A stretch of 64,000 nt of DNA from Bacteroidota bacterium (GTDB lineage Bacteria > Bacteroidota > Bacteroidia > B-17B0 > Aurantibacillaceae), in contig JADBXZ010000044.1 in NCBI GenBank assembly GCA_020403265.1, positions 1-64,000 on the forward strand. Reading direction: 5' to 3'. Positions 1-64,000 of the stretch are shown one piece after another (position 1 is the first letter of the stretch; every line of letters starts with the position of its first letter). Position numbers and translations under genes: made by a program. The notes beneath the pieces are model-generated. The model saw only the letters and a program-made list of their open reading frames with translations. It had not been told where the DNA came from and made no database searches.

Positions 1-13
1 CGCCGAAATTTAC

Positions 14-75
14 CTCTTTTTAATATGAGAAACGCACAGGCCCTCGCACGGCCGAATTTCTCACATTAAAAAGAG
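14..75. repeat. Long imperfect hairpin (inverted repeat) at the window edge
   Basis: The arms at 14-32 and 57-75 (CTCTTTTTAATATGAGAAA and its complement) match at 18 of 19 positions. The central part at 33-56 is GC-rich and has its own short GGCC pairing. The element lies just past the stop of the outer-membrane protein gene that ends at 107. It could serve as a terminator. However, its GC-rich core in an AT-rich genome and its size look more like a dispersed inverted-repeat or cassette-type element. Its identity is not established. Confidence 0.6.
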
Positions 76-106
76 TTCACTGTTGCTTCTTAAAAGTTGT
101 TCATAA

Positions 107-763
107 TTATTTCTGCTTTACATAGGAGGTGCTGTTAGCGGGTCGTTGTTTTTTGTCTGCTCTTGTTTCATTAAATTTTTTAAGATTAAAACTAAGTCCA
201 AGTTTTACATAGTAACCACTTAACTCTCTTGAATGGTTTGGGGTTACAAAACGCCAACCAAACCCAGTCTTAAGTTTTAGATACGTCAAAAGGTCATAAC
301 TGAAATGCAAGCCTGTTTCAATAGGAATAATGAGTTGTTTACCTTTGTTAACTTCTATTCCGTTTTGATTTAGCTGTCTGTAAAAGTTGTTGCCAATCCC
401 TGCTTGCAGATAAGTTATCATACCAAATTTTTTATACTGGTAAAAGTCAAATTCTTCTCCCATACTTGCAAAAAACAATCTATTTTTCTTTATAATCCCA
501 TTTTCATCTACAAACTTTTCTATTTCAAAAGGAGTTCCATTAATACCTATTTTGAATCTGAGTTTTTTTCCGAAACTAATTCCTGTGTACAATCCATAGA
601 TAACGGTATGATGCTGATAAATGTGAGTTCTTCTGTTGTCAAGACCATAAACAATTTCTCTCTTTTTTTTCAAAGTTTCAAAAGGGTTCGTAATATTCTG
701 GGAATAGCCTTTTATAAATATTACTAATGCGATTAAAGATGATATGACTTTTAAATTAAGCAT
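107..763 (-). CDS. Hypothetical outer-membrane beta-barrel protein
   Basis: This is a 218-residue protein with an N-terminal signal peptide (hydrophobic residues about 5-18, ending near GYSQ). Alternating hydrophobic and aromatic strands follow, with repeated GLYTGISFG-type and LQAGIGNNFY-type segments typical of small Bacteroidota barrels. I do not recognise a named family. Its start codon directly abuts the stop of the upstream membrane protein gene, so the two are probably translated from one message. Its last codons contain the CCCGCTAAC repeat that also occurs, inverted, upstream of the Crp-like gene. The C-terminus may therefore have been shaped by an insertion. It is most likely a small porin-like or structural barrel; no substrate can be proposed. 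Confidence 0.6.
   Translation of the reverse strand: MLNLKVISSLIALVIFIKGYSQNITNPFETLKKKREIVYGLDNRRTHIYQHHTVIYGLYTGISFGKKLRFKIGINGTPFEIEKFVDENGIIKKNRLFFASMGEEFDFYQYKKFGMITYLQAGIGNNFYRQLNQNGIEVNKGKQLIIPIETGLHFSYDLLTYLKLKTGFGWRFVTPNHSRELSGYYVKLGLSFNLKKFNETRADKKQRPANSTSYVKQK
134..142 (+). repeat. GTTAGCGGG repeat, left copy
   Basis: GTTAGCGGG on the plus strand, preceded by GCTTTACATAGGAGGTGCT. The same 9-mer occurs on the minus strand at 2377-2385, preceded by GGCTTTGTACTGGGTATGAG. The two copies share a GCTTT-TAC-GG layout and face each other across the four-gene block. I read them as halves of a dispersed inverted repeat of the cassette or attC-like kind. The fit to the integron core motif GTTRRRY is not exact. 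Confidence 0.4.
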
Positions 764-1327
764 TTAATTCTTGTCATTAGAAGCCCAATTTACACTAAAT
801 GCCAAAATTAGTTTTATAGAAAAGAGCTGCATTATCATTTTTGTCAATGGGTCGGAATAATTCAAAAGAGTTGATAGAAATAAGGAAAAAAGCAAAAGTG
901 TTACAGCAATTATTCTTTGATTGTATTGCTTTTTTATATTCAAAACAATAATTGAGCTTGTCAGAGTAAATAATGATACTCCCAAAATCGCTAATAACTC
1001 ACTCGGGAAAATCCAAATGAGAATTGATGGCTGTAATAGATGAAAAACAACAAACAGATATCTTTTCTTTAATGACTCAGCATAATAATTGTTTGTTCCT
1101 GTTGTAAAGTTTGCCACAACGCCACCACCAATGTCAAGTGCAAGTATTATTAGCACTATTGTTTTAGTGGCTAAAGCGTCTGAATTTGAGTTAAGAATCA
1201 GCGTCAATGCAGCAAATGACAAAGCACTTATTACAATTGCCAATAAGTCAAGTCTGGTTGTCTCAAGTCCAAAAAGCGCTCTTAATAATCGATGAATTTT
1301 GAACTTATTGTTATTCAATTTTATCAT
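764..1327 (-). CDS. Hypothetical multi-pass membrane protein
   Basis: This 187-residue protein has about five or six hydrophobic segments (roughly residues 27-46, 54-74, 88-107, 109-130, 137-155 and 163-180) and basic loops. It has no soluble domain. The segment LDIGGGVVANFTTG between helices is the only motif-like stretch, and I cannot assign a family from it. It lies immediately upstream of the outer-membrane protein gene with no intergenic space, and downstream of a DUF2147-type gene. All are on the minus strand, so one transcript is likely. Function unknown. Confidence 0.6.
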   Translation of the reverse strand: MIKLNNNKFKIHRLLRALFGLETTRLDLLAIVISALSFAALTLILNSNSDALATKTIVLIILALDIGGGVVANFTTGTNNYYAESLKKRYLFVVFHLLQPSILIWIFPSELLAILGVSLFTLTSSIIVLNIKKQYNQRIIAVTLLLFSLFLSTLLNYSDPLTKMIMQLFSIKLILAFSVNWASNDKN

Positions 1328-1362
1328 TTGTTAATGTTTTGATTATGATAATATAAGAAGAA

Positions 1363-1716
1363 TCAATGTTGCCTTTCCCAAACGTACGTTTCACTGAATA
1401 GACCAAAGCAACATGATGCCCTTACTTCAAGCTTGTTTTCATTTATTAACTCAATCGTTGCATCAAAATACTTTTTCACCTTAGGATCATAAATCTGACA
1501 CTTATATTTTCCTTCAAATTTACTAACTGATTTAATAATTTTTACTCCAATATACTTGGGTTCATCGGATTTAATAATTACTCCTTCAAATACATTATTT
1601 TTCATTTCTATTTTTACTACGGAATTATCTAATTCAGTTTTCCAACTTCCTACTAAAGTATTTTCAGAACTATAAGAGAAACAAAAAACTATTGCTAACA
1701 GAAATTGAATTGTCAT
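1363..1716 (-). CDS. DUF2147-like secreted protein
   Basis: 117 residues with a short signal peptide (about residues 1-15) and one small domain. The pattern matches DUF2147 proteins as I know them: an N-terminal GSWKT, a central IYDPKVKKYFDATIEL, then L-x-VRASCCFGLF and a final W-x-R. These are small periplasmic beta proteins of unknown role. The start is the ATG at 1714-1716. It lies between the Crp/Fnr regulator and the membrane protein gene on the same strand. The double Cys (SCC) near the end is a slight oddity. Domain call is from motif recall only. Confidence 0.6.
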   Translation of the reverse strand: MTIQFLLAIVFCFSYSSENTLVGSWKTELDNSVVKIEMKNNVFEGVIIKSDEPKYIGVKIIKSVSKFEGKYKCQIYDPKVKKYFDATIELINENKLEVRASCCFGLFSETYVWERQH

Positions 1717-1791
1717 TATTTTAAACTGTTTTAATATAAGCTCAAAGGTAAATTACCGCAGTAAGAATTACTTTTACATATGTTAAAAACG

Positions 1792-2364
1792 TCAGGACTT
1801 TTTCGTCTGCCTACCTGCTCTGATTCTACTAAGGCTGACTTGAGATATGCCAAGGTATGATGCAATATGACCTAAAGGTATTCGCTGAACAATCTCCGGA
1901 TGTAGTTCTATTAATTCACTGTAACGTTGGGATGCGTCTTTAACTAATAGGTTTTTGTAATAATAATACAATCTTTGAATGATTTCTTCTAGAAATAGAG
2001 CATACCAAACCGCCCATTTATGATTTGTTTTAACAAGATATAAAATGTTGTCCTTACTAATAGATACGACTGAAGAATCTTCAGCACACCGAATATATTG
2101 GTCACATTGTTTATTAAAAAATACACTTTCAATATCTGCGAATGATTGTCCTTCAAATTCATACCAGTTTATTTTTTCGTCTTTGTTTTGAGCGTAAACT
2201 AAGCCAGACAATAGAAAATAGATGTTCTGTGAGTTTGCGTTAGGTTTAACAATACAGTCATTTTTATTAAAGCTTTTGAATACAAATAATTCCGAAGCCA
2301 ATGCAACATCTTTGTCCTGAAGAATGCCTAGTGTCGGAATTATATTTAAGTGTTCTTGCTTCAT
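1792..2364 (-). CDS. Crp/Fnr family transcriptional regulator
   Basis: 190 residues. The N-terminal two thirds is a cyclic-nucleotide-binding-type beta roll (FKSFNKNDCIVKPNANSQNI, then FLLSGLVYAQ). The C-terminus carries a winged helix-turn-helix with IASYLGISQVSLSRIRAG, the recognition-helix pattern of the Bacteroidota Crp subgroup. The residues that contact cAMP in E. coli Crp are not evident, so the ligand is unknown. It heads a minus-strand run of four accessory-looking genes and probably controls them or itself. The inverted GTTAGCGGG repeat lies 12 bases upstream of its start, so its promoter region may have been brought in with the repeat. Confidence 0.85.
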   Translation of the reverse strand: MKQEHLNIIPTLGILQDKDVALASELFVFKSFNKNDCIVKPNANSQNIYFLLSGLVYAQNKDEKINWYEFEGQSFADIESVFFNKQCDQYIRCAEDSSVVSISKDNILYLVKTNHKWAVWYALFLEEIIQRLYYYYKNLLVKDASQRYSELIELHPEIVQRIPLGHIASYLGISQVSLSRIRAGRQTKKS

Positions 2365-2376
2365 TTGTCTACAATG

Positions 2377-2385
2377 CCCGCTAAC
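2377..2385 (-). repeat. GTTAGCGGG repeat, right copy
   Basis: On the minus strand this reads GTTAGCGGGCATTG just before the Crp-like gene, and it is preceded by GGCTTTGTACTGGGTATGAG. It is the inverted partner of the copy at 134-142. Downstream on the plus strand (about 2410-2450) are further TACAAACGCTTACAAGCG repeats of similar flavour. These mark the boundary between the accessory block and the conserved sodA region. Confidence 0.4.
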
Positions 2386-2532
2386 TCCTCATACCCAGTA
2401 CAAAGCCGTTCATAAATACTTACAAACGCTTACAAGCGTTTACAATTATTAATTGGTTTCCTTCTAACAAATATAAACAATTGCCTGATAATTTGAAATA
2501 ACCATCATTCGCATTTACCTTCCTTTCATCCA

Positions 2533-2569
2533 TAAAAAAAACGGCATTTTATTGAATACCGCTTTTTTA
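2533..2569. terminator. Intrinsic terminator after sodA (bidirectional)
   Basis: An A-run followed by CGGCATT, a short loop, then AATACCGC and a T-run. The stem pairs about 12 bases with one G-U and one bulge. The run of six T (A on the other strand) lies on both sides, so it can act in both directions. It sits about 20 bases beyond the sodA stop. Confidence 0.7.
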
Positions 2570-2590
2570 TTAATCTGCTAATGGATTGTA

Positions 2591-3202
2591 TTATTTTTTG
2601 GCCTGTAAATACAATTCGTTAACCTTGTTCCAGTTAATAACGTTAAAAAAAGCACTCATGTAATCCGGACGTCTGTTTTGGTAATTTAAATAATAAGCGT
2701 GTTCCCAAACATCCATGCCTAAAATTGGGGTTCCTTTGCATTCTGCAATGTCCATTAAAGGATTATCCTGATTAGGTGTGCTGCATACGCACAATTTGCC
2801 GTCTTCTTTTACACTTAACCAAGCCCAACCACTTCCAAAACGGGTAGCACCGGCTTGAGCAAAGTCTGTTTTAAACTTTTCAAATCCACCTAACTCAGCT
2901 TCAATGGCTTTCCCCACTTCATTTGTTGGTACACCGCCTGCGTTGGGCGCCATAATTTCCCAAAACAAGGTATGGTTGTAATGCCCGCCACCATTATTTC
3001 TAACAGCCATTGGGTATTTTGAAATGTTTTTACAAATGTCCACAATCGACATTTTTTCTAAGTCTGTACCCGCAGCGGCATTATTAAGGTTTGTAACATA
3101 TGCCTGGTGGTGTTTTCCGTGGTGGATTTCCATGGTTTTTGCATCGATATGCGGTTCTAATGCGTTAAACGCATAATTTAATTTTGGTAATTCAAATGCC
3201 AT
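2591..3202 (-). CDS. sodA: Superoxide dismutase, Mn-type signature
   Basis: Converts superoxide to oxygen and hydrogen peroxide in the cytoplasm. It has 203 residues, the normal length. Metal ligands are visible at H27 (in IHHGKHH), H77 (NHTLFW), D164 and H168 (DVWEHAYY). Q145 in TPNQDNPLM occupies the place of the glutamine typical of Mn enzymes, so Mn or cambialistic use is more likely than strict Fe; this is inference from that residue. It is a single gene with its own terminator. A TAACTTTG -7 element (3222-3229) lies about 20 bases before the start. Confidence 0.95.
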
Positions 3203-3221
3203 AGTTTAGTTTTTTGTTTCT

Positions 3222-3229
3222 CAAAGTTA
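3222..3229 (-). promoter_or_regulatory. -7 element of the sodA promoter
   Basis: TAACTTTG on the minus strand matches the Bacteroidota -7 consensus TAnnTTTG. No clear TTTG is found at the -33 position. Transcription would begin about 15 bases before the ATG. Confidence 0.5.
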
Positions 3230-3324
3230 ATGTTTAATTAATTTAGTTCTCCTTTTAAAACAGCCCCAATTACATTTTGTTTTAACAAAAAATAAACAAG
3301 CCGGTATCACTTCATCTAATTCCT

Positions 3325-3332
3325 TATTTTTG
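3325..3332 (+). promoter_or_regulatory. -7 element of the transaldolase gene
   Basis: TATTTTTG matches TAnnTTTG, 19 bases before the ATG at 3352. The -33 side is weak (no TTTG at the expected distance). Confidence 0.45.
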
Positions 3333-3351
3333 CCGCTTAAACTACCACAGC

Positions 3352-3999
3352 ATGAAATTTTTTATCGATACAGCCAATTTGGCTCAAATTAAAGAAGCGC
3401 AAGATTTAGGTGTATTAGATGGTGTAACCACTAATCCAAGCCTTATGGCAAAAGAGGGCATCAAAGGCGAAGGCAATATCTTAAAACACTATGTAGATAT
3501 TTGCAACATTGTAACCGGCGATGTAAGTGCGGAAGTAATTAGTACCGATTTTGAAGGAATGGTGAAAGAAGGAGAAGCCCTTGCCGATTTACATCCTCAA
3601 ATTGTGGTAAAAGTACCCATGATAAAAGATGGTGTAAAAGCTATTAAATATTTTACTGAAAAAGGAATCAGAACCAATTGCACCTTGGTATTCAGTGCAG
3701 GCCAGGCACTATTGGCTGCTAAAGCAGGTGCTACCTACGTATCGCCATTTATTGGCAGATTAGATGATGTGAGTACCGATGGTTTGGTTTTAATTGAAGA
3801 GATCCGCACAATTTATGATAATTACGGTTATCAAACACAAATTTTAGCAGCAAGCGTTAGACATCCAATGCACATTATTAATTGCGCCAAAATTGGTGCT
3901 GATGTGGCAACTTGTCCTTTAAGTGCTATCACTGCCCTGCTAAAGCATCCTTTAACCGATAGTGGCTTAGCTCAGTTTTTAAAGGACGCCGGGAAGTAA
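3352..3999 (+). CDS. fsa: Transaldolase, small FSA/TalC type
   Basis: A single-domain TIM barrel of 215 residues. It belongs to the short transaldolase or fructose-6-phosphate aldolase branch, not the 300-residue TalB type. The Schiff-base lysine is K87 in VVKVPM. Other family motifs are [10 protein letters not shown] at the start, [27 protein letters not shown] and AASVRHP. It acts in the non-oxidative pentose phosphate pathway. Sequence alone does not separate transaldolase from F6P aldolase activity; most Bacteroidota members of this branch are annotated as transaldolase. It stands alone and converges on wecB with only 2 bases between the stop codons. Confidence 0.9.
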
Positions 4000-4001
4000 T
4001 T

Positions 4002-5150
4002 TTAAACCAAATTCTTAATCATTTCTTCGCAAATGAATTCAGCTGCTTTGCCATCACCATAGAGTTTTGGATAAGTTAAGCCTGATTTTGCAGTTAAGGC
4101 ATTAAATGCCGAAATGATTCTCTCTGTTTCAGCATCAGCAATAATAGCTGTGCCACATTCAACTAATTCTACCCATTCGGTTTCGGGTCTCAAAATAACG
4201 CAAGGCTTTTCAAAATAAAAGGCTTCCTTTTGCACACCTCCACTATCCGTCATCACAAGTCGGCAATTTTTTTCCAAAGCAATCATCTCCAAAAAGCTGG
4301 CTGGTTCTGTAATTACAAAATTGCTGTTACCTTTAATTTGTCGATACAAATCAGCACTTAAATTTTGCTCCAATAATTTAGCCGTTCTTGGATGAAGCGG
4401 CAACACAATTTTTAATTGATGTGTGCTGCTGATTTGATGCATGGCTTCAAACAACGCGTTAAGTCGTTGAGGCTCATCCGTGTTATTATTGCGATGAATG
4501 GTTGCTAAAACAAAAGCACTTTTTTGAAGTTCCAATCTCGTTAATACATCTGTCTTTTGTTCGGCAATCTCGCTAAAATATAAACTGTTATCGTACATTA
4601 CATCTCCACACTGGTATATCTTTGGATTATCAGCATGGTGAGGGGCTTTAGCATCCGGATTAAATCCTTCTTTAATTAAATTGGCAAATCCGGTTTTAGT
4701 TGGACTAAACAACAATGTACTTACATGATCACACATAATGCGGTTAACCTCTTCAGGCATTGCTTTATTAAAAGAACGTAAACCGGCTTCAATATGCACA
4801 ACAGGTACATGTAGTTTACTGGCTGCTATACCGCCTGCCAAGGTTGAATTGGTGTCGCCATATAAAACTATTGCGTTTGGCTTTTCGTTGATTAAAATTT
4901 CTTCAATGCCTTCAATCATTTTAGCAGTTTGCTTTCCATGACTGCCGCTTCCTACATTTAAATTATAATTTGGTTGGGGGATTTGTAACTCCTCAAAAAA
5001 AACGGCACTCATGTTAGCATCGTAATGTTGACCGGTGTGTACAATCACTTCTTTTAACTGATTCGCAAATTTATTTCGGATAGCTCTACTTAAAGCAGCA
5101 GCTTTAATAATTTGCGGGCGTGCCCCTATTATGGTAACTATTTTTATCAT
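4002..5150 (-). CDS. wecB: UDP-N-acetylglucosamine 2-epimerase (non-hydrolysing)
   Basis: 382 residues, full length. It interconverts UDP-GlcNAc and UDP-ManNAc for surface polysaccharide synthesis. Motifs in order are GARPQIIK at the N-terminus, VHTGQHYD, YGDTNSTLAG, HIEAGLRSF followed by MPEEVNR, and DSGGVQKEAF in the UDP-binding part. The usual QEEA is QKEA here, a mild change. The ATG overlaps the radC stop as ATGA, so the two genes are translationally coupled. No other polysaccharide genes adjoin it, which is unusual, since wecB is normally inside a glycan locus. Confidence 0.93.
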   Translation of the reverse strand: MIKIVTIIGARPQIIKAAALSRAIRNKFANQLKEVIVHTGQHYDANMSAVFFEELQIPQPNYNLNVGSGSHGKQTAKMIEGIEEILINEKPNAIVLYGDTNSTLAGGIAASKLHVPVVHIEAGLRSFNKAMPEEVNRIMCDHVSTLLFSPTKTGFANLIKEGFNPDAKAPHHADNPKIYQCGDVMYDNSLYFSEIAEQKTDVLTRLELQKSAFVLATIHRNNNTDEPQRLNALFEAMHQISSTHQLKIVLPLHPRTAKLLEQNLSADLYRQIKGNSNFVITEPASFLEMIALEKNCRLVMTDSGGVQKEAFYFEKPCVILRPETEWVELVECGTAIIADAETERIISAFNALTAKSGLTYPKLYGDGKAAEFICEEMIKNLV

Positions 5151-5860
5151 ATTAATCCTTTATCCGCTAAACTTGTATAACTATTATCTCCAACAATAAT
5201 ATGGTCAAGTATCGAAATATCAAACAATTTAGTTGCTTCCTTCAATTTTTTTGTTAGTTGAATATCTTCATTACTTGGATTTAAATTGCCACTCGGATGA
5301 TTATGTGCCAATATCACACAACTGGCATTATTTTCTAATAAAAATTTACAAATCAGCCTTACATCTACAACTGTTGCAGACATACCACCTTTACTGATGT
5401 GTTCTGTTTTTATTAATTGATTGGCTCTGTCGAGCATGGCAATGTAAAACTCTTCATGTCTTAAATCACTTAACAAAGGTTTAAATAACTCATAAGCTTG
5501 TGTTGGTGTTTTAATTGCCAAACGTTCTGTAGGTTCTAATTCTTGTCTTCTTCTTCCTAATTCAAAGGCTGCAATAATATTAATGGCTTTAACCAAGCCA
5601 ACCCCTCTGTACTTTTTAAATTCATTAATGTTCAGTTTAGCCAGATTAGCCAAACTGTTGCCGTTTTCTCGGAGCATCCGCTGAGCCAGCTGCAAAGCAG
5701 TTTCGGCATTATTTCCGCTACCTAAAACAATGGCTAATAACTCAGCATCACTTAAATTACCTTTTCCTTTGGTGGCGAGTTTTTCGCGCGGACGATCATC
5801 TTCGGCCAAACTCTTAATATTTAAATGTTTATTTTGCAAATTAAACCTTTGTTCATGCAA
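5147..5860 (-). CDS. radC: RadC family JAMM-domain protein
   Basis: About 237 residues. The conserved start region SLAEDDRPREKL is followed by a helix-hairpin-helix part (YRGVGLVKAI) and a C-terminal JAB1/MPN domain. The metal motif is H186, H188 and D199 in LAHNHPSGNLNPSNED. The cellular role of RadC is unsettled; a direct repair role is no longer generally accepted. The longest frame begins at a TTG (5858-5860) that lies inside a good -7 element. The TTG at 5837-5839 is therefore a plausible true start and keeps the whole conserved domain. It is coupled to wecB by an ATGA overlap. Confidence 0.92.
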   Translation of the reverse strand: MHEQRFNLQNKHLNIKSLAEDDRPREKLATKGKGNLSDAELLAIVLGSGNNAETALQLAQRMLRENGNSLANLAKLNINEFKKYRGVGLVKAINIIAAFELGRRRQELEPTERLAIKTPTQAYELFKPLLSDLRHEEFYIAMLDRANQLIKTEHISKGGMSATVVDVRLICKFLLENNASCVILAHNHPSGNLNPSNEDIQLTKKLKEATKLFDISILDHIIVGDNSYTSLADKGLI

Positions 5861-5877
5861 ATTTAGTTTTAATTTTG
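5848..5877 (+). promoter_or_regulatory. Promoter of the MFS gene, giving a nearly leaderless message
   Basis: TTTG (5848-5851), an 18-base spacer, then TAATTTTG (5870-5877) fit the TTTG-N19-TAnnTTTG consensus. The ATG follows 7 bases after the -7 element, so transcription would start at or next to the start codon. Confidence 0.6.
5858..5865 (-). promoter_or_regulatory. -7 element of radC, overlapping its TTG start
   Basis: TAAATTTG on the minus strand matches TAnnTTTG. Initiation would fall about 5-7 bases inside the longest radC frame, which argues for the downstream TTG at 5837-5839 as the start. It interleaves with the divergent MFS promoter, so the two may interfere. Confidence 0.45.
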
Positions 5878-5884
5878 ACTTTTT

Positions 5885-7147
5885 ATGCGATTGTTTAAAG
5901 CAGAATCTTTGGAAATTTTTAAGCTCCGTGATTTTAGAAATTTTATTGGTATGCGCTTTTTTCTGACGCTAGCCATTCAAATGCAATTTGCAACACTTAG
6001 TTTACAAATTTATTATGAATACACAAATAGAGACGAGTTTATTGTAGGACTGCTTGGGCTTGCAGAAGTGATTCCGTTTGTTATCACAAGTTTTTACAGT
6101 GGTTACGTTTCCGATAACACCGCCAGAAAAAAAATCATCAGAATTGGCGCGTGGGCCCTGACAGTCAATTCCATTTTATTGTTTTTAAATAGCGAACCTC
6201 ATTTTCAATTTGGAAGCGGTTTAGGATATCATTTTATTTTTTTTATTGTGTTTTTGTTTGGTATCATTCGCTCTTTTTTAGGAGCCACAACACATCCCTT
6301 TATGAGTCAAATTGTACCCCGCCAACTATACACCCACTCCGCTACATGGAATAGCAGCGCCTGGCATTTGGCTTCTATTTTAGGTCCTGTTATTGCAGGT
6401 ATTATTTACGCAATGAATAACAGTTATCATGCAAATTATTGTCATGCGCTTGTTACTGTCTTTTTTTTAATAGCCTTGGTGTTTACCGCATTAATAAAGC
6501 ATAACGGTGCCATCGAAAAAAGTGAAAAGAAAGAAACTGTTTATCAGAGTTTTAAAACCGGATTAAATTTTGTTTTTAGTCAAAAATTATTTCTAAGTGC
6601 TTTAAGCTTAGATATGTTTGCAGTGTTGTTTGGCGGTGCTATAGCCATCTTACCCGCATTTACCGATAAGGTGCTGCACTTAGGGCCTGATGCCTATGGG
6701 TTTTTAAGAACGGCCCCTGCACTTGGTGCCATCATCATGGCCTTGATAATGGCAGTTTATCCGCCTAAACATAAAGCCGGCCTGGCACTTCTTTTAAGTG
6801 TTACTGCATTTGGTATTTTTACCATTGGGTTTGCATTAAGTACAACTTTTTGGATGGCATTTATCATGTTGTTTTTAACCGGTGCTTTTGATAACGTAAG
6901 CGTTGTTGTGCGACATAGTATTTTGCAGTTTGCCACACCAGATCACATGCGTGGCAGAGTAAGTGCCATTAATAGTATTTTTATCGGAAGCAGTAATGAA
7001 ATTGGCGCTTTTGAAAGCGGGGCCGCTGCCAAATACCTTGGTCTGGTGAGAAGCATTGTCATTGGAGGTTCTTTAACCATTATTACTGTTGCTTCGGTAA
7101 ACTGGCTTAATCCAAAACTTAAAAAACTAGACCTTACTAAATTTTGA
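5885..7147 (+). CDS. MFS transporter
   Basis: An integral inner-membrane transporter of 420 residues with about 12 helices. The N-terminal LRDFRNFIGMRFF and the first cytoplasmic loop with SGYVSDNTARKKI match the MFS branch that includes the enterobactin exporter EntS. The C-terminal DHMRGRVSAINSIFIGSSNEIG is also typical of that branch. The substrate cannot be told; export of a small molecule is the common role. The start is the ATG at 5885, immediately after a -7 element. The stop overlaps the TTG start of the next gene. Confidence 0.85.
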   Translation: MRLFKAESLEIFKLRDFRNFIGMRFFLTLAIQMQFATLSLQIYYEYTNRDEFIVGLLGLAEVIPFVITSFYSGYVSDNTARKKIIRIGAWALTVNSILLFLNSEPHFQFGSGLGYHFIFFIVFLFGIIRSFLGATTHPFMSQIVPRQLYTHSATWNSSAWHLASILGPVIAGIIYAMNNSYHANYCHALVTVFFLIALVFTALIKHNGAIEKSEKKETVYQSFKTGLNFVFSQKLFLSALSLDMFAVLFGGAIAILPAFTDKVLHLGPDAYGFLRTAPALGAIIMALIMAVYPPKHKAGLALLLSVTAFGIFTIGFALSTTFWMAFIMLFLTGAFDNVSVVVRHSILQFATPDHMRGRVSAINSIFIGSSNEIGAFESGAAAKYLGLVRSIVIGGSLTIITVASVNWLNPKLKKLDLTKF

Positions 7148-7911
7148 AAGTAAATAAAGAAATAAAGATTTTATTGGATGAGGCCTATTTTAAATTCAAT
7201 CAAAAAAACTTTATAGCCAACGACCCTATTTGCATTCCGCATTTGTTTTCTAAAAAAGAAGACATCGAAATTGCAGGTTTTCTGGCATCAACACTCGCTT
7301 GGGGAAATAGAAAATCGATTATTAATAACTGTGCTAAATTGATGAAGTGGATGGATATGCAACCCCATGATTTTATTCTGCATCATCGGAAAAAAGATTT
7401 AAAAGTCTTTGAAAAATTTGTACACCGGACGTTTAATAGTGATGATTGTTTGTACTTCATCAAAAGCCTCCGGAATATCTATCAGAAACATGATGGCTTA
7501 GAGAATTTATTTTGCAGTCATCCAACCAACATAAAAGATGCTATAGAAAATTTCAGAACTCTTTTTTTTGAATTACCTCATTTGAGCAGAACAGAAAAAC
7601 ATGTGAGTAGTCCAAACAAAAATAGCAGCAGTAAACGCCTTTGTATGTACTTGCGTTGGATGGTGAGAAAGGACGCATATGGCGTTGATTTTGGAATTTG
7701 GAAAAACATACAAACTAAAGATTTATATTTACCTTTAGATGTTCATACAGGCAATGTAAGCAGGTACTTGGGCTTGTTAAACCGAAAACAAAATGATTGG
7801 AAAGCGGTTGAAGAGATTACTTCCATCCTACGGCAATACGACCCAAAGGACCCTATTAAATATGATTTCAGTTTGTTTGGCCTTGGCGTTGAAGGACTTC
7901 TGATTCAATAA
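7144..7911 (+). CDS. TIGR02757 family protein (DUF2400)
   Basis: 255 residues. It carries the family pattern of alpha-helical proteins seen widely in Bacteroidota and spirochaetes: DPICIPHLFSKKEDIEIAGFLAS near the start, TLAWGNRKSII, RLCMYLRWMVRKD, and LPLDVHTGNVSRYLGLL. The MVRKD and LDVHTGN regions recall the helix-hairpin-helix DNA glycosylase fold, so a DNA-related role is possible but unproven. The start is a TTG overlapping the MFS stop (TTGA). Its stop lies 2 bases from the convergent T9SS gene. Confidence 0.85.
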   Translation: MKVNKEIKILLDEAYFKFNQKNFIANDPICIPHLFSKKEDIEIAGFLASTLAWGNRKSIINNCAKLMKWMDMQPHDFILHHRKKDLKVFEKFVHRTFNSDDCLYFIKSLRNIYQKHDGLENLFCSHPTNIKDAIENFRTLFFELPHLSRTEKHVSSPNKNSSSKRLCMYLRWMVRKDAYGVDFGIWKNIQTKDLYLPLDVHTGNVSRYLGLLNRKQNDWKAVEEITSILRQYDPKDPIKYDFSLFGLGVEGLLIQ

Positions 7912-7913
7912 TA

Positions 7914-9182
7914 CTACTCTTTGATAAACTTAAAACGTTGCTTCGAATCAGAACTTACTATTTCAAGAAAATAAGTACCGGGATTTAAATGACTCAAATT
8001 AAGTTCAGTTGCCAAATCATATTTAGCAATTAATTTTAATTGTAAATCGTATATAAGGCATTGGCCTTTTTGTTCTTGAGGATAATCGATAAAAAGCCGG
8101 TCTTTTACAGGATTTGGTTTTAAGGTAATTGTTTGCAAAACATTTTTAGAAACAGCTGTAGGTGTTATTGTCACTACTTTTGAAATTGAATCCTTTGAGC
8201 AACCAAATTTTACAACATGGCTAATGGTGTATGTTCCTGACGCCGAATATGACTTTGACGGGTGAACAGTCGTTGAAGTACTCCCATCTCCAAAATACCA
8301 TTTATGGGTAAAAAGGGTTGTTGTTGAAACAGCGCTAAATTGAACTGAAGCAGATACAGGAGTTGAAAATGTAAATGCTGCATGCGGTTCATAAACACCA
8401 ATGTTCCAAGTTAATAAACTATCATTAACGGTTTTATTGGCCATCAATTGTAAGTGTGAAGCAACATTATTTGCCAAACCTGCTTTAAATGAATTATTAA
8501 TAACTGACTTTTTAAACAGCACTTCATAAAACACACAGGCTGCCAAATAAGAACCTTCCATTGAAGGGTGGCTTTGATCTCCTGAATATAAATCAAGTGC
8601 AGGACTATAGGAGATAGAAGCCCTAAAGGCCTCACCAACAGGCGACATAATACTTTTAGTTGTATCAGCAAACAATTTGTACGAAGCGCGTAGTCTGTTT
8701 TGCATCCCGGTATAGGTGCACACCGGAGGATAAAACCCGCAATTAGATGCATCTCCAAATTTTCGTCCCCAGGTTTGATAAAAAACAGTTTGTGAGCAAG
8801 TGTTATTTTGATTTATGGCACTGTCAAGCTTTATTGCAAATGGCAAAGTTTGCACGTTAACTTGAGCAGGAGAAAAAGAAGGCTCTTGACTTTGTGCTTG
8901 TAATACAACATATTGCCAAGCTTGTAGGTTAATTTTAGATAAGCTGGTTGCGTTATTAAAATGATTATTAAATGTATGTCCACCCGGCGTATTTTGGTCA
9001 TAAACCAAATCATCGCCATTGGCCTTGGCCAAACTATCAATCAGTAAAGGCAAATCATTTACATAAGTATAACTATTTCCTAAAAACAAACATGTAATTG
9101 TTTTGGTACCGGTTTGAGAAATTAATTGAAAATTAAATACTACAAATAAGATTGATAAGTAACAGAGTTTAATTTTTTTCAT
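7914..9182 (-). CDS. T9SS-secreted SGNH-like protein with PKD domain
   Basis: 422 residues. The signal peptide (about 1-22) is followed by an SGNH-hydrolase-like domain starting with CLFLGNSYTYVNDLP, where S of GNSY is the likely nucleophile. The QVVL-type segment VVLQAQSQEPS and a late SHPSMEGSYLAAC (an HPS/D-x-H-like catalytic block) fit this fold. A PKD domain follows (about 280-345, YFGDGSTSTTVHPSKSY). The C-terminal T9SS type A sorting domain begins at LKPNPVKDRLFIDY. The protein is probably exported and cleaved at the cell surface; a carbohydrate-ester or lipid-ester substrate is a guess. A -7 element TATATTTG lies at 9210-9217. Confidence 0.8.
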   Translation of the reverse strand: MKKIKLCYLSILFVVFNFQLISQTGTKTITCLFLGNSYTYVNDLPLLIDSLAKANGDDLVYDQNTPGGHTFNNHFNNATSLSKINLQAWQYVVLQAQSQEPSFSPAQVNVQTLPFAIKLDSAINQNNTCSQTVFYQTWGRKFGDASNCGFYPPVCTYTGMQNRLRASYKLFADTTKSIMSPVGEAFRASISYSPALDLYSGDQSHPSMEGSYLAACVFYEVLFKKSVINNSFKAGLANNVASHLQLMANKTVNDSLLTWNIGVYEPHAAFTFSTPVSASVQFSAVSTTTLFTHKWYFGDGSTSTTVHPSKSYSASGTYTISHVVKFGCSKDSISKVVTITPTAVSKNVLQTITLKPNPVKDRLFIDYPQEQKGQCLIYDLQLKLIAKYDLATELNLSHLNPGTYFLEIVSSDSKQRFKFIKE

Positions 9183-9209
9183 TTTATTCCAATTTTAATT
9201 AGGCTGTAC

Positions 9210-9217
9210 CAAATATA
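9210..9217 (-). promoter_or_regulatory. -7 element of the T9SS protein gene
   Basis: TATATTTG on the minus strand matches TAnnTTTG, 28 bases before the ATG. The rest of the 195-base divergent gap to the TonB receptor (9218-9377) shows no other clear signal. Confidence 0.4.
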
Positions 9218-9377
9218 ATAAATCTAACCGAGATAGCATTTGTTGAGGATGATAACCACCAACAACCGAAAAAATTTAACAATTATAACCTCAACTGCCA
9301 CCTTTAACAATGGAAAAATTCAATAACTAATTGTCATTTTTATATAATATCCATTCATTTAATGCGTTGTTAGTTAA

Positions 9378-11744
9378 ATGAAAATAAAAAAATATTTTAT
9401 TGCAACAATTATCATGGTGTTTCAAATTTGGTGTGATGCCCAAACCAAATACACCATCAGTGGCTATATTACTGAAAAAGGCAGTAAAGAAAATTTAATT
9501 GGTGTTTATATTGTTGCACCTAAACTTAACGCAGGAACAACAAGTAATACCTATGGTTTCTATTCTATTACATTGCCGGCCAATGATTCTCTGGAATTAC
9601 TTGTATCATATGCAGGCTATAAAACGATTAAAGCAAAAATTAATTTAAATAAAAACATCAATCAGAATTTTGAGATTGAGGGAACCAATTTACAAGAAGT
9701 GGAAGTTATTGCTGAAGCCAATAAAAAAATAAGCGATGAGGTACAAATGAGCACAGTTGACTTACCAATACAACAAATCAAACAATTACCGGCGCTATTA
9801 GGAGAAAAAGATGTTATGAAAGTAATTCAATTGCTACCTGGTGTTCAAAAAGGTGGTGAAGGCAGTGCAGGTGTATACGTTAGAGGCGGTGGCCCTGATC
9901 AAAATTTAATTCTATTGGATGAAGCACCAGTTTATAATGCAAATCATTTGTTTGGTTTCTTTTCTGTTTTTAATGGCGACGCATTAAAAAGTGTAGAGTT
10001 AATTAAAGGTGGGTTTCCGGCAAGGTATGGTGGGCGTCTTTCATCCGTTATTGATTTACAAATGAAAGACGGCAACAAAGAAAAAATTAAAGGTGAAGCC
10101 GGAATTGGCATCATCTCTAGTAGAATAACTTTAGAAGGTCCGATTCTAAAAAACAAATGTTCTTTTCTCGTATCCGGGCGAAGAACTTATATCGATGCCC
10201 TAATTTATCCTTTTTTAAATGAGCGGAACAAAGGCGGCTACTTCTTTTATGACTTTAACGCTAAAGTTAACTATATCCTGAACGACAAAAACAAGGTTTA
10301 TTTGAGTGGTTATTTTGGCAGGGATAAATTTTATTTTAAGTCAAAGGATGCCCAATTTAATGCAAGTAGCAGTGCCAATTTAAATTGGGGTAATGCCACA
10401 ACAACAGCTCGTTGGAATCATTTATTTGGCAACCGCTTGTTCTCTAACCTTTCATTTATATATACCCGTTACAACTTAGGTATTTCGCAAAGTGATAAAT
10501 TCAATAATGATTTTTACAATTCAAAATACAATTCAACCATACAAGATTTTGGATTTAAATATAATTTTGATTTTACACCCTCACCTAATCATTATTTAAA
10601 ATTTGGTATTGCAAGTACTTTACATCAATTTGTACCGCAGGCTTTAGTCGTAAAATCATCTTATCCAAATGAAAATATTACAACCAAACCCAACAATGTT
10701 AACACCATTGAAAGCGGAATATTTCTTGAAGACGACTGGAAAATATCCAATAAATTAAGAACAAATATTGGGATGCGATTGAGCAGTTTTAATTACAAAG
10801 GAACTAATTTCTTTTATCCTGAACCCAGAATTGGCATGCGATATTTAATAACAAAAGACTTATCTGTAAAAGGCTCCTATGCTTTAATGAATCAATACAT
10901 GCATCTGTTATCCAATACCGGAATTGGTTTACCAACTGATTTATGGGTACCTGCCACAAACCGTTTAAAACCTCAACAATCGCAGCAAGTGGCATTGGGA
11001 TTAGCTAAAGATATAGAAAAATACGATGTAACAATTAGCATAGAAGGTTATTACAAATGGATGAAAAATATTGTTAATTATAAAGAAGGGGTGAGTTTTT
11101 TAGAGGTAGGCAACTTTGATAATTCAGAAGCAGGTAAATTATCTTGGGAAGACAAAGTTACAGCCGGCAAAGGTAAAAGTTATGGTGCTGAACTTTTTAT
11201 ACAGAAAAAAGTTGGGAAATTTACAGGCTGGGTTGGCTACACACTAAGCTGGATAAAATTTCAATTCGACTCTCTTAACTTCGGAAAAGAATTTTACCCG
11301 CGCTACGACCGAAGACATGACTTATCTTTAGTAGGCATGTATAAATTTAACGAACACTTTAATCTCGCTGTTACATGGGTTTATGGTACGGGCAATGCCA
11401 TTACACTTCCGCTTCAATCATATAACTTACAGGACAATAATTTGACTCCAAACTCAAATTCGAATGGCTATTTTAACGGGAATTTTATGCAAGCACTTAA
11501 CTATTACGGAGACAGAAATTCTTTTCGAATGGCAGCATATCATCGCTTAGACATAGCCTTTCAATTTCACAAACAGCTCAAAAGATGCGAACGAATATTT
11601 GAATTTGGTTTATACAACGCCTATAGTAGACAAAATCCGTTTTTTTACTATACAGAATATGATTCCAACAGAAAGGCATATCGTTTGAAACAAGTAGCAT
11701 TATTCCCAATTATACCAAGCTTTACATGGACCTATAAATTTTAA
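9378..11744 (+). CDS. TonB-dependent outer-membrane receptor
   Basis: 788 residues. It has a signal peptide (1-22), then a carboxypeptidase-regulatory-like domain (about 25-105, ISGYITEKGSKENLIGVYI). The plug follows (about 125-230, with YVRGGGPDQNLILLDEAPVYN and the GGFPARYGGRLSSVID motif), then a long beta-barrel ending in TWTYKF. It imports a bulky ligand across the outer membrane using TonB energy. It is paired with a DUF4249 lipoprotein 4 bases downstream, a common Bacteroidota couple. There is no SusD and no FecR/sigma pair, so the ligand is probably not a typical glycan. Ligand unknown. Confidence 0.92.
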   Translation: MKIKKYFIATIIMVFQIWCDAQTKYTISGYITEKGSKENLIGVYIVAPKLNAGTTSNTYGFYSITLPANDSLELLVSYAGYKTIKAKINLNKNINQNFEIEGTNLQEVEVIAEANKKISDEVQMSTVDLPIQQIKQLPALLGEKDVMKVIQLLPGVQKGGEGSAGVYVRGGGPDQNLILLDEAPVYNANHLFGFFSVFNGDALKSVELIKGGFPARYGGRLSSVIDLQMKDGNKEKIKGEAGIGIISSRITLEGPILKNKCSFLVSGRRTYIDALIYPFLNERNKGGYFFYDFNAKVNYILNDKNKVYLSGYFGRDKFYFKSKDAQFNASSSANLNWGNATTTARWNHLFGNRLFSNLSFIYTRYNLGISQSDKFNNDFYNSKYNSTIQDFGFKYNFDFTPSPNHYLKFGIASTLHQFVPQALVVKSSYPNENITTKPNNVNTIESGIFLEDDWKISNKLRTNIGMRLSSFNYKGTNFFYPEPRIGMRYLITKDLSVKGSYALMNQYMHLLSNTGIGLPTDLWVPATNRLKPQQSQQVALGLAKDIEKYDVTISIEGYYKWMKNIVNYKEGVSFLEVGNFDNSEAGKLSWEDKVTAGKGKSYGAELFIQKKVGKFTGWVGYTLSWIKFQFDSLNFGKEFYPRYDRRHDLSLVGMYKFNEHFNLAVTWVYGTGNAITLPLQSYNLQDNNLTPNSNSNGYFNGNFMQALNYYGDRNSFRMAAYHRLDIAFQFHKQLKRCERIFEFGLYNAYSRQNPFFYYTEYDSNRKAYRLKQVALFPIIPSFTWTYKF

Positions 11745-11748
11745 TTAT

Positions 11749-12588
11749 ATGAAATATTTAATTCAATTCATTAGCTTAGTAATACTTTTTAGCGGCTGCG
11801 TAAAAGACGCTAAGGTTAAAATTCCAAAACAAAATCCGTTTATAGTAACCCACTGTTACATTTCACCTACAGATAGTATAATTGTTGCCAAAGTTTATCT
11901 TTCTCAGCCTCTTTATCAAACTGCAAATGCAAACAATGATGAACCTGTTACAGACGCAAAAGTTGAAATACAATCAAACACACAAACTAAACAATTGCTT
12001 TATAATTCAACACTTAGGCAGTATCAGCTTAAAGCATCTGAATTCAACATTCTTCCGAATTCAACTTATACTTTATACATCTCACTCCCAAATGGGAACA
12101 ATACAAGTGCCACAACAAGTATTCCGGCAGGATACCTAGCACCAACCAAATTGTACTTAGATAGTATAATTCAGCAAGGTGGTTGGTATCAACATCGGGC
12201 TAATTTAGAATTTTTAGATCCTCCAAATGAAAAAAATTATTACGCCATAACCTGGGGCTATAAGGAGTTAAAAAACACCGACACCATTCTTTCCGAAGTA
12301 AATAACTCCTTTAAATTACTGGTTAATGATAGCCGATTTAACGGTGCTTTGAATAAAGAAACATTTAATATTTATCCGGCTAGTTTTGATACAACTTTTA
12401 TTGCTTATCGAATTTATTTTCTGAATACAAGTTATGATTACTATGAATATTTTAATTCAGTTAACAGAAATGCTAATAGTTCAGGAAACCCATTTGCAGA
12501 ACCTGCATTGGTGTATACTAATTTTAAAAATGGACTAGGTGTTTTTGCTGGATACACAAGAGTAGATGCGAATCTTTATTTAAAATAG
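11749..12588 (+). CDS. DUF4249 lipoprotein
   Basis: 279 residues. Its lipoprotein signal peptide ends in LFSGC, so it is lipid-anchored. The DUF4249 pattern is visible: PFIVTHCYISPTDSIIVAKVYLSQPL, then TDAKVEI, an SLPNGN turn and a YYEYFNSVN segment. These proteins nearly always follow a TonB receptor and are thought to work as its surface partner, though their ligand is unknown. The gene starts 4 bases after the receptor stop, so they are one operon. Confidence 0.85.
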   Translation: MKYLIQFISLVILFSGCVKDAKVKIPKQNPFIVTHCYISPTDSIIVAKVYLSQPLYQTANANNDEPVTDAKVEIQSNTQTKQLLYNSTLRQYQLKASEFNILPNSTYTLYISLPNGNNTSATTSIPAGYLAPTKLYLDSIIQQGGWYQHRANLEFLDPPNEKNYYAITWGYKELKNTDTILSEVNNSFKLLVNDSRFNGALNKETFNIYPASFDTTFIAYRIYFLNTSYDYYEYFNSVNRNANSSGNPFAEPALVYTNFKNGLGVFAGYTRVDANLYLK

Positions 12589-12630
12589 CAAATGGTATAA
12601 AAATTTTATCGGCACAATGAGAAACAGCTC

Positions 12631-13653
12631 TTAATTTAGACCCTGTAAAACCTTTATCACCATTTCATGCATTTGGTCAGTATAATCCAAATGAGTTACC
12701 ATTCGGATGGTATTCTTTCCAAAGGCCGCAATTTTAATATTACTTTTTGCTAATCTAGCCTCAAATTCTGAACCGGAATACATTTCAGGCCTTAAATTGA
12801 ATATTACAATATTGGTATAAACATTTAAGACGTCTTTTACGTAATTACACGATTTTAAAACAGCTTCTAACTCCTTTGCTTTTTTATGATCTTCTTTTAA
12901 ACGCTTTACATTATTTTCCAAGGCATACAAACCAGCAGCAGCAATAAATCCAGCCTGACGCATACCGCCTCCAAATACCTTGCGAATACGTCTTGCCTGT
13001 TGAATGAAATCAGCATCTCCAATCAACAATGAACCTACAGGCGCACCTAAGCCTTTGCTTAAACAAATGGAAATTGAGTCAAAACTATTACCGATGTCTT
13101 TCGCGGTGTCGCCTGTTTCTATCAGTGCATTAAATAATCTTGCTCCATCTAAATGCAACTTCAACTTTTTGATTTTACAAAGTTCGGCTATAGGCTTAAT
13201 TTCATTTAATTCATATATACTTCCTCCTGCCCTATTAACAGTATTTTCCAGACAAACTAAACTAGTTTTCGTTAACCAATCAAAATTACCGTTAATATTT
13301 TCTTCAACTAATTCTGCATTCAATTTTCCCTCAACACCTTTTAAAAGCTTTGCTTGCACACCACTGTTAAAAGAAATTCCACCACCTTCATAATTATATA
13401 TATGAGAATTAACATCACACAACAACTCGTCTCCGGGTTGAGTATGAACCTTAATCGCTATTTGATTAGTCATGGTTCCACTCGGGCAGAATAATGCAGC
13501 TTCCTTACCAAATAAATTGGCGGCATAAGATTGCAGTTGATTGACTGTTTCATCTTCTGAAAACACATCATCCCCAACTTTGGCTGCTTGTATTGCCTTT
13601 AACATACCTTCACCAGGTTTGGTTACTGTATCGCTTCTTAAATCAATTAGCAT
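12631..13653 (-). CDS. ltaE: Low-specificity L-threonine aldolase
   Basis: 340 residues, PLP-dependent fold type I. It cleaves threonine or allo-threonine to glycine and acetaldehyde. The N-terminal LIDLRSDTVTKPGEGML and FCPSGTMTNQIA are typical. The PLP-binding aspartate is D169 in HLDGARL and the Schiff-base lysine is K200 in CLSKGLGAPVGS. The downstream RKVFGGGMRQAG motif is also conserved. It lies upstream on the same strand of nothing related; the E1 gene is 44 bases behind it and may share the transcript. Stereospecificity cannot be read from sequence. Confidence 0.92.
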   Translation of the reverse strand: MLIDLRSDTVTKPGEGMLKAIQAAKVGDDVFSEDETVNQLQSYAANLFGKEAALFCPSGTMTNQIAIKVHTQPGDELLCDVNSHIYNYEGGGISFNSGVQAKLLKGVEGKLNAELVEENINGNFDWLTKTSLVCLENTVNRAGGSIYELNEIKPIAELCKIKKLKLHLDGARLFNALIETGDTAKDIGNSFDSISICLSKGLGAPVGSLLIGDADFIQQARRIRKVFGGGMRQAGFIAAAGLYALENNVKRLKEDHKKAKELEAVLKSCNYVKDVLNVYTNIVIFNLRPEMYSGSEFEARLAKSNIKIAAFGKNTIRMVTHLDYTDQMHEMVIKVLQGLN

Positions 13654-13697
13654 TTATGAATATTTATTTTAAAAGGTTAGGTTAATTTTTTAATAGC

Positions 13698-15701
13698 CTA
13701 GTAAGCTAACAACTTCGTCAACTTGTCAGCGAAACGTTCTTTAGGTAAAAAATTAATTTCTAAATCTGCATTCATAGGCACAGGTGTATCCAAACTACCT
13801 TCACGCATTACAGGCGCATCCAAATACTCAAAACAATGCTCCGTTATCAAAGCACTTATTTCGCCACCAATACCACCTGTTAACGTATCTTCATGCAATA
13901 CAAAAGCCTTCCCTGTTTTTTTAACCGACTCATAAATTGTTTCTGTATCCAACGGTGCCAGCGTCCTCAAATCAATTATTTCAACATCTAATTTTTGGTC
14001 CTTAACTAATTCTAAAGCCCAATGAACACCTAAGCCATAAGTAACAATGGTTGCAGAATTTCCGTTATTTACAATATTGGCTTTTCCAAATGGAATGGTA
14101 TAATATGCGGTTGGAACATCTTCATTTATACTTCTGTAGAGTGCTTTGTGTTCAAAAAACATCACAGGATTAGGATCCTCAAAAGCACTCAACAGTATAC
14201 CTTTCGCATCAGCCGGAAATGCAGGATACGCAATTTTTAAACCAGGTGTTTTAAAAAACCAGGCTTCATTACTTTGACTGTGAAAAGGTCCTGCGGCAAC
14301 AGCTGCACCGGTTGGCATGCGAACTACCACATCGGCATTTTGACCCCAACGGTAATGGCTTTTTGCCAAATTATTTACAATTTGTGTGATTCCCTCACTC
14401 ACAAAATCAGCAAATTGCATTTCCACCATGGCTTTATGTCCATTGATGGACAAGCCAAAACCCGCACCAAGTATGGCACTTTCACAGAGTGGTGTATTCC
14501 TCACGCGACTCTTTCCAAAGTCCTCAACAAAACCTTCCGTTATTTTAAACACACCACCATACTCAGCAATATCCTGGCCCATCAGTACCAAATTAGAATG
14601 CTTTTGCATTGCTAATTTTAAACCATTACTAATAGCATCAATTAAACGCATGTTAACGGTTTCACCGCTTGATGGTTTCGTATCCGGAATATTTGCCGGT
14701 TTAAATAACTCGCTTAATTCCTTTTCAGTGTTAGGATTCGGAAGCGTTTCGGCGAAAGCGATTTCTAAACCTGCTTCAATTTCCTTTTTAATATCAGATC
14801 TAATGGATTCAATTAACTCCTCGGTTAAAACTGCTTCATTCAATAAAAACTTTTCAAAATTGTTAACCGGATCTTTACGTCCCCAAAGATCAAACAATTC
14901 TTTAGGCACATACTTTGTACCGCTCGCCTCCTCATGCCCACGCATTCTAAATGTTACACACTCCAACAAAATTGGACGTGGTTTTTCGCGAATACTCTCA
15001 GCAAGAGATTTAATGGTTTCGTATACTTTTAAAATATTATTCCCATCAATGCTATGCCCTTCTATACCGTAACCGATGGCTTTATCTGCGAATGATTTAC
15101 ACCTGAACTGCTCGCTGCTAGGCGTACTTAATCCGTAACCATTTGCCTCTACAACAAAAATAACGGGCAAATCCCAAACCGCAGCTGTGTTGATACTTTC
15201 GTGAAAATCGCCTTCGCTCGCTCCACCATCACCTGTAAACACAACAGTAGCTTTTTGTTCTTCTTTTAATCTATTTGCCAGTGCAATACCATCAGCTACT
15301 CCAAGTTGTGGACCAAGGTGTGAAATCATACCCACTATTTTATACTCTTGGGTTCCAAAATGAAAACTTCTATCGCGGCCTTGCGTAAAACCACCCGGCT
15401 TACCTTGAAATTGGGAAAACAACCGATTAAGAGGTATACCACGTGTTGTGAATACACCTAAATTACGATGCATAGGTAAAATGTACTCTTCACTATTTAA
15501 AGCACTTGCAACCCCAACTGAAATTGCCTCTTGACCAATGCCGCTGAACCATTTGGCTATTTTACCTTGCCTTAATAACACAAGCATTTTTTCCTCAATT
15601 AATCGGGGCTTTAAAATGTTCATGTAAAGTGTAATCAATAAATCATCTTTATGTTTTTTTCGATCAAACTTTACCGGTGTATCTGCTGTAATTTGCATCA
15701 T
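13698..15701 (-). CDS. 2-oxoacid dehydrogenase E1, alpha and beta fused
   Basis: 667 residues combining E1-alpha (about 20-335) and E1-beta (about 350-667). The thiamine diphosphate motif is GDG at 157-159 followed by NTAAVWDLP. The alpha part also shows SGIGQEAISVG and RGHEEASG. The beta part shows GQDIAEYGGVFK, a transketolase-type pyrimidine domain, and a C-terminal domain starting near VTYGLGVHW. In Bacteroidota this fused form is usually annotated as branched-chain 2-oxoisovalerate dehydrogenase E1, supplying branched acyl-CoA for iso-fatty acids. Pyruvate as substrate is not excluded. No E2 or E3 gene is in the window. Confidence 0.9.
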   Translation of the reverse strand: MMQITADTPVKFDRKKHKDDLLITLYMNILKPRLIEEKMLVLLRQGKIAKWFSGIGQEAISVGVASALNSEEYILPMHRNLGVFTTRGIPLNRLFSQFQGKPGGFTQGRDRSFHFGTQEYKIVGMISHLGPQLGVADGIALANRLKEEQKATVVFTGDGGASEGDFHESINTAAVWDLPVIFVVEANGYGLSTPSSEQFRCKSFADKAIGYGIEGHSIDGNNILKVYETIKSLAESIREKPRPILLECVTFRMRGHEEASGTKYVPKELFDLWGRKDPVNNFEKFLLNEAVLTEELIESIRSDIKKEIEAGLEIAFAETLPNPNTEKELSELFKPANIPDTKPSSGETVNMRLIDAISNGLKLAMQKHSNLVLMGQDIAEYGGVFKITEGFVEDFGKSRVRNTPLCESAILGAGFGLSINGHKAMVEMQFADFVSEGITQIVNNLAKSHYRWGQNADVVVRMPTGAAVAAGPFHSQSNEAWFFKTPGLKIAYPAFPADAKGILLSAFEDPNPVMFFEHKALYRSINEDVPTAYYTIPFGKANIVNNGNSATIVTYGLGVHWALELVKDQKLDVEIIDLRTLAPLDTETIYESVKKTGKAFVLHEDTLTGGIGGEISALITEHCFEYLDAPVMREGSLDTPVPMNADLEINFLPKERFADKLTKLLAY

Positions 15702-15706
15702 AAAAT

Positions 15707-16411
15707 CTATTTTGTTTTTTTATCAATTAATACGTTAAAACCAAAGCCAAAACTTAACCAGGCAATGCCGTGTTTGTTTGACTTTTCTCTAAGCTCATCA
15801 TACTGGTTCATTCTTGGTGAACGAGGATCAAAATTGAACAGTACTGACTGGTAACCCAAATAAATATTAAAACATAGTTTTGGATCAACAATAAAATTAA
15901 AACTAGTTTGAGCCTTTATAAATGGTGTAGAAAATTTCATTGCTTGGAAAGGTTTATTTTTGACGGTTGTATCCTCTATCACCTTTTTAAATTCACTTAA
16001 TGCAATGCCGCTTTGTAAATTATAGTTGATGTAAAATTTATCAGAGTAAAACTTATCATAACCCAAATTAATAATAAAAGAATTCACCATAAACCTTGTA
16101 TCGTAAGGTATTGTAAAGGTTGTCTTTGGATCTTTGAAGTAAGTAAAATAATCAGGATTATTCTTAAAGGCTGTTTGACGATAACCAATACCCATGTGAA
16201 AATTATCAAACAAACGGTAATTGGCAGTTAAATCAAATTCATATACACCTTTAAATGCAAAACGGAACATATTACTGCTTAAACCAGCCGGCACACCTGC
16301 ATGCCCCCGAATCGTAAATAAAGCGTTTTGTTTATCTATTTTAGGCGCATCTGTTTGACCGGTAAGAAAGCCAAAAAAAAGGGCTAAACTGATGGTAATG
16401 AAATTTTTCAT
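15707..16411 (-). CDS. Hypothetical outer-membrane protein
   Basis: 234 residues with a signal peptide (1-20, MKNFITISLALFFGFLTGQT). Amphipathic strands rich in aromatic residues follow (LTANYRLFDNFHMGIGYRQ, FKAQTSF-like and NIYLGYQSVLF segments), consistent with an 8- to 10-strand barrel. No family is recognised. It lies 5 bases upstream of the fused E1 gene on the same strand and downstream of the cytochrome and MbnP-type genes. It may belong to either transcript. Confidence 0.6.
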   Translation of the reverse strand: MKNFITISLALFFGFLTGQTDAPKIDKQNALFTIRGHAGVPAGLSSNMFRFAFKGVYEFDLTANYRLFDNFHMGIGYRQTAFKNNPDYFTYFKDPKTTFTIPYDTRFMVNSFIINLGYDKFYSDKFYINYNLQSGIALSEFKKVIEDTTVKNKPFQAMKFSTPFIKAQTSFNFIVDPKLCFNIYLGYQSVLFNFDPRSPRMNQYDELREKSNKHGIAWLSFGFGFNVLIDKKTK

Positions 16412-16480
16412 TGTAAGGCTAAAGATACAGCTTACAACGTAAAAATGAAAGAAATTGGATTTTAATTTATAAGCTTATTT

Positions 16481-16816
16481 TTAGTTGTTTTGAGCCCCTG
16501 CATCAATCCAACATTTGATTTTATTTCTATCATCTAAACTCAAGGCTCCACTAGGTGGCATTGTTTTTTTATCAAGTACCTCTTTTTCAACTGTTTTATT
16601 TTCAACCTTAGCAACAAAGCCTTCATAGGTTGTGAAATCACCATGACTGGATTTTGAACCATGGCATCCGCTGGAGCTGCAATTGGCCGCTAAAATTGGT
16701 TTAATTTCGTTTGTGTAACTTGTTGCTGTGCTGCAATCCAAATTTTTATACTCGTTTTTACGACATGTTACCGTTAGTAAAACAATTGGTAATAGAACTA
16801 AAAAAATCTTTTTCAT
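16481..16816 (-). CDS. Small c-type cytochrome lipoprotein
   Basis: About 111 residues. The longest frame starts at 16849, but the ATG at 16814-16816 gives a clean lipoprotein signal (KKIFLVLLPIVLLTVTC) and is preferred. Its haem site is NCSSSGCHG, a CX4CH variant rather than CXXCH. The axial Met is probably in KTMPPSG. These features match the short planctomycete-type cytochrome c domain common in Bacteroidota. It is likely membrane-tethered and faces the periplasm. It adjoins a Met/His-rich outer-membrane protein and an MbnP-like gene, so electron transfer linked to copper handling is a reasonable guess. Confidence 0.8.
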   Translation of the reverse strand: MKKIFLVLLPIVLLTVTCRKNEYKNLDCSTATSYTNEIKPILAANCSSSGCHGSKSSHGDFTTYEGFVAKVENKTVEKEVLDKKTMPPSGALSLDDRNKIKCWIDAGAQNN

Positions 16817-16823
16817 GTAATTT

Positions 16824-17858
16824 TTATTTAAAACTGTAATTAATGGCAATGTTTAAATTTGCTGCCTGACGTGATTGCCAGCCATTCAACCGCTGGTAAA
16901 CCGGTAGACCAAACTCTGCGCAGAGACGAAAATTTTCGAAAAACGTTTGGCCGGGCTTGTATGTAAAACCGGCATAAACAAAATTCCTGAAGCCACCGGT
17001 ATTAGCAACATTGGCAGCCACTTCTCTGTTGATTTTCAAATCAGAATCCAGACCTATAATCTTTTCTACCCAGGCTGACTCCAATCGAAGGGATGCGCTT
17101 AATGAGTTATTAATTTGCCATGCTATCCAGCTATTCAGAGCGTACTCATTACCGAGTTGATAACCTATTGAGTTTTTATAAGGCCTTATTATGACATTGG
17201 CTTGTGTAGATAAATAAATTTTATCAAAGGACCTTAAGTAGCTAAGTGTTAAAAGTGCATCTACCGTTCCACTTCCTAATTGCATCATGTAAGGAAATCG
17301 TGTGTTTGGATACATCATACTTGATGCTCTGCCTTTTTCATTAATGCTGCCGCTTGGAATATTGACACCTAATGCCGCAATTACCTGTTTGTTTGATTGC
17401 TTAAGTAACGAATAAAGAAAAGTAACTCGGCTATCTGCAATACCACTTGTTCTCATGGTATGTGTGTGAAAACTTTCTGAACCCGGCATCATCATTTTCA
17501 TTTCATTTCCCATATAATGTAGCATAAACATTGCTGTTAATTTGTCAGTAATTCCATACATTCCCATAAGCATATGCATCCTCATTTGCATGTTCAATGA
17601 AGCCGCATCATATGCCTTAAATTGTTCATCAACCCCAATGGAGCTTGAATTAGCATCCACTACATTATCCATGTACATACGCGTATGACGGTAAGAAAAC
17701 ATCCACTCGCCTTTTGAATGAATGTTGCTAATCATCACACCGGCAGGTGCAGGATTGTTACTACAACAAATTCCCGCCGAACTGCATGTAGAATCGCACT
17801 GTGCTATTGCATGGTTAACACAGAAGGTTAATAAAAATAACTTAAAAAAACACTTCAT
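16824..17858 (-). CDS. Met/His-rich outer-membrane protein, probable copper link
   Basis: 344 residues, signal peptide 1-19, then a Cys cluster (CDSTCSSAGICCS at 21-33) and a beta-barrel-like body. The central part is strikingly rich in methionine (LNMQMRMHMLMGMYG and LHYMGNEMKMMMPG) with HTHTMRTSG after it. Such Met/His/Cys clusters are typical of periplasmic copper ligands. Similar proteins are annotated only as transporter or hypothetical in Bacteroidota. It precedes the cytochrome lipoprotein gene by 7 bases and follows the MbnP-like gene, so all probably act on copper. The exact function is unknown. Confidence 0.65.
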   Translation of the reverse strand: MKCFFKLFLLTFCVNHAIAQCDSTCSSAGICCSNNPAPAGVMISNIHSKGEWMFSYRHTRMYMDNVVDANSSSIGVDEQFKAYDAASLNMQMRMHMLMGMYGITDKLTAMFMLHYMGNEMKMMMPGSESFHTHTMRTSGIADSRVTFLYSLLKQSNKQVIAALGVNIPSGSINEKGRASSMMYPNTRFPYMMQLGSGTVDALLTLSYLRSFDKIYLSTQANVIIRPYKNSIGYQLGNEYALNSWIAWQINNSLSASLRLESAWVEKIIGLDSDLKINREVAANVANTGGFRNFVYAGFTYKPGQTFFENFRLCAEFGLPVYQRLNGWQSRQAANLNIAINYSFK

Positions 17859-17908
17859 CGTTAATGACAGATTAGGTATTAGTAAAACAAATCTGATTAA
17901 TTTTGGTT

Positions 17909-17976
17909 TAATTAAATCAAAAGAACCTGAGATTACATAACTGTGTGCAAGCCGTTCAGGTTCCTTTGATTAATTA
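17909..17976 (-). terminator. Long hairpin between the MbnP-like gene and the next gene
   Basis: Arms at 17909-17930 and 17956-17976 pair over about 20 bases (AAGAACCTGA with TCAGGTTCC, then ATCAAA and TAATTA) with one mismatch and one bulge; the loop is 25 bases. It lies 20 bases past the MbnP-like stop. The downstream arm in the minus direction is T-rich. It probably attenuates or ends the upstream transcript while the next gene starts 50 bases further on. Confidence 0.55.
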
Positions 17977-17996
17977 GATAGATTTTAATGAAAGAA

Positions 17997-18779
17997 TTAA
18001 TTTGTTACTGAAACTACGCTAAACATGTTTGCATAATTAGCAGCTATGTTGTTTGCCATCATACCAGGCATATGAATCACACTGTTGGTTGCAAAACTTA
18101 TAGTGTTTGGCGCAAACCACTCTTGTAAATCTGCTTTAAAGAGAACCTCAGATGTTTTAGTCCCATTAACTACAGCTTCCGTAGGGAAATTGAGTGTAAC
18201 CATTTTTAAAACATTATTAGTTCCTTTAAAACCACCGATGTGAAACATGATTTTTTTATTTATATCATTTGATTGAGGTGAAGTCCCTTCTAACTTAGCC
18301 ATGATATAACCGCTGTTCCATGTCCAAAAATGTCCCTGAGCAGGATCTAACGCACCGGTTTGAGCACCTGATACATTTCTGGTACTATCAACTCCAATCA
18401 TAAATGTAATTGACTTGTAGTTTTTAACCGGTATTTTTGTTAAATCAAATGTTAGAGATGCAACATCATCTGCTTTAATTAAATGATAACTTTCAGTTTC
18501 TGTGTAAACAGAATTATCAACGGCAGTTAACTTAATATTTGTTACATAATAGTTAAACTTACTAACTTTAAATGTATCATTGTTATTAACATAATTAGTA
18601 GAATTTAATACTAATGCTGCATTACCGTATCTGTTATCAAATTTTAATTTTAAACTACCTTCGGTTGGTGCAGGCGTGGTGGTATTGTGATCATGATCGT
18701 CATGACTATCATCTTTCTTACAAGATGCAAGAACTAAAAGTGAAGCAATAGAAAGGGCCAATAAATTTTTTGTTTTCAT
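17997..18779 (-). CDS. MbnP-like copper-binding lipoprotein
   Basis: 260 residues. Lipobox LLVLASC followed by a metal-chelating stretch (DDSHDDHDHN). The body matches the MbnP family known from methanobactin operons and copper-repressible proteins: LKLKFDNRYGN at the start, FKVSKFNYYVTNIKL, a VDSTRN loop, GHFWTWNSGYIMAKLEG in the middle and an FHIGGFKG segment. In characterised members a tryptophan is oxidised by the partner di-haem enzyme MbnH to make a copper ligand. W residues are present here, but no MbnH gene is in the window. The copper role is inferred from the family. Confidence 0.8.
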   Translation of the reverse strand: MKTKNLLALSIASLLVLASCKKDDSHDDHDHNTTTPAPTEGSLKLKFDNRYGNAALVLNSTNYVNNNDTFKVSKFNYYVTNIKLTAVDNSVYTETESYHLIKADDVASLTFDLTKIPVKNYKSITFMIGVDSTRNVSGAQTGALDPAQGHFWTWNSGYIMAKLEGTSPQSNDINKKIMFHIGGFKGTNNVLKMVTLNFPTEAVVNGTKTSEVLFKADLQEWFAPNTISFATNSVIHMPGMMANNIAANYANMFSVVSVTN

Positions 18780-18876
18780 AATTTGATTTTAGATAAATAA
18801 TAATTCCTAATAACCTCTATTTTTAATAATAGAATAAAGTTTGATACGCTGAAAAAGCATTTTGATCCGTCTTAAT

Positions 18877-19248
18877 TTAAACGAATGCCGGCGGACGTTC
18901 TAACAAAGAATTATATTTATTAGTTAACACAAATGAATTTGTTACAAATTCATTTGAATAAACTAAATTATGACTGTTCACTGTGAACTGTTTATTTGTA
19001 TTAGCTAAAAGTCCTTCAAATTCCGATTTAACTTGTGTAACTCCTTTAGATTCTGAATCTTCAGTTTTCTTTAGCTGTTTTTTCAAATGGCAACTACCCT
19101 TACAAGTATTGTTTTTTTTGAAACGTTGAACACATTTTGTTTTTGAAATTGATATCTTATTAAGCTCAAAATTAATAACCACGATAAGTTTAGCAAATTG
19201 GCAAACCAATAAGGAAGTTAAGATTGATATACTTATAAGCCTATTCAA
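18877..19248 (-). CDS. Small Cys/Lys-rich secreted protein of unknown function
   Basis: 123 residues, TTG start. A hydrophobic N-terminus (about 3-26) precedes KCVQRFKKNNTCKGSCHLKKQL, a Cys-x-x-x-Cys-His pattern. I recall this pattern in small unnamed Bacteroidota proteins encoded beside copper or TonB genes. The tail ends in ERPPAF, also typical of that group. A -7 element (19254-19261) lies only 5 bases before the TTG, so the message would be nearly leaderless. It is first in the presumed copper cluster. Function not known; the CHxx cluster could bind metal. Confidence 0.6.
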   Translation of the reverse strand: MNRLISISILTSLLVCQFAKLIVVINFELNKISISKTKCVQRFKKNNTCKGSCHLKKQLKKTEDSESKGVTQVKSEFEGLLANTNKQFTVNSHNLVYSNEFVTNSFVLTNKYNSLLERPPAFV

Positions 19249-19253
19249 CTCTA

Positions 19254-19261
19254 CAAAGATA
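19254..19261 (-). promoter_or_regulatory. -7 element before the small Cys protein gene
   Basis: TATCTTTG on the minus strand matches TAnnTTTG and ends 5 bases before the TTG start. No TTTG is seen at -33. Confidence 0.4.
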
Positions 19262-19319
19262 AATAAAATTATAAAGTTAAACAGGGTTACATCCTAAAAA
19301 TCAATGTTAAATTTAGGAA

Positions 19320-22300
19320 TTAACCATTTAAGTCACCGTAGTCTAATTTTTTCTTCTGAAATTTCAGTATGATGGTTGTTACCAATATAAAAAACGGTAC
19401 ATACATCATGAACTTTGGTAAGTCAAAATGTTCCAATATGATAATCGATTTACGTTTTAATCTTTCACTCATTAAGTACATAGCAGGTACTAAAACCAGA
19501 GTTAAAAAAGTGGCGAAGAACAAACCAAAAATCATGGTCCAGCTTAATGGTCCCCAGAATACAACATTATCACCTCCAAAATAAATGTGCGGATTACCTT
19601 CACTAAACAATTTTTCGAAATCTATATTTAAACCAACTGCTAACGGAATTAAACCTAATATAGCCGCTGCAGCTGTTAAAATAACAGGAGTCATCCTAGT
19701 GCGACCGGACTCAATGGTTGCATCCCATAATCCCATACCCCTTTTGTGACGAAGCTCTTCAGCAAACTCTATAAGCAATATTCCATTACGAACAACTATA
19801 CCGGCTAATGCAACAACACCAATACCTGTCATAACTATACTCATATTCATTTTAAAAATAGCCGTACCCAAAATAACACCTATAACACTTAGAACAATTT
19901 CACTTAAAATTATAATTGGCTTACCAATAGAATTAAATTGTAATACTAAAATGAACAATATTAACAAAATAGAGGTTTGCAAAGCACCACCCAAGAAACC
20001 AGCTGTTTCAGCTTGTTCCTCCTGTTGTCCGGTAAATTTAATTTCAACACCATCAGTTGTTGTTTTGAAGTCTTCGGCAACTTTTTGAACTTCGGCAACT
20101 ACATTATTTGGATTATATTCTTGTTTTACATCACTTGAAAGTGTAATAACACGTTTGTTATTTCTGCGTTTTATTCCACCATACGTATTTTCATATCTTA
20201 CATCACAAAAGGCTGAAATTGGCACTGAACGCAACATCCCACCCATATTAAAATCTCTAAAGGTAATTTTTAAATTACGAATATCTTCAATGTTAGTGCG
20301 TTGGGCGTAATTATATCTTAATTGTATAGGATATTCATCATTCGCATCTCTAAACTTACTTGGATTATCAATACCAAATACCGCCTTTCTGATTTCCATG
20401 GCCAACTGAGCAGTTGAAATTCCTTCACGATTTGCTCTTTCTCTGTTAACGTCAAACACGATTTCAGGTTTACTATCCACAAAGTCGCTTTTGTATTCTA
20501 CAACGCCTGGTACTGCTGCTGATTCTAAAAAGCGTTTTAAACTCTTTGAAGTACTAATTAAATCTTCAAATTTATCCCCGGTGATTTCTATATTAATTGG
20601 CTTCGCAACAGGTGGACCACTTTGTTCTTTATTCGCATTAATCTCAACACCCGGCATATTCCATTTCATATTTTGAAGTTCAGTTAAATATGGCATGGTG
20701 CTTTGTCCATTTCTATCTGCAAACTCCACAAAGTTAATGGCGATTTTTCCTCTGTTAGGATAAGCACTCTGATCCTCATCCTGTGGGTCGGTAACACCTA
20801 CCGTAATATTTGTTATGATTGAAGACACAATCGGATTATCTTTACCAATCACATCATTAACTCTTTTTTCCACGACTTTTACCACCTCGTTAGTTTTAAG
20901 CGGGTCAGTTCCTTCAGGCAATTTGATGTATACAAAAATATTGTTAGGATCACCCTCAGGAAAAAACACCACGTTTGGTTTGCGAATTGCAAATAACACT
21001 ATAGAAACGACAAACAACATTAATGTATAGGTCAACATTCTACCCGGACGTTTGAGTGCATATGCCAATAAATTAGCATACGCATTTTGAACTTTTGGCC
21101 AAATTTTAGTCTGAAATTTTTCAATAACACGATACAACCACAAGCGGTGCAAAACCATGAAGAAAGCCAAGAATACTATAAAGTTTGCCATTCCTATACT
21201 TCCTTTTGCGTAACAGAAGATGGCAATTAAGGCATATACTCCAAGCCTCATATAAGCTTTTCGGTTAATCTTCCCGTAGTTTTTAAATTCCTCGTGATGA
21301 GGCTTCATAAAATCAACCGCAAAAACAGGGTTAATGATATATGCAACAAACAAAGATGCCAGTAGCGATACAATTAAAGTAATTGGTAAGAAAAACATAA
21401 ATTTCCCGATAACACCATCCCAGAATGCCAATGGAATAAACGGAGCCAAAGTCGTTAATGTACCGCTTAAAACCGGCAAAAACACTTCTCCTGCAGCCAT
21501 TTTGGCGGCTGTTTTTATATCCCGTTTTCCGTTGTCAAATAAACGGTGTGTGTTTTCAATTACTACAATAGCATCATCCACAACAATACCAAGTGCCAGT
21601 AAAAATGCAAACAACACAATCATGTTCATTGTAAAACCAAGACTTGGCATGAAGATAAAAGCAATGAACATAGAGAGTGGAACAGATAACGCTACAAATA
21701 ATGCGTTGTTAACACCCATAAAAAACATAAGGATAAAAGTCACTAAAATAAATCCAATGATAATTGTATTAATTAAATCATGCAGCGTTATTTTAGTTTT
21801 TACCGATTGGTCAGCAGTAATATTTATTTCAATGTTACTAGGAAATTCATTTTTTTTCAAATCATCTACAATCTCACGAATCTTATCAGACGCTTCAATT
21901 AAATTTTCTCCAGCACGTTTAATAACATTTAAAGTAATTACATTTTTGCCACCTAATCTTGCAAAACTCTCTGCTTCTTTAACAGTATCAACAACTGTTG
22001 CAAAGTCTTTCAAATACAATTTAGCACCACTTTGAGAAATGATAACTAAGTTTTTAATTTCTTCAACAGACTTAAATTCGTTTTTAATACTAATGAGTCG
22101 CTTACTCCCATCCATTGGTAATACGCCACCGCTAATAGATAAATTTTCTGAAGAAATAGTACGCTCCAAATCACCCATTCCCAAATTGGCACCTTGCATT
22201 TTATACATGTCAAGGTTAATTTGAATCTCTCTTTCCGGTGCACCTACTAACTTAACTTCTGTAATTTGTTTTAAGCCTTCTATTTTATCTTTTAAATCGT

Positions 22301-22787
22301 CTGCATATTTTTTCAATTTGGTTAAATCCATATCACCTGCTAAATTGATATACAAAATAGGAAGTTCACTAAATGCTAATTCTTTAATAAAAGGTGCTCT
22401 CATTAAACCTTGAGGTAAATCAGTTTTTGCTTCATCTACCTTGTCTTTTAATAATTGTCTTGCTTTATCAGGACTAACATCGGTTTTAAATTCTACAACA
22501 ACCAAGCTAACGTCTTGCATAGAAGTAGAGGTTAACTTCTTGACACCCGGAATGGATTTAATTTTCTTCTCCAATGGCTTTGTTACAGTATTCTCAATAT
22601 TTTGAGGTGAATTACCTGCATACACGGTGCTAACAAAAAACTTTGGAACAACAATATCAGGAAAGCTTTCTTTAGGCAAACTATTGTATGTGCTAATACC
22701 CCATACGGTAATTAACAAAGTAATTACATAAATAGCTATTTTATTATCAATGGCTAAACTACTAAGTTTAAACTCTTTAAATTTCAT
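19320..22787 (-). CDS. RND efflux permease
   Basis: 1155 residues with the full 12-helix AcrB-type architecture: a helix near 12-30, a large periplasmic loop, helices 2-6, a second loop, and helices 8-12. The proton-relay aspartates are in ALGIVVDDAIVVIENTHR. The loops show PGVKKLTSTS-type and PPVAKPINIEITGD segments. Two longer hydrophobic inserts near the middle (around 515-560) are more than in E. coli AcrB. It works with the adaptor and TolC-like gene directly behind it. Substrates are unknown; hydrophobic export or lipids are possible. Confidence 0.93.
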   Translation of the reverse strand: MKFKEFKLSSLAIDNKIAIYVITLLITVWGISTYNSLPKESFPDIVVPKFFVSTVYAGNSPQNIENTVTKPLEKKIKSIPGVKKLTSTSMQDVSLVVVEFKTDVSPDKARQLLKDKVDEAKTDLPQGLMRAPFIKELAFSELPILYINLAGDMDLTKLKKYADDLKDKIEGLKQITEVKLVGAPEREIQINLDMYKMQGANLGMGDLERTISSENLSISGGVLPMDGSKRLISIKNEFKSVEEIKNLVIISQSGAKLYLKDFATVVDTVKEAESFARLGGKNVITLNVIKRAGENLIEASDKIREIVDDLKKNEFPSNIEINITADQSVKTKITLHDLINTIIIGFILVTFILMFFMGVNNALFVALSVPLSMFIAFIFMPSLGFTMNMIVLFAFLLALGIVVDDAIVVIENTHRLFDNGKRDIKTAAKMAAGEVFLPVLSGTLTTLAPFIPLAFWDGVIGKFMFFLPITLIVSLLASLFVAYIINPVFAVDFMKPHHEEFKNYGKINRKAYMRLGVYALIAIFCYAKGSIGMANFIVFLAFFMVLHRLWLYRVIEKFQTKIWPKVQNAYANLLAYALKRPGRMLTYTLMLFVVSIVLFAIRKPNVVFFPEGDPNNIFVYIKLPEGTDPLKTNEVVKVVEKRVNDVIGKDNPIVSSIITNITVGVTDPQDEDQSAYPNRGKIAINFVEFADRNGQSTMPYLTELQNMKWNMPGVEINANKEQSGPPVAKPINIEITGDKFEDLISTSKSLKRFLESAAVPGVVEYKSDFVDSKPEIVFDVNRERANREGISTAQLAMEIRKAVFGIDNPSKFRDANDEYPIQLRYNYAQRTNIEDIRNLKITFRDFNMGGMLRSVPISAFCDVRYENTYGGIKRRNNKRVITLSSDVKQEYNPNNVVAEVQKVAEDFKTTTDGVEIKFTGQQEEQAETAGFLGGALQTSILLILFILVLQFNSIGKPIIILSEIVLSVIGVILGTAIFKMNMSIVMTGIGVVALAGIVVRNGILLIEFAEELRHKRGMGLWDATIESGRTRMTPVILTAAAAILGLIPLAVGLNIDFEKLFSEGNPHIYFGGDNVVFWGPLSWTMIFGLFFATFLTLVLVPAMYLMSERLKRKSIIILEHFDLPKFMMYVPFFILVTTIILKFQKKKLDYGDLNG

Positions 22788-22825
22788 ATATTATTAAATA
22801 AATTTTGTGAAGCAAATCGGCAAGG

Positions 22826-23941
22826 TTAATTAACTTTTGAGTTATTGATTTTTAAATCATCCCCTTCATTAACATTTTCAAAACCATTTGTAATTAATTC
22901 GTCTGCAGCAGATATACCTTCTAGAACCTCCACGAATGAATTGTACTCTTTACCTTTTTTAACGTTGCGTTTAGTTGCTTTATTATTTTCGTTAACCAAA
23001 ACAAAAGGTTTACCATTAAAATCGGTTTGAATATATTTTACTGGCAAAACAATAACAGGCGTTGCAGATGTATAATCGTTAATTTTAATTTGTGCGATTT
23101 GATTTGGGTGATACTCTTTTTTATTATCTAAATTAATTTCAACATTAAAAGTTCTGCTAATTGGATTAATTGCTCTGGCCGCGTAATTAACCTTAGCGGT
23201 TAACGAGTCTTTTAAATCAGGAAAATAAACAAGAACCTGATCGCCTTTATGAACTTTACTTATATAACTTTCAGCTAAATCTGATTTCAATTTTAAATTG
23301 TTAAAGTTTATAATTCTTATGGCCGGCATACCCGGAGCAGTCAGTTGGCCTAATTTCACATCAATAGCATCAACGGTTCCGTCTATTGGAGATACAATTT
23401 TGGTCATTCTTAATTGTTCTTGCAAGGTTGCCAATTTTTTATCCATACTCTCTTTATTTGTTTTTGCAGATAAAAACTGAACCTCCGTTCCTATTTTTTG
23501 ATCCCAAAGAGCCTTTTGTTTTTCGTACAATTGATTAACCAATTCTGCATTAACTTGTAAATCAGCCAATGACTGTTGAATTACTCTCGAATCGGTTTCA
23601 GCAAGCACGGTGCCCTTCTTCACGTCTTGCCCAACTTCTACATTAATTTTAGTAACTGTTCCGGGCATCTCAGCTGCTAGACTTACATTCTCATCCGCAT
23701 CCACATGAGCCTGAACATTTATATAGGTCTTGAAAATTTGTGGTGTTAATTGTTCAGTAGACACCAAATTTGTTTTTTTAACTGAGTCACCTTGCAGTTT
23801 TTTAATTTCAGCCTGGATGCCGAGTAATTCCGCTTTTAACTCTCCCTCACGTTTAGTAAGCTCTTCAAGTTTTTTATTTCCATTGTCTGAACATGCAGCA
23901 ATAAAAAGTGCAAGTAAAATTAGATTAATTGAATGTTTCAT
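22826..23941 (-). CDS. RND efflux periplasmic adaptor lipoprotein
   Basis: 371 residues. The lipoprotein signal ends in LFIAAC. A short coiled coil (about 25-55, KLEELTKREGELKAELLG) precedes the lipoyl half-motif, PGTVTKINVEVGQDVKKG. A hairpin with IVSPIDGTVDAIDVKLGQ and beta-barrel and proximal domains follow. It bridges the inner-membrane pump and outer-membrane channel. The gene lies between the TolC-like gene and the permease with 30-40 base gaps. It is the middle gene of the TetR-controlled operon. Confidence 0.92.
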   Translation of the reverse strand: MKHSINLILLALFIAACSDNGNKKLEELTKREGELKAELLGIQAEIKKLQGDSVKKTNLVSTEQLTPQIFKTYINVQAHVDADENVSLAAEMPGTVTKINVEVGQDVKKGTVLAETDSRVIQQSLADLQVNAELVNQLYEKQKALWDQKIGTEVQFLSAKTNKESMDKKLATLQEQLRMTKIVSPIDGTVDAIDVKLGQLTAPGMPAIRIINFNNLKLKSDLAESYISKVHKGDQVLVYFPDLKDSLTAKVNYAARAINPISRTFNVEINLDNKKEYHPNQIAQIKINDYTSATPVIVLPVKYIQTDFNGKPFVLVNENNKATKRNVKKGKEYNSFVEVLEGISAADELITNGFENVNEGDDLKINNSKVN

Positions 23942-23972
23942 AGTGATATATAAAATTGATAGTATTGATTTT

Positions 23973-25331
23973 TTATTTGTTAATTAGAGCTCCCGTTGCT
24001 TTAGAGTAGTCAATTTTTGAAATAATTGCGTCATAAAGCGAATTGAAATAATTAATTTCTGCCTCTCTCATTGCGGTTTGTGCATTAATAATTTCTAAAT
24101 TATTTCCAACACCCTGCTGAAATTTCTTTTCTGAAACCTCAAAAACATGTTTAGCTAATTCCATGTTTCTTTTATTGGTGGCCAATGATTTTAAGGCATT
24201 GTTGTAAGTAATCGCAGCCATGCTTGTTTCCAATTGGGCTGCTAATTCCAAATTCCTTAATGTATTAACGTTTTTATTTGCTGTCACTTTTGCTTGTTGA
24301 ATTTTATAATGTCTCTGCAAACCATCAAATAGGGTAAAATTCATAGTAACACCAACTAATGCAATCGGAAACCACTTTTTAACTGGATTGTTTTTATCGA
24401 ACTCAAATATATTTGCATTTGGACGCATTGTGTTGTACTGATAGGCACCATAAGCAGCGATTGTTGGCAGATACCCCCATTTTAAACGTTTAACATCGAG
24501 GTTAAGCAAGCTCTCTTGTGCTTTTAATAGCTGATAATCATCTCGTTTGTTAACATCGGAAATCATAGGATTAAGTTCTTGGTTGAGTTCACTATTTGAA
24601 TTTAAACTATCAGTTAACTGAATAGGATTATTAATTGGATAACCCATTTGAAATTTTAATAAATTTTCACCTATACCAAGCATTTGGTTTACCTTCTCTT
24701 TTTCTGTAGTTAAATTATTCTTTGCAACCTCCAAGCGCTCAACATCAATTAACTCTACAAACCCTTGTTGATTGTATTGCTTTAGCTCATTATAAGATTT
24801 TGTTAATTTTTCAATATTGGCATCTAGAAGTTTTAATCTTTCTTTATTAATTAAAACAGTATAATACGCCTTTGATACTTGTGAGATGACCTCCGTTTTT
24901 GTTCTTTGTGCATTAATTTTTGAAAGAGCAATATATTCTTTTGCAGCTTTAACACCAAACAAATAGTCGGAACTAAATAAAAGCTGTGAAGCATTTACCC
25001 CTGCAGTTGAATTGTATTTTAATCCAAATTTGATTGCTGCAAAAGCGTCTGCGGGTGCCATCGGGTTAAAAGCATTTGCAGGCAATAAAGTTGTGGGTAT
25101 TTCAATATAATATTTAAAATCAAAGCTTCCGGTGATTTGCGGTAAACCAATTGCCATAATCTCATTTTTGCGATACGCAGCTAACTTAAGGTCATCATTG
25201 GCGTTCAAATAATTGGGACTGTTTTGAATTGCATAATCTACAGCTTGCTTTAGTGTGTAGCCGGATTGTTGTTGTGAGAAAAGGCTATAGCTTTTAATTA
25301 CAACTAATAGAATGGTAAAATTTAATTTCAT
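23973..25331 (-). CDS. TolC family outer-membrane efflux protein
   Basis: 452 residues, signal peptide 1-19. The protein shows two TolC-type halves with long helices: LKQAVDYAIQNSPNYLNANDD near the start, TEVISQVSKAYYTVLINKERL in the middle, QGFVELIDVERLEV, and VSEKKFQQGVGNNLEIINAQ in the second repeat. The 2-base gap to the TetR stop shows tight coupling. It forms the exit duct for the pump encoded downstream. Role is secure; substrate is not. Confidence 0.92.
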   Translation of the reverse strand: MKLNFTILLVVIKSYSLFSQQQSGYTLKQAVDYAIQNSPNYLNANDDLKLAAYRKNEIMAIGLPQITGSFDFKYYIEIPTTLLPANAFNPMAPADAFAAIKFGLKYNSTAGVNASQLLFSSDYLFGVKAAKEYIALSKINAQRTKTEVISQVSKAYYTVLINKERLKLLDANIEKLTKSYNELKQYNQQGFVELIDVERLEVAKNNLTTEKEKVNQMLGIGENLLKFQMGYPINNPIQLTDSLNSNSELNQELNPMISDVNKRDDYQLLKAQESLLNLDVKRLKWGYLPTIAAYGAYQYNTMRPNANIFEFDKNNPVKKWFPIALVGVTMNFTLFDGLQRHYKIQQAKVTANKNVNTLRNLELAAQLETSMAAITYNNALKSLATNKRNMELAKHVFEVSEKKFQQGVGNNLEIINAQTAMREAEINYFNSLYDAIISKIDYSKATGALINK

Positions 25332-25333
25332 AA

Positions 25334-25951
25334 CTATTCTTCTTCAATATTTTTGTATTTATTTATCAATCGGTGGCCCTTTAAAGTGCATACACCATAT
25401 AAAAAATGTTCAGTTAAGGCTAATTGAACCTCTAAAATCTCGAACTGATCATGTGGAAACATTTCCCCTTTCATACCCAATTCAACCAACTCAACACGTA
25501 GCTTTGAAAGTAACTTAACATTAATGTTTTCACGGATATAACCCTCTTTTTGTCCTCTTAGCAATGAGTTCTCAACAGTTTTTAAGATAAATTCATTTTT
25601 AAACTTCATAAACATCTTCCATGTTTCCGGATAATATTTATTTAATTCAAAAAATAAAATTGGATTTACCTTCGAAAATATCTCCCGCATGCTATCCATA
25701 ATCTTAAAAACTTCTTCAACCACATTTTTCGAATTATCATGTGCACTTTGAATTCTGCATTTATCGTCATCCAAACTAAGCGCCATTAAACTGTGAACCA
25801 TTTCATCTTTATCCTTAAAAAACTGATAAATTGTTTTTTTGCTTATCGATAAATGTTTGGCTACATCATCCATGGTTATGTTTTTGATGCCATACTTAAA
25901 AAATAATTGTTCAGCACCTCTCAATATTTTAACCGCAGACTCTTGACTCAT
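25334..25951 (-). CDS. TetR/AcrR family regulator
   Basis: About 205 residues starting at the ATG 25949-25951 (MSQESAVKILRGAEQLF). The longer open frame up to 26248 only runs antisense through the M23 gene and is not expected to be translated. The N-terminal HTH is FKYGIKNITMDDVAKHLSISKKTIYQFF. A C-terminal ligand domain of all-helical type follows. It is first in the efflux operon and divergent from the M23 peptidase gene, so it probably represses both itself and the pump. The inducer is unknown. Confidence 0.9.
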   Translation of the reverse strand: MSQESAVKILRGAEQLFFKYGIKNITMDDVAKHLSISKKTIYQFFKDKDEMVHSLMALSLDDDKCRIQSAHDNSKNVVEEVFKIMDSMREIFSKVNPILFFELNKYYPETWKMFMKFKNEFILKTVENSLLRGQKEGYIRENINVKLLSKLRVELVELGMKGEMFPHDQFEILEVQLALTEHFLYGVCTLKGHRLINKYKNIEEE

Positions 25952-26036
25952 AAAATCGGGCACAAAACTAAGGAAACTTTTTTTGTCTTGCAAGTTTCCA
26001 GTAAGAAAATTATATTTTTTTCGCATCTTTACGTTC

Positions 26037-26909
26037 TTGGTAGATAAAAAACTAAATAGATGGCAAAAAATTAAGAAATGGCTTAATAACAAGTATAGGC
26101 TGGTAATCCTTAATGACAGTACATTTGGAGAAAGCTTTTCACTTAAGCTAACACCAACAGGCCTGCTTATTGGTATAGCTGCAATTACCATTATCATGAC
26201 TAGCTTGGTAATTAGCTTAGTAGCATTTACGCCTTTAAGGGAATACATTCCAGGTTACGGGAATGTAACCGAACGTAAATTAATTGTGAATTTGAGTAAC
26301 AAAGCTGATTCCTTAGAAGGTATTATTAGTGCCCGTGATTTATATATGCAAACTGTACTTAACGTTTTAAATGAGCAGCATGAAACAAAATCTGAAAAAC
26401 CTTTAAAAGATACAAGTGGAAAATACAAAAATGTAAATACTTCTGCCGGCAACGCCGATAAAGCTTTCAGAGAAGATTATGAAAAAAATGTAACCAATAC
26501 CAGTATAGGTGTTAAGAATCCAAAATTAACAGTACTCACAAACCTGATTTTTTTCAGTCCGGTAAAGGGTATCATTAGCGAGTCATATAATTTAAAAACG
26601 AAACATTTTGGTATAGACATCTTAGCTAAAGAGGACGAAATAGTTAAGAGTACTCTTGATGGAACTATTATCTATAGTGGATTTAGCGCGCAAGATGGCT
26701 ATGTTATTCATATTCAACACAGCAATAACATTATTAGCTTTTATAAACACTTAGGAAGCACATTTAAAATATTGGGAAATAAAATAAAAAGCGGTGAGGC
26801 AATTGGCACGGTTGGTAATACAGGTGAACTGAGCCGAGGAGCTCATTTACATTTCGAGATTTGGTATAATGGTTATGCCATTAATCCACAAGAACTAATT
26901 TCCTTTTAG
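26037..26909 (+). CDS. M23 family metallopeptidase
   Basis: 290 residues from the TTG at 26037, which I prefer to the TTG at 25983. It leaves a cytoplasmic start WQKIKKWLNNKYRLVILND followed by one membrane helix (about 42-65). The periplasmic part has a short coiled region and a C-terminal LytM domain. The zinc ligands are in KHFGIDIL (H..D) and GAHLHFEIW (HxH), so the catalytic site looks intact. It probably trims peptidoglycan crosslinks. The gene is divergent from tetR with about 85 bases between them. In Bacteroidota, homologues of this layout are widespread. Confidence 0.88.
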   Translation: MVDKKLNRWQKIKKWLNNKYRLVILNDSTFGESFSLKLTPTGLLIGIAAITIIMTSLVISLVAFTPLREYIPGYGNVTERKLIVNLSNKADSLEGIISARDLYMQTVLNVLNEQHETKSEKPLKDTSGKYKNVNTSAGNADKAFREDYEKNVTNTSIGVKNPKLTVLTNLIFFSPVKGIISESYNLKTKHFGIDILAKEDEIVKSTLDGTIIYSGFSAQDGYVIHIQHSNNIISFYKHLGSTFKILGNKIKSGEAIGTVGNTGELSRGAHLHFEIWYNGYAINPQELISF

Positions 26910-26944
26910 ATACAGCAATAATTTAGTTGTTAATTCAAAAATAC

Positions 26945-27238
26945 TCAATGTTTTGATAGGTAATTTTTCAATTTATCCATAAACAAAAGGTCATTCTTCG
27001 CAGCATGAATTTTTAAATTAATTAAAATTTCAGAAGCATGATTTAGAATAATTTCTTTCTGAATTTTCTGTATGAGTTGATAAACCTTGTCACTTTCACC
27101 CTCCACTACAGTCTCAAAGGGACAAACCAAGTGTTTCAAACCACTTTCCGTTATTAAAGCAATTGCTTCATCAATTACTGCTAACGTGTTTTTATCAGTT
27201 TGCAGCGGAAGCAATTGTATAGCCACATTAATTATCAT
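26945..27238 (-). CDS. Thiamine-binding protein, MTH1187/YkoF type
   Basis: 97 residues with a ferredoxin-like alpha/beta fold: MIINVAIQLLPL, IDEAIALITESGL, VCPFETVVEGE and a VYQLIQKIQ helix. Family members bind thiamine or related compounds, or modulate enzymes. No thiamine pathway gene is adjacent. It overlaps the SRPBCC gene upstream by 11 bases, so the two are coupled. Confidence 0.8.
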   Translation of the reverse strand: MIINVAIQLLPLQTDKNTLAVIDEAIALITESGLKHLVCPFETVVEGESDKVYQLIQKIQKEIILNHASEILINLKIHAAKNDLLFMDKLKNYLSKH

Positions 27239-27677
27239 TTAGTTTTAGTTCGCTTAATTTTAAAGACATGGTATTTACTAAAGATTGTAATGCTTTTTCG
27301 GCCATCGATCGGATAATAGGATTAAGATCGCCGGTTAAATCAACACTGCATGAGCCGGTTAGATTGGCATCACCTATAAAATTGGCCTTTAGTGAAAAAT
27401 TAAATTTTGCTAAACCTTCACTTGAAAACAAGATGTGCGATGAAGGAACTTTTTCAATTATTCTTACCTTCATCGGTGTTATACCTCTTATATTGAAGCT
27501 ACACTCGTTTTCATTAAAAACAAAATTCTCAACTTTATCGGTTGGTAAAATATGATGAAAGTTTTTGAAATCTGATAAGAAATTAAACAAGCTTATCAGT
27601 TTACTTTTAGTTGAATAAACCTCACTATTAATTGTAAAAGCAGCCACTTTGATTACTTTATTATTGCTTTTCCCCAC
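27228..27677 (-). CDS. SRPBCC (polyketide-cyclase-like) family protein
   Basis: 149 residues in the longest frame, starting with a GTG at 27677 that overlaps pyrE by 25 bases. A GTG at 27647 (AAFTINSEVYSTKS) is an alternative start and avoids the overlap. The fold signature is LISLFNFLSDFKNFHHILP, a central beta sheet with MKVRIIEKVPSSHILFSSEG, and a long C-terminal helix (IRSMAEKALQSLVNTMS). This is a lipid- or small-ligand-binding START-like fold; ligand unknown. Confidence 0.75.
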   Translation of the reverse strand: MGKSNNKVIKVAAFTINSEVYSTKSKLISLFNFLSDFKNFHHILPTDKVENFVFNENECSFNIRGITPMKVRIIEKVPSSHILFSSEGLAKFNFSLKANFIGDANLTGSCSVDLTGDLNPIIRSMAEKALQSLVNTMSLKLSELKLNDN

Positions 27678-28306
27678 TCAGCAGGGTTATTCCTCCATTC
27701 GTTCAAATTAGCTACCGAACCTTCGTTTATATAATTTTTATTTACCGCAGTGTCTATTAAGGTTGAATAGTTTGATAAAGTTTTAAGTGTGCATTTTGCC
27801 TCGTCAAAATTTTTAATTGCCTCGTCAAAACCATAAGTAAAAATTGCAACCATACCTTTCACATTACATCCTTTTTCTCTAAGTGCATTTACTGCCTTTA
27901 AACTACTACCGCCTGTACTGATTAAATCTTCTATTACAACCACTGTCTGACCGCTTTCAACGTCTCCCTCAATCATATTGGTTAGACCATGTTTTTTTGC
28001 TTCACTCCTAACGTACACAAATGGTAAACCTAGTTCTTGCGCTACTAAGGCACCTTGAGCAATACCACCTGTGGCAACACCTGCAATAACGTCAGGTTTC
28101 GCAAAATGTGTATTTATTGTTTCAACAAACTGTTGCCTTATGTATGTTCTAATTTGCGGATATGAAAGTGTTTTTCTATTATCACAATAAATTGGGGATT
28201 TCCAACCGCTCGCCCAAGTAAATGGATTTTCAGGTTGTAATTTAATTGCTTTTATTTGTAAAAGAAATTCTGCAACTTTAACAGCAGGATCATCAAAAGT
28301 AGTCAT
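27653..28306 (-). CDS. pyrE: Orotate phosphoribosyltransferase
   Basis: 217 residues. It catalyses orotate plus PRPP to OMP in pyrimidine synthesis. Motifs are FTWASGWKSPIYCDNRKTLS at the start, GVATGGIAQGALVA, YVRSEAKKHGLTN and the PRPP-binding VVVIEDLISTGGSSL. Full length for the family. It is divergent from the Nudix gene, with 43 bases between them. Transcribed together with the SRPBCC and thiamine-binding genes. Confidence 0.95.
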   Translation of the reverse strand: MTTFDDPAVKVAEFLLQIKAIKLQPENPFTWASGWKSPIYCDNRKTLSYPQIRTYIRQQFVETINTHFAKPDVIAGVATGGIAQGALVAQELGLPFVYVRSEAKKHGLTNMIEGDVESGQTVVVIEDLISTGGSSLKAVNALREKGCNVKGMVAIFTYGFDEAIKNFDEAKCTLKTLSNYSTLIDTAVNKNYINEGSVANLNEWRNNPAEWGKAIIK

Positions 28307-28349
28307 GGTATAAAGTTACTCCATGTTTTAATTGAATATCTAATTTTTT

Positions 28350-28952
28350 ATGAACAAAAGAATTTATTATAATGACTCTTTCATCGAATTTACGGATGAT
28401 ACAACACAATCAGCACATAATCAACAAATTGTAAATGGCATTTCAAGTTATGATGAAATAGAAAAAGTTGTTAAATCACTTTTAAATAATAAAAATCAGA
28501 CCGCTTCTCTTCAAAATTTTGATGTTTTGATTAATCATTTCAAAAAATATCACTATTTCATCATTGCAGCAGGCGGGCTTATTAAAAATCAAAATAAATA
28601 CTTGTTTATTAAACGTTTAGGCAAATGGGATTTACCAAAAGGTAAATTGGAAACTAATGAGGGGCCGGAGGAGGGAGCAATAAGAGAATGTGAAGAAGAA
28701 TGCGGTGTAAAAGATTTAACCATAATTAAAGAACTGCCTTCGACATTCCACATATATGAGTATAAAAAATCTTATGCTCTAAAAGAAAGTAAGTGGTACT
28801 TAATGGAAACAAATTATTCCAAAACATTAACGCCTCAGACAGAAGAAAATATTACGGAAGTTAATTGGTTTTCTCTAGATGTTTTAAGAGAAAAAATTTT
28901 ATCGAACACTTATGCAACTATTAATGAATTAGTAACCAAGACTTTGTATTGA
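28350..28952 (+). CDS. Nudix hydrolase
   Basis: 200 residues. The Nudix box is GKLETNEGPEEGAIRECEEE followed by CGV, an exact match to GX5EX7REUXEEXGU. A helical N-terminal 60-residue extension (NGISSYDEIEKVVKSLL) precedes the catalytic domain. Likely hydrolyses a nucleoside diphosphate compound; substrate open. The stop lies 2 bases before the ATG of the inositol monophosphatase gene, so they are coupled. Confidence 0.9.
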   Translation: MNKRIYYNDSFIEFTDDTTQSAHNQQIVNGISSYDEIEKVVKSLLNNKNQTASLQNFDVLINHFKKYHYFIIAAGGLIKNQNKYLFIKRLGKWDLPKGKLETNEGPEEGAIRECEEECGVKDLTIIKELPSTFHIYEYKKSYALKESKWYLMETNYSKTLTPQTEENITEVNWFSLDVLREKILSNTYATINELVTKTLY

Positions 28953-28954
28953 AG

Positions 28955-29746
28955 ATGAATATTATTCAACTAGAACAAAAGGTTATAGAATTAACTAAGG
29001 AAGTTGGTTCATGGATCAAGAACGAACGAATTAATTACAACCCATTGCATACAGAAGTTAAGGCACTAAATGATCTCGTTAGTTATGTTGATAAAACCTC
29101 AGAACAAAAATTAGTTGAAGGTCTGAAAAATATTTTACCCGAAGCAGGATTTATTGTTGAAGAACAAACTGAAACAGAGACGAGAGATTATAATTGGATA
29201 GTTGACCCCCTGGATGGGACAACCAATTTTATACATGGCATTAACTGTTACGCTATTAGTATAGCTTTGGAGTTGAAAGGTGAAGTACTTATAGGCGTAG
29301 TTTTTGAAATCACACAAAACGAATGCTTTCATGCATCGAAAGGCAATGGCGCTTATTTAAATGGCAAACCAATTAATGTGAGTGATACTGATCAACTGCA
29401 AAATAGTTTAATCGCCACCGGATTCCCAATCAACAACTTCTCTAAAGTAAAAGCCTATTTACAAACACTTGAAGTTTTTATGCGACAAACCAGAGGCATA
29501 AGAAGGATAGGTGCTGCAGCCGCTGACCTGTGTTTTTTAGCATGCGGAAGAGTTGATGGCTTTTTTGAATTTAATTTAAAACCATGGGATGTGGCAGCCG
29601 GGGCATTAATAGTAAAAGAAGCCGGTGGAATTGTAACTGACTTTAGTTTAAAAGATAACTGGTTGTTTGGCAAAGAAGTGATTGCAAGTAACACCAAATT
29701 AAATGCAGATTTTTCAGAAATTGTGTCTTCTCACTTTAGAAAGTAA
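28955..29746 (+). CDS. suhB: Inositol monophosphatase family protein
   Basis: 263 residues from the ATG at 28955 (a TTG at 28949 overlaps the Nudix stop and is less likely). The metal-binding motif is WIVDPLDGTTNFIHG and the second conserved block is KPWDVAAGALIVKEAGG. Members dephosphorylate inositol-1-phosphate or sugar phosphates, or act in ribosome assembly (SuhB). The bacterial substrate is not certain. It converges on aroA with 1 base between stops. Confidence 0.88.
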   Translation: MNIIQLEQKVIELTKEVGSWIKNERINYNPLHTEVKALNDLVSYVDKTSEQKLVEGLKNILPEAGFIVEEQTETETRDYNWIVDPLDGTTNFIHGINCYAISIALELKGEVLIGVVFEITQNECFHASKGNGAYLNGKPINVSDTDQLQNSLIATGFPINNFSKVKAYLQTLEVFMRQTRGIRRIGAAAADLCFLACGRVDGFFEFNLKPWDVAAGALIVKEAGGIVTDFSLKDNWLFGKEVIASNTKLNADFSEIVSSHFRK

Positions 29747-29747
29747 A

Positions 29748-30974
29748 TTAACTTTTTGTAATACGCTCGAGATCTTTCCAAAATTCGGGATATGATTTAG
29801 ATACGACTTCTGAATTTATAATAGAAATACCTTCAAATTTTAACGCCAAAGGTGCAATACACATAGCCATGCGGTGATCGTGATAAGTCTCTATATCCAA
29901 ATTGGCAATAGGATTAACACAAGCCGTCATTACGAGGGTTGAATCAGTAGATTGCAAAAGCGCACCAAATTTTTCAAGTTCAGCTTTTAAAGCTTCAATT
30001 CTATCTGTTTCTTTTATTTTTAATGTTTGTAATCCTTTAAACTCAAATGGAATATTTAAACCCACACAGGTTGCTGCAAGTGTCTGTGCAATATCCGGAA
30101 ATTCAGTAAAATCAAGATTTAACTTTTTTAACTCCAACGATTTTTTAGTTAAACGAACACCGTTTGCCATGAATGTTGTTTTAACCCCCAGTTTATCATA
30201 AATACTTGCAATATTGGAATCAGATTGCGTACTGATTTCATTAAGATAATTTAACTGTATGTCGCAATCTTTACTTAAAGCAGCTAATTCATAATAGTAG
30301 GAAGCAGAAGACCAGTCAGACTCAACCACAAATGTATCTTTTGTTTTTTGATAAATGCCTTGATTTACTTTCAGTTGATTCTTACTTTCTTCAATCAGAA
30401 TGCCAAATTTGCGAAGCAGCTCCAATGTCATATTAATGTATGGACGCGATACACCTTCCCCTTTTATGGAAATAGTTAATCCATGCGTTAATTTTGGCGC
30501 AATTAATAAAAGTGCTGATATAAATTGACTGCTTATATCACTCCTTATACTAACCTCACCTCCTGCTAATTGTTTACCGTTAATTTTTAATGGAGGAAAA
30601 CCTTCCTCTCCTGCATAATTTATATCGGCTCCCAGCTCTAACAAGCAATCCACCAGAGGCTTTATTGGTCTTTGCTTCATTCGGTCTGATCCTGTCAGTA
30701 TCCACTCACCTTTTGTCACGCTCAAAAAAGCAGTTAAAAAACGCATGGCAGTTCCTGCATGGTTTATATCTAATGTAGCCTGATTTGTATTTTGTATAAG
30801 TTTCAACGCATTAAAAAGCAATGTACTGTCTTCTGAAGTTGAACTATTTTGAACATTTAAATTAAGGTCGCCGATAGCATTAATAAGCAATATACGATTG
30901 GTAATGCTTTTTGATCCTGATAGATTTACTTCACCCTTCAAAACAGTTTTATCAAACTTCAATTTTAGATCCAT
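29748..30974 (-). CDS. aroA: 3-phosphoshikimate 1-carboxyvinyltransferase
   Basis: 408 residues (short but complete). It joins shikimate-3-phosphate and PEP to form EPSP. Motifs include LSGSKSITNRILL, NAGTAMRFLTAFLS (here HAGTAMRF), GSDRMKQRPIKPLVDCL, and the late KETDRIEALKAELEKFG. It lies 60 bases downstream of aroC, the next step in the pathway, so the pair works as one operon. Nothing unusual apart from compactness. Confidence 0.94.
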   Translation of the reverse strand: MDLKLKFDKTVLKGEVNLSGSKSITNRILLINAIGDLNLNVQNSSTSEDSTLLFNALKLIQNTNQATLDINHAGTAMRFLTAFLSVTKGEWILTGSDRMKQRPIKPLVDCLLELGADINYAGEEGFPPLKINGKQLAGGEVSIRSDISSQFISALLLIAPKLTHGLTISIKGEGVSRPYINMTLELLRKFGILIEESKNQLKVNQGIYQKTKDTFVVESDWSSASYYYELAALSKDCDIQLNYLNEISTQSDSNIASIYDKLGVKTTFMANGVRLTKKSLELKKLNLDFTEFPDIAQTLAATCVGLNIPFEFKGLQTLKIKETDRIEALKAELEKFGALLQSTDSTLVMTACVNPIANLDIETYHDHRMAMCIAPLALKFEGISIINSEVVSKSYPEFWKDLERITKS

Positions 30975-31034
30975 AACATCACTAATATATTTGTAACACC
31001 TATCTATTCAAATTGAAAAGGTCTTCACTACTTT

Positions 31035-32117
31035 TTAAGCCAGTTTGTGACTTTGTTGAATCAAATAATAATCAAGAATAACCAGCGCTGCCATTGCCTC
31101 AACAATTGGAACAGCTCTCGGCAAAACACAAGGATCGTGTCTTCCGTGTGTTTCCAAGGTAACTTCCTCTCCTGATTTACTGACTGAGTTTTGTGCTTTA
31201 CGTATACTGGAAACAGGTTTAAACGCAACGCGGAATGTAATATCCTGTCCATTGCTGATACCACCTTGTATACCACCACTATTATTAGTTTTGGTTGTAA
31301 TTTTACCATCATTCATAATGAATTCATCATTTAATTCTGACCCCTTAAATGATACTGAATCGAAACCACTTCCAATTTCAAAAGCCTTAACCGCATTAAT
31401 GCTCAACATTGCCTTTCCTAATTCCGCATGCAACTTATCAAATACCGGCTCACCCAATCCGGCCGGCACACCCTTCACAACTACACTTACAACTCCTCCT
31501 ACCGTATCACCCTCTAATTTTACAACTTCAATTAATTCAATCATGCTTTTCGAAACGTCCGAATCGGGACAGCGAACAATTGACGTTTCAATTAAACTAA
31601 AATCCAACTCTTTATAAGACTTAGATGTTTTTATAGAACCCACCTGAGAAACATAAGCAACAACTTCAATACCTAAAGAATCTAATATTTGTTTTGCAAT
31701 GGCACCTGCTATTACTCTTGCTATTGTCTCTCTTGCAGATGATCTGCCACCCCCTCTGTAATCCCTAATTCCGTACTTAGCATCATACGTATAATCAGCG
31801 TGAGATGGACGGAATTTGTCCTTTATTTTAGAATAATCTTCAGACTTTTGATCGTTGTTTTTTACTATAAACCCAATTGGAGTACCGGTGGTCTTCTCTT
31901 CGAAAAATCCAGATAAGAACTCAACCTGATCGTTTTCAGAACGCGGTGTAACAATAGAAGATTGTCCTGGTTTCCTGCGATCTAATTCTGCTTGTATCTT
32001 TTTAAAGTCAATCGAAAATCCGGGAGGACAGCCATCAATAACACCTCCAATTGCAGTACCATGACTTTCGCCGAATGTAGAAAGCGAAAATAATTTTCCA
32101 AATCTGTTTCCTGACAT
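31035..32117 (-). CDS. aroC: Chorismate synthase
   Basis: 360 residues. It converts EPSP to chorismate using reduced FMN. Signatures are [20 protein letters not shown], the [11 protein letters not shown] motif ([13 protein letters not shown]), [13 protein letters not shown] and [16 protein letters not shown]. All the catalytic histidines and arginines of the family appear present. It precedes aroA. No flavin reductase domain is attached. Confidence 0.95.
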
Positions 32118-32199
32118 TATCTACTTATAAATTTTAAAGGTACAAATTAGTATTCAAATGAATTTAAATAATAGTTGCAAATTAACTAAGTAAAAAGTA

Positions 32200-32667
32200 C
32201 TAATTACGCATCCGTTTTACCTTTTTTAGTTTGGATTTTAACAACCTGCTTTCCTTCTTAATTAAATCTGCTATACTCGTATTAGATAAAATCATTAAAG
32301 TAGATATCCTAACTTCTGTCATCACTTTTTTTATCCCACAGGTAACTTCATCCTCGCAATCAAGACATTTTTCATAAAAATTCAAACTAGCACAAGGTAA
32401 TAATGCAATTGGACCATCCGTTAGTCTAATAACTTCTGTTAGGTATATGTCTGATGGAGATTTTAATAAATAATAGCCTCCATTAGCGCCCATTTTGCTT
32501 CCAAGTAATCCATTTTTTCTTAACTCTAAAAGAATAGCCTCTAAAAACTTTCTCGGTATCTTCCCAACTTCAGAAATTTCAGAAATCCTCATTTGCTCCT
32601 CTTCTGCATTTGTTTTAGCAAGAATCATTAAAGCTTTAATGGCGTACTTGGTTTTCTTGGATAACAT
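32200..32667 (-). CDS. Rrf2 family regulator with a Cys cluster
   Basis: 155 residues. The winged HTH occupies about 1-80 (KKTKYAIKALMILAK, RISEISEVGKIPRKFLEAIL, GANGGYYLLKSP). C92, C101, C104 and C110 (PCASLNFYEKCLDCEDEVTC) are placed where IscR/NsrR members hold a [2Fe-2S] cluster, though the spacing differs from IscR. It is divergent from the sulfate-assimilation operon, as CymR-type Rrf2 regulators of cysteine metabolism often are. It has a perfect consensus promoter at 32682-32712. A role as Fe-S or sulfur-status repressor of the operon is my inference. Confidence 0.88.
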   Translation of the reverse strand: MLSKKTKYAIKALMILAKTNAEEEQMRISEISEVGKIPRKFLEAILLELRKNGLLGSKMGANGGYYLLKSPSDIYLTEVIRLTDGPIALLPCASLNFYEKCLDCEDEVTCGIKKVMTEVRISTLMILSNTSIADLIKKESRLLKSKLKKVKRMRN

Positions 32668-32681
32668 AAAATGGTTAATTC

Positions 32682-32712
32682 CAAATTTACAAAGAAATAC
32701 TCCATAAACAAA
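32682..32712 (-). promoter_or_regulatory. Consensus promoter of the Rrf2 gene
   Basis: Read on the minus strand: TTTG, exactly 19 bases, then TAAATTTG. This is the best match to the Bacteroidota TTTG-N19-TAnnTTTG consensus in the window. The message would have a leader of about 10 bases before the ATG at 32667. Confidence 0.8.
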
Positions 32713-32906
32713 TATAAAAATGCAATCTATTTAACATTAACTACAGAAAATATTCTACAATCAACTTAAAAACATCGAAAATATTTTTTTCTTTTTGATC
32801 TGTTTAAATTTGGCAGATACAGGAATATCAACTCAATTTTGATCACAATTCCTATTAATTCACTAGAATATATAGAATATCTTGGTCTTGGTCTTAATTT
32901 TCAATT

Positions 32907-32914
32907 TATATTTG
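32907..32914 (+). promoter_or_regulatory. -7 element of the sulfate-assimilation operon
   Basis: TATATTTG matches TAnnTTTG. The upstream TTG triplets at 32882 and 32888 are at 22 and 16 bases spacing, so the -33 side is imperfect and may need an activator. Initiation about 32920 would place the first leader peptide 30 bases downstream. Confidence 0.55.
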
Positions 32915-32949
32915 TACTCGAATGGTTTTAGAATATATAAATACTTCAA

Positions 32950-32979
32950 ATGCAATGTCAATGTTCATGTGCTGCATGA
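32950..32979 (+). CDS. Leader peptide 1, MQCQCSCAA (cysteine codons)
   Basis: A 9-codon ORF, ATG CAA TGT CAA TGT TCA TGT GCT GCA TGA, with three TGT codons. It lies about 30 bases after the predicted transcription start and is followed by an antiterminator/terminator pair. Its stop overlaps the start of a second mini-ORF as TGATG. Three Cys in nine residues, placed before a cysteine-biosynthesis operon, is the classic design of an amino-acid attenuator leader. I infer that a ribosome slowed at these codons by scarce Cys-tRNA leaves the antiterminator arm free. Confidence 0.75.
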   Translation: MQCQCSCAA

Positions 32980-32996
32980 TGCAACGATGTTGTTAA
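32979..32996 (+). CDS. Leader peptide 2, MQRCC
   Basis: A 5-codon ORF (ATG CAA CGA TGT TGT TAA) starting within the stop of leader peptide 1 (TGATG overlap). Its last Cys codon and stop lie inside the antiterminator arm 32991-33000. A ribosome that reaches this stop would cover the arm and let the terminator form. Translation was not observed; the call rests on position and content. Confidence 0.6.
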   Translation: MQRCC

Positions 32997-33050
32997 CGGA
33001 AGTTTATTTATAAAATAATAGCCCCTCCGTTAACATGGTGGGGCTTTTTT
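32991..33050 (+). terminator. Cysteine attenuator: antiterminator and intrinsic terminator
   Basis: Arm 1, TGTTAACGGA (32991-33000), is perfectly complementary to arm 2, TCCGTTAACA (33026-33035). The terminator stem is AGCCCC (33020-33025) with GGGGCT (33040-33045), strengthened by an inner CC/GG, and ends in six T (33045-33050). Arm 2 lies in the terminator loop, so the two structures exclude each other. Together with the upstream Cys codons, this gives transcription attenuation that opens the operon when charged Cys-tRNA is low. The first gene starts 24 bases after the T-run. Confidence 0.8.
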
Positions 33051-33073
33051 AATCACCTAATTTTTAAAACAAA

Positions 33074-33946
33074 ATGGAAAAAATATATATCAGTGACTCA
33101 GGTCCGGAAATTTCAGCAGCCATCTACGGATTTTGGAGATGGAATACCAAACCAGAAACTTCAATTAAAAAAATTGAAGATATCATCAACTTTAATCTAG
33201 AACTTGGAATAAACACCTTCGATCATAGCGACAATTATGTTGATGGAAAAATAGAAGAATTATTCGGTAAAGCCATTAAAGCTAAATCCTTTAAACGTGA
33301 TGAAATAGTCATTTCAACCAAAGCAGGAATAATAACATCAAAATCAGCTCCATTTAAACGTATAGATTTAAGTCCCAATTATCTCAAAAAAGCAGTTGAT
33401 GCCAGTTTAAAACGATTGAATACGGATTATCTGGATATCTTTTTGCTTGAGGAATTCGACCCACTAATTAATGCGGAAGAAACAACCTCTGCACTTACCG
33501 AATTAGTATTATCAGGGAAAATTAAACACATTGGTGTTTCTAATTTCAATGTCTTTCAGCATCAGTTATTAGCCTCACGATTATCAAAACCGCTTATTAC
33601 CAATCATATTGAACTGAGTGTTTTAAATACAACAGCCATTAATGATGGGAGACTGGATTTTATCAAGGAGCAATACAGCAAACCAATGGCTTGGGCACCT
33701 CTAGCCGGCGGGCGAGTGTTAAACGGAAAGGACAAAAAAGCAATTAAAGTACGTAAAACACTTAAAGAAGTTGGTAATAAATATGATGCTAACGTTGAGC
33801 AAACTGCTGTTGCGTGGCTATATCAGTTGGGTGCATTGCCAATAATTGGTAGTACTGATAAAAACAGAATTAAAAATGCAGCAAGCGCCTACAACATTAA
33901 TTTAACTCCGGAAGACTGGTATTTAATTTATAACTCTACTAAATAA
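33074..33946 (+). CDS. Aldo/keto reductase
   Basis: 290 residues, (beta/alpha)8 fold, NADPH-dependent. Catalytic residues appear as D and Y in TFDHSDNYVDG and K in VISTKAGII; the late GSTDKNRIKNA binds NADP phosphate. It resembles the YdhF branch. It is the first gene of the sulfate-assimilation operon, directly behind the attenuator and 3 bases before cysI. Such a gene has no textbook place in sulfate reduction. Its substrate is unknown; a role in aldehyde or sulfur-compound clean-up is a guess. Confidence 0.9.
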   Translation: MEKIYISDSGPEISAAIYGFWRWNTKPETSIKKIEDIINFNLELGINTFDHSDNYVDGKIEELFGKAIKAKSFKRDEIVISTKAGIITSKSAPFKRIDLSPNYLKKAVDASLKRLNTDYLDIFLLEEFDPLINAEETTSALTELVLSGKIKHIGVSNFNVFQHQLLASRLSKPLITNHIELSVLNTTAINDGRLDFIKEQYSKPMAWAPLAGGRVLNGKDKKAIKVRKTLKEVGNKYDANVEQTAVAWLYQLGALPIIGSTDKNRIKNAASAYNINLTPEDWYLIYNSTK

Positions 33947-33949
33947 ACC

Positions 33950-36073
33950 ATGCAAAGTTTTAGAACAGAATTAGAACTAGTTAATCATTCAACCAAAGCA
34001 CTAGTTGAGAAGGATATTATTGAGTTAGATAAAAAGATTAAGGAATACCATGCTGGTAAGTTACCTGACGAAAAATTCAGAAGCTTACGCCTAGCAAGAG
34101 GTGTTTACGGGCAACGCCAACAAGGTGTACAAATGATACGCATCAAATTGCCGTTCGGTAAGGTGAGTACAAAACAATTGTTGCGCATTGCAAATATCAG
34201 CGATGAATATTCAAATGGCAATTTGCATTTAACAACGCGTCAGGATATTCAGATTCATCATGTGAGTTTGGATCGTACCCCTGAGTTATGGGCCAAATTG
34301 GAACAAGATGATATCACCTTACGTGAAGCTTGTGGTAATACGGTAAGAAATGTAACGGCCTCTGCCGAAGCCGGCATCGATCCCAATGAACCATTTGATG
34401 TGTCGCCATATGCGCATGCCGTGTTCAGTTACTTTTTACGTAAGCCTTTTGGGCAAGAGCTTGGTCGTAAAATAAAGATCGCATTTTCAAATAGTGACAA
34501 AGATACTGCTGTAACTTACATACATGATATTGGTTTTATTCCAAAGATCAATGCGCAAAACGAAAGAGGTTTTAAAGTGTTGATTGGCGGTGGCTTAGGT
34601 GCACAGCCGTTTTTAGCGCAGGTAGCTTATGAATTTTTACAGGAGAACAAACTGATACCATTTATTGAATCAAGTATTCGCGTGTTTGATAGATATGGCG
34701 AACGCGTAAGCAGACATAAAGCGCGTATCAAATACCTGATCAATAAAATTGGCGTTGAAGCATTTTTGAATCTGATCAAGGAAGAAGAAAAAGCACTTTT
34801 AAATAAAACGGTTGAAATTGATTTGGATACAGTAAAGGTTCTTCCTCAATTAAAAAAGACATTACCTTTTGAAAGACCATTAATTGAAAGTGAACAATTT
34901 GTAAAATGGTTAAAGACCAACACCTTCAAGCAAAAACAAAAAGGTTACCATGGTGTATACGTTAAAATTCAATTAGGAAATATTTCGTCATCCAAAACGA
35001 GAGATCTTATTCAAGTGATCGAGCAATTTGCTTTATCATCAGATGTTCGCTTAACGATCAATCAAGGTGTTTTATTGAAATATGTTTCTACCGAAGAATT
35101 ACCTTTTTTATTTGAGGCATTAAATAAATTGAATTTAGCAAGCGTTGGTTTTGATTCAGTAGCAGATATAACAGCATGCCCCGGAACCGACACCTGTAAT
35201 TTGGCAATTTCTAACAGTACAAATATATCGGTAAAGTTAGAAGAGGTTATTTATAATGAGTTTCCTGATCTGATTTATGACCGTGATATTAAAATAAAAA
35301 TTAGTGGCTGTATGAATTCTTGCGGTCAGCATGGCTTGGCACAAATTGGTTTTCATGGCAGTTCATTTAAAGTAGGAACAACTGTTGTGCCTGCATTACA
35401 AGTTTTGTTAGGCGGTGGAACATTAGGAGATGGAAAAGGACGCATTGCTGAGAAAGTGATCAAGGTGGCAAGTAAACGTGCGCCGGATGTACTTCGATCG
35501 CTATTCAATGATTTTGAAAAAAATGCAAGTGACGGTGAGTATTTCAATTCTTATTACGACCGAAAGGGAAAAGACTATTTCTATCAATTACTAAAGCCAA
35601 TTGGTGACAATTCAAATTTAACAGAAGATGAATTTTATGATTGGGGTTCAGAAGAACGCTTTAAGACCGAGATTGGCGTAGGCGAATGTGCTGGGGTGAT
35701 CATAGATCTTGTTCAAACCCTATTTTTTGAGGCGGAAGAGAAATTAGCATGGAGTGCAGAAGCTTTTGATAACAAACAATTTGGCGATAGTATCTATTAT
35801 TCATACGCAGCATTTATTCATGCGGCTAAAGGGTTGTTGTTGAATGGCGGTTTTCATGTGAACACACACCACGCATTGATCAATGATTTTGAAAAGCAGT
35901 TTGTTGAAACGGGGTCATTTGTTTCATTCAAGGAATTAGTATTACAAATAAATAAGAACGAACCCTCTGAGGAATTTGCTGCCAAGTATTTTAATGAAGC
36001 AAAACTATTTTTAAACGAAGTAAAAGCATACAGAGAAAAAATTAGTGCAAACACTTTTGAAACAGTAAAATGA
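33950..36073 (+). CDS. cysI: Sulfite reductase hemoprotein with C-terminal HEPN-like extension
   Basis: 707 residues. It reduces sulfite to sulfide with siroheme and a [4Fe-4S] cluster. The two ferredoxin-like nitrite/sulfite reductase half domains and the siroheme domains are present (VKIQLGNISSS, TTRQDIQIHH). The cluster ligands are C410, C416, C454 and C458 (CPGTDTC and SGCMNSCGQH). Residues about 570-707 form an additional helical domain (SAEAFDNKQFGDSIYYSYAA) resembling HEPN; this extension recurs in Bacteroidota homologues. No CysJ is present. Its stop overlaps the start of the third leader peptide (ATGA). Confidence 0.92.
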   Translation: MQSFRTELELVNHSTKALVEKDIIELDKKIKEYHAGKLPDEKFRSLRLARGVYGQRQQGVQMIRIKLPFGKVSTKQLLRIANISDEYSNGNLHLTTRQDIQIHHVSLDRTPELWAKLEQDDITLREACGNTVRNVTASAEAGIDPNEPFDVSPYAHAVFSYFLRKPFGQELGRKIKIAFSNSDKDTAVTYIHDIGFIPKINAQNERGFKVLIGGGLGAQPFLAQVAYEFLQENKLIPFIESSIRVFDRYGERVSRHKARIKYLINKIGVEAFLNLIKEEEKALLNKTVEIDLDTVKVLPQLKKTLPFERPLIESEQFVKWLKTNTFKQKQKGYHGVYVKIQLGNISSSKTRDLIQVIEQFALSSDVRLTINQGVLLKYVSTEELPFLFEALNKLNLASVGFDSVADITACPGTDTCNLAISNSTNISVKLEEVIYNEFPDLIYDRDIKIKISGCMNSCGQHGLAQIGFHGSSFKVGTTVVPALQVLLGGGTLGDGKGRIAEKVIKVASKRAPDVLRSLFNDFEKNASDGEYFNSYYDRKGKDYFYQLLKPIGDNSNLTEDEFYDWGSEERFKTEIGVGECAGVIIDLVQTLFFEAEEKLAWSAEAFDNKQFGDSIYYSYAAFIHAAKGLLLNGGFHVNTHHALINDFEKQFVETGSFVSFKELVLQINKNEPSEEFAAKYFNEAKLFLNEVKAYREKISANTFETVK

Positions 36074-36144
36074 AAAAGAATTTCTACATCTATATTAAAT
36101 ACGATTATTGTTGTTGCTGTATGATAATGCCATGCTTGGCATAA
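36070..36144 (+). CDS. Leader peptide 3, 24 codons with four consecutive Cys
   Basis: A short ORF beginning MKKNFYIYIKYDY, with Cys codons 14-17 in a row (TGT TGT TGC TGT, 36109-36120) and a fifth Cys at codon 22 (36133-36135). The ATG overlaps the cysI stop as ATGA, so it is translated by coupling. The last codons form the left arm of a strong hairpin, and a competing hairpin follows. A stalled ribosome at the Cys run would choose between them. I infer a second cysteine sensor controlling the genes from the methyltransferase onward. I know of no described case of this layout. Confidence 0.75.
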   Translation: MKKNFYIYIKYDYCCCCMIMPCLA

Positions 36145-36186
36145 CTTTTCCCCGGTTATGCTAAGCGGAACCAAAGTATAACGGGG
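36133..36186 (+). promoter_or_regulatory. Two mutually exclusive hairpins after leader peptide 3
   Basis: Hairpin A: TGCTTGGCATAAC (36133-36145) with GTTATGCTAAGCG (36155-36167), 13 pairs including two G-U. Hairpin B: CCCCG-TTAT (36150-36159, one bulged G) with ATAACGGGG (36178-36186), nine pairs. They share bases 36155-36159, so both cannot form. There is no T-run after B, so it is not an intrinsic terminator. It more likely acts on translation of the next gene, on RNA stability, or on Rho access. Confidence 0.65.
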
Positions 36187-36221
36187 ATAAAAAATTATCA
36201 AACAACTAAAAAAATACAATA

Positions 36222-36992
36222 ATGAAAAAAGAAATATATCCAAAATTAACAGTAGTAGGCGCCGGTCCGGGCGACCCAGAATTGATCACCGTTAAAGCTA
36301 TCAATGCTTTAAGCGAGGCCGATGTGATTTTATATGATGCATTGGTAAACAAAGAACTTTTAAAATACGCACCAATAGATGCCTTAAAAATATACGTTGG
36401 TAAGCGTAAGAATAAACATGAGTATACCCAAGAACAAATAAATAATTTGATCGTTGATCTTGCATTTACGCACGGAAGGGTAGTAAGATTAAAGGGCGGT
36501 GATCCGTTTGTATTTGGAAGAGGGAGTGAAGAGATCCAATTTGCGGATGCCTTTAATATTGAAACAGCCATAGTGCCGGGCATAAGTAGCTCTATTGGTG
36601 TGCCGGGGGCAAGCGGCATTCCGGTAACACACCGAGGTATTAGCGAAAGCTTTTGGGTAATAACTGCCACCAAGCAAAATGGCGAATTATCACAAGATAT
36701 ATATGATGCAGCTAAAACAAATGCAACCTTAGTGATCTTGATGGGCTTAAATAAATTGCAGCAGATCACGAGTATTTTTTCGAATGCAGGAAAAGTAAAC
36801 ACACCGGTTGCGGTTATTCAAAACGGAACGCTGGCAACCGAGAATGTTGCTATTGGCACTATTGATACAATAGTTAACGAGGTAAAAGAGCAGAATATAA
36901 AATCACCTGCTATTATTGTCATTGGCGATGTAGTTAAGTTTCATAAATATTATGAATCAGTTGGTTCACATATCAATTATTCGTTGAATTAG
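36222..36992 (+). CDS. cobA: Uroporphyrinogen-III C-methyltransferase
   Basis: 256 residues. It methylates uroporphyrinogen III twice with SAM to precorrin-2 for siroheme, the CysI cofactor. Motifs are VVGAGPGDPELITVKAI at the N-terminus, VRLKGGDPFVFGRGSEE, VPGISSSIGVPGASGIPVTHRG and ATLVILMGLNKL. Single-domain CobA type, not fused to CysG. It is separated from cysI by the third leader peptide and hairpins, and its expression may be controlled there. GATC-rich composition like its neighbours. Confidence 0.93.
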   Translation: MKKEIYPKLTVVGAGPGDPELITVKAINALSEADVILYDALVNKELLKYAPIDALKIYVGKRKNKHEYTQEQINNLIVDLAFTHGRVVRLKGGDPFVFGRGSEEIQFADAFNIETAIVPGISSSIGVPGASGIPVTHRGISESFWVITATKQNGELSQDIYDAAKTNATLVILMGLNKLQQITSIFSNAGKVNTPVAVIQNGTLATENVAIGTIDTIVNEVKEQNIKSPAIIVIGDVVKFHKYYESVGSHINYSLN

Positions 36993-36998
36993 TAAAAA

Positions 36999-37724
36999 GT
37001 GAAGAAACGTTTTTTCATATTATTAATGTTGGCAACACGCATCTCTTTTTCACAAAAAAGTGAGGGTGAAACTTATGCCATGTATTGGGCTGGTTATTAT
37101 AATACAACCCAACTTCATTCAAAATGGAGCATCAACACGGATATCCAACATCGCACAAAGAATGGATATGAGATTCAGGCACAATCACTCATAAGGTCCT
37201 CTCTTGCTTATAAAATAAACGGATCCATTCAGTTAAGTACCGGATTGGCGCATTTCCGACATTTTATAACGAATCAATTGAACAGGGGTGAATGGCGACC
37301 ATGGCAAGAAGTATCTGCAACACAAGAGCATGATAAATTAAAGTTCATCAATAAATTGAGAGTAGAGCAACGTTTTAATCAAACTGTTTATCAAGATGCC
37401 TTAACAAATAATTATGTTTTCAATTGGCGATTCAGATACAGGTTTGAAATAGAGATGGATTTATTTAAACAACGCACACATATGCATTCGTTTAATGTTG
37501 GTAACGAATTCATGATCAATGCTGCCAGATCAATTGGAAATCCATTCGATCAAAACAGATCCTATGTTTCCTATAATTATCAGTTAACTGATAATATCAA
37601 GTTACAATTGCAATACATGTATATCATTCAATACATCGCATCACGAACAAATTACGATCATGTTTCAGTGATCAGATTTAATTTATATCATACAATAAAT
37701 AATGAGCACTCCAGCAACAAATAA
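36999..37724 (+). CDS. DUF2490 outer-membrane protein
   Basis: 241 residues, GTG start. A signal peptide (about 1-18) is followed by the DUF2490 pattern of an all-beta barrel: AMYWAGYYNTTQLHSKWSIN, RSSLAYKINGSIQLSTGLAH, WQEVSATQEHDKLKFINKLRVEQRF. The family has no known function. It sits inside the sulfate-assimilation operon, 6 bases after cobA, and overlaps the next gene by 23 bases. A role in sulfate or siderophore-like uptake is possible but not shown. Confidence 0.8.
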   Translation: MKKRFFILLMLATRISFSQKSEGETYAMYWAGYYNTTQLHSKWSINTDIQHRTKNGYEIQAQSLIRSSLAYKINGSIQLSTGLAHFRHFITNQLNRGEWRPWQEVSATQEHDKLKFINKLRVEQRFNQTVYQDALTNNYVFNWRFRYRFEIEMDLFKQRTHMHSFNVGNEFMINAARSIGNPFDQNRSYVSYNYQLTDNIKLQLQYMYIIQYIASRTNYDHVSVIRFNLYHTINNEHSSNK

Positions 37725-39198
37725 TCTTTTCCCGGTTTTTTTAAAACTTGAGAACCTTAACGTGTTGTTAGTAGGTGGCGGAGTTATTGCGCATGAGAAA
37801 TTATCTGCGATCTTGAATAATAGTCCGCAAACAAAGGTTAAGCTCGTTGCGGAAAGCATCAGTGAAGAGATCAGGCAATTGGCGGCAAAGAATACCTCTG
37901 TTGAATTAAATGAGCGAAAATACATAAAAAGTGACCTTGCTAAAATGAATGTAGCAATTGCGGCAGTGGGTGATAAGAAGTTAAGTGAAGCCATCAGAAA
38001 TGATGCCAAGGCAGCCGGTGTTTTAATCAATGCAGCAGATAAACCTGAACTGTGTGATTTTTACTTGGGTTCTATTGTTCAAAAAGGCGACCTGAAAATT
38101 GCAATATCAACCAATGGTAAATCGCCAACAATGGCCAAGCGTATAAAAGAAACTTTGAATGATGTTTTCCCGGAGGAAACGCAAGAGGTTTTAGAGAATT
38201 TATATACGATCCGCGAGAACTTAAAAGGCAACTTCGACCATAAGGTAAAAACGCTTAATCACATCACACGTGAATTATCGATACCTAAGGAAAAACCAAA
38301 TTTATCAAAACGAATCAGAGTTGCGGTTTTTTATTCCTTGGCTGTAATTACATTAATGATCTTTGGTCATCTCATTTTGTCTTACGTGCCTGTGCAAAAC
38401 ATTTATGATGTATGGTCTGCCATTACAAGTAATGTGGATTCCAATTTTATGCTTTTTGTTGCCGGAGGGTTTATTGCGCAAATGATCGATGGCGCACTTG
38501 GAATGGCATATGGTGTGAGTGTTACTACTTTTTTATTGAGTTTAGGTATCCCTGCTATTTCTCCGGCTGTTGCCAGTGCAAGTATGCATGCTTCAGAAAT
38601 ATTTACAACAGGTTCATCGAGCTTAGTGTATATGAGGTATAAGAACATCAATAAAAAACTCTTTAAAAAATTAGTGTGGCCTGGTATTTTTGGCGCGGTT
38701 TTAGGAGCAGCATCGGTATCTTTTGTGAGCAAGGAAAATATTGCCTGGATAAAACCGTTAGTGGCTGCATATACCCTTATACTGGGTTCATTGATCGTAA
38801 TTCGCGCATTGAATATTCAACTGCGAAAAAAAGAGAAGATCCGGAAAATATTTCCGGTGGCATTGATCGGTGGTTATCTAGATTCTGTTGGCGGCGGTGG
38901 ATGGGGCCCTATAGTTACAACATCTTTAGTTGCTGGAGGCCGACATTTACGTTATTCGATCGGCTCATCTCATTTAGCAAAGTTCTTTGTAGCCTTGATA
39001 AGCACCATCACATTTTTTTTAATAATAGGTTTAAGTCATTGGCAGATCATATTTGGTTTGGTTATTGGTGGGATGATCGCTGCGCCAATTTCCATCTACC
39101 TATCAAACAAGATCCCAACAAAAAAAGGATTGATACTCGTTGGCACTTTAGTAATACTCATTAGTTTAAAAACAATTTTACAAACATTATTAAAATAA
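37702..39198 (+). CDS. Siroheme synthase-type dehydrogenase fused to a TauE/SafE exporter
   Basis: 498 residues. The N-terminal 190 residues form the NAD-binding precorrin-2 dehydrogenase/ferrochelatase domain (VLLVGGGVIAHEKLSAIL, LINAADKPELCDFYLGSIV). Residues about 205-498 are a TauE/SafE (TSUP) membrane domain with about 8-9 helices (GGFIAQMIDGALGMAYGVS, SVGGGGWGPIVTTSLVAGG). It joins cofactor synthesis to sulfite or sulfate movement across the membrane. I have seen this fusion annotated in other Bacteroidota. It overlaps the DUF2490 gene by 23 bases and is followed 1 base later by the flavin reductase. Confidence 0.88.
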   Translation: MSTPATNNLFPVFLKLENLNVLLVGGGVIAHEKLSAILNNSPQTKVKLVAESISEEIRQLAAKNTSVELNERKYIKSDLAKMNVAIAAVGDKKLSEAIRNDAKAAGVLINAADKPELCDFYLGSIVQKGDLKIAISTNGKSPTMAKRIKETLNDVFPEETQEVLENLYTIRENLKGNFDHKVKTLNHITRELSIPKEKPNLSKRIRVAVFYSLAVITLMIFGHLILSYVPVQNIYDVWSAITSNVDSNFMLFVAGGFIAQMIDGALGMAYGVSVTTFLLSLGIPAISPAVASASMHASEIFTTGSSSLVYMRYKNINKKLFKKLVWPGIFGAVLGAASVSFVSKENIAWIKPLVAAYTLILGSLIVIRALNIQLRKKEKIRKIFPVALIGGYLDSVGGGGWGPIVTTSLVAGGRHLRYSIGSSHLAKFFVALISTITFFLIIGLSHWQIIFGLVIGGMIAAPISIYLSNKIPTKKGLILVGTLVILISLKTILQTLLK

Positions 39199-39199
39199 C

Positions 39200-40210
39200 A
39201 TGATCACAACAGATATTGCCATTATTGGCGCAGGTCCCGTAGCATTGTTCGCTATTTTTGAAGCAGGCCTTTTGAAAATGCGTTGTCATTTGATTGATTA
39301 TTTGCCGCAAGCAGGTGGTCAACTTTCAGAGATCTATCCTAAAAAACCTATATATGATATTCCGGGTTACCCAAGTGTATTGGCTCAGGAATTGGTTGAT
39401 AATTTACTAAAGCAGGCCGAACCATTTAAACCAACATTTACGCTTGGTGAAAGAGTTGAGAAACTTGACAAGATCGCTGAACGTGATTTTATTCTCACCA
39501 CTAATATGGGCACAAAAATTAACGCACGTGCAGTTGTTATTGCCGGTGGATTGGGTTGTTTTGAACCGCGCAAACCGGAAGCCGAGAGTCTTGAACTTTT
39601 TGAAAATGGGAAAGGTATTTCATACATGGTGCTCGATCCGGAAGTTTATCGTAACAAAAAAATTGTATTAGCGGGTGGCGGTGATAGTGCATTGGATTGG
39701 ACCATTTTTTTGGCAAACATTGCAAAGGAAGTAACATTGGTACACCGCAGCGAATCGTTCAGAGGAGCGCCTGATAGCGTTAATAAAGTAATGAATTTAG
39801 CAGAACAAGGAAAGATAAGATTGTTCCTTAACTCTAACCTTACTCACGTTGAAGGAAATTCTGTTTTGGAAAAAGTAGGTGTGATCAATATCAAAACGCA
39901 AGAAAAGCAGATCATTGATGCTGATAATCTGATCCCGTTGTTTGGATTAAGTCCGAAGTTGGGCCCTATTGAAAACTGGGGATTGGAAATTGATAAGAAT
40001 GCGATTGTTGTGAATACCGAAGATTACAGCACCAATATTGATGGGGTATATGCAATTGGCGATATCAATACCTACACCAATAAACTAAAATTAATACTAT
40101 GTGGTTTTCACGAAGCTGCATTAATGAGTCATAGTGTTTATAAATACATTAATCCAGGTGTAAAGTATACCATGAAGTATACAACAGTAAACGGCATTAA
40201 TGAGTTTTAA
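39200..40210 (+). CDS. Ferredoxin-NADP reductase-like flavoprotein
   Basis: 336 residues. It is a thioredoxin-reductase-fold FAD/NAD(P) enzyme with IIGAGPVALFAI at the N-terminus, VLAGGGDSALDW for the second nucleotide, and GVYAIGDINTYTNKLKLIL for FAD. The CxxC of thioredoxin reductase is absent, which points to the ferredoxin-NADP reductase type. No CysJ is nearby, so it probably supplies electrons to CysI through ferredoxin. This is inferred from context. Tightly packed with its neighbours. Confidence 0.85.
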   Translation: MITTDIAIIGAGPVALFAIFEAGLLKMRCHLIDYLPQAGGQLSEIYPKKPIYDIPGYPSVLAQELVDNLLKQAEPFKPTFTLGERVEKLDKIAERDFILTTNMGTKINARAVVIAGGLGCFEPRKPEAESLELFENGKGISYMVLDPEVYRNKKIVLAGGGDSALDWTIFLANIAKEVTLVHRSESFRGAPDSVNKVMNLAEQGKIRLFLNSNLTHVEGNSVLEKVGVINIKTQEKQIIDADNLIPLFGLSPKLGPIENWGLEIDKNAIVVNTEDYSTNIDGVYAIGDINTYTNKLKLILCGFHEAALMSHSVYKYINPGVKYTMKYTTVNGINEF

Positions 40211-40232
40211 AACACATCAATAAGAATTGAAA

Positions 40233-40934
40233 ATGAAGTTAGTAGATGATTTAAATAGGTTAGTCAGAAATAAATCTGCAATTGAAATTCTTGAATTGGT
40301 ATCAAGTATGAAAAACGAAAATGCGGTATTTTCAACTAGTTTCGGCTATGAAGATCAGGTGATTACACATATGATTTTCAGCCAACAACTACCAATAGCC
40401 ATATTTACGTTAGATACCGGCAGATTATTTCCAGAGACCTATTCTGTTTTTAACAGTACAATAGATCGGTATAAAAAAACTATTAAGGTGTTTTATCCCA
40501 ACACCTCATTGGTAGAGAATTTACTGACAACTAAAGGACCTTTTAGTTTTTATGAATCAATTAATAACAGAAAGGAATGTTGTTTTATAAGAAAAGTAGA
40601 GCCGCTGAAGCGTGCTTTAAAAGGTTACACCATCTGGATTACAGGCATTCGTGCCGATCAGTCAGGCAACAGAAGTGACATGCCAATGGTAGAATGGGAT
40701 GAATCTAACGACATTATAAAAATTCATCCAATCTTAAACTGGGATTTAAAAATGGTGAAGGACTATATTTTTGAGAATAATATTCCATATAATCCATTGC
40801 ATGATAAAGGCTTTGTTAGTATTGGATGTCAGCCTTGCACAAGGGCCATTCAGCTAGGAGAAGATTTCAGGGCCGGAAGATGGTGGTGGGAAGATACTAC
40901 CAAAAAAGAATGTGGACTGCATTTAAGAAATTAA
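40233..40934 (+). CDS. cysH: Adenylyl-sulfate (APS) reductase, [4Fe-4S] type
   Basis: 233 residues from the ATG at 40233; a TTG at 40227 is less likely. It reduces APS to sulfite using thioredoxin. C116-C117 and C199/C202 (ECCFIRK and GCQPCTRA) form the CC-CxxC cluster typical of APS, not PAPS, reductases. The catalytic Cys is C227 in ECGLH near the end. The use of APS fits the absence of an APS kinase (cysC) domain in the operon. GATC content falls back to the genome's low level in this gene. Confidence 0.92.
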   Translation: MKLVDDLNRLVRNKSAIEILELVSSMKNENAVFSTSFGYEDQVITHMIFSQQLPIAIFTLDTGRLFPETYSVFNSTIDRYKKTIKVFYPNTSLVENLLTTKGPFSFYESINNRKECCFIRKVEPLKRALKGYTIWITGIRADQSGNRSDMPMVEWDESNDIIKIHPILNWDLKMVKDYIFENNIPYNPLHDKGFVSIGCQPCTRAIQLGEDFRAGRWWWEDTTKKECGLHLRN

Positions 40935-40953
40935 AATAAATAAAATTAAGGTT

Positions 40954-41859
40954 ATGCGTAAAATAGATTATTTAGATCAGTTAGAAAATGAAGCTATCCA
41001 CATCCTAAGGGAAGTTGCAGGTCAGTTTGAAAAACCCGCATTATTATTTAGCGGTGGTAAGGATAGCATTTGTTTGGTGCATTTGGCTTTAAAAGCATTT
41101 CGGCCAGGTAAATTTCCTTTCCCGTTGGTTCATGTTGATACCGGACATAATTTTCCTGAGGCATTAAAATACCGTGATGATTTGGCTGCTCGCATCAATG
41201 AGAAACTTATAGTTAGAAAAGTGGAAGACACTATTAAAGCAAAAAAATTACAAGACGCAAAAGGTAAATTTCCAAGTAGAAATGCATTACAAACTTATAC
41301 CTTGCTGGATGTAATCGAAGAATTCGAATTTGATGCCTGCCTTGGAGGAGCCCGAAGAGATGAAGAGAAAGCAAGAGCCAAAGAACGTATCTTCTCTGTT
41401 AGAGATGAATTTGGTCAATGGGATCCTAAAAAACAACGGCCCGAACTTTGGAACATTTATAATGGAAAAATAAATAAAGGAGAGAATGTACGCGTATTCC
41501 CAATCAGCAACTGGACAGAATTGGATGTTTGGAATTATATTAAACGTGAAAAAATTGACTTACCTAATATTTACTTTACACATGAACGAGATGTTGTTGT
41601 CACAGATAACGGTCAACTAATGGCAAACTCTGAATTTCTTCAATTAGACCAAGGCGATGTGATAATAAGAAAAAAAGTAAGATATAGAACGGTTGGAGAC
41701 ATGACTTGCACCGCTGCAATAGAAAGTGAAGCATATTACATAGATGACATAATTCAAGAAATTAAAGAGGCAAAAATAAGTGAACGTGGCGCAACACGCA
41801 TGGACGACAAGATAAGCGAAGCAGCCATGGAAGACAGAAAAAAAGGTGGATACTTCTGA
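40954..41859 (+). CDS. cysD: Sulfate adenylyltransferase subunit 2
   Basis: 301 residues. ATP pyrophosphatase fold with the P-loop SGGKDSICLVHLA and the family's LLFSGGKDS. Later blocks LGGARRDEEKARAKERIFS and FPISNWTELDVWNYI are CysD signatures. It activates sulfate to APS with CysN. It follows cysH by 19 bases and precedes cysN by 31. Confidence 0.95.
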   Translation: MRKIDYLDQLENEAIHILREVAGQFEKPALLFSGGKDSICLVHLALKAFRPGKFPFPLVHVDTGHNFPEALKYRDDLAARINEKLIVRKVEDTIKAKKLQDAKGKFPSRNALQTYTLLDVIEEFEFDACLGGARRDEEKARAKERIFSVRDEFGQWDPKKQRPELWNIYNGKINKGENVRVFPISNWTELDVWNYIKREKIDLPNIYFTHERDVVVTDNGQLMANSEFLQLDQGDVIIRKKVRYRTVGDMTCTAAIESEAYYIDDIIQEIKEAKISERGATRMDDKISEAAMEDRKKGGYF

Positions 41860-41890
41860 TTAAATAAATAAATAAATTATAATTATACAT

Positions 41891-43135
41891 ATGGACTTAT
41901 TACGATTTTTTACGGCTGGAAATGTTGATGATGGAAAAAGTACGTTGATTGGAAGATTACTTTATGACAGTAACTCTATATCAACTGACATTATTGAAAC
42001 GTTAACCAAACAAAGTAAAACAACCGGCATTAATACAGATATTGATTTAGCATTGTTAACAGATGGCTTAAGAGCCGAACGTGAACAAGGCATAACAATA
42101 GATGTAGCCTATAAATACTTTACAACTGAAAAACGCAAATTTATAATTGCAGATACACCTGGGCATATTCAATACACCAGAAATATGTTTACAGGTGCAT
42201 CGAATGCTGATTTAGCGATAGTTTTAGTTGATTCCAGAAATGGGATAACCGAACAAACAAAAAGACATAGTATAATTGCCTCAATCTTAGGAATTCCGAA
42301 CCTAGTTGTATGTATAAATAAAATGGATCTTGTTAATTTTTCGGAAGCTGTTTATAATTCAATTATTGAATCCTTTGAAGAATTTGCTAAACCACTTAAT
42401 TTAAATGAGATCTCGTTTATTCCTGTAAGCGCTTTAGCTGGAGACAATGTAGTAACAAAATCTCAACATACTGATTGGTATCAAGGAAAAACACTTTTGG
42501 ATTATCTTGAGACAGTGCAAATTGTAAACAGTGCAAAAAAAGTAGATTCACGTTTTCAAGTTCAATACGTTATCCGTCCACAAACAGAAGATTTACACGA
42601 TTACAGAGGATTTGCCGGAAAAGTCATTACTGGTCATTACCACAAAGGACAGCGTGTTACTGTGTTACCATCCGGAATAGAGACAACTATTCTTAAAATT
42701 GAACAAAACTTAAAAGAGTTGACGGAAGCTAAAACTGATGATCCGGTTATACTTCATTTATCAGATGACATTGATGTTAGCAGAGGTAATACGATTGTAC
42801 CTATAGAATCAAAACCGAGAACAGAAAAGGAGATAATCGCTACAATCTGCTGGATGGATAATGCTGCATTTATACCCGGACAAAAATTAATTTTACAGCA
42901 AAACAGTTTTAGAACTAAAGCCGTTCTAAAAGACGTGTTAAATAAAATTGATATTCATTCGTATAAAGCGATTGAAAGTGATGGAAACATTAAATTAAAT
43001 GACATTTGCCAAGTAAATATTAAAACAGCTGAACCAGTGAGTTTTGATTCTTATTCAGAAAACAGAAGTACCGGTTCCTTTATTTTAATTAATGAAAACA
43101 CCAACAACACAATTGCCGCTGGTACAATTCATTAA
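41891..43135 (+). CDS. cysN: Sulfate adenylyltransferase subunit 1
   Basis: 414 residues, GTPase of the EF-Tu type. G1 is GNVDDGKSTLIGRLLYDS, G3 is ADTPGHIQYTRNM and G4 is NKMDLVN. It powers APS synthesis by GTP hydrolysis together with CysD. There is no fused APS kinase (CysC), consistent with an APS-dependent CysH. Last gene of the operon; no terminator hairpin is evident in the 17 bases before the convergent GNAT gene. Confidence 0.95.
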   Translation: MDLLRFFTAGNVDDGKSTLIGRLLYDSNSISTDIIETLTKQSKTTGINTDIDLALLTDGLRAEREQGITIDVAYKYFTTEKRKFIIADTPGHIQYTRNMFTGASNADLAIVLVDSRNGITEQTKRHSIIASILGIPNLVVCINKMDLVNFSEAVYNSIIESFEEFAKPLNLNEISFIPVSALAGDNVVTKSQHTDWYQGKTLLDYLETVQIVNSAKKVDSRFQVQYVIRPQTEDLHDYRGFAGKVITGHYHKGQRVTVLPSGIETTILKIEQNLKELTEAKTDDPVILHLSDDIDVSRGNTIVPIESKPRTEKEIIATICWMDNAAFIPGQKLILQQNSFRTKAVLKDVLNKIDIHSYKAIESDGNIKLNDICQVNIKTAEPVSFDSYSENRSTGSFILINENTNNTIAAGTIH

Positions 43136-43152
43136 AACAGTTCCGCACTTTT

Positions 43153-43620
43153 TTACAACTTTTGCAATTGATCCTTGATTAACTTGCCGTTAATCCATTC
43201 ATCATCCAAAACAGCATTGTACTTTTTATAAAATTGAATGGCAGGTGTGTTCCAATTTAACACTTGCCATTCCATTCTTTCCACGCCTTCTATCTTGGCT
43301 ACCTTTCCCACCTCGTCAAATAATAATTTTCCATAGCCATTTTTACGTTCGCTTTCCGTAATAATAATATCCTCTAAAAAAACACACTTCCCTTTCCAGG
43401 TACTGTATTTATAGTAATAAAGTGCAAGTCCAATAATTTCATCGTTTTTTAACAACACAAAAAAATCGAATATTTTATCTGAACCAAATCCCCAATTTTC
43501 CATTTGTGATATGGTTACCACAACTTCGTCAGAAGCCTTTTCGTAAACAGCCAGTTCTTTAATCAACTTTAAAGCCCCGGTTAAATCTTCCTTTTGTCCT
43601 TTTCTTACTTCAATTTTCAT
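43153..43620 (-). CDS. GNAT N-acetyltransferase, SSAT/thialysine type
   Basis: 155 residues. The acetyl-CoA block is RKNGYGKLLFDEVGKVAK, and CVFLEDIIITESER plus the late WNTPAIQFYKKYNAVLDDEW resemble the diamine and thialysine acetyltransferase group. Substrate open. Its start overlaps the stop of the upstream gene as ATGA. Confidence 0.87.
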   Translation of the reverse strand: MKIEVRKGQKEDLTGALKLIKELAVYEKASDEVVVTISQMENWGFGSDKIFDFFVLLKNDEIIGLALYYYKYSTWKGKCVFLEDIIITESERKNGYGKLLFDEVGKVAKIEGVERMEWQVLNWNTPAIQFYKKYNAVLDDEWINGKLIKDQLQKL

Positions 43621-43943
43621 TTATATTTCAATCTAAATATTACTTTTTGTAAAATTCGTTTCACAATTAATTCACTTGCGCCGTCCAAAAATTCCAATTG
43701 ATTTATTTTACAATAGTTTTTTAACTGTGCTTCACTAATATCAACTCTATAAAGTAAAGCTTCAATTGAAGATTGTTTTAATTGACTCTTTATTGTCGCA
43801 ACAATTTGTTTATAATCACCATTCAAAGTATCTATAAATCCAATTTTAATACCGCTCATTTCAAAGTCTTTGCTTAATTGCTCAATAAATAAATTAAACA
43901 ATCTGTCATTAATAAAATCCGGTATTAACTCATCGTTTTGCAT
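43617..43943 (-). CDS. Hypothetical protein, 108 residues
   Basis: No named family is recognised. It is mixed alpha/beta and acidic at the start (DELIPDFINDRLFNLFIEQL), followed by EALLYRVDISEAQLKNYC. It is wedged between a ferredoxin-like gene (14-base overlap) and a GNAT gene (4-base overlap), so all three are translated together. The neighbourhood is the only clue: it may assist the ferredoxin-like protein. Confidence 0.6.
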   Translation of the reverse strand: MQNDELIPDFINDRLFNLFIEQLSKDFEMSGIKIGFIDTLNGDYKQIVATIKSQLKQSSIEALLYRVDISEAQLKNYCKINQLEFLDGASELIVKRILQKVIFRLKYK

Positions 43944-44247
43944 TCTCTAACAATAAACGCTCTACCGGTTTTTTATTAATTATATGAGAGGTTACAATTT
44001 CTTGAATGTCTTCTTTTTTAACGTTAACATAAAAAATTCCTTCAGGGTAAATAGCAACAGTTGGACCATAATCACAAATCCCTAAACACCCGCTTTGGTT
44101 TGCTCGTGTTTTTAATTGAATATTTAAGTCTTTTAACTGTTTCTTAAATTCGGCTACCAATTCTAATCCATTACTATTTCCACAGCTTAAGCGTTCATTT
44201 CCGCTTCGTTGGTTGGTACAAACAAACACATGCACATCAAAAACCAT
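43930..44247 (-). CDS. Thioredoxin-like [2Fe-2S] ferredoxin
   Basis: 105 residues. The Cys set C10, C22 and the pair in GCLGICDYGP fits the thioredoxin-like ferredoxin fold (VFVCTNQRSGNERLSCG at the start). Likely carries single electrons to an unknown partner. Divergent from the TIGR01777 gene with 32 bases between starts. Confidence 0.85.
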   Translation of the reverse strand: MVFDVHVFVCTNQRSGNERLSCGNSNGLELVAEFKKQLKDLNIQLKTRANQSGCLGICDYGPTVAIYPEGIFYVNVKKEDIQEIVTSHIINKKPVERLLLENAKR

Positions 44248-44261
44248 AAACTTTATTCTTA

Positions 44262-44269
44262 TATTTTTG
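44262..44269 (+). promoter_or_regulatory. -7 element of the TIGR01777 gene
   Basis: TATTTTTG matches TAnnTTTG, 10 bases before the ATG, implying a leader of only about 4 bases. Confidence 0.4.
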
Positions 44270-44279
44270 TTTCAAATAT

Positions 44280-45191
44280 ATGGCTAAAATTTTAATCAGT
44301 GGTGGTAGCGGATTGGTTGGTAAAAAGTTAACTGCTTCGTTACTTAATCAAAAGCATGAAGTTGTATGGCTCTCCAGGACTGAAGATTTAACTGCAAAAG
44401 TTAAAAAATATAAAATTGATTTAAATGCCAATTATATTAATAAAGCAGCTTTTGAAAATGTGACTCATATTGTACACTTGGCTGGCGCAGGAATTGCAGA
44501 TCGCCGATGGACGGATAACTACAAAAAAGAAATAATATATTCCAGAGTCAAAAGTGCAGAATTGATTTATAATTGCATCATATCGAATCGGTTTCCGATA
44601 AAACAAATAGTAGGTGCCAGTGCCATAGGTTATTATGGCGGGAGACAAAGTAAAAATCTTATCACAGAAACAAGTGAGCCACATGATGATTTTCTTTCTC
44701 AAAGTTGTGTTGAATGGGAAAACAGCTATAAGCCCTTCATAAATGCCAATATTCCAACTTCTATCGTTAGGATAGGTGTGGTTTTAGACAAAGATGGAGG
44801 CGCCTATCGAAAGATGGCAACCCCATTTAAGCTCGGTTTTGGATGTGCCATTGCAAGCGGAGAACAATTTTTTCCTTGGATTCACTGCACAGATGTTGTC
44901 GGAATATTTGAACACCTCTTATTTAAAAATACAAGTCCCGGAGTCTTTAATGCAGTTAGTCCAGGCACAATTACCAATTCCGAATTTAGTAAAGAACTAG
45001 CGAAAAGCTTCCATAAAAAAATCTGGCTACCAAATGTTCCAAAAGCAATTCTTCAATTGATCATGGGAGAAGGTGCAGCAATGGTTACAGAAGGTTTAGC
45101 CATTTCAAGTGAAAAGATAAGAAAAGACGGGTATATTTTCCAATATCCAAACATTCAAAATGCTGTTGCAAACCTTAACCAGCATGTTTAA
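44280..45191 (+). CDS. TIGR01777 family NAD-dependent epimerase-like protein
   Basis: 303 residues. Rossmann motif SGGSGLVGKKLTASLL at the N-terminus, HLAGAGIADRRW in the middle, SAIGYYGG (YxxxK variant) and FPWIHCTDVVGIFEHLL late in the chain match the family (E. coli YfcH). The C-terminal DUF1731 part is LPNVPKAILQLIMGEGA. Cell function poorly known. Confidence 0.88.
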   Translation: MAKILISGGSGLVGKKLTASLLNQKHEVVWLSRTEDLTAKVKKYKIDLNANYINKAAFENVTHIVHLAGAGIADRRWTDNYKKEIIYSRVKSAELIYNCIISNRFPIKQIVGASAIGYYGGRQSKNLITETSEPHDDFLSQSCVEWENSYKPFINANIPTSIVRIGVVLDKDGGAYRKMATPFKLGFGCAIASGEQFFPWIHCTDVVGIFEHLLFKNTSPGVFNAVSPGTITNSEFSKELAKSFHKKIWLPNVPKAILQLIMGEGAAMVTEGLAISSEKIRKDGYIFQYPNIQNAVANLNQHV

Positions 45192-45216
45192 AAAATAAGT
45201 AAATTTAAGCTTTATT

Positions 45217-47103
45217 ATGTATCGCTTATTTAAGCTGTTTTGGACCTACAACATGCCACGTTGGTCAATATTATTTATTGATACATTTATTTGTGCTTTT
45301 GCATTAACCCTAGCCTTCTTATTACGTTTTAATTTTGAAAATATTCCTGAAGTGGATGCGGCTAACTTTTTTAAGGATTACGTCGTTCTTCTATCGGTAA
45401 GATTCATTTCCTTTTTAATCTCAAAAACATATAAAGGTGTTGTTAGATACACAAGTGCGAAAGATGCGATTCGTATTTTTTTAGTAATACTAGCAGGCAG
45501 CTCATTAGTTTTTGTTTTCAACCTCTTCGATTATCATTTTATAAGTAATACTTACTTCATTCCTAATTCGGTTATTATAATCGATGCGCTGGTAACCTTA
45601 TTTCTAATGATTAGTTCTCGACTAGCTGTAAAAGCAATGTATAGTGAAATTAAAAATCCTAACAAAGAAAAATTAAATGTACTTATTTTTGGAGCAGGAG
45701 AAGCCGGTTTAATCACAAAATATACTTTGGACAGAGATGCCTCCATCAAATATAAGGTAATTGCATTTGTAGATGATGATGAAAAAAAGAAAGGGCGAAG
45801 TATTGAAGGTGTATTTGTTTATCATAGCAACCAGTTAAGTGAACTGTTAAATGAATTTGAAGTGGAATATTTGATTATTTCTATTCAAAAAATTTCTTCA
45901 AAACGCAAAAACGAAATTACTGATTTCTGTCTTGAGAAAAATATTAAAGTTTTAAATGTACCCCCGGCTTCCAAATGGATTAATGGCGAATTAAGTTTTA
46001 ATCAATTAAGAAGTATTAACATTGAAGACTTGCTGGAGCGAGAGCCAATTAAACTTAATACCGATTCTATTCAACAACAATTACAAAACAAGGTTATCTT
46101 GATTACCGGTGCTGCCGGCAGCATCGGAAGTGAACTTGCAAGGCAATGTGCAGCGTTCCGTCCCAAAAAAATATATCTACTTGATCAAGCCGAAAGTCCT
46201 TTACATGAATTAGAACTTGAATTTTCCGATAAATATAAAACTGTGCAATTCGAAGTAGTGGTTGCTGATATCAGAAACATTGAGCGCTTAAGAAACGTAT
46301 TTAATACCTTCAAACCTCAAATTGTTTTTCATGCTGCTGCCTACAAACATGTTCCCTTAATGGAAAACAATCCGTCTGAATCAATTCTAACTAATATTTT
46401 AGGAACTAAGAATGCAGCGGACTTAGCTAACGAATTTAAAGTTGAAAAATTTGTATTTGTTAGCACAGATAAAGCAGTAAATCCTTCAAATGTAATGGGT
46501 GCCAGCAAGCGAATAGCAGAAATTTACATCCAAAGTTTAGGTAAAAACTCTAGTACTAAATTTATTACCACTAGATTTGGAAATGTACTTGGTAGCAATG
46601 GCTCTGTTATTCCTCGATTTAAAAAACAAATTGAATCAGGCGGACCATTAACTATAACACATCCCGACATCACCCGATTTTTCATGACCATACCAGAGGC
46701 AAGTCAACTTGTTGTTGAGGCTGCATGTATGGGTAATGGTGGAGAAATATTTGTGTTTGACATGGGTAAATCAGTTAAAATTGTTGATTTAGCCAGAAAA
46801 ATGATTTCACTGAGTGGTTTAAAGGAAGGTAAAGACATTAAAATTGAATTCACCGGCTTAAGACCAGGTGAAAAACTTTATGAAGAACTTTTAGCTGATA
46901 GTGAGAACACACTGCCAACTCATCATTCTCAAATTTTAATAGGAAAGGTTAGAGAATATGATTATAACGACGTTAAATTAATTATTAATGAATTAATTGA
47001 AAGTTTTAAAACTCAAAACAATCAACTAATTGTTCAACGCATGAAAGAGCTGGTACCTGAATTCATCAGTAACAATTCTATCTTTCAAAAACTAGATAAT
47101 TAA
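45217..47103 (+). CDS. Membrane-bound nucleotide-sugar 4,6-dehydratase (FlaA1/WbpM type)
   Basis: 628 residues. Four N-terminal helices (about 15-35, 50-70, 82-104, 110-130) and an inactive first Rossmann region (VLIFGAGEAGLIT). The catalytic dehydratase domain starts at VILITGAAGSIGSELARQ and continues with AAYKHVPLMENNPSE and VSTDKAVNPSNVMG, where the usual Tyr is replaced by Met, as is normal for this branch. Makes modified UDP-sugars for surface glycans. Overlaps the next start by none; the ATG follows its TAA directly. Confidence 0.92.
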   Translation: MYRLFKLFWTYNMPRWSILFIDTFICAFALTLAFLLRFNFENIPEVDAANFFKDYVVLLSVRFISFLISKTYKGVVRYTSAKDAIRIFLVILAGSSLVFVFNLFDYHFISNTYFIPNSVIIIDALVTLFLMISSRLAVKAMYSEIKNPNKEKLNVLIFGAGEAGLITKYTLDRDASIKYKVIAFVDDDEKKKGRSIEGVFVYHSNQLSELLNEFEVEYLIISIQKISSKRKNEITDFCLEKNIKVLNVPPASKWINGELSFNQLRSINIEDLLEREPIKLNTDSIQQQLQNKVILITGAAGSIGSELARQCAAFRPKKIYLLDQAESPLHELELEFSDKYKTVQFEVVVADIRNIERLRNVFNTFKPQIVFHAAAYKHVPLMENNPSESILTNILGTKNAADLANEFKVEKFVFVSTDKAVNPSNVMGASKRIAEIYIQSLGKNSSTKFITTRFGNVLGSNGSVIPRFKKQIESGGPLTITHPDITRFFMTIPEASQLVVEAACMGNGGEIFVFDMGKSVKIVDLARKMISLSGLKEGKDIKIEFTGLRPGEKLYEELLADSENTLPTHHSQILIGKVREYDYNDVKLIINELIESFKTQNNQLIVQRMKELVPEFISNNSIFQKLDN

Positions 47104-47691
47104 ATGGAAAATTACATTCAAAAGGCACTCGATTATCCAAGCTACATTAAACTTCTTGAGGAGCTAATGGAACAAGGTAAAACAACCGGAGAGAATCAAT
47201 CAGCTGAAATGCTAAATTACGCTAAACTAAATTTAGCTCGCATTCATCGACTTGAAAAAACGACAGAAATACTACCAGAACTTAAATCACTTATTGAAAA
47301 AATCAACAAAACTTATACTTGGTTAATTATTACCGAAGGTTGGTGCGGTGATGCTGCTCAAAATATAACCCCATTATATTTTATGAGTTTATTAAACCCT
47401 AACATTAAAGTTGCACTGGTGCTGCGTGACGAAAACCTTGAATTAATGGATCGCTACTTAACAAATGGTGGTCGTTCCATTCCAAAATTAATTTGTTTGG
47501 ACGAACAACTAAACGAAGTATTTACCTGGGGACCTAGACCGGAGGCGGCACAGGCATTAGTAAAAGAATTATTAGCCAACAAAGCAAGTCTTGAAGAAAA
47601 AAGTTTGGCATCACAAAAATGGTACAATGCTGATAAAACTGTTAGTCTTCAAAATGAATTTTTTGAATTGATAAACAAATACATGAATTAG
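47104..47691 (+). CDS. Thioredoxin family protein
   Basis: 195 residues. The redox region is WLIITEGWCGDAAQN: WCGDA keeps only the first Cys of the usual CxxC. A bacterial group with this WCGDC/A variant is known as thioredoxin-like proteins of unclear redox role. The start codon follows directly on the dehydratase stop. Predicted cytoplasmic. Lack of the second Cys suggests it is not a classical disulfide reductase. Confidence 0.8.
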   Translation: MENYIQKALDYPSYIKLLEELMEQGKTTGENQSAEMLNYAKLNLARIHRLEKTTEILPELKSLIEKINKTYTWLIITEGWCGDAAQNITPLYFMSLLNPNIKVALVLRDENLELMDRYLTNGGRSIPKLICLDEQLNEVFTWGPRPEAAQALVKELLANKASLEEKSLASQKWYNADKTVSLQNEFFELINKYMN

Positions 47692-47704
47692 TAGTTAAAA
47701 GAAT

Positions 47705-49645
47705 ATGCTTACATCACTAAAATATTGCAACAGTTTAACAGAATATAGTCGTTTTATAACCAGAGAGGTGAACATTGGCGATTTGAAAATGGGTGCACAT
47801 AACCCAATTCGTGTACAAAGTATGACCACAACTGATACCATGGACACTATTAAAACTGTTGAGCAAAGTATAAGAATGATTGATGCAGGTTGCGAGTTGG
47901 TTAGAATTACAGCACCTAGCTTAAACGATGCTAAAAATTTGGAACTAATTAAAAAAGAACTAAAAGCCAGAGGTTATAATACCCCTATTTGTGCAGATAT
48001 TCATTTTACACCGAATGCTGCAGAATTTGCAGCAAGGGTTATCGAAAAAGTTAGGGTAAACCCAGGTAATTATGCTGACAAAAAAAAATTTGAGGTAATT
48101 GAATATACAGAAAGTGCATATGCTGCTGAATTGGAAAGAATAAGAGAACGCTTCACTCCGCTGGTTAAAATATGTAAAGAATACGGTACAGCAATGCGCA
48201 TTGGCACTAACCATGGTAGCTTGAGCGATCGGATCTTAAGTCGTTTTGGAGATACACCTTTAGGTATGGTAGAGAGTGCTTTGGAATTTTTGCGTGTTTG
48301 TGAGGATCACAATTTTCACAACATTGTTATATCCATGAAAGCAAGTAATACCCAAGTTATGGTGCAAGCTTATCGCCTACTTGTAGCAAAAATGATGGAG
48401 ACAGGTAGAAATTACCCACTCCATTTAGGTGTTACAGAGGCTGGCGACGGAGAAGACGGAAGAATAAAATCAGCAGTTGGTATTGGGACTCTTTTAGAAG
48501 ACGGGCTAGGAGATACAATCAGAGTGAGTTTAACTGAAGAACCTGAATTTGAAATTCCGGTTGCCAAACAATTAGCAGATAGATACACTCAGCGAAAAGA
48601 ACATCAACGCATTAAAGAATATACATCTGAACTACCCTATAACCCTTTTGAATACGATCGCAAAAAAACCAAGGAGGTAATTAATTTAGGCGGCCATCAT
48701 GTGCCACGTGTTATTGCAGATTATAGCATGAAAAATGAAGTAACAGCTGCAAGTTTATTTGCGATTGGATTAAATTATTCGGTGCCATTGGATAAATGGA
48801 ATTTAACTGACTCCGCTGCTGATTATGTTTTTCTTGGAGATAACACCATTAAATTTGAGATCCCCGGAACGTTAGGTTTGATTTACAATTCTCAAACTTG
48901 GCTAAACAATAAAAATCAAAGGCAAGCTTATCCGTTATTTTGTGGAGAAGAGTATTTCAACAGTGCAGAAAAATCAGAATACTTAAATTTTATTGCAATT
49001 GATATCCACACTTTAACCCAATCCTTCATAGATAAATTAAAAAATGAGGCTAATTGCTGTTTGGTTTTAGATTCATTTAACTTGCATACTATGCCCGAAT
49101 TGAGAAGAATGTGCATTGAACTAAAACTAAATGAGGTTAAATGTCCAATTATTATTAAATGCAATTACAAAGATTTAAATGAATCGCAATTTCAATTAAA
49201 TGCCAGTACTGATCTTGGAGGCTTATTGCTGGATGGCTTTGGAGACGGCATCTGGATTAAACAAAAAGATTGTGTGAACACACAAGTTTGTAACTCAACC
49301 GCTTTTGGCATTTTACAAGCAACACGAACCCGAATTAGTAAAACAGAGTACATTAGTTGCCCAAGTTGTGGACGTACGTTATTTGACCTTCAAGAAACAA
49401 CACAAAAAATAAGAGAAAGAACACATCATTTGAAAGGTATAAAGATTGGGATTATGGGTTGCATTGTGAATGGGCCAGGCGAAATGGCAGATGCCGATTA
49501 TGGATATGTTGGAACAGGTGTTGATAAGATTAGTCTTTACAAAGGGAAAGAAGTAGTTAAGAAAAATGTAAACAGTGCCAATGCTGTAGACGAATTAATT
49601 TCGTTGATAAAAGAAAATGGTGATTGGGTTGAAAAGCCTTTATAA
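47705..49645 (+). CDS. ispG: 4-hydroxy-3-methylbut-2-enyl diphosphate synthase, long form
   Basis: 646 residues, much longer than the 370-residue E. coli enzyme. It carries the extra central domain seen in plants, chlamydiae and Bacteroidota. The N-terminal TIM barrel starts RVQSMTTTDTMDT; the C-terminal [4Fe-4S] ligands are in SCPSCGRTLF and MGCIVNGPGEMADADYG. It catalyses the penultimate MEP-pathway step to HMBPP. Its last part overlaps nothing if the next gene starts at 49650. Confidence 0.93.
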   Translation: MLTSLKYCNSLTEYSRFITREVNIGDLKMGAHNPIRVQSMTTTDTMDTIKTVEQSIRMIDAGCELVRITAPSLNDAKNLELIKKELKARGYNTPICADIHFTPNAAEFAARVIEKVRVNPGNYADKKKFEVIEYTESAYAAELERIRERFTPLVKICKEYGTAMRIGTNHGSLSDRILSRFGDTPLGMVESALEFLRVCEDHNFHNIVISMKASNTQVMVQAYRLLVAKMMETGRNYPLHLGVTEAGDGEDGRIKSAVGIGTLLEDGLGDTIRVSLTEEPEFEIPVAKQLADRYTQRKEHQRIKEYTSELPYNPFEYDRKKTKEVINLGGHHVPRVIADYSMKNEVTAASLFAIGLNYSVPLDKWNLTDSAADYVFLGDNTIKFEIPGTLGLIYNSQTWLNNKNQRQAYPLFCGEEYFNSAEKSEYLNFIAIDIHTLTQSFIDKLKNEANCCLVLDSFNLHTMPELRRMCIELKLNEVKCPIIIKCNYKDLNESQFQLNASTDLGGLLLDGFGDGIWIKQKDCVNTQVCNSTAFGILQATRTRISKTEYISCPSCGRTLFDLQETTQKIRERTHHLKGIKIGIMGCIVNGPGEMADADYGYVGTGVDKISLYKGKEVVKKNVNSANAVDELISLIKENGDWVEKPL

Positions 49646-49649
49646 CATT

Positions 49650-50237
49650 ATGATTAACTTAAATCATCCTGAGGCAGTTAAATTACTTCAAATGGCTTAC
49701 TCAGCGGAGCGTGCCGCGGCATTTGCATACGTCGGGCACGCTAACTCAGTAAAAAATCAAAACGAAAAAAAAGCCATCAAACAAATTGAGGACGATGAAT
49801 GGCATCACCGAAGTGAGGTATTAAAAATAATGAAGGAATACAATATTCCTGTTTCCAAGTGGTATGAATTTAGATTTTATGTCATTGGTAAATTAATTTC
49901 ATTTTCATGTTACGTGATTGGCTGGTTTATGCCATTTTATTTTGCCGGAAGATTAGAAAGTGGTAACGTATGTGAGTATTTTCGCTTGAAGATTTATTTT
50001 AATTCATTGGGGATAACTAAGCATGATCAAGTTTTATACGACATGGGGATTAAAGAAAAAGAACATGAAGTTTACTTTTATGAGCAGATTAAAAACAGTA
50101 AACTACTACCTTACTTTGAAAAATTTTTCAATTGGGGTGCAACCCAAAGTTTTAATAACATTGATTTACAAAATCAATTACCGGTTGAAAAATCAGATGT
50201 ATACTGCCAAGTAAAAAGCAAAAGCGATAAGACTTAA
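49650..50237 (+). CDS. COQ7-like ferritin-fold diiron protein
   Basis: 195 residues from the ATG at 49650; the longer frame starting at 49617 overlaps ispG. Four-helix-bundle metal ligand motifs are visible: AYSAERAAAFAYVGH, IEDDEWHHRSEV, GRLESGNVCEYF and GIKEKEHEVYFYEQI. They match demethoxyubiquinone hydroxylase-like proteins. Bacteroidota use menaquinone, so ubiquinone hydroxylation is unlikely. It may hydroxylate another isoprenoid, which would fit its place beside ispG. Substrate unknown. Confidence 0.75.
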   Translation: MINLNHPEAVKLLQMAYSAERAAAFAYVGHANSVKNQNEKKAIKQIEDDEWHHRSEVLKIMKEYNIPVSKWYEFRFYVIGKLISFSCYVIGWFMPFYFAGRLESGNVCEYFRLKIYFNSLGITKHDQVLYDMGIKEKEHEVYFYEQIKNSKLLPYFEKFFNWGATQSFNNIDLQNQLPVEKSDVYCQVKSKSDKT

Positions 50238-50403
50238 TTTTCAAACTATTTTACTTAGAAACTATCATTTACCCTTTCTGGAACTTTTTTGGATCCATCT
50301 AATCAATTGAATTCACCAAGTGAAAGTCCTATTTCACCATTTATGGAATTTTTGAGGTTAATGCATCTATAATTTCGAATCATTAATCTTTAAATCTAAT
50401 TGT

Positions 50404-51684
50404 ATGAAAATTATCTCAAAAATGACAGTTTTAACCTGTTCGATAGGGCTGGTTGGCTTGTTAGCCGTTAAAAACAAGTTAAACGCTAAAGCATCAAAAG
50501 GTGAACAACCTTGTGTATTTTTATCCTTAATGGGCGAACAATCAGTTGAAGGTTTTGCTAATTCAAAATCATTAATTGGTGTAAACAAAGCTATAGAAAC
50601 TGGTGAATCTTTTTTAGCCAAATCACAAAACAAAAACGGTGGTTGGGGTGCAGGTTCGCATGCAAAACAAGACGAGATGAATCCATTAGCTGTAAGCACA
50701 GATCCAGCTACAACCGCCATGGCGGCAATGGCACTTTACCGTTGCGGGCACACTATCTATAGCGGGGAATTCAAATCGAACTTACGCAGTGCATTAGATT
50801 ACTTATTAACTGAAGTGAATAAAAACAAAAACTCCGATTACATCACTTCAATAAGAGGAACACAAATTCAATCTAAACTTGGCCAAAATATCGATGCTGT
50901 TTTAACCTTGCAATTCTTTAATCAATTATTACCTACCATAACAGAAAATGATTTAAAAGAAAAAGTAAAATCCGCTGTGCAAATTTGTGTAGATAAAATT
51001 GAAAAGTCATACGACAACAATGGTAAAATAGTTGGCGCAGGATGGGCTGGCGTATTGCAATCATCCTTTGCTAACACAAGTTTAGAAATGGCGGCAAAAA
51101 ATTCCGACATAAAAGTAAACAAAGAGAAACTTGAAAAAGCAAGAGCTTATCAAAAACAAAACTACGATGCCGATAAAAACACCGCTAAAACGGATGATGG
51201 AGCTGGTATTATGTTATATGCAGTAAGTAGTTCTGTTAGAAACAGTGCAGCCGAAAATAACGAAGTCAATCAAATTATGGAGAGAGCAAAGAAAGAAGGT
51301 AAACTAGATAAAAAAGCAGAGGTAAGTCAAGAAAACCTTCAAAAAGCAGGGCTATCTAAAGAAGAAGCAACGAAATATGTAGTAGCCAACAAAGTATATA
51401 ATGCTGCTAAAGGTAAAGCCATGCAAGAAGACGTGTTAAACGGATTCGGAAATAATGGTGGTGAAGAGTTCTTAAGCTTTTTACAAACCGGTGAATCTAT
51501 GATTGTAAGTAAAGATAATGATTGGAAAAAATGGTACGATAACATTGGAGGAAAGTTAATTAAAATACAAAATGATAATGGAAGCTGGAACGGACATCAT
51601 TGTATTACCAGCCCGGCATTTTGCACTGCTACGTGTTTATTGGTGTTAAGTATCGAAAACGATATTGATGCTTTGCAAAAATAA
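50404..51684 (+). CDS. Terpenoid-cyclase-like alpha/alpha toroid protein, secreted
   Basis: 426 residues with an N-terminal membrane/signal segment (about 8-25). QNKNGGWGAGSHAKQ (about 78-92) and QNDNGSWNGHHCITS (about 393-407) are QW-like repeats of squalene-hopene cyclases and complement-like toroids. ATTAMAAMALYRCG also fits. The DXDD catalytic motif is not seen, so it is probably a toroid binding protein rather than an active cyclase. The 166 bases before it (50238-50403) show no clear promoter. It has its own strong terminator. Confidence 0.65.
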   Translation: MKIISKMTVLTCSIGLVGLLAVKNKLNAKASKGEQPCVFLSLMGEQSVEGFANSKSLIGVNKAIETGESFLAKSQNKNGGWGAGSHAKQDEMNPLAVSTDPATTAMAAMALYRCGHTIYSGEFKSNLRSALDYLLTEVNKNKNSDYITSIRGTQIQSKLGQNIDAVLTLQFFNQLLPTITENDLKEKVKSAVQICVDKIEKSYDNNGKIVGAGWAGVLQSSFANTSLEMAAKNSDIKVNKEKLEKARAYQKQNYDADKNTAKTDDGAGIMLYAVSSSVRNSAAENNEVNQIMERAKKEGKLDKKAEVSQENLQKAGLSKEEATKYVVANKVYNAAKGKAMQEDVLNGFGNNGGEEFLSFLQTGESMIVSKDNDWKKWYDNIGGKLIKIQNDNGSWNGHHCITSPAFCTATCLLVLSIENDIDALQK

Positions 51685-51700
51685 ATCTAATTGAGTGCAA

Positions 51701-51729
51701 AAAAGGTTGACACTTTGGTCAACCTTTTT
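51701..51729 (+). terminator. Intrinsic terminator of the toroid protein gene
   Basis: AAAAGGTTGAC, loop ACTTTG, GTCAACCTTTTT: an 11-base perfect stem followed by a T-run, 16 bases after the stop. The reverse side also has an A-run, so it may serve the convergent gene as well. Confidence 0.9.
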
Positions 51730-51765
51730 GTTTTCTGAATTAAACTGTAATTAATTTGTTTCGCA

Positions 51766-53229
51766 CTAGGTGAATGGCACCAAGCGAACACCCACTGTGA
51801 AAGCATTTAATTTTGGACCCTGACCGGATTTAAACATTTCATTTAAATTGTACTCGCCAAACATGGTAAAGTTACTATAACCAACGCTAACATGACCTTT
51901 AAAACCGATAGGTGCCAGATTATAATTATCTTTTCTTACTTTTTCAAAAGTATTTCCATTTTGAGTTAACACTTGTTTTGTGCGAGAAGCAATTAAATAC
52001 TGCCCTACCACACCAATAGCAATGTGAAAAGATTTATTCGGATTTTTATTCGTGTTAAATTCAACTAATAAAGGTACTTGCAAATAGGTATTTCGGAATC
52101 TGTTTCGTTTGAAATCAAAAGTATTCGAACTATCAATTGTTCCCCAAGTAAAACTACTATCGGCACGTAGGTTGGTTTTATTGTTTAAGGCATAAATGTG
52201 ATAGTCAAATCCAATACCTGTATTTAAAGTAATGTACTTTTTGTATAAATCAAGTTGTAATTGCCCAAGGTTAAATTGAAAATTAAAACTGCGGCTGTAA
52301 TCCAAATCCATGTATTTGTATTTTGTTTCCATGTTTGAATTAAAGTTAGGCGCTAAATAGCCGTTTACACCCATGCTAAAGCCTGCCCAGTGTTTAAAGT
52401 CATCCTCATCATAGCCATGTTTATGTTTTGAATTGATTGTATCGCCGGCATTTTTCCCAGCAATAATGATAATTTTCTTTCCGCCAAGATTAATGAAGGT
52501 TGAATCAGGATTGTTGGTTGTTCCACCAACACCAATTGAAACGCTGGTGTTTTCATCTATCACCTTTGAGATGGACGAACTGGATGAAGCATCGGCCTTA
52601 ATGTCTGGCGCATTACCTTTTAAGCGAATACTACTGGCACCCGTAGCATTTGCTACTACTTTTTCAGTTACAAATAACTTTGCAGAACTCGCCCCACTAG
52701 CAACAACATCAGCTTTTTTAGCAGTAAGTGAATAAGACTTTAATGAAGAGGCACCTGAAATATTCGCTCGAATAAAATCAGTAGTACCAGTAAATTTAAT
52801 GTCACTTGCTCCACTTAAAACTAAACTAATAAATTGGTTTGCTATGTCTGCTTTAATATTACTGGCGCCACTTGCATTAAAAAATAAAGAGTCAGTAGTT
52901 AATTTGTTTTTTGATTTAAAATTAGAAGCGCCGCTTATCTCCAATGACCTAATAGAAGGGGCAGATAAATAAAATACGATATCTTCCTTATAATTTCCTT
53001 TAGTTCGGAGATAAAGCGTATTATCTTCTTGTCGAATAGAAACATTTTCAAATTGTTTTTCGGTTGTAACAACTTTTAATGAGGTTGAATCTGCTTGAGT
53101 AAAAATAACCTCAGCTGCTCCTGAAATGGTTAAGTTGCTAAATTTATTTACATCGTAATTTTTGCTTTGCTGAGCGTTAACGGTTGCAAAGATTGTACTT
53201 AAAATGCCTGCGTAAAAAATTGGTTTCAT
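51766..53229 (-). CDS. Head-GIN domain protein with outer-membrane barrel domain
   Basis: 487 residues. After the signal peptide (1-19), the head-GIN/DUF2807 domain (about 25-230) holds repeated SGASNxK units such as EISGASNFKSK, NASGASNIKAD and LSGASDIKFTG that form a beta helix. The last 200 residues form a porin-like outer-membrane beta-barrel (FNFQFNLGQLQLDLYKKYITLNTGIGF) ending in VRLVPF. The fusion puts the GIN helix on the cell surface or in the periplasm. The function is unknown. Confidence 0.82.
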   Translation of the reverse strand: MKPIFYAGILSTIFATVNAQQSKNYDVNKFSNLTISGAAEVIFTQADSTSLKVVTTEKQFENVSIRQEDNTLYLRTKGNYKEDIVFYLSAPSIRSLEISGASNFKSKNKLTTDSLFFNASGASNIKADIANQFISLVLSGASDIKFTGTTDFIRANISGASSLKSYSLTAKKADVVASGASSAKLFVTEKVVANATGASSIRLKGNAPDIKADASSSSSISKVIDENTSVSIGVGGTTNNPDSTFINLGGKKIIIIAGKNAGDTINSKHKHGYDEDDFKHWAGFSMGVNGYLAPNFNSNMETKYKYMDLDYSRSFNFQFNLGQLQLDLYKKYITLNTGIGFDYHIYALNNKTNLRADSSFTWGTIDSSNTFDFKRNRFRNTYLQVPLLVEFNTNKNPNKSFHIAIGVVGQYLIASRTKQVLTQNGNTFEKVRKDNYNLAPIGFKGHVSVGYSNFTMFGEYNLNEMFKSGQGPKLNAFTVGVRLVPFT

Positions 53230-53487
53230 ATGATTTAATTTTAATTTTTTTGAAGCAACTTTATTTTTTGGTTGTTATAATTTTCTATTTTAATAATTTG
53301 ATTTACCGGGTTATCAGATTACTTATATATTTAAGCATAAGACGTTCGCTTTTTTTGAAAAGTTACAAAATCAGTTAATTTTTTTCATTTTATTGATTTT
53401 CAACAAGATAATTTTTCTTTTTTAATATTTAGGCTGAGCTTTTTTTGCACAAGTTTTTAAAATCATCATAATCCAATCTTTTAGCAG

Positions 53488-53495
53488 TATATTTG
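53488..53495 (+). promoter_or_regulatory. -7 element of the helicase gene
   Basis: TATATTTG matches TAnnTTTG, 14 bases before the ATG at 53510. The rest of the 280-base divergent gap (53230-53487) is A+T-rich and shows no clear -33 or operator. Confidence 0.45.
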
Positions 53496-53509
53496 CCAAT
53501 TGCTATTTT

Positions 53510-55021
53510 ATGATTGAAGAAAATACACCGGCATTATCCGAAAAAAAACTTTACCCTTATCAGGAAGCTGCGGTTGCAAACATTTTCAATAAGTTAATTG
53601 AATTGCCACCTAGTGCCAATATCCTTTTTCAATTACCAACCGGCGGCGGTAAAACCATCATTTTTAGTGAAATTGCCAAACGTTACATTACGCAGTTTAA
53701 TCGTAAAGTTTTAATTCTTACACACCGTATCGAATTAGGCAAACAAACTTCCGACGTATTAAACAGTGTAGGCATTACCAATAAAATTATTAATAGCGAA
53801 GTAAAACAATTACCTCAACAAAGCCACTACCAAAGTTTTACTGCATTGGTGGAAACGCTTAATAATAGATTACAAGATAATGACCAGTTTTTAGAAGATA
53901 TTGGTCTAGTAATTGTGGATGAAGCGCATAATAATTCATTCAGAAAAATATTTCATTACTTTGAGAACGTTAATATATTAGGTGTAACCGCAACGCCATT
54001 AAGCAGCAACAAAAAATTACCGTTGTATCAAACATACACTACGCTAATTGTTGGCGAAAGTATTGCAGATTTAATTCAACAAGGTTATTTATGCGAAGGC
54101 CAAACATTTAATTTCGATGTTAACTTAAGTTCTTTACGTGTAGGTAATAATGGTGAATTTACGGTAGGGAGTCACGAATTGCTCTACACACAGGCGATGA
54201 TGCAAAGTAAACTAATTGAAGCTTATGAAGAATATGGAAAGGGCAAAAAAACGCTGATTTTTAATGCAGGTATTCTTACAAGCAGAGTTGTTTATGAAAC
54301 TTTTAAAAAGAAAGGTTACCCTGTAAGGCATTTAGACAGTACTTTTAATGACAGAGATCGTGCTGAAACCTTAGAGTGGTTCAGAAACACAAAGGATGGT
54401 GTTTTAACCAGTGTAAGTATTTTAACCACCGGTTTCGACGAACCTGAAGTAGAAACAATTATTTTAAACAGAGCCACAAAGTCTCTTACCCTTTATCACC
54501 AGATGATTGGAAGGGGTAGTCGTGTTTTACCAACTAAAAAACAATTTAACATTGTTGATTTAGGAAATAACTCCCGTCGTTTTAATTTGTGGCAATTCCC
54601 TATTGACTGGAAGCACGTGTTTGTAGCGCCTCACCTTTATCTAGAACACAAATACAAAGATGAATGGGATTACGAACTTGAAAATGATTACGAACTTCCT
54701 CCTGAAATAAAAGAACGTTTCTTAAATTCTAGTGCAGAGGCTTTTATAGTAAAAGACCGCTATTTAATGTCTTTAAGAAAAGGTTTTAAACCAGGTGTAG
54801 TATTAGATGAAAGTTTAGAAGATCACTTCGGACGAATAAAAGATAATGCTGCTGATTTCGATGAAGCAATGGAACTATTTAATTTACTTAGCGAAGAAAT
54901 GAAATACCGGGTAGCACAATTTGGTAAATGCATTAATTCAACAAAAAATCATACCGATTATCAATACCAAACATACAGCAGCAAACTAAGGAGAAGAATA
55001 ATGAATTACTTTGCTGAGTAA
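53510..55021 (+). CDS. DEAD/DEAH-box helicase, type III restriction-like family
   Basis: 503 residues. Motif I is LPTGGGKTIIFSEI, motif II VDEAHNN and motif III GVTATPLSS. Helicase C shows ILTTGFDEPEVETIIL and HQMIGRGSRVLP (motif VI). The layout is that of YprA/SSL2-type DNA/RNA translocases; no nuclease domain is attached. Role in DNA repair or phage defence cannot be decided. It converges on rhlE with 1 base between stops. Confidence 0.88.
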   Translation: MIEENTPALSEKKLYPYQEAAVANIFNKLIELPPSANILFQLPTGGGKTIIFSEIAKRYITQFNRKVLILTHRIELGKQTSDVLNSVGITNKIINSEVKQLPQQSHYQSFTALVETLNNRLQDNDQFLEDIGLVIVDEAHNNSFRKIFHYFENVNILGVTATPLSSNKKLPLYQTYTTLIVGESIADLIQQGYLCEGQTFNFDVNLSSLRVGNNGEFTVGSHELLYTQAMMQSKLIEAYEEYGKGKKTLIFNAGILTSRVVYETFKKKGYPVRHLDSTFNDRDRAETLEWFRNTKDGVLTSVSILTTGFDEPEVETIILNRATKSLTLYHQMIGRGSRVLPTKKQFNIVDLGNNSRRFNLWQFPIDWKHVFVAPHLYLEHKYKDEWDYELENDYELPPEIKERFLNSSAEAFIVKDRYLMSLRKGFKPGVVLDESLEDHFGRIKDNAADFDEAMELFNLLSEEMKYRVAQFGKCINSTKNHTDYQYQTYSSKLRRRIMNYFAE

Positions 55022-55022
55022 T

Positions 55023-56243
55023 TTATTTTTTCTTGAAAAACTTTTTACGTTTAAAGTTTCCTTTTTGCGGTGGCTTTGGTTTTTTTATTTCTTCGGCATT
55101 ATAGGCAGGTACTGGTCCATAAGACTCATCTATGATTGGTTTTTCAACTTCAATGCCCATTAAATTTTCGATAGTCAAAAATCTCATTTGATCCTTAGGA
55201 TTAATAAATGTGATGGCTACACCAGTTCTTTCAGCTCTTGCAGTTCTGCCAATTCTGTGAATGTAATCTTCAGGGTCCGGTGGCACATCGTAATTAACTA
55301 CCAAACTGATGCCATCAACATCAATTCCTCTGGATAAAATGTCTGTCCCGATTAAAATTCGTAAACGTCTGCTTTTAAATTCACGCATGATTGCCTCTCT
55401 TTCAGATTGCTCTAAATCACTGTGAAATGCTTTAGCATTAAACTTGTTTCTTAAAAAACTTCGCTCCAAATCTTTTACTTTGTCTTTAGTTGAAGAAAAA
55501 ATAATTACACTTTGGTACTCGCTGTTACTGAGTATTTCATCCAATAATTTATCTTTTTGTTCATTAAATACATTGTAGGCTAATTGCTTAATACCTGCTG
55601 CAGGCTTACTAATGGCAATATTAACACTAACAGGCTCATTGGTTATTTGTTGTGCCAATTGCCTCATTTTAGGAGGCATAGTTGCCGAAAACAAAATGGT
55701 TTGTCGCTTAGTCGGTAAATGTTTAATGATGCTTTTAATATCATCAAAAAAACCCATGTCTAACATTCTGTCTGCCTCATCTAATACCAAATGTTGTAAG
55801 CCAGAAAAATCGATATCACCGTTTTGTAAAAGCGCCATTAATCTGCCTGGGGTTGCGCATACAATTTCTGCACCATTCTCTAGTGCATTTTTTTGATTGG
55901 TCCAAGTAATTCCATCATTTCCGCCATATACGGCAATGGAACTTACGCCTGCAAAATAGGCTAACCCATCGATTTGCTGATCAATTTGCAACACTAATTC
56001 TCTAGTAGGTGCAATTATTAAGGTATTTAAATGTCTGTTTTCAGAGCTTAAAATATTATGAATAATTGGCAACAAAAATGCTGCTGTTTTACCTGTACCT
56101 GTTTGAGCGCAAGCAATAACATCTTGTTTATTTAAAATAATTGGAATTGCTTGCTCTTGTATGGGAGTTGGTTGTTTATAACCCATACTCAATAATCCTT
56201 CCATCAAGTCCGGATTTAATTGATAATCTGTAAAAAGTGCCAT
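55023..56243 (-). CDS. rhlE: DEAD-box ATP-dependent RNA helicase, RhlE type
   Basis: 406 residues. Q motif at the start (YKQPTPIQEQAIP), motif I AQTGTGKTAAFLLP, motif II VLDEADRML, SAT at the third motif, and HRIGRTARAERTG. The basic tail ends in KFKRKKFFKKK-like residues. Unwinds RNA duplexes in ribosome assembly or RNA decay. Confidence 0.93.
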   Translation of the reverse strand: MALFTDYQLNPDLMEGLLSMGYKQPTPIQEQAIPIILNKQDVIACAQTGTGKTAAFLLPIIHNILSSENRHLNTLIIAPTRELVLQIDQQIDGLAYFAGVSSIAVYGGNDGITWTNQKNALENGAEIVCATPGRLMALLQNGDIDFSGLQHLVLDEADRMLDMGFFDDIKSIIKHLPTKRQTILFSATMPPKMRQLAQQITNEPVSVNIAISKPAAGIKQLAYNVFNEQKDKLLDEILSNSEYQSVIIFSSTKDKVKDLERSFLRNKFNAKAFHSDLEQSEREAIMREFKSRRLRILIGTDILSRGIDVDGISLVVNYDVPPDPEDYIHRIGRTARAERTGVAITFINPKDQMRFLTIENLMGIEVEKPIIDESYGPVPAYNAEEIKKPKPPQKGNFKRKKFFKKK

Positions 56244-56357
56244 AAAGGATGTAAAGATAACATAATATTGATGCCTTATATCAATTGATAAAATTTAGCA
56301 GTTAATTAACGCCTTGTGTTTCAATAAATACTAAATTTACTATCTTATTTTTTTAGA

Positions 56358-57374
56358 ATGAAAAAATACTCAATCAAAAAAGAACACGTACGGGAATTGT
56401 TTAAATCATTCAATAATTTAAATGTTTTAATTATTGGTGATGTTATGATTGATAGCTATCTCTGGGGTAAAGTTAATCGGATAAGTCCTGAAGCTCCTGT
56501 TCCTATTGTAACGGTTGCCAAGAAAGAGCGTCGCTTAGGTGGTGCCGCCAATGTTGCACTTAATATTCAAGCTTTAGGCGGCAACCCAATTCTTTGTTCC
56601 GCAATTGGAGTTGATAATGAGGGTCAAAATTTTTTAGATTTACTTAAACAACAGAAATTAAGCCAAAAAGGTATTTTAAAATGCCGTGATAGAATAACTA
56701 CTGTTAAAACAAGGGTGATTGGCAACAACCACCAGTTAGTTAGGATTGACGAAGAGGTTGAAGAAGAAATAACCAACGCCGAAACTCAACAACTTCTAAC
56801 ACTTATATCCTATATCATCAACCATGATAAAATAGACGTGATTATTTTTGAAGATTACAACAAAGGTTTAATAACTACAAAAATTATTAATAAGGTTGTA
56901 GAACTCGCTAAAAGTAAGTTTATACCAACTTGTGTAGATCCTAAAAAACGTAATTTTAATGCTTATAAAGGGGTTAGTTTGTTCAAACCGAATTTAAAAG
57001 AACTAAGTGAAGGCTTAAAAACTGATTTGAGCCTGGAAGAAATAAAGGACATACAGCGAGCCGTAAGTAGCTTTAGAGTTAAACAAAAAGCAGAAACCAT
57101 TCTGGTAACACTTGCAGAAAGAGGCGTCATTATCAACTCAAGGAAACAAAAAGAACATGTTAAAGCTCATATCAGATCAATAGCTGATGTGAGTGGTGCA
57201 GGAGATACTGTAATTTCAGTAGCTGCATTATGCAGAGCCTTGGAGTGCAATGATTATTTTACAGCAGCCTTATCCAACTTAGCTGGTGGTTTGGTTTGTG
57301 AAGAGGTTGGTGTTGCACCTATTGATAAGTCCAAATTATTAAATGAAGCGTTAAACCTTGATTTTGTAAAGTAA
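56358..57374 (+). CDS. rfaE1: D-glycero-beta-D-manno-heptose-7-phosphate kinase type PfkB protein
   Basis: 338 residues. PfkB fold with the heptose-kinase signature IGDVMIDSYLWGKVNRISPEAPVPIV and the second motif SGAGDTVISVAAL. The nucleotidyltransferase domain of bifunctional HldE is absent, so this is the kinase-only form. It makes heptose-1,7-bisphosphate for lipopolysaccharide core. Confidence 0.88.
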   Translation: MKKYSIKKEHVRELFKSFNNLNVLIIGDVMIDSYLWGKVNRISPEAPVPIVTVAKKERRLGGAANVALNIQALGGNPILCSAIGVDNEGQNFLDLLKQQKLSQKGILKCRDRITTVKTRVIGNNHQLVRIDEEVEEEITNAETQQLLTLISYIINHDKIDVIIFEDYNKGLITTKIINKVVELAKSKFIPTCVDPKKRNFNAYKGVSLFKPNLKELSEGLKTDLSLEEIKDIQRAVSSFRVKQKAETILVTLAERGVIINSRKQKEHVKAHIRSIADVSGAGDTVISVAALCRALECNDYFTAALSNLAGGLVCEEVGVAPIDKSKLLNEALNLDFVK

Positions 57375-57404
57375 ACGATTTCACAATTTGTTTGTTGTTA
57401 AGAC

Positions 57405-58136
57405 ATGTTACACGATTCAGTTACGCCATATCAAAACAAAGACGTAGAAAAAAAAGAACAGGTTGCGCAAATGTTCGACACTATTGCCAATCGATATGAT
57501 GCACTTAACAGTGTTTTATCTTTAGGAATCCACAAAGCCTGGAGAAAGAAATGTGTTGCTATATTAGCTGAGACTAAACCTGCCCTGATACTTGACGTAG
57601 CCACAGGAACTGCAGATTTTGCGATAGAGTGTTCATCAATAAATCCTAAAAAAATAATTGGAGTAGATATTAGCGAAGGGATGATGAAATTTGGCAGAGA
57701 AAAAATTTCTCATTTAAATTTATCAGAGACAATTGAGTTAACTTACGGTAATGCAGAAATCCTATCATACAATGATAACGAGTTTGACGCCATTGTTGTT
57801 GGTTTTGGTGTTCGGAATTTTCAGAATCTTGAAAAAGGATTAACCAACCTTTACAGAATTTTAAAACCTGGCGGACAACTTATTATACTTGAATTCAGTT
57901 ATCCAACCAACTTTTTTGTAAAAGCATTTTACACTTTTTACTTGAGCGTCATTACACCTTTAATAGGCAGACTGTTTTCAAAAGATAAGCGAGCATACAG
58001 CTATCTTGCTGAAAGCGTGAAGGCGTTTCCTCACAATCAAAGTTTTGTTGATGTTTTAAATAAAAACAACTACCAAACAACTTATTTTAAAAAGGTCTGC
58101 TTTGGTGTAGCAGCAATATACGTAGCAAAAAAATAA
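57405..58136 (+). CDS. ubiE: Demethylmenaquinone methyltransferase
   Basis: 243 residues. Class I SAM methyltransferase with motif I LDVATGTADFAIE and post-I GVDISEGMMKFGREKI. The C-terminal GFGVRNFQNLEKGL and FKKVCFGVAAIYVAKK are typical of UbiE/MenG. Methylates demethylmenaquinone as the last menaquinone step. Confidence 0.94.
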   Translation: MLHDSVTPYQNKDVEKKEQVAQMFDTIANRYDALNSVLSLGIHKAWRKKCVAILAETKPALILDVATGTADFAIECSSINPKKIIGVDISEGMMKFGREKISHLNLSETIELTYGNAEILSYNDNEFDAIVVGFGVRNFQNLEKGLTNLYRILKPGGQLIILEFSYPTNFFVKAFYTFYLSVITPLIGRLFSKDKRAYSYLAESVKAFPHNQSFVDVLNKNNYQTTYFKKVCFGVAAIYVAKK

Positions 58137-58143
58137 TACTAAT

Positions 58144-58899
58144 ATGGAAGCATTTGTAAAATCAGAAATTAAAAATGGTGTTGGAACAATCACATTTTTT
58201 CATCCACAAAGCAATAGCATGCCTGGTCAACAGCTAAGAAATCTGACAGCAGAAATTGAAAAGCTAGGGAATGATAGCGCTGCAAAAGTGATTGTTTTAA
58301 AAAGCGAAGGAGATAAAGCTTTTTGTGCCGGTGCCAGTTTCGATGAATTAATAGGCATTAAGGACAAAGAAACAGGCTTGAAATTCTTCACAGGTTTTGC
58401 AAGTGTAATTAACGCCATGCGTAAAGCTCCTAAGTTTATTATCGCTCGTGTGCAAGGTAAAGCAGTTGGAGGTGGAGTTGGAATAGCAGCAAGTGCAGAC
58501 TACACATTTGCAGTTCAGGGAGCTAGTTGTAAACTTAGTGAATTAGCAGTTGGTATTGGCCCGTTTGTGGTTGGTCCGGCTGTTGAACGAAAAGTAGGAA
58601 AAAGTGCTTTTTGTGAATTAACCATTAACGCCACTGAATGGCGAAGCGCGGAATGGGGGAATGAAAAAGGACTTTATACAGATTTATATGAAACTACCAG
58701 CGACATGGATAGAGCAATTTCTGCCTTAGCAGAACGCTTAGCGAATAGCAGCCCTGAAGCAATGGCAATGCTTAAAAAAATAATGTGGGAAGGAACTGAA
58801 AATTGGGATACGCTATTGATTGAACGCGCAGGAATGAGCGGCACACTTGTTTTAAGTGACTTTACAGTAAATGCCATCAATAAATTTAAAGGGAAATGA
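58144..58899 (+). CDS. Enoyl-CoA hydratase/isomerase family protein
   Basis: 251 residues, crotonase fold. The oxyanion-hole regions are AFCAGASFDELI and VQGKAVGGGVGIAASADYTFAV. The catalytic-glutamate area LSELAVGIGPFVVG keeps only one of the two glutamates seen in crotonase, so isomerase or other activity is possible. In the same run as ubiE, 7 bases behind. Confidence 0.85.
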   Translation: MEAFVKSEIKNGVGTITFFHPQSNSMPGQQLRNLTAEIEKLGNDSAAKVIVLKSEGDKAFCAGASFDELIGIKDKETGLKFFTGFASVINAMRKAPKFIIARVQGKAVGGGVGIAASADYTFAVQGASCKLSELAVGIGPFVVGPAVERKVGKSAFCELTINATEWRSAEWGNEKGLYTDLYETTSDMDRAISALAERLANSSPEAMAMLKKIMWEGTENWDTLLIERAGMSGTLVLSDFTVNAINKFKGK

Positions 58900-59031
58900 T
58901 TTATCCCAATTTATTCAATAGGAGGCTAAGAATTAGCCGAACTACTTGTATTAATTGGGGTTATCCCGATTTAGAAAATCACCATTTGGGTTTCATGTAT
59001 TCCTGAGCAATTGGTTGATTTTCTTACATCG

Positions 59032-59061
59032 TTTATTCATTTGGTTTTCCAAATGAATAAA
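59032..59061. terminator. 13-bp hairpin between the enoyl-CoA hydratase and GNAT genes
   Basis: Arms TTTATTCATTTGG and CCAAATGAATAAA pair perfectly around a TTTT loop. The T-runs are short on both sides, so it may be a weak bidirectional terminator or only a transcript-end stabiliser. The rest of 58900-59031 shows no gene. Confidence 0.6.
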
Positions 59062-59071
59062 ATGGATTTAT

Positions 59072-59575
59072 CTAATTCTTGTGATTAACTTTTAATCCAA
59101 GTATTAACAAGTCTCGCATTACCCCGTCCATATTAGCAATTTCTGGGAAATTAGCCCAAACTTTAAAACCATAATTCTCAAAAAGTTTCAGACTAACATC
59201 ATTGTGTCCAAAAATAAAACCTAACAAGGTATGTACATTAATTTCTTTTGCATAAGCAATTGCTTTTTCTAGTGAGACTTTCCCAACACCTTTCCCTCTT
59301 GCTGATTCTTCAAGGTAAATACTAATTTCCACACAACCGTTATAAGCTGGTCTACCATAAAAACTGTTAAAACTTAACCACCCGAGGTAGTTGTCTCCCT
59401 CTTTAATAATCCAAAGTGGACGCGTTGTTTGATTGTGAGCCTGAAACCAAGGTATTTTACTTTCAACCGAAACCGGTTCCAAATCAGCAGTTACCATTCT
59501 GCCTGCAACTGTGGAGTTGTAGGTAGCTACTATTGCTTCTAAATCATCTGGCTTTGCAAAATCAAAAGTTAACAT
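59072..59575 (-). CDS. GNAT N-acetyltransferase, phosphinothricin-type
   Basis: 167 residues. Acetyl-CoA motif SARGKGVGKVSLEKAIAYAKE and the early FDFAKPDDLEAIVATYNSTVAG match the PAT/bar-like amine acetyltransferases. The start codon abuts the hflX stop (overlap of 1 base). Substrate unknown. Confidence 0.85.
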   Translation of the reverse strand: MLTFDFAKPDDLEAIVATYNSTVAGRMVTADLEPVSVESKIPWFQAHNQTTRPLWIIKEGDNYLGWLSFNSFYGRPAYNGCVEISIYLEESARGKGVGKVSLEKAIAYAKEINVHTLLGFIFGHNDVSLKLFENYGFKVWANFPEIANMDGVMRDLLILGLKVNHKN

Positions 59576-60774
59576 TAATACAACAGATTATGATAAGGAT
59601 ATCGTTTTACATGAATCTCTTTAACAATTTTATAGAGGACAGCCTTAAACTCTTCTAGATTCGTTTTTTGATGAGCACTTATAAAAACACAGGTCGTATT
59701 TAAACTTTTCATCCAAGTCTTTTTAATATCATCTAAACTTAAGTTTTCTCGTAACAAAGGTGTTAAATCATCCTCATCTTTTGGAATATAAGTAAAAGCA
59801 TCTACTTTATTAAACACCAATATGGTTGGCTTATCGCCTGCACCAATATCTTGCAAGGTTTGCTTCACAACATTAATGTGATCTTCAAAACTTTTGTGCG
59901 ATATATCTACAACGTGAATCAATACATCAGCTTCACGCACTTCATCTAATGTACTCTTAAAACTTTCAACTAGTTGTGTAGGTAGTTTCCTAATAAAACC
60001 AACCGTGTCACTTAATAAAAAAAAGAGATTATCAATCGTTACTTTTCTAACAGTTGTATCAAGCGTTGCAAACAATTTATTTTCAGCAAAAACCTGGCTT
60101 TTGCTTAACATATTCATCAGCGTACTTTTTCCGACATTGGTATAACCAACTAATGCCACTCTCACTAACTCGCCTCTGTTTTTTCGTTGAGTAGCCATTT
60201 GTTTGTCTATCTCTTTCAGTCGTTCCTTGAGCAAAGAAATCTTATCTCTAACAATTCGTCTATCTGTTTCAATTTCCTTTTCACCTGCACCACCGCGCGT
60301 GCCTGTTCCGCCACGTTGTCTCTCCAAGTGAGTCCACATGCCCGTTAAACGAGGTAAAAGATATTGATATTGCGCTAATTGAACCTGTGTTTTAGCGTGA
60401 GCGGTTTGGGCGCGCTGTTCAAATATCTCAAGTATTAAAGTGGTACGATCTAATATTTTCTTACCTAGAACTTTTTCTAAATTTCGTTGTTGAGAAGGAG
60501 ATAATTCATCATCAAAAATTACTACGTTGATGTTATTTTCAGTAATGTAATTTTTAACTTCTTCAAGCTTTCCTTTGCCTATAAATGTTGCCTTATCGGG
60601 TTTTTCTAATTTTTGAGTAAAGACCTTTTTCGTTTCTAATCCGTATGTTTCAGATAAAAAAGCTAATTCGTCTAAATACTCTTTGGCAATGGTTTCATCC
60701 TGCATTTTATTCATCACTCCAATTAAAACGCAGGTATGAACTGGAATTGCAGTTGAAAAAGGTTCAGGTTTCAT
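59575..60774 (-). CDS. hflX: GTPase HflX
   Basis: 399 residues. The N-terminal HflX domain (KATFIGKGKLEEVKNYI) and the linker GGAGEKEIETDRR are followed by the G domain. G1 is VGYTNVGKSTLMNMLS, G3 is DTVGFIRKLP and G4 is NKVDA. Known to split stalled ribosomes. It forms a transcript with the downstream GNAT gene. Confidence 0.94.
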   Translation of the reverse strand: MKPEPFSTAIPVHTCVLIGVMNKMQDETIAKEYLDELAFLSETYGLETKKVFTQKLEKPDKATFIGKGKLEEVKNYITENNINVVIFDDELSPSQQRNLEKVLGKKILDRTTLILEIFEQRAQTAHAKTQVQLAQYQYLLPRLTGMWTHLERQRGGTGTRGGAGEKEIETDRRIVRDKISLLKERLKEIDKQMATQRKNRGELVRVALVGYTNVGKSTLMNMLSKSQVFAENKLFATLDTTVRKVTIDNLFFLLSDTVGFIRKLPTQLVESFKSTLDEVREADVLIHVVDISHKSFEDHINVVKQTLQDIGAGDKPTILVFNKVDAFTYIPKDEDDLTPLLRENLSLDDIKKTWMKSLNTTCVFISAHQKTNLEEFKAVLYKIVKEIHVKRYPYHNLLY

Positions 60775-60779
60775 TCAAA

Positions 60780-61400
60780 TTACTTACCTTGAATATTGGC
60801 TACAACATAATCTGCAATAGCTGCTGCTTGCTCAGGTGTAACATCTGCAGCAGGCATAGAGTTTTTTCCATTCATGATCACTGCTTTAATATCTTCTACT
60901 GAACTTGTTAACACAGTTAAATTTTTTGCTCCGGCAGCACCTAACTTACCATCGCCGCCATGACACAATGCACATTTGGCTTCATACAATGTTTTCCCGT
61001 CGTTTGAAACAACTTCCGTGGAATCTGTCGTAATGGCTTTTCGCTTATGATATACTTCTGCTAGACCAAAACTGCCTGTAATAAGCAATAAACTTAAAGC
61101 CGCTAATATTTTATTTTGCTTCTTAAACCCAATAACTGCCAGTGGAATTGATAGCAATACCATAGCAATTTTTATCCAAAATAAGTAATCATATTTGCTT
61201 CCAAAAGGTAATTGGGTTGCCAAGTAAACGCCTGTAGCCAGAAATAAAAAGCTTATTACCATTTCAGGTACTTTTACCTTTTTAGTAAATGTTTGTAATA
61301 AATCTGTTTTGTTACTTAATAATAAAATAGTTTTAATTACGTAAATGATTAAAAACAGTGTTACTACCAAGTAATGTGTGTGAAGGATTCCTTTATACAT
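60780..61400 (-). CDS. SirB-like membrane protein fused to cytochrome c
   Basis: 206 residues. The first 120 residues have four hydrophobic helices with HTHYLVVTLFLIIYVIKT and LFWIKIAMVLLSIPLAV of the SirB family. The last 75 form a class I cytochrome c with KCALCHGGDGKLGAAGA and an axial Met in NSMPAADVT. Probably an electron carrier anchored in the inner membrane and facing the periplasm; partner unknown. Downstream of the LpxL-type gene and upstream of hflX. Confidence 0.85.
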   Translation of the reverse strand: MYKGILHTHYLVVTLFLIIYVIKTILLLSNKTDLLQTFTKKVKVPEMVISFLFLATGVYLATQLPFGSKYDYLFWIKIAMVLLSIPLAVIGFKKQNKILAALSLLLITGSFGLAEVYHKRKAITTDSTEVVSNDGKTLYEAKCALCHGGDGKLGAAGAKNLTVLTSSVEDIKAVIMNGKNSMPAADVTPEQAAAIADYVVANIQGK

Positions 61401-61436
61401 GTGTGAATTTTAGAATGTAAAATTAGCGATAATTAA

Positions 61437-62324
61437 TTAATTTTCAATAGGACGTTTATGCTTCCAGCGCCTGTGACTCCATAACCAATATTCAGGCTGT
61501 TCTCTTATTAAAGCTTCCAAGTATTTAACATACCTAATCGTTATTTCACCCGCAGGCTCATTTGCCGGTTGATCTGTTATTAATTCCGCATCAAGTTCAT
61601 AAGTATTACGTTTTACTTTTCGCATAGCAATAAAAAGCACAGGTAAATTAAACTTCTTGGCTATTTTTTCCGGACCACCAAAAAAAGGTGTGTCCTGATT
61701 CAGAAAATCGAGCCAAAAACTGCTTTCTTTTGGAGGTGTTTGGTCAGCAATTAACCCAATGCTACCCGGTTTATTTTTTGGTTGATAACCAATTAAAAAT
61801 CGGAAAGCATTTTGCATAGCTACTAATTCAACAAGTCCTCTATCTCTTAACTTTGATATGAGAGCATCCATGTTTTTACTCGATAGTGGGTGGTAAATAC
61901 CGATGATTTTATGTTGATAGTTAAGTTGATGCGCGATTAAACTCCATTCCCAATTCCCATTATGACCTAATGCTAAAATAGCATTGGTAGGTTGTTGATG
62001 AAAACGATTAAATAAATCAATCGCTTGAGGTGTAAAATAACAATACTTTTTAAATTGTTGATTGGTGATACTAAATAACTTTAAGTTTTCGAATATTAGA
62101 TCGCAGAAATGTTTATAAAACTCTTTTTCAATTTTAGTTCTCTCGGCTACTGACTTTTCAGGAAAAGATTTTTCTAAATTACTTCTCACTACGCTCTTTC
62201 TATAACCAATGAGTTGATATGCTATAACATAAAGAAATCTGCTTAAACCATTAAGTATCCAAAATGGCGCCAATGACAATAGAAAGAGGAATGGATAAAT
62301 AAATATTTTAAAGAAAAAACTCAA
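61437..62324 (-). CDS. Lipid A biosynthesis acyltransferase-like protein
   Basis: 295 residues. One N-terminal helix, then the HX4E catalytic pair in LGHNGNWEW. The tail WLWSHRRWKHKRP is the usual end of the LpxL/HtrB family. It transfers a fatty acyl chain to lipid A, or in some Bacteroidota to other surface lipids. Follows the LOG gene by 1 base. Confidence 0.9.
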   Translation of the reverse strand: MSFFFKIFIYPFLFLLSLAPFWILNGLSRFLYVIAYQLIGYRKSVVRSNLEKSFPEKSVAERTKIEKEFYKHFCDLIFENLKLFSITNQQFKKYCYFTPQAIDLFNRFHQQPTNAILALGHNGNWEWSLIAHQLNYQHKIIGIYHPLSSKNMDALISKLRDRGLVELVAMQNAFRFLIGYQPKNKPGSIGLIADQTPPKESSFWLDFLNQDTPFFGGPEKIAKKFNLPVLFIAMRKVKRNTYELDAELITDQPANEPAGEITIRYVKYLEALIREQPEYWLWSHRRWKHKRPIEN

Positions 62325-62325
62325 A

Positions 62326-63039
62326 TTAAAAATTTGGTTTTAACATGTATTTACTATAAAATTCAACAATGTGCTTAACTGCTTCATCAGCAGTATCAAC
62401 AATTTTAAATAAATCTAAATCAGCTGCATTGATGTTTTTTTCTTTTTCCAACATGGTTCCTTTAATCCAATTTATTAAACCCTCCCAATATGATTTTCCA
62501 ACAAGCACTACAGGAAATTGGGCGATTTTATGAGTTTGAACCAGGGTAAGCGATTCAAATAATTCATCAATAGTTCCGAAGCCGCCTGGCATTCCTATAA
62601 ACCCCTGCGAATACTTTAAGAAAATAGTTTTCCTTACGAAGAAATAATCAAAATTCAAGCATTTATCTGAATCAATAAAATCGTTGTGCTTTTGTTCAAA
62701 AGGCAATTCAATGTTTAATCCTACTGATTTTCCGCCTCCTCTTCTTGCTCCTTTATTAGCGGCCTCCATAATACCTGGCCCACCCCCGGAAATAATTCCA
62801 TAACCTTCTTGAACCAACTTATAAGCAATTTCCTCAGCCATATGATAATATAGATTATCCGGCTTAGTTCGAGCACTTCCAAAAATTGAAACACATGGTC
62901 CTATTTTGCTCATTTTTTCAAAACCTTCTACAAATTCGCTCATGATTTTAAATATCTGCCAGCTATTTTGCGCTTTGATATCACTCCAATCTTTAGTTGC
63001 AAATGCATTGCGAATTTTATTTTCTCCCTCGTTGGTCAT
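62326..63039 (-). CDS. LOG/TIGR00730 family Rossmann-fold protein
   Basis: 237 residues. The family motifs SGGGPGIMEAANKGA and MPGGFGTIDELFESL (PGGxGTxxE) are both intact. Such proteins release free cytokinin bases in plants and bacteria or cleave other nucleoside monophosphates. Activity here is inferred. Confidence 0.9.
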   Translation of the reverse strand: MTNEGENKIRNAFATKDWSDIKAQNSWQIFKIMSEFVEGFEKMSKIGPCVSIFGSARTKPDNLYYHMAEEIAYKLVQEGYGIISGGGPGIMEAANKGARRGGGKSVGLNIELPFEQKHNDFIDSDKCLNFDYFFVRKTIFLKYSQGFIGMPGGFGTIDELFESLTLVQTHKIAQFPVVLVGKSYWEGLINWIKGTMLEKEKNINAADLDLFKIVDTADEAVKHIVEFYSKYMLKPNF

Positions 63040-63110
63040 ATATTTTTTTTTTATAAATGTAGTACAAAAATTTGGGATGGCTTGGTTGACTTTAAAGATG
63101 TTTTAGAAAC

Positions 63111-63137
63111 AAAAAAACCTACTAAAAAGTAGGTTTT
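63111..63137 (-). terminator. Intrinsic terminator of tRNA-Asn
   Basis: AAAACCTACT and AGTAGGTTTT pair over 10 bases with a short A loop; on the minus strand the T-run lies at the correct side after the tRNA. Confidence 0.85.
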
Positions 63138-63145
63138 AAGAGTAG

Positions 63146-63219
63146 CTCCCCCTCCTGGGCTCGAACCAGGGACCCCGTGATTAACAGTCACGTGCTCTAA
63201 CCAGCTGAGCTAAGGAGGA
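63146..63219 (-). tRNA. tRNA-Asn (GTT)
   Basis: A 74-base cloverleaf on the minus strand. The acceptor TCCTCCT pairs with AGGGGGA (one G-U), the D stem is GCTC/GAGC and the anticodon stem CGTGA/TCACG holds the loop CTGTTAA (anticodon GTT). The T arm is CCTGG-TTCGAGC-CCAGG and the discriminator is G. CCA is not encoded. Confidence 0.97.
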
Positions 63220-63237
63220 ATTTACCGATTAGGGCTG

Positions 63238-63269
63238 CAAAAATAATACGTTTTTTCGAAATAAACAAT
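63238..63269 (-). promoter_or_regulatory. Promoter of tRNA-Asn
   Basis: TATTTTTG (63238-63245, minus strand) with ATTG 20 bases upstream fits the TTTG-N19-TAnnTTTG pattern with one change in the -33 box. Confidence 0.55.
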
Positions 63270-63299
63270 ATCTTTACCAAAATTTTTAAAAATTATTTA

Positions 63300-64000
63300 A
63301 TGAGCTTATTAGTAGTTGGAACAGTTGCTTTTGACGCAATTGAAACACCATTTGGTAAAACGGATAAAATCGTTGGGGGCGCTGCATCATATATTGCCTT
63401 GGCCTCCTCATATTTCTATAAAGATATTCAATTAGTTTCGGTAATTGGTGATGATTTTCCGGACTCATTTTTAAATACATTAAAATCGCAATCTGTTAAG
63501 TTAGACGGACTTCAAATTAAAAAAGGTGAAAAATCATTTTTTTGGAGTGGTAAATACCATAACGATTTAAATAGCCGCGACACATTGGATACACAGTTAA
63601 ATGTATTGGCTAACTTCGATCCAATTGTTCCTGAAAACTCTAAAGAATGTGATTTTTTGATGTTAGGAAATTTAGTGCCTGCCGTTCAAAAGAAGGTAAT
63701 TACTCAACTTAAGAAACGCCCAAAATTAATTGTATTAGACACCATGAATTTTTGGATGGATATAGCTTTGGACGATTTAAAAGAAAATCTGAAATTAATT
63801 GATGTACTTACCATCAACGATAGCGAAGCTCGCCAGCTTTCCGGCGAATACAGCCTTGTTAAAGCTGCTCAAAAAATTCTGGCCATGGGACCAAGCACCT
63901 TGGTAATTAAAAAAGGAGAGCATGGTGCTTTACTATTTAACAAGAAAGAAGTATTTTTTGCGCCGGCTTTGCCTTTGGAAGAAGTTTTTGATCCCACAGG
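63300..64000 (+). CDS. PfkB family carbohydrate kinase (cut by window end)
   Basis: An open frame from the ATG at 63300 to the window end, 233 codons seen. It begins MSLLVVGTVAFDAIETPFG, with the IVGGAASYIALASS motif of the ribokinase fold, then VSVIGDDFPDSFL. The last visible residues, VFDPTG, are the start of the DTxGAGD anion hole. The C-terminus is missing. Members are adenosine, ribose or other sugar kinases; the substrate is not clear. Confidence 0.88.
   Translation, partial: MSLLVVGTVAFDAIETPFGKTDKIVGGAASYIALASSYFYKDIQLVSVIGDDFPDSFLNTLKSQSVKLDGLQIKKGEKSFFWSGKYHNDLNSRDTLDTQLNVLANFDPIVPENSKECDFLMLGNLVPAVQKKVITQLKKRPKLIVLDTMNFWMDIALDDLKENLKLIDVLTINDSEARQLSGEYSLVKAAQKILAMGPSTLVIKKGEHGALLFNKKEVFFAPALPLEEVFDPT

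Follow-up and report, generated by a model that had tools for sequence, protein, structure and literature searches.

A very probable cysteine-sensing attenuator upstream of a Bacteroidota sulfate-assimilation operon, with serial double forms in other Bacteroidia

Attenuation by leader peptides, as described for the trp, his and ilv operons (e.g. PMC1183508), relies on codons for the pathway product, on mutually exclusive antiterminator and terminator helices, and on ribosome position as the switch. Cysteine attenuators are already known elsewhere, namely from mycobacterial cys operons and from Rhodobacterales cysS. The latter, uORFC-8-2, is a Cys leader with a terminator upstream of the cysteinyl-tRNA synthetase gene (PMC8632094). 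In Actinobacteria, Cys leader peptides have been predicted without a conserved terminator (PMC1262725), and mycobacterial cys operons are preceded by cysteine-responsive, leaderless poly-Cys short ORFs (Canestrari et al. 2020, as cited in PMC9031893 and PMC13236596). Within the Bacteroidota, the main text of PMC9723704 notes leader-peptide attenuation generally before amino-acid operons of Flavobacterium psychrophilum and names no cysteine leader. Open-licence papers yielded neither a described cysteine attenuator from Bacteroidota nor double leader-peptide attenuators that share one amino acid, an absence that counts as weak evidence.

The window analysed here, meaning the whole stretch of 64,000 nucleotides, carries an element of this kind upstream of a sulfate-assimilation operon (Table 1), whose output is the conversion of sulfate to sulfide, plus siroheme. 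We consider this element to be, very probably, a ribosome-mediated attenuator of transcription with charged tRNA-Cys as its signal. A cysteine attenuator at this place had been proposed by the sequence-only reading of the locus, and that core proposal held, with leader, terminator and competing antiterminator all conserved in relatives. The element shares with uORFC-8-2 two tandem Cys codons (17 and 18 here, usually 14 and 15 there), an intrinsic terminator and predicted ribosome-mediated transcription attenuation; uORFC-8-2 differs in its phylum, in the gene it precedes (cysS, as opposed to AKR-cysI-cobA-cysG/tauE-cysHDN), in a first stem that contains the Cys codons, and in that tandem copies are not described there. 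Like the mycobacterial poly-Cys ORFs, it has runs of Cys codons 5' of cysteine-synthesis genes. The leaderless mycobacterial ORFs begin at the RNA 5' end, and the leader here is predicted to begin close to it (3 nt in the window and 3-8 nt in relatives, from predicted starts). Those ORFs lack a conserved terminator and are reported to act on translation, whereas the element here has a terminator and antiterminator pair. Compared with trp, his and ilv, the codons are for Cys, almost no 5' UTR is predicted, and arm 1 of the antiterminator contains the stop codon; the F. psychrophilum leaders share its phylum and general mechanism.

Table 1. Features of the attenuator locus in the window, and leader peptides of relatives
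Feature	Position	Strand	Details
Rrf2-family regulator, divergent	32200..32667	-	PF02082, TIGR00738; superfamily of CymR and IscR
Predicted Bacteroidota sigma-A promoter	32882..32914	+	TAnnTTTG consensus match
Conserved leader peptide ORF	32922..32996	+	24 aa, MVLEYINTSNAMSMFMCCMMQRCC, then stop; frame, length and Cys pair similar in relatives
Off-frame ORF MQCQCSCAA, then stop	32950..32979	+	first ORF of the sequence-only reading; outside the device; without counterpart in relatives
Putative sensor codons TGC TGC (Cys-Cys)	32970..32975	+	relatives keep Cys-Cys at this site; arm 1 follows after 15 nt
Distal TGT TGT (Cys-Cys)	32988..32993	+	overlaps arm 1; probably retained for pairing, not sensing
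Antiterminator arm 1	32991..33000	+	TGTTAACGGA; includes leader stop codon TAA
Small A+T hairpin	33004..33018	+	TTATTT-ATA-AAATAA; between the arms; compensatory changes in relatives
Intrinsic terminator	33020..33050	+	AGCCCC-U-CCGU/AUGG-U-GGGGCU, then U6
Antiterminator arm 2	33026..33035	+	TCCGTTAACA; inside the terminator
Aldo/keto reductase (AKR), first operon gene	33074..33946	+	Pfam PF00248
Nitrite/sulfite reductase (cysI-like)	33950..36073	+	PF01077 and PF03460
Remaining operon	36222..43135	+	uroporphyrinogen-III methyltransferase, DUF2490 protein, siroheme synthase N-domain/TauE fusion, thioredoxin-reductase-like flavoprotein, CysH, CysD, CysN
Leader of G012			MKKYSNYKTNFASNMMCCWMMQRCC, then stop; single ORF corresponding to 32922-32996
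Leader of G037			MKKYSNHKTKFSNNMMCCWMMQRCC, then stop; single ORF corresponding to 32922-32996
Leader of G035			MKTIILNSQNYSKQMMCCWMRCC, then stop; single ORF corresponding to 32922-32996
Leader of G112			MKANTSNSIFFSHQIAMCCCMRRCC, then stop; single ORF corresponding to 32922-32996
Leader of G110			MKNTVLNINFTNKHMMCCWMLRCC, then stop; single ORF corresponding to 32922-32996
Leader of G123			MRKVKTYREKFLKGMMSCCMCRCC, then stop; single ORF corresponding to 32922-32996
Leader of G031			MKTKFYIALKNHSSMMCCCKMQRVL, then stop; single ORF corresponding to 32922-32996
Leader of G044			MMNNYKNNSMCCCMQRLY, then stop; single ORF corresponding to 32922-32996

Direct reading of the sequence confirms the two Cys-rich mini-ORFs reported earlier, MQCQCSCAA (32950-32979; ATG CAA TGT CAA TGT TCA TGT GCT GCA TGA) and MQRCC (32979-32996; ATG CAA CGA TGT TGT TAA), which overlap as TGATG and carry five TGT codons between them. 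Their interpretation as a tandem of coupled leaders did not withstand comparison with relatives. A third and longer frame at 32922-32996, unlisted at the time, holds 4 Cys in 24 codons and shares its TAA with MQRCC, which is the tail of this conserved leader. Every close relative has a single uninterrupted leader in the frame of 32922-32996 (variants include MMCCWMMQRCC, MMCCWMRCC and MCCCMRRCC, each followed by a stop codon), and a counterpart of MQCQCSCAA, which lies in another frame, is absent from them. Mini-ORFs of at most 40 aa with at least two Cys that precede a terminator are confined to the two frames here across both strands of the whole 64 kb.

We then considered where ribosomes would enter. 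Bacteroidota promoters have the consensus TAnnTTTG at -12 to -5 (PMC9723704), and the match at this locus, with a -7 box TATATTTG at 32907-32914 and a TTG at 32882-32884 or 32888-32890, predicts a transcription start at ~32919, 3 nt before the first in-frame ATG (32922). A TAnnTTTG-type box lies shortly 5' of the leader ATG in 20/20 family members, many relatives having the close variant TTAnTTTG, and the ATG is 3-8 nt from the predicted start in all 20. With the ATG this close to the predicted start, ribosomes are expected to initiate in the conserved frame and to translate through 32950. These observations weigh on the alternative that MQCQCSCAA and then MQRCC are translated through the TGATG overlap, the first ORF acting as the sensor and the second bringing the ribosome onto arm 1. 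Although both ORFs exist with that overlap, and their spacing to arm 1 would also fit, the MQCQCSCAA frame occurs in no relative, the single leader there runs in the other frame with MQRCC as its tail, and the family-wide position of the conserved ATG points to the same frame; we regard coupled translation as extremely unlikely. Within the single conserved leader, 32970-32975 is the sole Cys pair able to be a productive stall site, because a ribosome waiting at the distal pair (32988-32993) would itself mask arm 1. The distal pair is replaced in two relatives, whose leaders end in RLY (G044) and RVL (G031), and its conservation in the remaining relatives is better explained by base pairing.

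Both competing helices named by the sequence-only reading were found in place: a perfect 10-base pairing joins TGTTAACGGA at 32991-33000 to TCCGTTAACA at 33026-33035, and in the AGCCCC/GGGGCT terminator 33020-33025 pairs with 33040-33045, followed by six T at 33045-33050. Closer inspection of the terminator stem revealed that it extends inward past a T-T mismatch (CCGT/ATGG, 33027-33030 with 33035-33038), a part that had been overlooked. The gene next upstream is divergent, so this terminator cannot mark the 3' end of any other transcription unit that is known. Folding of the nascent antiterminator segment (z = -4.2) and of the whole leader (z = -3.9) was matched in stability by 0/200 shuffles in each case. 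Among the 11 closest elements, 10 of them distinct, 93% of antiterminator cells are paired and two pairs have changed on both sides (5 cells), three distinct relatives having C-G in place of a T-A pair; 1/500 shuffles reached the covariation score of 0.227, with an imperfect control for relatedness, and sliding the antiterminator partner lowered pairing to 24-50%. The A+T hairpin between the arms has three pairs with compensatory changes. The terminator stem is 99% paired in the 10 distinct relatives and mostly invariant, and six terminator pairs never vary and therefore give no covariation support. In G035 and G044 antiterminator pairs are broken, with only a weak version left in G044. Conservation in relatives, the check proposed alongside the earlier reading, was found for the Cys leader and both stems, with covariation in the antiterminator, and was not found for MQCQCSCAA.

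By geometry alone, a ribosome waiting at the Cys pair, 15 nt from arm 1 in the window, would leave that arm free, whereas one finishing the leader would cover it, the stop codon being part of arm 1. When a ribosome footprint was modelled at Cys-Cys, the antiterminator reached a probability of 0.99 in nascent window RNA, as opposed to 0.35 in naked RNA; a ribosome at the stop sets this probability to zero by construction of the model. In the modelled equilibrium, a stalled ribosome does not keep full-length RNA from favouring the terminator (0.85), and the switch must therefore be kinetic, decided during transcription as in other attenuators. Collectively, the locus displays what is expected of a leader-peptide attenuator: a Cys-rich short ORF, a terminator before the first gene, a mutually exclusive antiterminator, and an arm 1 suitably placed.

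From this anatomy, conservation, covarying pairing and geometry we infer how the promoter would be used, the leader translated and transcription terminated, and how the locus would respond to cysteine. Transcription would begin at ~32919 and a ribosome would load almost at the 5' end, at the ATG at 32922. Under ample Cys-tRNA, the ribosome would pass the Cys pair at 32970-32975 and arrive at the stop at 32994-32996, where it would cover arm 1 and leave arm 2 free, allowing the terminator at 33020-33050 to fold and transcription to end before the operon. Under scarce Cys-tRNA, it would wait at 32970-32975, ~15 nt short of arm 1; the free arm 1 would then pair with arm 2 and so prevent the left side of the terminator from closing, letting RNA polymerase continue into AKR-cysI-cobA-cysG/tauE-cysHDN. 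The earlier reading named the antiterminator and terminator arms as we find them; its two overlapping, coupled mini-ORFs are not supported.

Two other forms of control were weighed against this switch. Translational or Rho control, in which the intrinsic terminator is uninvolved, has been proposed for mycobacterial poly-Cys leaders, and the known Cys leaders of Mycobacterium indeed lack a conserved terminator (PMC1262725), with PMC9031893 describing their action as translational; here, however, a strong U6 terminator is conserved and the competing helix covaries, which makes this mode very unlikely. A structured leader preceding sulfur genes could also suggest a ligand-binding riboswitch or a T-box in place of a ribosome sensor, sulfur-metabolite riboswitches being common. 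Yet all Rfam matches here stay below the gathering score, no conserved aptamer-like part lies upstream of the leader codons, and the conserved sequence is coding and encodes the pathway's product, leaving this explanation hardly credible.

The ribosome-mediated attenuator probably acts beneath a second layer of control, the Rrf2-family regulator, whose gene, or one like it, adjoins the leader in many relatives. A palindrome, TCCTAT-N7-ATAGGA, precedes the -7 box by ~50-70 nt in L133, L136, L139, L140, L145, L150, L151 and L003, close to an Rrf2-family gene in many of these loci, and a degenerate version lies near 32850-32875 of the window. The palindrome is likely the operator of the Rrf2-family regulator. 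A divergent Rrf2 gene, together with a palindrome 5' of the promoter in many relatives, suggests that initiation is probably controlled too. Within the operon itself, one protein (37702-39195) combines a siroheme-synthase N-terminal domain with a TauE/SafE sulfite exporter domain, and a DUF2490 gene (36999-37721) is included. The AKR gene (33074-33946) is tied to the cysI operon in the window and in relatives, in some of which the gene 5' of AKR is what we take to be peroxiredoxin-like. The sulfite reductase frame contains one in-frame TGA in G041 (L160) and G258 (C10).

A single Cys-Cys leader and terminator stand 5' of AKR-cysI or cysI in most operon-bearing relatives. A covariance model matched 10 family genomes with E-values no higher than 2e-13, all upstream of AKR-cysI, as well as G031 (7e-9), where the element is directly upstream of cysI; seven sequences among the matches had built the model. 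The window's own genome gave one match. Weak matches of ~32-36 bits (L117-L120 and L127-L129; genus and family) have no Cys leader beside them and resemble ordinary terminators or chance matches, and sub-threshold Rfam matches in the window, such as ncr1575 (32.9 bits vs 60) and Phe_leader (17.7 vs 55), were taken as chance. With the AKR protein as anchor in named genomes we obtained 80 loci, with the leader present only in the nearest relatives; the broad distribution emerged when this anchor was replaced by cysI. In this class-wide survey, upstream DNA was read from the sulfite reductase gene and all doubled residues were tested alike. Of 119 regions across Bacteroidia, 63 had a terminator preceded by a Cys-Cys mini-ORF in the sense direction and 1 in antisense, while Met-Met, from the Met codons beside the Cys runs, gave 36 vs 2, Asn-Asn 24 vs 3, and no other doubled residue exceeded 36. 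The survey comprises 79 distinct leaders from 66 genomes and 17 family-level groups (median 25 aa, median 4 Cys), in which the median distance from the Cys pair to the start of arm 1 is 15 nt; in 55/79 the stretch following that pair is complementary to the terminator at p<0.05 against mononucleotide shuffles.

The Met-Met counts raise the question of whether the leader responds to Cys and Met, not to Cys alone. Met makes up 32% of the residues flanking Cys runs in the 79 leaders, which are thus rich in both sulfur amino acids, MM mini-ORFs before terminators show the sense bias given above, and the window leader contains MFMCCMM (32961-32981). Cys-Cys is nonetheless the more constant part, the operon makes sulfide for cysteine, some leaders are long Cys runs with little adjacent Met, and the ATG codons could be spare start codons; joint sensing is a tentative reading that we consider rather unlikely.

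The leader is not uniformly present. None was seen within up to ~2.5 kb in the gene-bearing groups f12, f15, f54 and f68, and the orthologous operons of G002 and G041 have no visible leader. In the upstream stretches read, no Cys leader was found for metX-hom(-prx)-first operons (G006, G019) or for the AKR loci of G007 and G026, G026 having one at a separate cysI locus. In Dyadobacter, Emticicia, Niastella and others, cysI was not found beside AKR in the examined stretch. One Bacteroidota-type AKR gene (L073) sits on a contig titled as an Actinomyces viscosus MAG, a label that is probably wrong.

Tandem cysteine leaders do exist in the phylum, in another form and place than first proposed for this locus; the window carries the single-copy form. 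A leader-terminator-leader-terminator arrangement precedes the operon in 14 genomes from seven family-level groups (f10, f16, f19, f21, f25, f38, f44; loci L159, L165, L167, L168, L172, L176, L182 (=L035), L183, L185, L186, L201, L209, L210, L214). The TAnnTTTG box is present 5' of leader 1 in 14/14, whereas 5' of leader 2 a loose match, itself a T-run, occurs in only 1/14; with a promoter box before leader 1 only, both units should act in series on one transcript. In Salmonella, the tandem attenuators of mgtCBR use different signals and structures. They resemble the serial doubles in having two short ORFs in one leader region of one operon (PMC3641672), but the Bacteroidota pairs are two complete attenuators in series for the same amino acid. 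The surprising part is this combination of phylum-wide spread and serial doubles. Taken together, we think it likely that control of sulfite reductase operons by cysteine attenuation is old and phylum-wide in Bacteroidota, and that several lineages have two complete attenuators in series behind one promoter, imposing two independent Cys-tRNA checks.

If this is true, the two readthrough probabilities would multiply, making the response steeper than that of a single attenuator, and the 14 genomes with serial doubles form a natural test of whether stacked checks for the same amino acid sharpen a response. The locus also corrects a general trap, in that the frame of an A+T-rich leader that looks most Cys-rich by eye need not be the conserved one. 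It further suggests that attenuation can work from leader ORFs preceded by hardly any 5' UTR, and it offers a testable cysteine sensor of sulfate assimilation for the Bacteroidota, where few amino-acid controls are mapped.

Follow-up and report, generated by a model that had tools for sequence, protein, structure and literature searches.

The LEU element of actinobacterial leuA comprises a codon run, a pseudoknot and a base stem that reaches the start region (Seliverstov et al. 2005, PMC1262725); since mutating the codons was without effect, its authors questioned whether it works through leader translation. The intra-operonic element described here, leader 2, resembles it in having a leader ORF with regulatory codons, a pseudoknot or alternative hairpin, in some loci a base stem between codon run and target start, and no terminator. 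The LEU element, however, concerns leucine, belongs to Actinobacteria and lies 5′ of its operon, whereas leader 2 has cysteine codons and lies inside its operon, and pairing with the start region is not a constant feature of it.

Mycobacterial poly-Cys leaderless sORFs were reportedly described by Canestrari et al. in 2020. Summaries in two papers present such sORFs as cysteine-responsive attenuators of cys genes (PMC9031893, PMC13236596), and mycobacterial cys operon leaders have no obvious terminator (PMC1262725). As summarised there, the mycobacterial type shares with leader 2 the consecutive Cys codons in a uORF before sulfur genes and the lack of an intrinsic terminator. The mycobacterial sORFs are placed there at mRNA 5′ ends, whereas leader 2 is internal and coupled to cysI, with covarying stems (S1 and S2) and a separate terminator-type leader upstream; it is not leaderless at an mRNA 5′ end, since its uORF overlaps the cysI stop codon. 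As described in these sources, neither the LEU element nor the mycobacterial uORF is operon-internal or second in series.

In classical attenuators (trp, his) the position of the ribosome on regulatory codons picks the hairpin, and an intrinsic terminator is the defining part. The first leader of the present operon, leader 1, is of this kind, whereas leader 2 has no such terminator. uORFC-8-2 before cysS of Rhodobacterales (PMC8632094), with its ribosome-positioned hairpin choice, belongs with the classical attenuators. Few leader attenuators have been studied so far in Bacteroidota; for one member of this phylum, Flavobacterium psychrophilum, leader-peptide attenuators have been predicted 5′ of amino-acid biosynthetic operons, and the excerpt describing them contains no internal leader and no cysteine case (PMC9723704). 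To the preliminary description the layout of leader 2, an internal and translationally coupled Cys sensor, would be new. An intra-operonic Cys leader standing second in series was indeed not found in the open-access literature, which is weak evidence of absence, but the terminator-less poly-Cys uORF and the combination of codon run, pseudoknot and base stem are both known from Actinobacteria (PMC1262725), so that leader 2 varies a known principle and does not introduce a new one.

The cys operon and its front leader

The window (the whole 64,000-nt stretch of DNA analysed) contains an assimilatory sulfate-reduction operon in the order aldo/keto reductase, cysI, cobA and an ORF at 36999, with further genes following (table 1). 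Its downstream part comprises a CysG-N/TauE fusion, a thioredoxin-reductase-like flavoprotein, cysH, cysD and cysN. The spacing between cysI and cobA is 148 nt. The fusion gene (37702–39198) joins a siroheme synthase N-terminal domain (CysG-N) to a TauE/SafE sulfite exporter domain, and the C-terminus of cysI (residues 589–663) has a weak match to the HEPN domain. An Rrf2-like regulator gene with clustered cysteines adjoins the operon on the minus strand (32200–32667), and a relative of it lies beside the operon in many related genomes.

Table 1. Features of the cys operon discussed in the text (window coordinates)
Feature	Position	Strand	Basis or remark
Leader 1 ORF (MVLEYINTSNAMSMFMCCMMQRCC), operon front	32922–32996	+	Exact start codon uncertain
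Leader 1 attenuator: antiterminator (32991–33000/33026–33035) versus terminator hairpin (33017–33048) and T-run	32991–33048	+	
cysI-like assimilatory sulfite reductase, NirA/SIR family (NirA-type; named cysI here)	33950–36073	+	Weak HEPN match at C-terminus
Leader 2 ORF (MKKNFYIYIKYDYCCCCMIMPCLA), 24 codons and TAA	36070–36144	+	ATGA overlap with cysI stop (36073)
Four Cys codons, TGT TGT TGC TGT	36109–36120	+	Conserved in relatives
Stem S1 (A), 36133–36146 with 36154–36167	36133–36167	+	Covariation in relatives
Stem S2 (B), 36146–36154 with 36182–36190, 8 of 9 paired	36146–36190	+	Fold prediction
cobA initiation region; in the free-state fold part of it complements the Cys-codon run	36190–36227	+	Fold prediction
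cobA, uroporphyrinogen-III C-methyltransferase (siroheme), presumed target	36222–36992	+	TIGR01469 above cutoff

The preliminary description placed leader 2 second in the operon, and an ordinary Cys leader was found at the operon front (32922–33048). This Cys/Met-rich leader 1, conserved across the family with its antiterminator and terminator, also precedes the operon in 23 relatives, and at 23 of 24 loci a GC hairpin with a U-run comes after it. Because repeated Met codons stand beside its Cys codons, leader 1 may respond to Met as well as Cys. Other families of this class likewise have similar Cys-rich leaders 5′ of the operon (L110, L111).

The terminator scan used for leader 1 gave five weak matches in 22 leader 2 junctions, with short or interrupted T-tracts, and an intrinsic terminator at the cysI–cobA junction was thereby rejected, except possibly in L002, where a U6 tract lies within the S2 3′ arm. 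The window has no T-run 3′ of S2, as had been noted before. Terminators that are nearly constant at leader 1 and rare at leader 2 point to a device at leader 2 that differs from the ordinary transcription attenuator preceding it. The Bacteroidota promoter motif TAnnTTTG is absent from all 22 junctions, so leader 2 is without an internal promoter of that type.

It is our view, held with slightly better than even confidence, that leader 2 is an attenuator within the cys operon that responds to cysteine and controls cobA, without an intrinsic terminator and probably acting on translation. Most likely the leader and its hairpins allow the cell to match the making of siroheme to the cysteine available. 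A serious rival, which we nevertheless consider unlikely, is control of transcription elongation, in which the stalled ribosome or S1 would prevent Rho-dependent (or unusual) termination in the cysI–cobA spacer and would thus govern cobA and all later cys genes together. The spacers of L022, L013 and L116 are C-rich, G-poor and hairpin-free, as Rho sites often are, the U6 tract of L002 would fit, and Rho-dependent termination has been proposed for mycobacterial cys leaders (PMC1262725). However, C-richness is not conserved, the intrinsic terminator typical of leader 1 is missing from nearly all leader 2 loci, and Rho alone leaves the conservation of S1 and S2 unexplained.

Leader 2 at cysI–cobA junctions

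The 24-codon ORF, its overlap with the cysI stop codon and the four Cys codons given in the preliminary description are all present in the window, as is a fifth Cys codon (36133–36135). The motif TGYTGYTGYTGY occurs once in the window, against 0.09 expected, and 56 times in the whole genome in any frame; the motif alone is therefore weak and the case rests on conservation. Other CCCC stretches in this genome were considered as leaders and set aside, those inspected mostly lacking a start codon and having no tie to sulfur genes. Matches to TGYTGYATGATAATG elsewhere in the family were likewise discarded as further copies, the inspected ones being in or across unrelated reading frames and not at cys genes.

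Junctions were collected via CobA from the order, which is represented in the collection by one family only (87 genomes). cobA is present in 32 genomes, and 30 junctions were read, leaving out L008, in which a contig end cuts the junction, and G108. A poly-Cys leader (at least three consecutive Cys codons) was found at 21 of the 30 junctions in the window's family, while eight had neither leader nor stems and mostly short gaps. One locus, L040, keeps both stems with a degenerate or lost Cys run; the run is thus retained in 21/22 elements. The converse, a Cys run without comparable hairpins, is seen in L013, L022, L116 and L118. Related loci are not independent, and the real units are clades. 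Loss of the poly-Cys ORF and stems while the neighbouring genes persist would have spoken against the element, and a check for it found leader and stems conserved in relatives.

Divergence at codon positions 1, 2 and 3 was 0.19, 0.21 and 0.46, respectively, over the seven codons 5′ of the Cys run, and this excess at position 3 indicates that the leader 2 frame is translated. In most loci the leader starts −7 to +3 nt from the cysI stop codon, a geometry that bears out the proposed translational coupling to cysI. Nine bases 3′ of the Cys run, ATGATAATG (window 36121–36129), are almost unchanged within a clade and occupy the same place in L002–L007, L010, L036, L037, L039–L041 and L043; TATGATAA appears in family f21 in another reading frame.

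Outside the family, two further families have a poly-Cys leader at this junction, each in a single genome (L116, L118), without clear hairpins. A third, the neighbouring f21, has a related ORF (MKTQFKHHIKFGSCWYDNFFK...) that contains one Cys only and overlaps the start of cobA. This conserved small ORF (MKTxFKxHIKFxSCWYDxFFK...; loci L114, L120, L122, L155, L156, L158 and L160) begins near the cysI stop codon, and its product is similar to the poly-Cys leader in the N-terminal half of the latter; no Pfam or NCBIfam match was obtained for the single such ORF tested.

Competing stems beside the Cys run

In the window S1 has a 12-nt core (36134–36145/36155–36166), or 14 bp counting GU ends, and the 9-nt 5′ arm of S2 is the S1 loop, giving a pseudoknot layout. 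A longer form of S2 (about 36149–36162/36175–36187) is part of the minimum free energy structure of the isolated segment and uses the S1 3′ arm. The earlier claim that the two hairpins share bases consequently fails for the 9-nt S2 against the 12-nt S1 core and is correct for the longer S2. The junction fold of the window has a z-score of −3.5. No Rfam 15 family matches the junction at or above gathering score.

S1 beats nearly all dinucleotide shuffles in 20/20 loci. Its covariation comprises compensatory changes at 6 of 11 pairs with 98% paired, matched by none of 500 shuffles. S2, built from the S1 loop and a downstream arm, reaches p<0.05 in 16 of 20 loci, the window's own S2 duplex alone not being significant (p 0.14). 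A separate pseudoknot scan put the stems in the wrong place at a few loci, L011 and L043 among them, and the figures used are those of the later stem scan. Folds lacking S1 are more stable than S1 at 18 of 20 loci, by a mean of 3.8 kcal/mol, and often consist of S2 and an outer stem to the region 10–30 nt 5′ of cobA. The outer stem, with one A-U to U-A exchange, lies within 30 nt of the cobA AUG in many loci. The window is an exception, its S1 being 2.4 kcal/mol better than the alternative. Two competing structures beside the Cys run, without a classical terminator, thus exist as first described, and a LEU-type pseudoknot between leader and target is found across loci. Full coexistence of S1 and S2 is doubtful in some clades, because the modelled S2 is up to 13 bp long with a connecting loop of 0–1 nt.

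According to a figure quoted in PMC4833913, a ribosome shields about 12 nt beyond the codon that it is reading. S1 begins 12–16 nt past the last Cys codon in 19/20 loci, though its sequence differs among clades, and the leader stop codon lies −4 to +9 nt from the S1 start, also in 19/20. With this spacing S1 would be free to fold downstream of a ribosome stalled on the Cys codons and blocked once the ribosome is at the stop codon, so the geometry ties S1 to whether the ribosome is held on the Cys run, as the preliminary description supposed. Structure prediction and covariation together indicate mutually exclusive stems that would be positioned by the ribosome.

A dispersed REP-like repeat (CTGAGCGNAGTCGAAG) has 52 copies in the window's genome. 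This repeat or its relatives lie inside the switch region of L002, L003, L007 and L039, and in diverged form in the window (36155–36183); in L002 and L003 it makes up the S1 3′ arm with S1 pairing kept. Such repeats are central to the least probable of the explanations considered, that the element is not regulatory. The ORF would then be left over from a coupling peptide, and the hairpins, as REP-like repeats or mRNA stability elements, would fix the ratio of cysI to cobA. In L002, L003 and the window REP-like sequence forms part of the S1 3′ arm or of what follows it; this, the single Cys of the f21 ORF and the stems of L040 without a Cys run would all agree with such a reading. Retention of the Cys run in all elements but one argues against it, as does a Cys-to-S1 spacing that is fixed although the S1 sequences are unrelated; moreover, S1 pairing is maintained with or without REP sequence, and most loci have no REP similarity.

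The cobA initiation region and the direction of control

In the attenuator that we favour, ribosomes ending cysI would reinitiate at the overlapping leader 2. When Cys-tRNA is scarce, the ribosome would wait on the CCCC run and leave the S1 5′ arm free, S1 would form first, and the cobA initiation region would stay open (ON). When cysteine is plentiful, the ribosome would reach the stop codon, at or inside the S1 5′ arm, so that S1 is blocked and S2 forms; after ribosome release the freed upstream strand would pair near the cobA start (OFF). This strand would be the S1 5′ arm in some lineages and the Cys-codon run in others, the latter weakly in the window.

Pairing of the initiation region was compared with shuffles, with partners swapped between loci and with the start regions of 320 other genes. 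In 9 of the 20 loci it exceeds that of these genes (p<0.05), through one of two alternative partners: the S1 5′ arm in L012, L014, L016, L018, L041 and L043, and the Cys-codon run in L002, L010 and L039. In the latter three the base stem between Cys-codon run and cobA start region is clear; other loci have no such stem, and there the S1 5′ arm may take over the pairing. Elsewhere the excess is weak, including in the window (p 0.04 against shuffles; p 0.24 against initiation regions of other genes, i.e. not stronger). A universal pairing with the cobA initiation region is thus only partly supported, own pairs not being consistently better than swapped pairs. In L004, L036 and L037 the outer stem lies 46–119 nt upstream of the cobA start and therefore cannot mask it; masking of the start is accordingly regarded as likely, but not as a general property of all loci.

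Opening the initiation region costs a mean of 5.6 kcal/mol with the leader ribosome-free, against 2.9 and 2.0 kcal/mol in the constrained folds. The lowest value belongs to a ribosome at the leader stop codon, when the start region is most open in one group of loci. Taken at face value, this would suit the opposite direction of control, with ribosomes at the leader stop keeping the cobA start open and Cys stalling turning cobA off, for example to spare SAM during sulfur shortage. In L012, L014, L016, L018, L041 and L043 a ribosome on the Cys run does leave the start region more closed, and the overlap of the f21 ORF with the cobA start would be plain coupling. We regard this direction as quite improbable: its sign is unexpected for a biosynthetic gene and would work against leader 1 of the same operon, and in L001, L002, L003, L007, L010 and L011 the stalled state is far more open than the free state. 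Since the start region is at equilibrium most open with the ribosome at the stop codon, the favoured ON state under starvation would depend on kinetic arguments, namely co-transcriptional order, together with the logic of a biosynthetic operon. Other observations that sit uneasily with our favoured attenuator are the weak pairing and the S1 preference of the window, the distant outer stems of L004, L036 and L037, the hairpin-less L013, L022, L116 and L118, and the Cys loss in L040.

A broader proposal, for which we put the chances a little below even, is that two serial cysteine sensors have different outputs, a terminator at the operon front and, inside, a pseudoknot-type S1/S2 switch of cobA initiation giving separate graded control of siroheme. 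Here the plain coupling peptide and the regulatory leader would be evolutionary alternatives, as they appear to be because the f21 coupling ORF shares part of the leader 2 peptide. If true, leader-peptide control can sit inside an operon, using ribosomes just off the upstream gene, and a single transcript answers to two sensors of one amino acid. Some 20 natural variants, which differ in having or lacking hairpins and Cys run and one of which has both leaders immediately 5′ of cobA, make the mechanism testable in Bacteroidota. In this last locus, L010 (G022:C20, about 1430–3015; also L086), an Rrf2 gene is followed by leader 1 and its terminator, then leader 2 and its stem, then cobA, so that both Cys leaders stand in tandem directly 5′ of cobA with no cysI between them.
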